The translations under genes and the position numbers were made by a program. The notes under the pieces are model-generated. The model searched no databases. It was given only the letters and a program-made list of their open reading frames with translations, and had not been told where the DNA came from. Below, piece by piece: positions 1 through 6,750 of a stretch of 6,750 nucleotides of DNA. The DNA is from DAOVGU01 sp030637775 [NCBI: bacterium] (GTDB taxonomy: Bacteria > Ratteibacteria > UBA8468): assembly GCA_030637775.1 (NCBI GenBank), contig DAOWFY010000069.1, positions 1 through 6,750 of the forward strand, in the 5' to 3' direction. The stretch's first letter is position 1, and every line of letters starts with the position of its first letter.

Positions 1-506
1 AAGTCTTTGAATTGACGAAGATGTTTAAAAATGCTAATATGATTCTTTTAATAAATTTTTCATCCCTTTCCGTTCCTCAAGTTACAAATTTGCGTCAAAG
101 GGTAAGGAAGGCAAAAGGAAGTTGTAAAGTAGCAAAAAAAAGCCTTGCTTCATTAGCCTTGAAAGAGACCTCTTTGGAGGATCTTTTACCCTATTTAGAA
201 AATTTAACCGGGGTGACAGGATTTGTTCTTGGCGATGAGGCAAATAGTCAGAGACTGGCGGAGGTTCTGACAAACTTTGGTAAAGAATTTGAATCCTTTG
301 GGGTAAAGGCAGGATACTTCAGTAATAGACTTCTTTCCCCGGAAGAGACTCGGTTATTGGCAAGATTACCTTCTCGAGATACTATTTTAGCAGAATTAAT
401 TGGTAGTTTAAATCTTTCTTTAGCAGGGTTTCTAAATCTTCTTGTCGCACCTCTTCGCGATTTTATTAATCTGCTGAATAACATAGGAAAAAAGGAAGAA
501 AAATAA
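1..506 (+). CDS. rplJ: 50S ribosomal protein L10, 5'-truncated by the window edge
   Basis: L10 is the base of the ribosomal stalk: its N-terminal domain binds the GTPase-centre 23S rRNA next to L11, and its C-terminal helix carries L7/L12 dimers. The frame is already open at the first complete codon (position 3) and reads VFELTKMFKNAN, which matches the interior of the first L10 helix. The TTG at 12 and ATG at 21 are therefore not convincing starts; the true start should lie about 15-20 codons upstream. Recognisable parts are the strand and loop ILLINFSSLSVPQ (near 40-80), the RNA-binding stretch VTNLRQRVRKAKG, and LPSRD (366-380), which leads into the C-terminal helix (about 381-503). That helix has the same length as I recall for Thermotoga L10, which binds three L12 dimers. 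The stop is TAA at 504-506. The family call is confident, supported by the rplL-rpoB neighbours. Autogenous control by L10 at an mRNA leader is typical of this operon, but that region is outside the window. Confidence 0.93.
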   Translation, partial: VFELTKMFKNANMILLINFSSLSVPQVTNLRQRVRKAKGSCKVAKKSLASLALKETSLEDLLPYLENLTGVTGFVLGDEANSQRLAEVLTNFGKEFESFGVKAGYFSNRLLSPEETRLLARLPSRDTILAELIGSLNLSLAGFLNLLVAPLRDFINLLNNIGKKEEK

Positions 507-508
507 AA

Positions 509-523
509 TGACACAAAGTGTCA
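509..523. repeat. Small perfect inverted repeat after the rplJ stop
   Basis: TGACAC-AAA-GTGTCA is a perfect 6-bp inverted repeat with a 3-nt loop, starting 3 nt after the rplJ stop codon. Its right arm (518-523) overlaps the left end of the larger palindrome at 519-591, so the two RNA hairpins would be mutually exclusive. No T-run follows, so it is not a canonical intrinsic terminator. It may be a chance by-product of the larger element's insertion point. Confidence 0.4.
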
Positions 524-591
524 CCCTGAGCCCATGGCGAAGGGTCTCATACTACGGATGAGATTCTTCGGTCTATGACCTCAGAATGACA
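519..591. repeat. Imperfect 73-bp palindrome, probable interspersed REP/MITE-like element
   Basis: The outer arms TGTCACCCTGAG (519-530) and CTCAGAATGACA (580-591) pair at 10 of 12 positions. The inner arms CGAAGGGTCTCAT (538-550) and ATGAGATTCTTCG (558-570) pair at 11 of 13 by Watson-Crick, with two further G-U pairs in RNA. The arms enclose a 7-nt loop (551-557), and a poorly paired bulge (531-537 against 571-579) separates the two stem segments. From memory, both arms resemble the TGTCATTCTGAGCGAAGCGAA type of palindromic repeat scattered through intergenic regions of many unrelated bacteria; I could not verify this by search. Transcribed, it would form a long hairpin between rplJ and rplL that could act as an RNA-processing or stability element. 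No U-tract follows it, which argues against an intrinsic terminator. Confidence 0.72.
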
Positions 592-603
592 TCTGCGTCC
601 AAA

Positions 604-611
604 AGAAGGAG
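604..611 (+). promoter_or_regulatory. Strong Shine-Dalgarno of rplL
   Basis: The purine run AGAAGGAG contains AAGGAG (606-611), 8 nt before the ATG at 620 and 11 nt before the second in-frame ATG at 623. This spacing supports 620 as the start. A strong site is expected because L7/L12 is made in several copies per ribosome, unlike its operon neighbour L10. Confidence 0.8.
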
Positions 612-619
612 ACAAAAAA

Positions 620-1069
620 ATGATGGCAGAAAAGAAAGCAGTGAAATCTGTAAAGAAGGAGAAAGCTACGCCGAAGAAGGAAGAAAAATTAGTTTCTAAA
701 GAGGATTTTGTTGCCGCAATTGAGAAAATGAATATTTTGGAGTTATCGGAATTGACGAAAACTTTAGAGGAGAAATTTGGCGTAAAAGCCTCTGTTCCGG
801 TTGCGCCGGTAGCCCAGACAACTCCTGGTAGAGAGGCCTCTCCCGAGGAAGAGGAAAAAACCTCTTTTGATGTAATTTTGGCTGAAGTAGGAGAGAAGAA
901 AATTCCGGTAATCAAGGAGATAAGAACCATTACTAACTTGGGTCTGAAGGAATCGAAGGATTTTGTGGAGTCTGCTCCCAAACCTATTAAGGAGAAGATA
1001 GAGAAGAAAGAGGCGGAGGAGATTAAGAAAAAATTGGAGGCGGTTGGCGCTAAAGTAGAGATAAAGTGA
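620..1069 (+). CDS. rplL: 50S ribosomal protein L7/L12 with a Lys-rich N-terminal extension
   Basis: L7/L12 is the multicopy flexible stalk protein that recruits and stimulates EF-Tu, EF-G, IF2 and release factors. The product has 149 residues, against roughly 120-130 usual for the family. Residues 1-25 form a Lys/Glu/Ala-rich extension with 9 Lys and no counterpart in E. coli L7/L12. The dimerisation and L10-binding domain spans about 26-56 (from [13 protein letters not shown] to EEKFGV). A flexible Pro/Ala then acidic hinge spans about 57-82. The GTPase-factor-binding domain is 83-149, with FDVIL, VIKEIR and the hallmark [10 protein letters not shown] (108-117), ending in AKVEIK. ATG 620 is chosen for its ribosome binding site; ATG 623 would remove only one residue. 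Since the extension follows a good ribosome binding site, it is probably real, although initiation further in cannot be excluded. The TGA stop (1067-1069) shares one base with the ATG of the polymerase gene. Confidence 0.96.
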
Positions 1070-1074
1070 TGATG
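1066..1074 (+). promoter_or_regulatory. Stop/start overlap and tandem start codons linking rplL to rpoB-rpoC
   Basis: The sequence GTGATGATG holds three consecutive in-frame possible starts (GTG 1066, ATG 1069, ATG 1072). The rplL TGA stop (1067-1069) overlaps ATG 1069 by one base. No convincing Shine-Dalgarno sits just upstream; the nearest GGAGG (1036-1040) is 28 nt from ATG 1069. The arrangement suggests termination-reinitiation coupling from rplL. An in-frame TAA at 1051-1053 limits how far upstream the start could lie. Confidence 0.7.
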
Positions 1075-4000
1075 AGCGGAAATAGAAAAAAATTTTTGTC
1101 AGAGGAGATTCCTAATCTCTTAGAGATGCAACTTACCTCATATGAAAATTTTCTCCAGAAAGATGCGGAGACCACCCGGAGAGAAAACAGGGGTTTAGAA
1201 TATGCTTTTCGGAAGTTCTTCCCTATCTCCAGAAATGATGACCTTGTTACTTTACAATATTTAGGTTATTCTCTGGAGCCTTCTTACTCTAATCAATTTG
1301 AATGTCAGCGTAATGGGACCACTTATGCTTATAATCTTAAGGTGAAATTTCGTCTCATTATCAAGGAAAAAGTAAAGGGCAAGAGCACCTCAAGTACTGA
1401 TGAGATTAAAGAAATAAAGGAGCAGGAGGTTTATCTTGGCGCTCTTCCCATTATGACCGACCGGGGAACTTTTATCATCAATGGGGTAGAAAGAGTAGTT
1501 GTTCAACAGCTGCAAAGATCTCCGGGAGTTTACTTTAAGGAAGAATTGACTGAGGGTGCACAGAGACTATATTCGGCCAAAATTATCCCCCTCCGGGGAA
1601 TGACTCTTGAATTTAGTTTTCATAACAATCTCTGGTATGCCTCTTTATTAGGCAGGAACAAAATTAAAATCTTTGTTACCACTCTCCTCCGCGCTTTAGG
1701 ATATAAGACAGATCGTGAGATTGTAGAGGTTATTTGCCCGAAACCGAAAAGACCAGAAGAAGTTATTATCAATACCTTACACAGAGATTATCTAAGGAGT
1801 TCTGAGGAGGCGATTTTGAAAATCTATAGCCTGCTACAACCTGGTTATCCGAAGGTTCTTAAGATTGCGATCGCTTTCTTTCAACAGCTCTTCTTTGGTA
1901 AATATGGTTACGATCTTTCCTTGGCCGGAAGGAAGCAATTGAATAGGAAATTGGGTTTAAATTTAGAAGAGAGAACCTTGACAAAAGCCGATATTATTGA
2001 GACATTAAGATATTTACTTGGTCTCCAGAGGGGAGAAGGAAATGTTGATGATATTGACCATTTGGGAAATAAGCGGGTAAGAACAGTGGGAGAGTTAGTG
2101 GAGGTCCAGGTAGAGATTGGATTGGCAAGATTGGCAAGATTTATTAGAGAGAGAACAACCCTTCAAGAACCAAAAACATTGTCCGTTCTGGATCTCGTGA
2201 ATTCTCGCGCTTTTTCGGCCGCGATCAATGACTTCTTCAATCGGAATCAACTTTCTCAATTTCTCGATCAGACAAACCCCCTTTCCGAACTGACCCATAA
2301 GAGAAGACTCTCCGCTATTGGGGAAGGAGGAATCATTGAGAGGAAGAGGGTAGGGTTTGAGGTTAGGGATGTCCATTACACCCACTACGGAAGGATCTGT
2401 CCCATTGAGACACCGGAAGGGGGCAATATTGGGCTGATCACCTCCTTCTCTGTTTATGCCAAAATAGATAAATTGGGTTTTTTAAGGACCCCTTACCGTA
2501 AAGTAATAAAAGGAAGAGTAACCGACAAAATAGAATATCTCTCAGCCGATGAAGAAGATGAATACATCATTGCTCAGGCAAATTCCCTGCTGGATAAAAA
2601 GGGAAGATTTTTGGAGAAAGAGGTCTCAACAAGATCTAAAGGAGCATTTCTGATGACGGAGCCTTCCTTGATCAATTATATGGATATTTCCCCCAAGCAG
2701 ATCTTAAGTCCGACTGCCTCCCTCATTTCATTCTTAGAACATGATGATGCTAATCGAGCACTTATGGGTTCTAATATGCAGAGGCAGAGCGTACCCTTAA
2801 TCAGACCAGAATCCCCATTAGTAAAGACGGGGATGGAGAAGATTATCGTAAGGGATTCGGGAGCAGTACTGCGGGCAGAGAGTAGCGGAGAGGTTGTGGA
2901 GGTAGATAGTGAAAGAATTGTAATTAAGAAGGTGCCCTCTGACTCTCTCCAATTAAAGGACAAAGTGGTTCAACATTTTAGGAAATTTGTGCGATTAAAC
3001 CAGGATACCTGTTTTCACCAATCTCCCATTGTGGATAAAGGAGAAAGGATAAAGAAAGGTCAAATTATTAGTGACGGTCCGGCGATCTCGCAAGGGGAAC
3101 TTGCTTTGGGGAGAAATGTGTTTGTTGCCTTTATGCCTTGGTATGGTTATAATTTTGAAGATGCCATTTTAATTAGCGAAAAATTAGTAAAGGAAGATAT
3201 CTATACATCCATTCACATTAAGGAATTTAAAGTAGAGGCAAGAGAGACGCCACTGGGTGTGGAAGAGATTGCCCGGGATATTCCGAATCTTTCTGAAGAA
3301 GCGCTTAAGAATTTAGATGAAGAAGGAATTATCCGCATTGGAGCGGAAGTAAAGCCAAATGATATTCTTGTGGGGAAAGTTTCTCCCAAGAGTGAGACAG
3401 AACTTTCTTCTGAGGAGAGACTTCTTCGGGTAATCTTTGGGGAAAAAGCAAAAGATGTAGCCAATACCTCTCTTTATGTCCCTCCTGGTATTTCAGGAAT
3501 TGTGATCAATGTGAGAAAGTTTTCTCGCTCCTTAGAGGAGAAGAGCAAGAAGGAAAAAGAAGCAGAGAGAAAAGAAATTCTTAAGGTTCAAAGGACCTTC
3601 AAAAGAAGAAAAGAAGAAATTCTTAAATCAGGGGCAGATAAGATTAAACTCTTGCTTCCTGCTCTTCAAAAGAGTAAAATTCTTCCCTTGCTCTCGGTCC
3701 TTAAAAGCCGTAATCTAAAGAGAAGGGAAAAGTTTGAAAGTAGTGTCCTGGATCTTATTAAAAAGGAAAAACTGCGGGAGAGGATTAAAAAGCTTTTAGA
3801 GTTAATCGTGACAGAGATAAATAAGATTGATTCTCAAGAGAACAGGTTGATTGATCGGATCAAAAAGGGTGATGCCCTCCCTTCTGATGTTATAAAAAGA
3901 ATTGTCGTAGAGGTAGCAATTAAAAAGCCGATTGCGGTCGGGGATAAGGTATCCGGCCGCCATGGCAATAAAGGTGTGATTGCTCGGATTCTTCCCGAAG

Positions 4001-4611
4001 AGGATATGCCTTATCTTGCTGATGGGACACCGGTGGAGATCGTCTTAAATCCTTTAGGTGTTCCCTCCCGGATGAATCTTGGTCAGATCTTAGAGACACA
4101 TTTGGGATGGGTGGCAAAGACCTTGGGGATCTCGGTTGAAAGTCCTGTTTTTGAAAGCCTTTCTGAGGAGAGTATAAAAAATCTTCTTAAAAAGGCTCAT
4201 CTTCCTGAAGACGGAAAAGTTGTTCTCTGTGATGGTCGGACGGGTGAACCTTTTCTTCAGAAGGTTACCGTAGGCCATATCTATATGATGAAGCTATTCC
4301 ACCTCGCAGATGAGAAGGTTCATGCCCGTAGTGTGGGCTCCTATTCTTTAGTAACCCAGCAACCTTTAGGGGGAAGAGCACAATTTGGTGGCCAGAGGTT
4401 CGGGGAGATGGAGGTGTGGGCCTTAGAAGGTTATGGTGCTGCTTATACCCTCCAGGAAATTCTGACCGTAAAGAGCGATGATACTGTTGGCAGAAGAAAA
4501 ATTTATGAATCGATTGTTAAAGGAAAAAGTTTCTCCGAACATAGAATTCCCGAATCATTTAATGTTTTAATGAAGGAATTAAGGGGCTTGGGATTGAATG
4601 TCAGGATAGAA
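1069..4611 (+). other. rpoB: RNA polymerase beta moiety of the fusion
   Basis: Beta forms one side of the active-site cleft and contacts template, RNA and NTPs. Landmarks in order: protrusion motifs VYLGALPIMTDRGTFIINGVERVVVQQL (about 1432-1512); a compact lobe; DDIDHLGNKRVRTVGEL; and the rifampicin region with LSQFLDQTNPLSELTHKRRL (from 2251), where E. coli Q513, D516, H526 and S531 are matched by Q397, D400, H410 and S415. Then come THYGRICPIETPEG, LEHDDANRALMGSNMQRQ, GYNFED (3145-3162, E697 and D698), and GDKVSGRHGNKG (from 3940, with Lys 960 and 968 matching E. coli K1065 and K1073). The C-terminal clamp part holds PLGVPSRMNLGQILETHLG, SYSLVTQQPLGG and FGEMEVWALE. At about 1180 residues it is nearer Bacillus (about 1190) than E. 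coli (1342). The large lobe insertions of either group are missing. A charged helical insertion of about 120 residues (3517-3885) occupies the beta-i9/SI2 position. Confidence 0.95.
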
Positions 4612-6750
4612 AAGGATAAAGAAGGCCGGAGAGAGATTTCCCTGTGCATCGCCTCTCCCTCAACCATTCGTTCCTGGTCATCGGGTGAGGTGAAGAAAGC
4701 AGAAACAATTAATTACCGGACATTTAAACCGGAGAAGGATGGCCTTTTCTGTGAAAAGATCTTCGGCCCCGTGAAGGATTGGGAATGTGCCTGTGGAAAG
4801 TATAAGAAGATTAAATATAAGGGCATTGTCTGCGATCGTTGTGGAGTAGAAATTACTACATCTGATGTTCGCCGGGAGAGGATGGCACATCTTGAACTTG
4901 CTGCCCCGGTTAGCTATATCTGGTTATTTAAAAGTACCGCTAACTGGATGGGGCTTCTCTTAGAAATGACACAGAGCAGACTAGAGATGATTCTCTATTA
5001 TGAACGCTATGTGGTGATTAAACCTGGAGAAAGTGCCTATCAAAAGAAGGAGTTACTTACCGAAGAGGAGTATCAAAGAGCCATCGCTAATTGCAAAGGA
5101 TTCAAGGCTGGTATTGGGGCAGAAGCCATCAGGGAGCTCTTAAAGGAGATTGATTTAAAAAGAACCGAGAGTAGTCTTTTGCGAAAGATAAAATCTACCA
5201 AATATAAGAGTAAAAGGAAAAACCTTATTAAAAATTTAAGAGTTACCCAAGGTTTACAAAAGAGTGGAGTGAAACCGGAATGGATGATTGCCAACGTTGT
5301 TCCCATTTTACCTCCGGATCTCAGGCCTCTTTTACCCTTGGAGGGGGGGAGGTTTGCTACCAGCGATCTCAATGATCTCTATCAGAGAGTAATTAACCGT
5401 AATAATCGCTTAAAAAGATTATTAAAGTTAAGAGCTCCCGACATCATTATTCGTAATGAAAAACGCATGCTTCAGGAAGCGGTGGATAACCTTTTGGATA
5501 ATGGTCGGCATGGTAATCCTGTACTTGGCCGGGGAAATCGACCCCTTAAGTCGATTTCAGATTTCCTTAAGGGTAAGCAGGGCAGATTCCGGCAGAATCT
5601 CTTAGGTAAGAGGGTTGACTATTCAGGAAGGGCGGTTATTGTCGTTGGACCTGAATTAAAAATTAATGAATGTGGATTACCCAAGTATATGGCTCTTGAA
5701 CTTTTTGCTCCTTTTATCTTAAGAGAGTTAAGGAAAAGAGAGTATATTCATACCATAAGTTCTGCAAAAAAAGCCCTGGAGAAAAATGAGCCAGAGGTTT
5801 GGGAGATATTAGAGGAGGTAATAAAGAACCACCTTGTTCTTCTGAATAGGCAACCAACACTCCATCGCTTATCCATTCAGGCTTTTCAACCGAGGTTGAT
5901 CGAAGAGAATGTGATTAAACTGCACCCCCTTGTATGTTCTGCCTTCAATGCCGACTTTGATGGGGATCAGATGGCAGTCCATGTTCCTCTTTCTCCGGAA
6001 GCGGAGATGGAGGCCAACCTTCTGATGAGTGCCGCGACGCACGTTCTCGCTCCAGCCAATGGGAAGCCTATTGTTACTCCAACTCAGGATATTGTAATTG
6101 GATGCTATTATTTAACCAGCATTGAGCCAAAGGAACCAGACCTTGAGATTTACAGCAATTCCAATGAAGTCCTGGCCGCTTACTACTCTGGTAGACTCTC
6201 CCTCCATACTAAAATTAAGGTTCAGATCGAAAATGAGATTAAGGAGACCACGGTAGGCAGGATCCTCTTTAATGAGATTTTACCGGTCGGCTTGGATTTT
6301 AAGAATCTTCTCATTAATAAAGAGATTTTAGGAAAATTGATTAGTGAGATCTTCTCTAAGTTTGGCTATCAGGAAACAATAAAATTTTTGGATGAGGTAA
6401 AGGAACTGGGATTTAAATTTGCTACTCTCGGTGGAATTTCCATCTCAATAGATGATCTGATAATTCCTGAGAAAAAGAAGGATTTAGTGGAAAAAGCGAA
6501 GGTTCAAACAAGCCGCTTTGAAAAGGATAACCGGAAAGGGATAATTACCGATGGAGAAAGGTATAATAAAGTGATTGATATTTGGGCCTCTTCCACCAGT
6601 GAGATTGCTAAGGAGGTTTTTCTTGCTCTGGACAAGAGCCAGGGGGATGGATACTTCAATCCGATCTTTATTATGGTGGATTCCGGTGCTCGTGGGACAC
6701 AGACTCAGGTAAATCAATTAACCGGAATAAGAGGTTTAATGACCAGACCT
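1069..6750 (+). CDS. rpoB-rpoC fusion: Fused DNA-directed RNA polymerase beta-beta' polypeptide, 3' end beyond window
   Basis: This single frame of 1894 codons has no stop before the window edge. It encodes the whole beta subunit and about the first half to two-thirds of beta', the two large subunits forming the catalytic core of bacterial RNA polymerase. Beta covers about residues 1-1180 and beta' starts at about 1190. The join (4597-4659) reads GLNVRIEKD, then KEGRREISLC, then IASPSTIRSWS. That is the usual beta C-terminus and the usual beta' start separated by only a few residues. No in-frame ATG or GTG lies between 4573 and 4689; only TTG codons at 4588 and 4594 could act as weak internal starts. 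Active-site elements of both subunits are present, so the product should be active. The gene overlaps rplL by one base and lacks its own clear ribosome binding site. Natural beta-beta' fusions are established in Helicobacter and Wolbachia. I start it at 1069; GTG 1066 or ATG 1072 would shift the N-terminus by one residue. Confidence 0.93.
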   Translation, partial: MMSGNRKKFLSEEIPNLLEMQLTSYENFLQKDAETTRRENRGLEYAFRKFFPISRNDDLVTLQYLGYSLEPSYSNQFECQRNGTTYAYNLKVKFRLIIKEKVKGKSTSSTDEIKEIKEQEVYLGALPIMTDRGTFIINGVERVVVQQLQRSPGVYFKEELTEGAQRLYSAKIIPLRGMTLEFSFHNNLWYASLLGRNKIKIFVTTLLRALGYKTDREIVEVICPKPKRPEEVIINTLHRDYLRSSEEAILKIYSLLQPGYPKVLKIAIAFFQQLFFGKYGYDLSLAGRKQLNRKLGLNLEERTLTKADIIETLRYLLGLQRGEGNVDDIDHLGNKRVRTVGELVEVQVEIGLARLARFIRERTTLQEPKTLSVLDLVNSRAFSAAINDFFNRNQLSQFLDQTNPLSELTHKRRLSAIGEGGIIERKRVGFEVRDVHYTHYGRICPIETPEGGNIGLITSFSVYAKIDKLGFLRTPYRKVIKGRVTDKIEYLSADEEDEYIIAQANSLLDKKGRFLEKEVSTRSKGAFLMTEPSLINYMDISPKQILSPTASLISFLEHDDANRALMGSNMQRQSVPLIRPESPLVKTGMEKIIVRDSGAVLRAESSGEVVEVDSERIVIKKVPSDSLQLKDKVVQHFRKFVRLNQDTCFHQSPIVDKGERIKKGQIISDGPAISQGELALGRNVFVAFMPWYGYNFEDAILISEKLVKEDIYTSIHIKEFKVEARETPLGVEEIARDIPNLSEEALKNLDEEGIIRIGAEVKPNDILVGKVSPKSETELSSEERLLRVIFGEKAKDVANTSLYVPPGISGIVINVRKFSRSLEEKSKKEKEAERKEILKVQRTFKRRKEEILKSGADKIKLLLPALQKSKILPLLSVLKSRNLKRREKFESSVLDLIKKEKLRERIKKLLELIVTEINKIDSQENRLIDRIKKGDALPSDVIKRIVVEVAIKKPIAVGDKVSGRHGNKGVIARILPEEDMPYLADGTPVEIVLNPLGVPSRMNLGQILETHLGWVAKTLGISVESPVFESLSEESIKNLLKKAHLPEDGKVVLCDGRTGEPFLQKVTVGHIYMMKLFHLADEKVHARSVGSYSLVTQQPLGGRAQFGGQRFGEMEVWALEGYGAAYTLQEILTVKSDDTVGRRKIYESIVKGKSFSEHRIPESFNVLMKELRGLGLNVRIEKDKEGRREISLCIASPSTIRSWSSGEVKKAETINYRTFKPEKDGLFCEKIFGPVKDWECACGKYKKIKYKGIVCDRCGVEITTSDVRRERMAHLELAAPVSYIWLFKSTANWMGLLLEMTQSRLEMILYYERYVVIKPGESAYQKKELLTEEEYQRAIANCKGFKAGIGAEAIRELLKEIDLKRTESSLLRKIKSTKYKSKRKNLIKNLRVTQGLQKSGVKPEWMIANVVPILPPDLRPLLPLEGGRFATSDLNDLYQRVINRNNRLKRLLKLRAPDIIIRNEKRMLQEAVDNLLDNGRHGNPVLGRGNRPLKSISDFLKGKQGRFRQNLLGKRVDYSGRAVIVVGPELKINECGLPKYMALELFAPFILRELRKREYIHTISSAKKALEKNEPEVWEILEEVIKNHLVLLNRQPTLHRLSIQAFQPRLIEENVIKLHPLVCSAFNADFDGDQMAVHVPLSPEAEMEANLLMSAATHVLAPANGKPIVTPTQDIVIGCYYLTSIEPKEPDLEIYSNSNEVLAAYYSGRLSLHTKIKVQIENEIKETTVGRILFNEILPVGLDFKNLLINKEILGKLISEIFSKFGYQETIKFLDEVKELGFKFATLGGISISIDDLIIPEKKKDLVEKAKVQTSRFEKDNRKGIITDGERYNKVIDIWASSTSEIAKEVFLALDKSQGDGYFNPIFIMVDSGARGTQTQVNQLTGIRGLMTRP
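4612..6750 (+). other. rpoC: RNA polymerase beta' moiety of the fusion, truncated at window edge
   Basis: Beta' carries the catalytic Mg2+ site. Landmarks in order: IASPSTIRSWSSGEVKKAET; NYRTFKPEKDGLF; the first zinc site with Cys 1240, 1242, 1255 and 1258 (codons at 4786, 4792, 4831, 4840); and the sigma-binding clamp helices (about 5350-5500, GGRFATSDLNDLYQRVINR and RNEKRMLQEAVDNLLDNG). Then come GKQGRFRQNLLGKRVDYSGR (5572-5631), NRQPTLHR (5845-5868), and the catalytic NADFDGDQ (5947-5970) with Asp 1629, 1631 and 1633. Next are PEKKKDL, then GERYNKVIDIW, which in E. coli contributes to the second ppGpp site shared with DksA. The window ends in SGARGTQTQVNQL...RGLMTRP, before the bridge helix, trigger loop and second zinc site, so an SI3-type insertion cannot be judged. 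Lengths between motifs match E. coli closely. Unusual substitutions occur at KSTANWMG (4930-4953), NRQPTLH and QVNQL. Confidence 0.95.

Follow-up and report, generated by a model that had tools for sequence, protein, structure and literature searches.

The window, an entire contig (C22) of 6750 bases from a draft genome estimated to be 83.5% complete and split into 177 contigs, encodes the β and β' subunits of RNA polymerase in a single frame, and related genomes confirmed that this fusion is real. We consider it very probable that it represents a natural, ancestral rpoB–rpoC fusion of one phylum, translated as a single β–β' chain in an otherwise ordinary RNA polymerase, joined by a hairpin turn, and resembling the fusion in Helicobacter while having an origin of its own. 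The window contains the following features:

3–506 (+): rplJ, ribosomal protein L10, with the 5' end missing at the contig start (PF00466, E=8e-16; NF000955 above cut-off)
507–619 (+): intergenic stretch with a dispersed repeat-like element (own-genome matches; inverted repeat)
620–1069 (+): rplL, encoding ribosomal protein L7/L12; its N-terminus carries a Lys-rich extension (PF00542, PF16320; TIGR00855 over residues 25–149)
1069–6750 (+): rpoBC, fused β–β' gene, still open at the contig end (ORF, Pfam, NCBIfam; arrangement common to 30 of 30 junction-covering genomes of the phylum)
1069–4614 (+): β part of rpoBC, up to about residue K1183, with the ORF numbered from 1066 (TIGR02013 to residue 1181, NF001616 to 1182, PF04560 to 1183)
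4594–4650 (+): junction, with the predicted last strand of β (L1177–K1183), turn (D1184–R1188; 4615–4629) and first strand of β' (R1189–I1195) (alignment of 20; AlphaFold2 hairpin)
4630–6750 (+): β' part of rpoBC, N-terminal half only (TIGR02386 over residues 1191–1894; PF04997, PF00623, PF04983, PF05000)
5947–5967 (+): NADFDGD motif of β' (read directly in the sequence)

The open reading frame is stop-free from GTG 1066 (ATG 1069 is taken as the gene start) up to base 6750, spanning 1895 codons, and encodes Rpb2 domains 1, 2, 3, 45, 6 and 7 (residues 17–1183) followed by Rpb1 domains 1–4 (residues 1190–1895). With its full domain set, the β part scored above the cut-offs of both β models (TIGR02013, 1569.3 versus 801.15 bits; NF001616, 1507.3 versus 896 bits). 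The β' part also exceeded its cut-off (TIGR02386, 1061.6 versus 963.5 bits) with only about half of β' on the contig; the complete protein of G003, a genome of the same family, reached 1651.8 bits and includes Rpb1 domain 5. The initial annotation had described one stop-free β–β' frame with intact catalytic motifs in both subunits. The frame and the domain order bear this out, with β' cut about half way: the catalytic-loop motif NADFDGD is in place, and the trigger loop lies in the later part of β', beyond the contig end.

Upstream of rpoBC are rplJ and rplL, and the rplL stop codon (TGA 1067–1069) overlaps the start ATG 1069. In eight other loci inspected by eye, rplK, rplA, rplJ and rplL precede the fused gene, and rpsL and rpsG follow it. 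The stretch 505–605 has 12 matches in its own genome, the window's copy counted among them, and an inverted repeat (538–550/558–570) lies inside the intergenic stretch. What had been called an L7/L12 tail is an extension at the N-terminus of that protein. Neither this feature nor the compact β lobe and the divergent β' motifs carry the conclusion of an independent fusion.

A contig of 6.75 kb from an incomplete, fragmented draft leaves room for the possibility that two adjacent genes were joined by an assembly or sequencing error in this genome. The phylum was sampled as 35 genomes, the window's own among them, all drafts with estimated completeness of 54–96%. The junction region was matched in 31 of them, with one match per genome, and none of these 31 drafts showed a further junction region of rpoB or rpoC. 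Both subunits were found in one open frame in all 30 genomes with a contig covering the junction (the window's included), representing 5 families and 13 genera; the five unjudged genomes comprise four without a match and one whose contig ends inside β'. None of the 30 assemblies revealed an indel or stop at the junction, and no relative with separate genes was seen, two outcomes that the initial annotation had named as potentially fatal to its proposal. In these draft genomes, one stop-free frame for β and β' is the only copy seen, which places the gene among natural rpoB–rpoC fusions. Four of the 29 other fused frames are on contigs of 60–298 kb (G014, G022, G012, G030). There are 23 complete fused genes, spanning 2504–2657 codons from stop to stop, and in G001, from the window's own genus, the frame continues to a stop codon. 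Its presence in all junction-covering genomes rules out chance and assembly error as sources of the fused frame, the latter being practically negligible as an explanation. Judged from these sequences, the fusion is a trait of the whole phylum rather than of a single odd lineage. Fusions were counted only from junctions read in sequence; the automated open-frame value passes in-frame stops. Two further candidates, G039 and G044, had apparent open frames of 2818 and 2868, but turned out to have separate genes when their junctions were read.

The junction itself also argues against an artifact. The distance between two conserved blocks flanking it is 45–49 codons in the fused phylum and changes by whole codons only, whereas the same blocks are 58–122 codon-lengths apart in 75 pairs of separate genes and 63–65 in Helicobacter. 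Across the junction, differences at codon positions 1/2/3 numbered 2215/1714/5568 (206 equal-length pairs), and 1025/879/1946 in the core. This pattern indicates that the codon-position-3 bias continues through the junction, which is under coding constraint beyond merely being stop-free.

Next, we considered the structure of the junction. In known RNA polymerases, we take the last strand of β and the first strand of β' to be neighbors. An AlphaFold2 model based on 78 alignment rows, many of them β or β' pieces of separate genes, represents the junction as a β-hairpin formed by strands 88–94 and 100–106 of the model. Overall confidence in this model is low (mean pLDDT 61.8, pTM 0.47), with pLDDT values of 69, 79 and 75 for the three ten-residue junction blocks. 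The same two strands were present in the first model (488 residues, 20 rows; mean pLDDT 47.2). A Foldseek search with the model returned exclusively RNA polymerase entries among the matches listed (50 of 737), aligned over 109–164 columns. From the models, we infer a hairpin at the junction; the connection consists of a turn only a few residues long, near 4615–4629, with no separate linker.

Could the frame be open and two subunits nevertheless be made, through an internal translation start or a protease cut at the junction? Most genomes of the phylum do have in-frame start codons within the junction (for example, ATG 4570 in the window), and in the alignment of 20 the central junction residues are charged and poorly conserved, as those of a cleavable turn could be. 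However, no in-frame start position is common to all 30 junctions, and the junction of G017 is devoid of any in-frame ATG, GTG or TTG. Shine-Dalgarno-like matches at the junction extend to at most six bases and are not conserved. Moreover, an internal start would still leave the full-length product being made. All in all, two separate products appear quite unlikely. Instead, rpoBC is probably translated as one β–β' polypeptide of about 2,500–2,650 residues, which would remain intact in the cell, adopt the usual fold of bacterial RNA polymerases and associate with two α subunits and ω. Linking the last strand of β to the first strand of β' by a few-residue turn would convert a two-chain contact into a one-chain β-hairpin. 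Such a tether may set the two subunits at a 1:1 ratio and take out one assembly step.

As for the other subunits, α is encoded by a separate gene in 32 of the 35 phylum genomes. Pfam model PF01192 detected ω in only 13 of 35 genomes (8 above the cut-off), compared to 14 of 14 in the control set, a result suggestive of ω loss accompanying the fusion. Yet a profile built from five ω sequences of the phylum identified ω, encoded by a separate gene, in 30 of 35 genomes, including the window's own, with the best E-value per genome ranging from 1e-34 to 2e-4. This rules out the loss for those 30 genomes; that ω is divergent in the phylum stands. It is conceivable, if rather improbable, that the fusion, once fixed in the ancestor of the phylum, altered assembly: with one folding unit formed through the hairpin, the ω-helped step would carry less weight, and ω, with its weak Pfam match, as well as the α C-terminal domain (in at least one genome) would have drifted along.

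We next asked whether the fused gene could have been acquired by transfer from Helicobacter or Wolbachia, or could descend from the same fusion as theirs. The subunit order and the join are of the same kind, and both NCBIfam models for fused β/β' proteins match, as the top two. The scores, however, fall far below the cut-offs. For NF007172 (cut-off 5372 bits), which we consider the Helicobacter model because H. anseris (L084) passes it with 5990.8 bits, G003 scored 2569.3 and G012 2505.4 bits, and a fused protein from Bryobacterales (L100) 2822.4 bits. For NF011417 (cut-off 4632 bits), which we take to be the Wolbachia fusion model, the corresponding values were 2522 and 2430.4 bits.

Phylogenetic analysis pointed in the same direction. 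The trees were quick searches under a simple model, with rows that included 13 fused ones from the phylum, two from Helicobacter and two from Alphaproteobacteria other than Wolbachia. In three such trees, the fused phylum rows formed a single clade (SH-aLRT 100) that leaves out the two Alphaproteobacteria (SH-aLRT 100), and the β tree and the β' tree each placed the phylum apart. In the AU test, a joint clade with the two Helicobacter rows, and with it common descent or a placement inside that fused group, was rejected (p=0.0002), as was one with Bryobacterales L100 (p=1e-86). Elusimicrobiota, sister to the phylum in two of three trees, have separate genes in all 20 junctions read, and β and β', which most bacteria keep apart, are separate in 75 of 79 public loci outside the phylum. 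These sequence comparisons show that the fusion arose separately from those of Helicobacter and Bryobacterales and support the independent event initially proposed, with Wolbachia outside the trees. Taken together with the longer Helicobacter junction, they make a Helicobacter or Wolbachia origin very unlikely.

A phylum-wide fusion of its own origin, almost without a linker, implies that a lineage can diversify without separate β and β' subunits. The phylum offers a set of natural counterparts with which to ask what purpose separate subunits serve, be it in stoichiometry, assembly order or the role of ω. The fusion is also a clear-cut trait uniting a phylum that is represented here by draft genomes only. 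Annotation pipelines expecting two proteins may misname the fused gene.

If artificially tethered E. coli β–β' is functional, as stated in the initial annotation, a tether as such is compatible with function; there, unlike in the natural fusion, the linker is engineered. In the literature excerpts retrieved, which included no report of the fusion in this phylum, rpoB–rpoC fusions are named for Helicobacter and Wolinella (PMC9696931) and for Wolbachia (PMC7483510). Two other papers give rpoB and rpoC of Nitrospina as separate genes (PMC3578206) and chloroplast rpoB as split rather than fused (PMC1931444). The Wolbachia fusion has the same subunit order and kind of join according to PMC7483510, but the proteins of the phylum score far below the cut-off of its model. 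The sequences also reveal a further fusion clade in Bryobacterales (Acidobacteriota; L100 and L155–L159), where six of nine junctions read in the order are fused and three are separate. Here too the join is in-frame with β first, but 95 codons separate the blocks that are 45–49 codons apart in the phylum, and L100 falls in a separate clade. The Helicobacter fusion, seen in H. anseris, H. muridarum (L095) and, for the junction only, H. bizzozeronii (L102), likewise has β followed by β' in a single frame. It differs in its separate clade and longer connection, whereas the fusion described here is found throughout a phylum.

The window is an entire contig, C22, 6750 bases long. The draft genome it comes from totals 1,397,272 bases over 177 contigs and is 83.5% complete. 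The contig carries rplJ, whose 5′ end is cut by the contig start, followed by rplL and a single long open frame. Three features need to be located:

507-619, element between the rplJ and rplL genes that includes an inverted repeat (538-550 / 558-570)
620-700, Lys-rich N-terminal extension of L7/L12, about 25 residues
1069-6750, + strand, rpoBC, the fused beta–beta′ gene, from its ATG to the contig end

The start ATG of rpoBC overlaps the rplL stop. In the long frame, Pfam finds Rpb2 domains 1, 2, 3, 45, 6 and 7, followed by Rpb1 domains 1 to 4, and both TIGR02013 (beta) and TIGR02386 (beta′) score above their cut-offs. The initial annotation took this frame for a complete beta subunit followed directly by beta′. 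The complete beta and the shared frame stand, but the contig end truncates beta′, so that only about its first half is present. The intergenic element at 507-619 is a dispersed repeat: the stretch 505-605 has 12 matches within its own genome, the window copy counted. By eye, the L7/L12 extension is also found in G003, a genome of the same family, and is absent from seven loci of other families examined.

A query of 273 residues around the junction was searched against the 35 genomes of the phylum and matched in 31. In all 30 genomes with the junction on a contig, beta and beta′ lie in one stop-free frame; in the 31st (G026) the contig stops inside beta′. No relative with separate rpoB and rpoC was thus found among the readable junctions of the phylum, which span all five families and 13 of 14 genera. 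Both frame ends are on the fetched stretch in 23 cases, measuring 2504 to 2657 codons from stop to stop. Since each of the 31 genomes gave a single junction match, no separate second copy was seen. Neither half of the query matched in G027, G031, G033 or G034 (54-82% complete).

Does the fusion share its origin with those known elsewhere? Trees were computed for beta, beta′ and both joined by quick searches under a simple model. They contained 39 to 41 rows, some of unlike composition; the two long rows L101 and L108 were removed after the first tree. The phylum was represented by 13 of its 30 fused junctions, picked to cover the five families, Helicobacter by two rows and Bryobacterales (Acidobacteriota) by one (L100, JAPPMC010000163.1). 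In every tree the 13 phylum rows form one clade (SH-aLRT 100), and the fused or separate state changes three times: in the phylum, in Helicobacter and in L100. A single clade of the phylum with L100 was rejected (AU p=1e-86), as was one with both L100 and Helicobacter (p=1e-47). The earlier suggestion of an origin independent of Helicobacter is borne out in these quick trees without Wolbachia, as the corresponding joint clade was also rejected (p=0.0002). The simplest reading of the sequences is one fusion event on the stem of the phylum. Elusimicrobiota (L078) is sister to the phylum with support of 93 in the joint and 94 in the beta′ tree; the beta tree does not resolve this position. Of 119 Elusimicrobiota genomes searched, 98 gave a match, and among the matches listed each covers only part of the junction query. 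No fusion was found there: each of the 20 junctions read, all selected because their open frame was long, has a stop separating beta from beta′.

From the conserved beta C-terminal block to the beta′ N-terminal block, the phylum junction measures 45 to 49 codons. For comparison we used the best 80 public loci of a longer list, one of which (L032) belongs to the phylum. In 75 of the other 79 the frame test shows separate genes, and the DNA separating the two blocks there is 58 to 122 codon-lengths long. Computed open-frame length can make separate genes appear fused because it reads across an in-frame stop between neighbors, as happened for genomes G039, G044 and G164. The phylum gap is shorter than at the other loci, so that a turn of a few residues stands in place of the beta tail and the first beta′ residues. 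Among 206 equal-length pairs, differences at codon positions 1, 2 and 3 number 2215, 1714 and 5568 across the gap and 1025, 879 and 1946 in its core, a pattern that translated sequence would be expected to show. In-frame start codons occur within the junction at no position common to all 30 genomes, and the G017 junction contains none.

The proteins of G003 and G012, both complete, have the ordinary domain set, including Rpb1 domain 5. Alpha was found in 32 of 35 phylum genomes and omega, searched with a phylum-built profile, in 30. In eight loci inspected by eye, rplK, rplA, rplJ and rplL precede rpoBC and rpsL and rpsG follow, with fusA nearby in seven. Given these ordinary domains, partners and neighbors, the core enzyme should be an ordinary alpha2-beta-beta′-omega with two parts in one chain, and a single beta–beta′ polypeptide is predicted in the cell.

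As to the smaller subunits, the Pfam omega model recognizes the protein poorly (13 of 35 genomes; omega genes include L152, L153, L166 and L210). In the loci read, the omega gene directly follows an rplQ-like gene and in several of them precedes a pilT-type ATPase-like gene, both neighbors being identified by eye. Also by eye, alpha of G004 (L209, family f2) has no recognizable C-terminal domain and ends in a Lys-rich tail, and L207 and L208, the alpha subunits of two genomes from family f1, are short, with the C-terminal domain seemingly kept.

The last beta strand and the first beta′ strand are neighbors in solved RNA polymerases. In our second AlphaFold2 model, of 221 residues from 78 rows (mean pLDDT 61.8), the beta strand L1177-K1183 and the beta′ strand R1189-I1195 form a hairpin whose turn is D1184-R1188 (bases 4615-4629), with pLDDT of 69, 79 and 75 in three ten-residue blocks. 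The same two strands are present in the weaker first model (mean pLDDT 47.2), and the Foldseek matches listed are RNA polymerase chains. Fusion would turn a neighboring strand pair of two chains into one hairpin, presumably at little structural cost.

PMC9696931 names fusions of rpoB and rpoC in Helicobacter and Wolinella, and PMC7483510 names them for Helicobacteraceae and Wolbachia. With few subscription journals within reach, we found no report of one in this phylum. Against two NCBIfam beta/beta′ models, the phylum proteins match both far below cut-offs, and a Helicobacter control protein passes one. Bryobacterales yielded six fusions (L100, L155-L159; 95 codons between the blocks) among nine junctions that were picked rather than randomly sampled; L160-L162 have separate genes. 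The kind of fusion is therefore already known. Compared with Helicobacter (n=3, 63 to 65 codons), the phylum join is shorter and has its own origin in the trees; compared with the Bryobacterales fusion (n=1 among the best 80 loci), it is likewise shorter and falls in a clade separate from L100. What marks it out is this own origin, the shorter join and fixation throughout the phylum.
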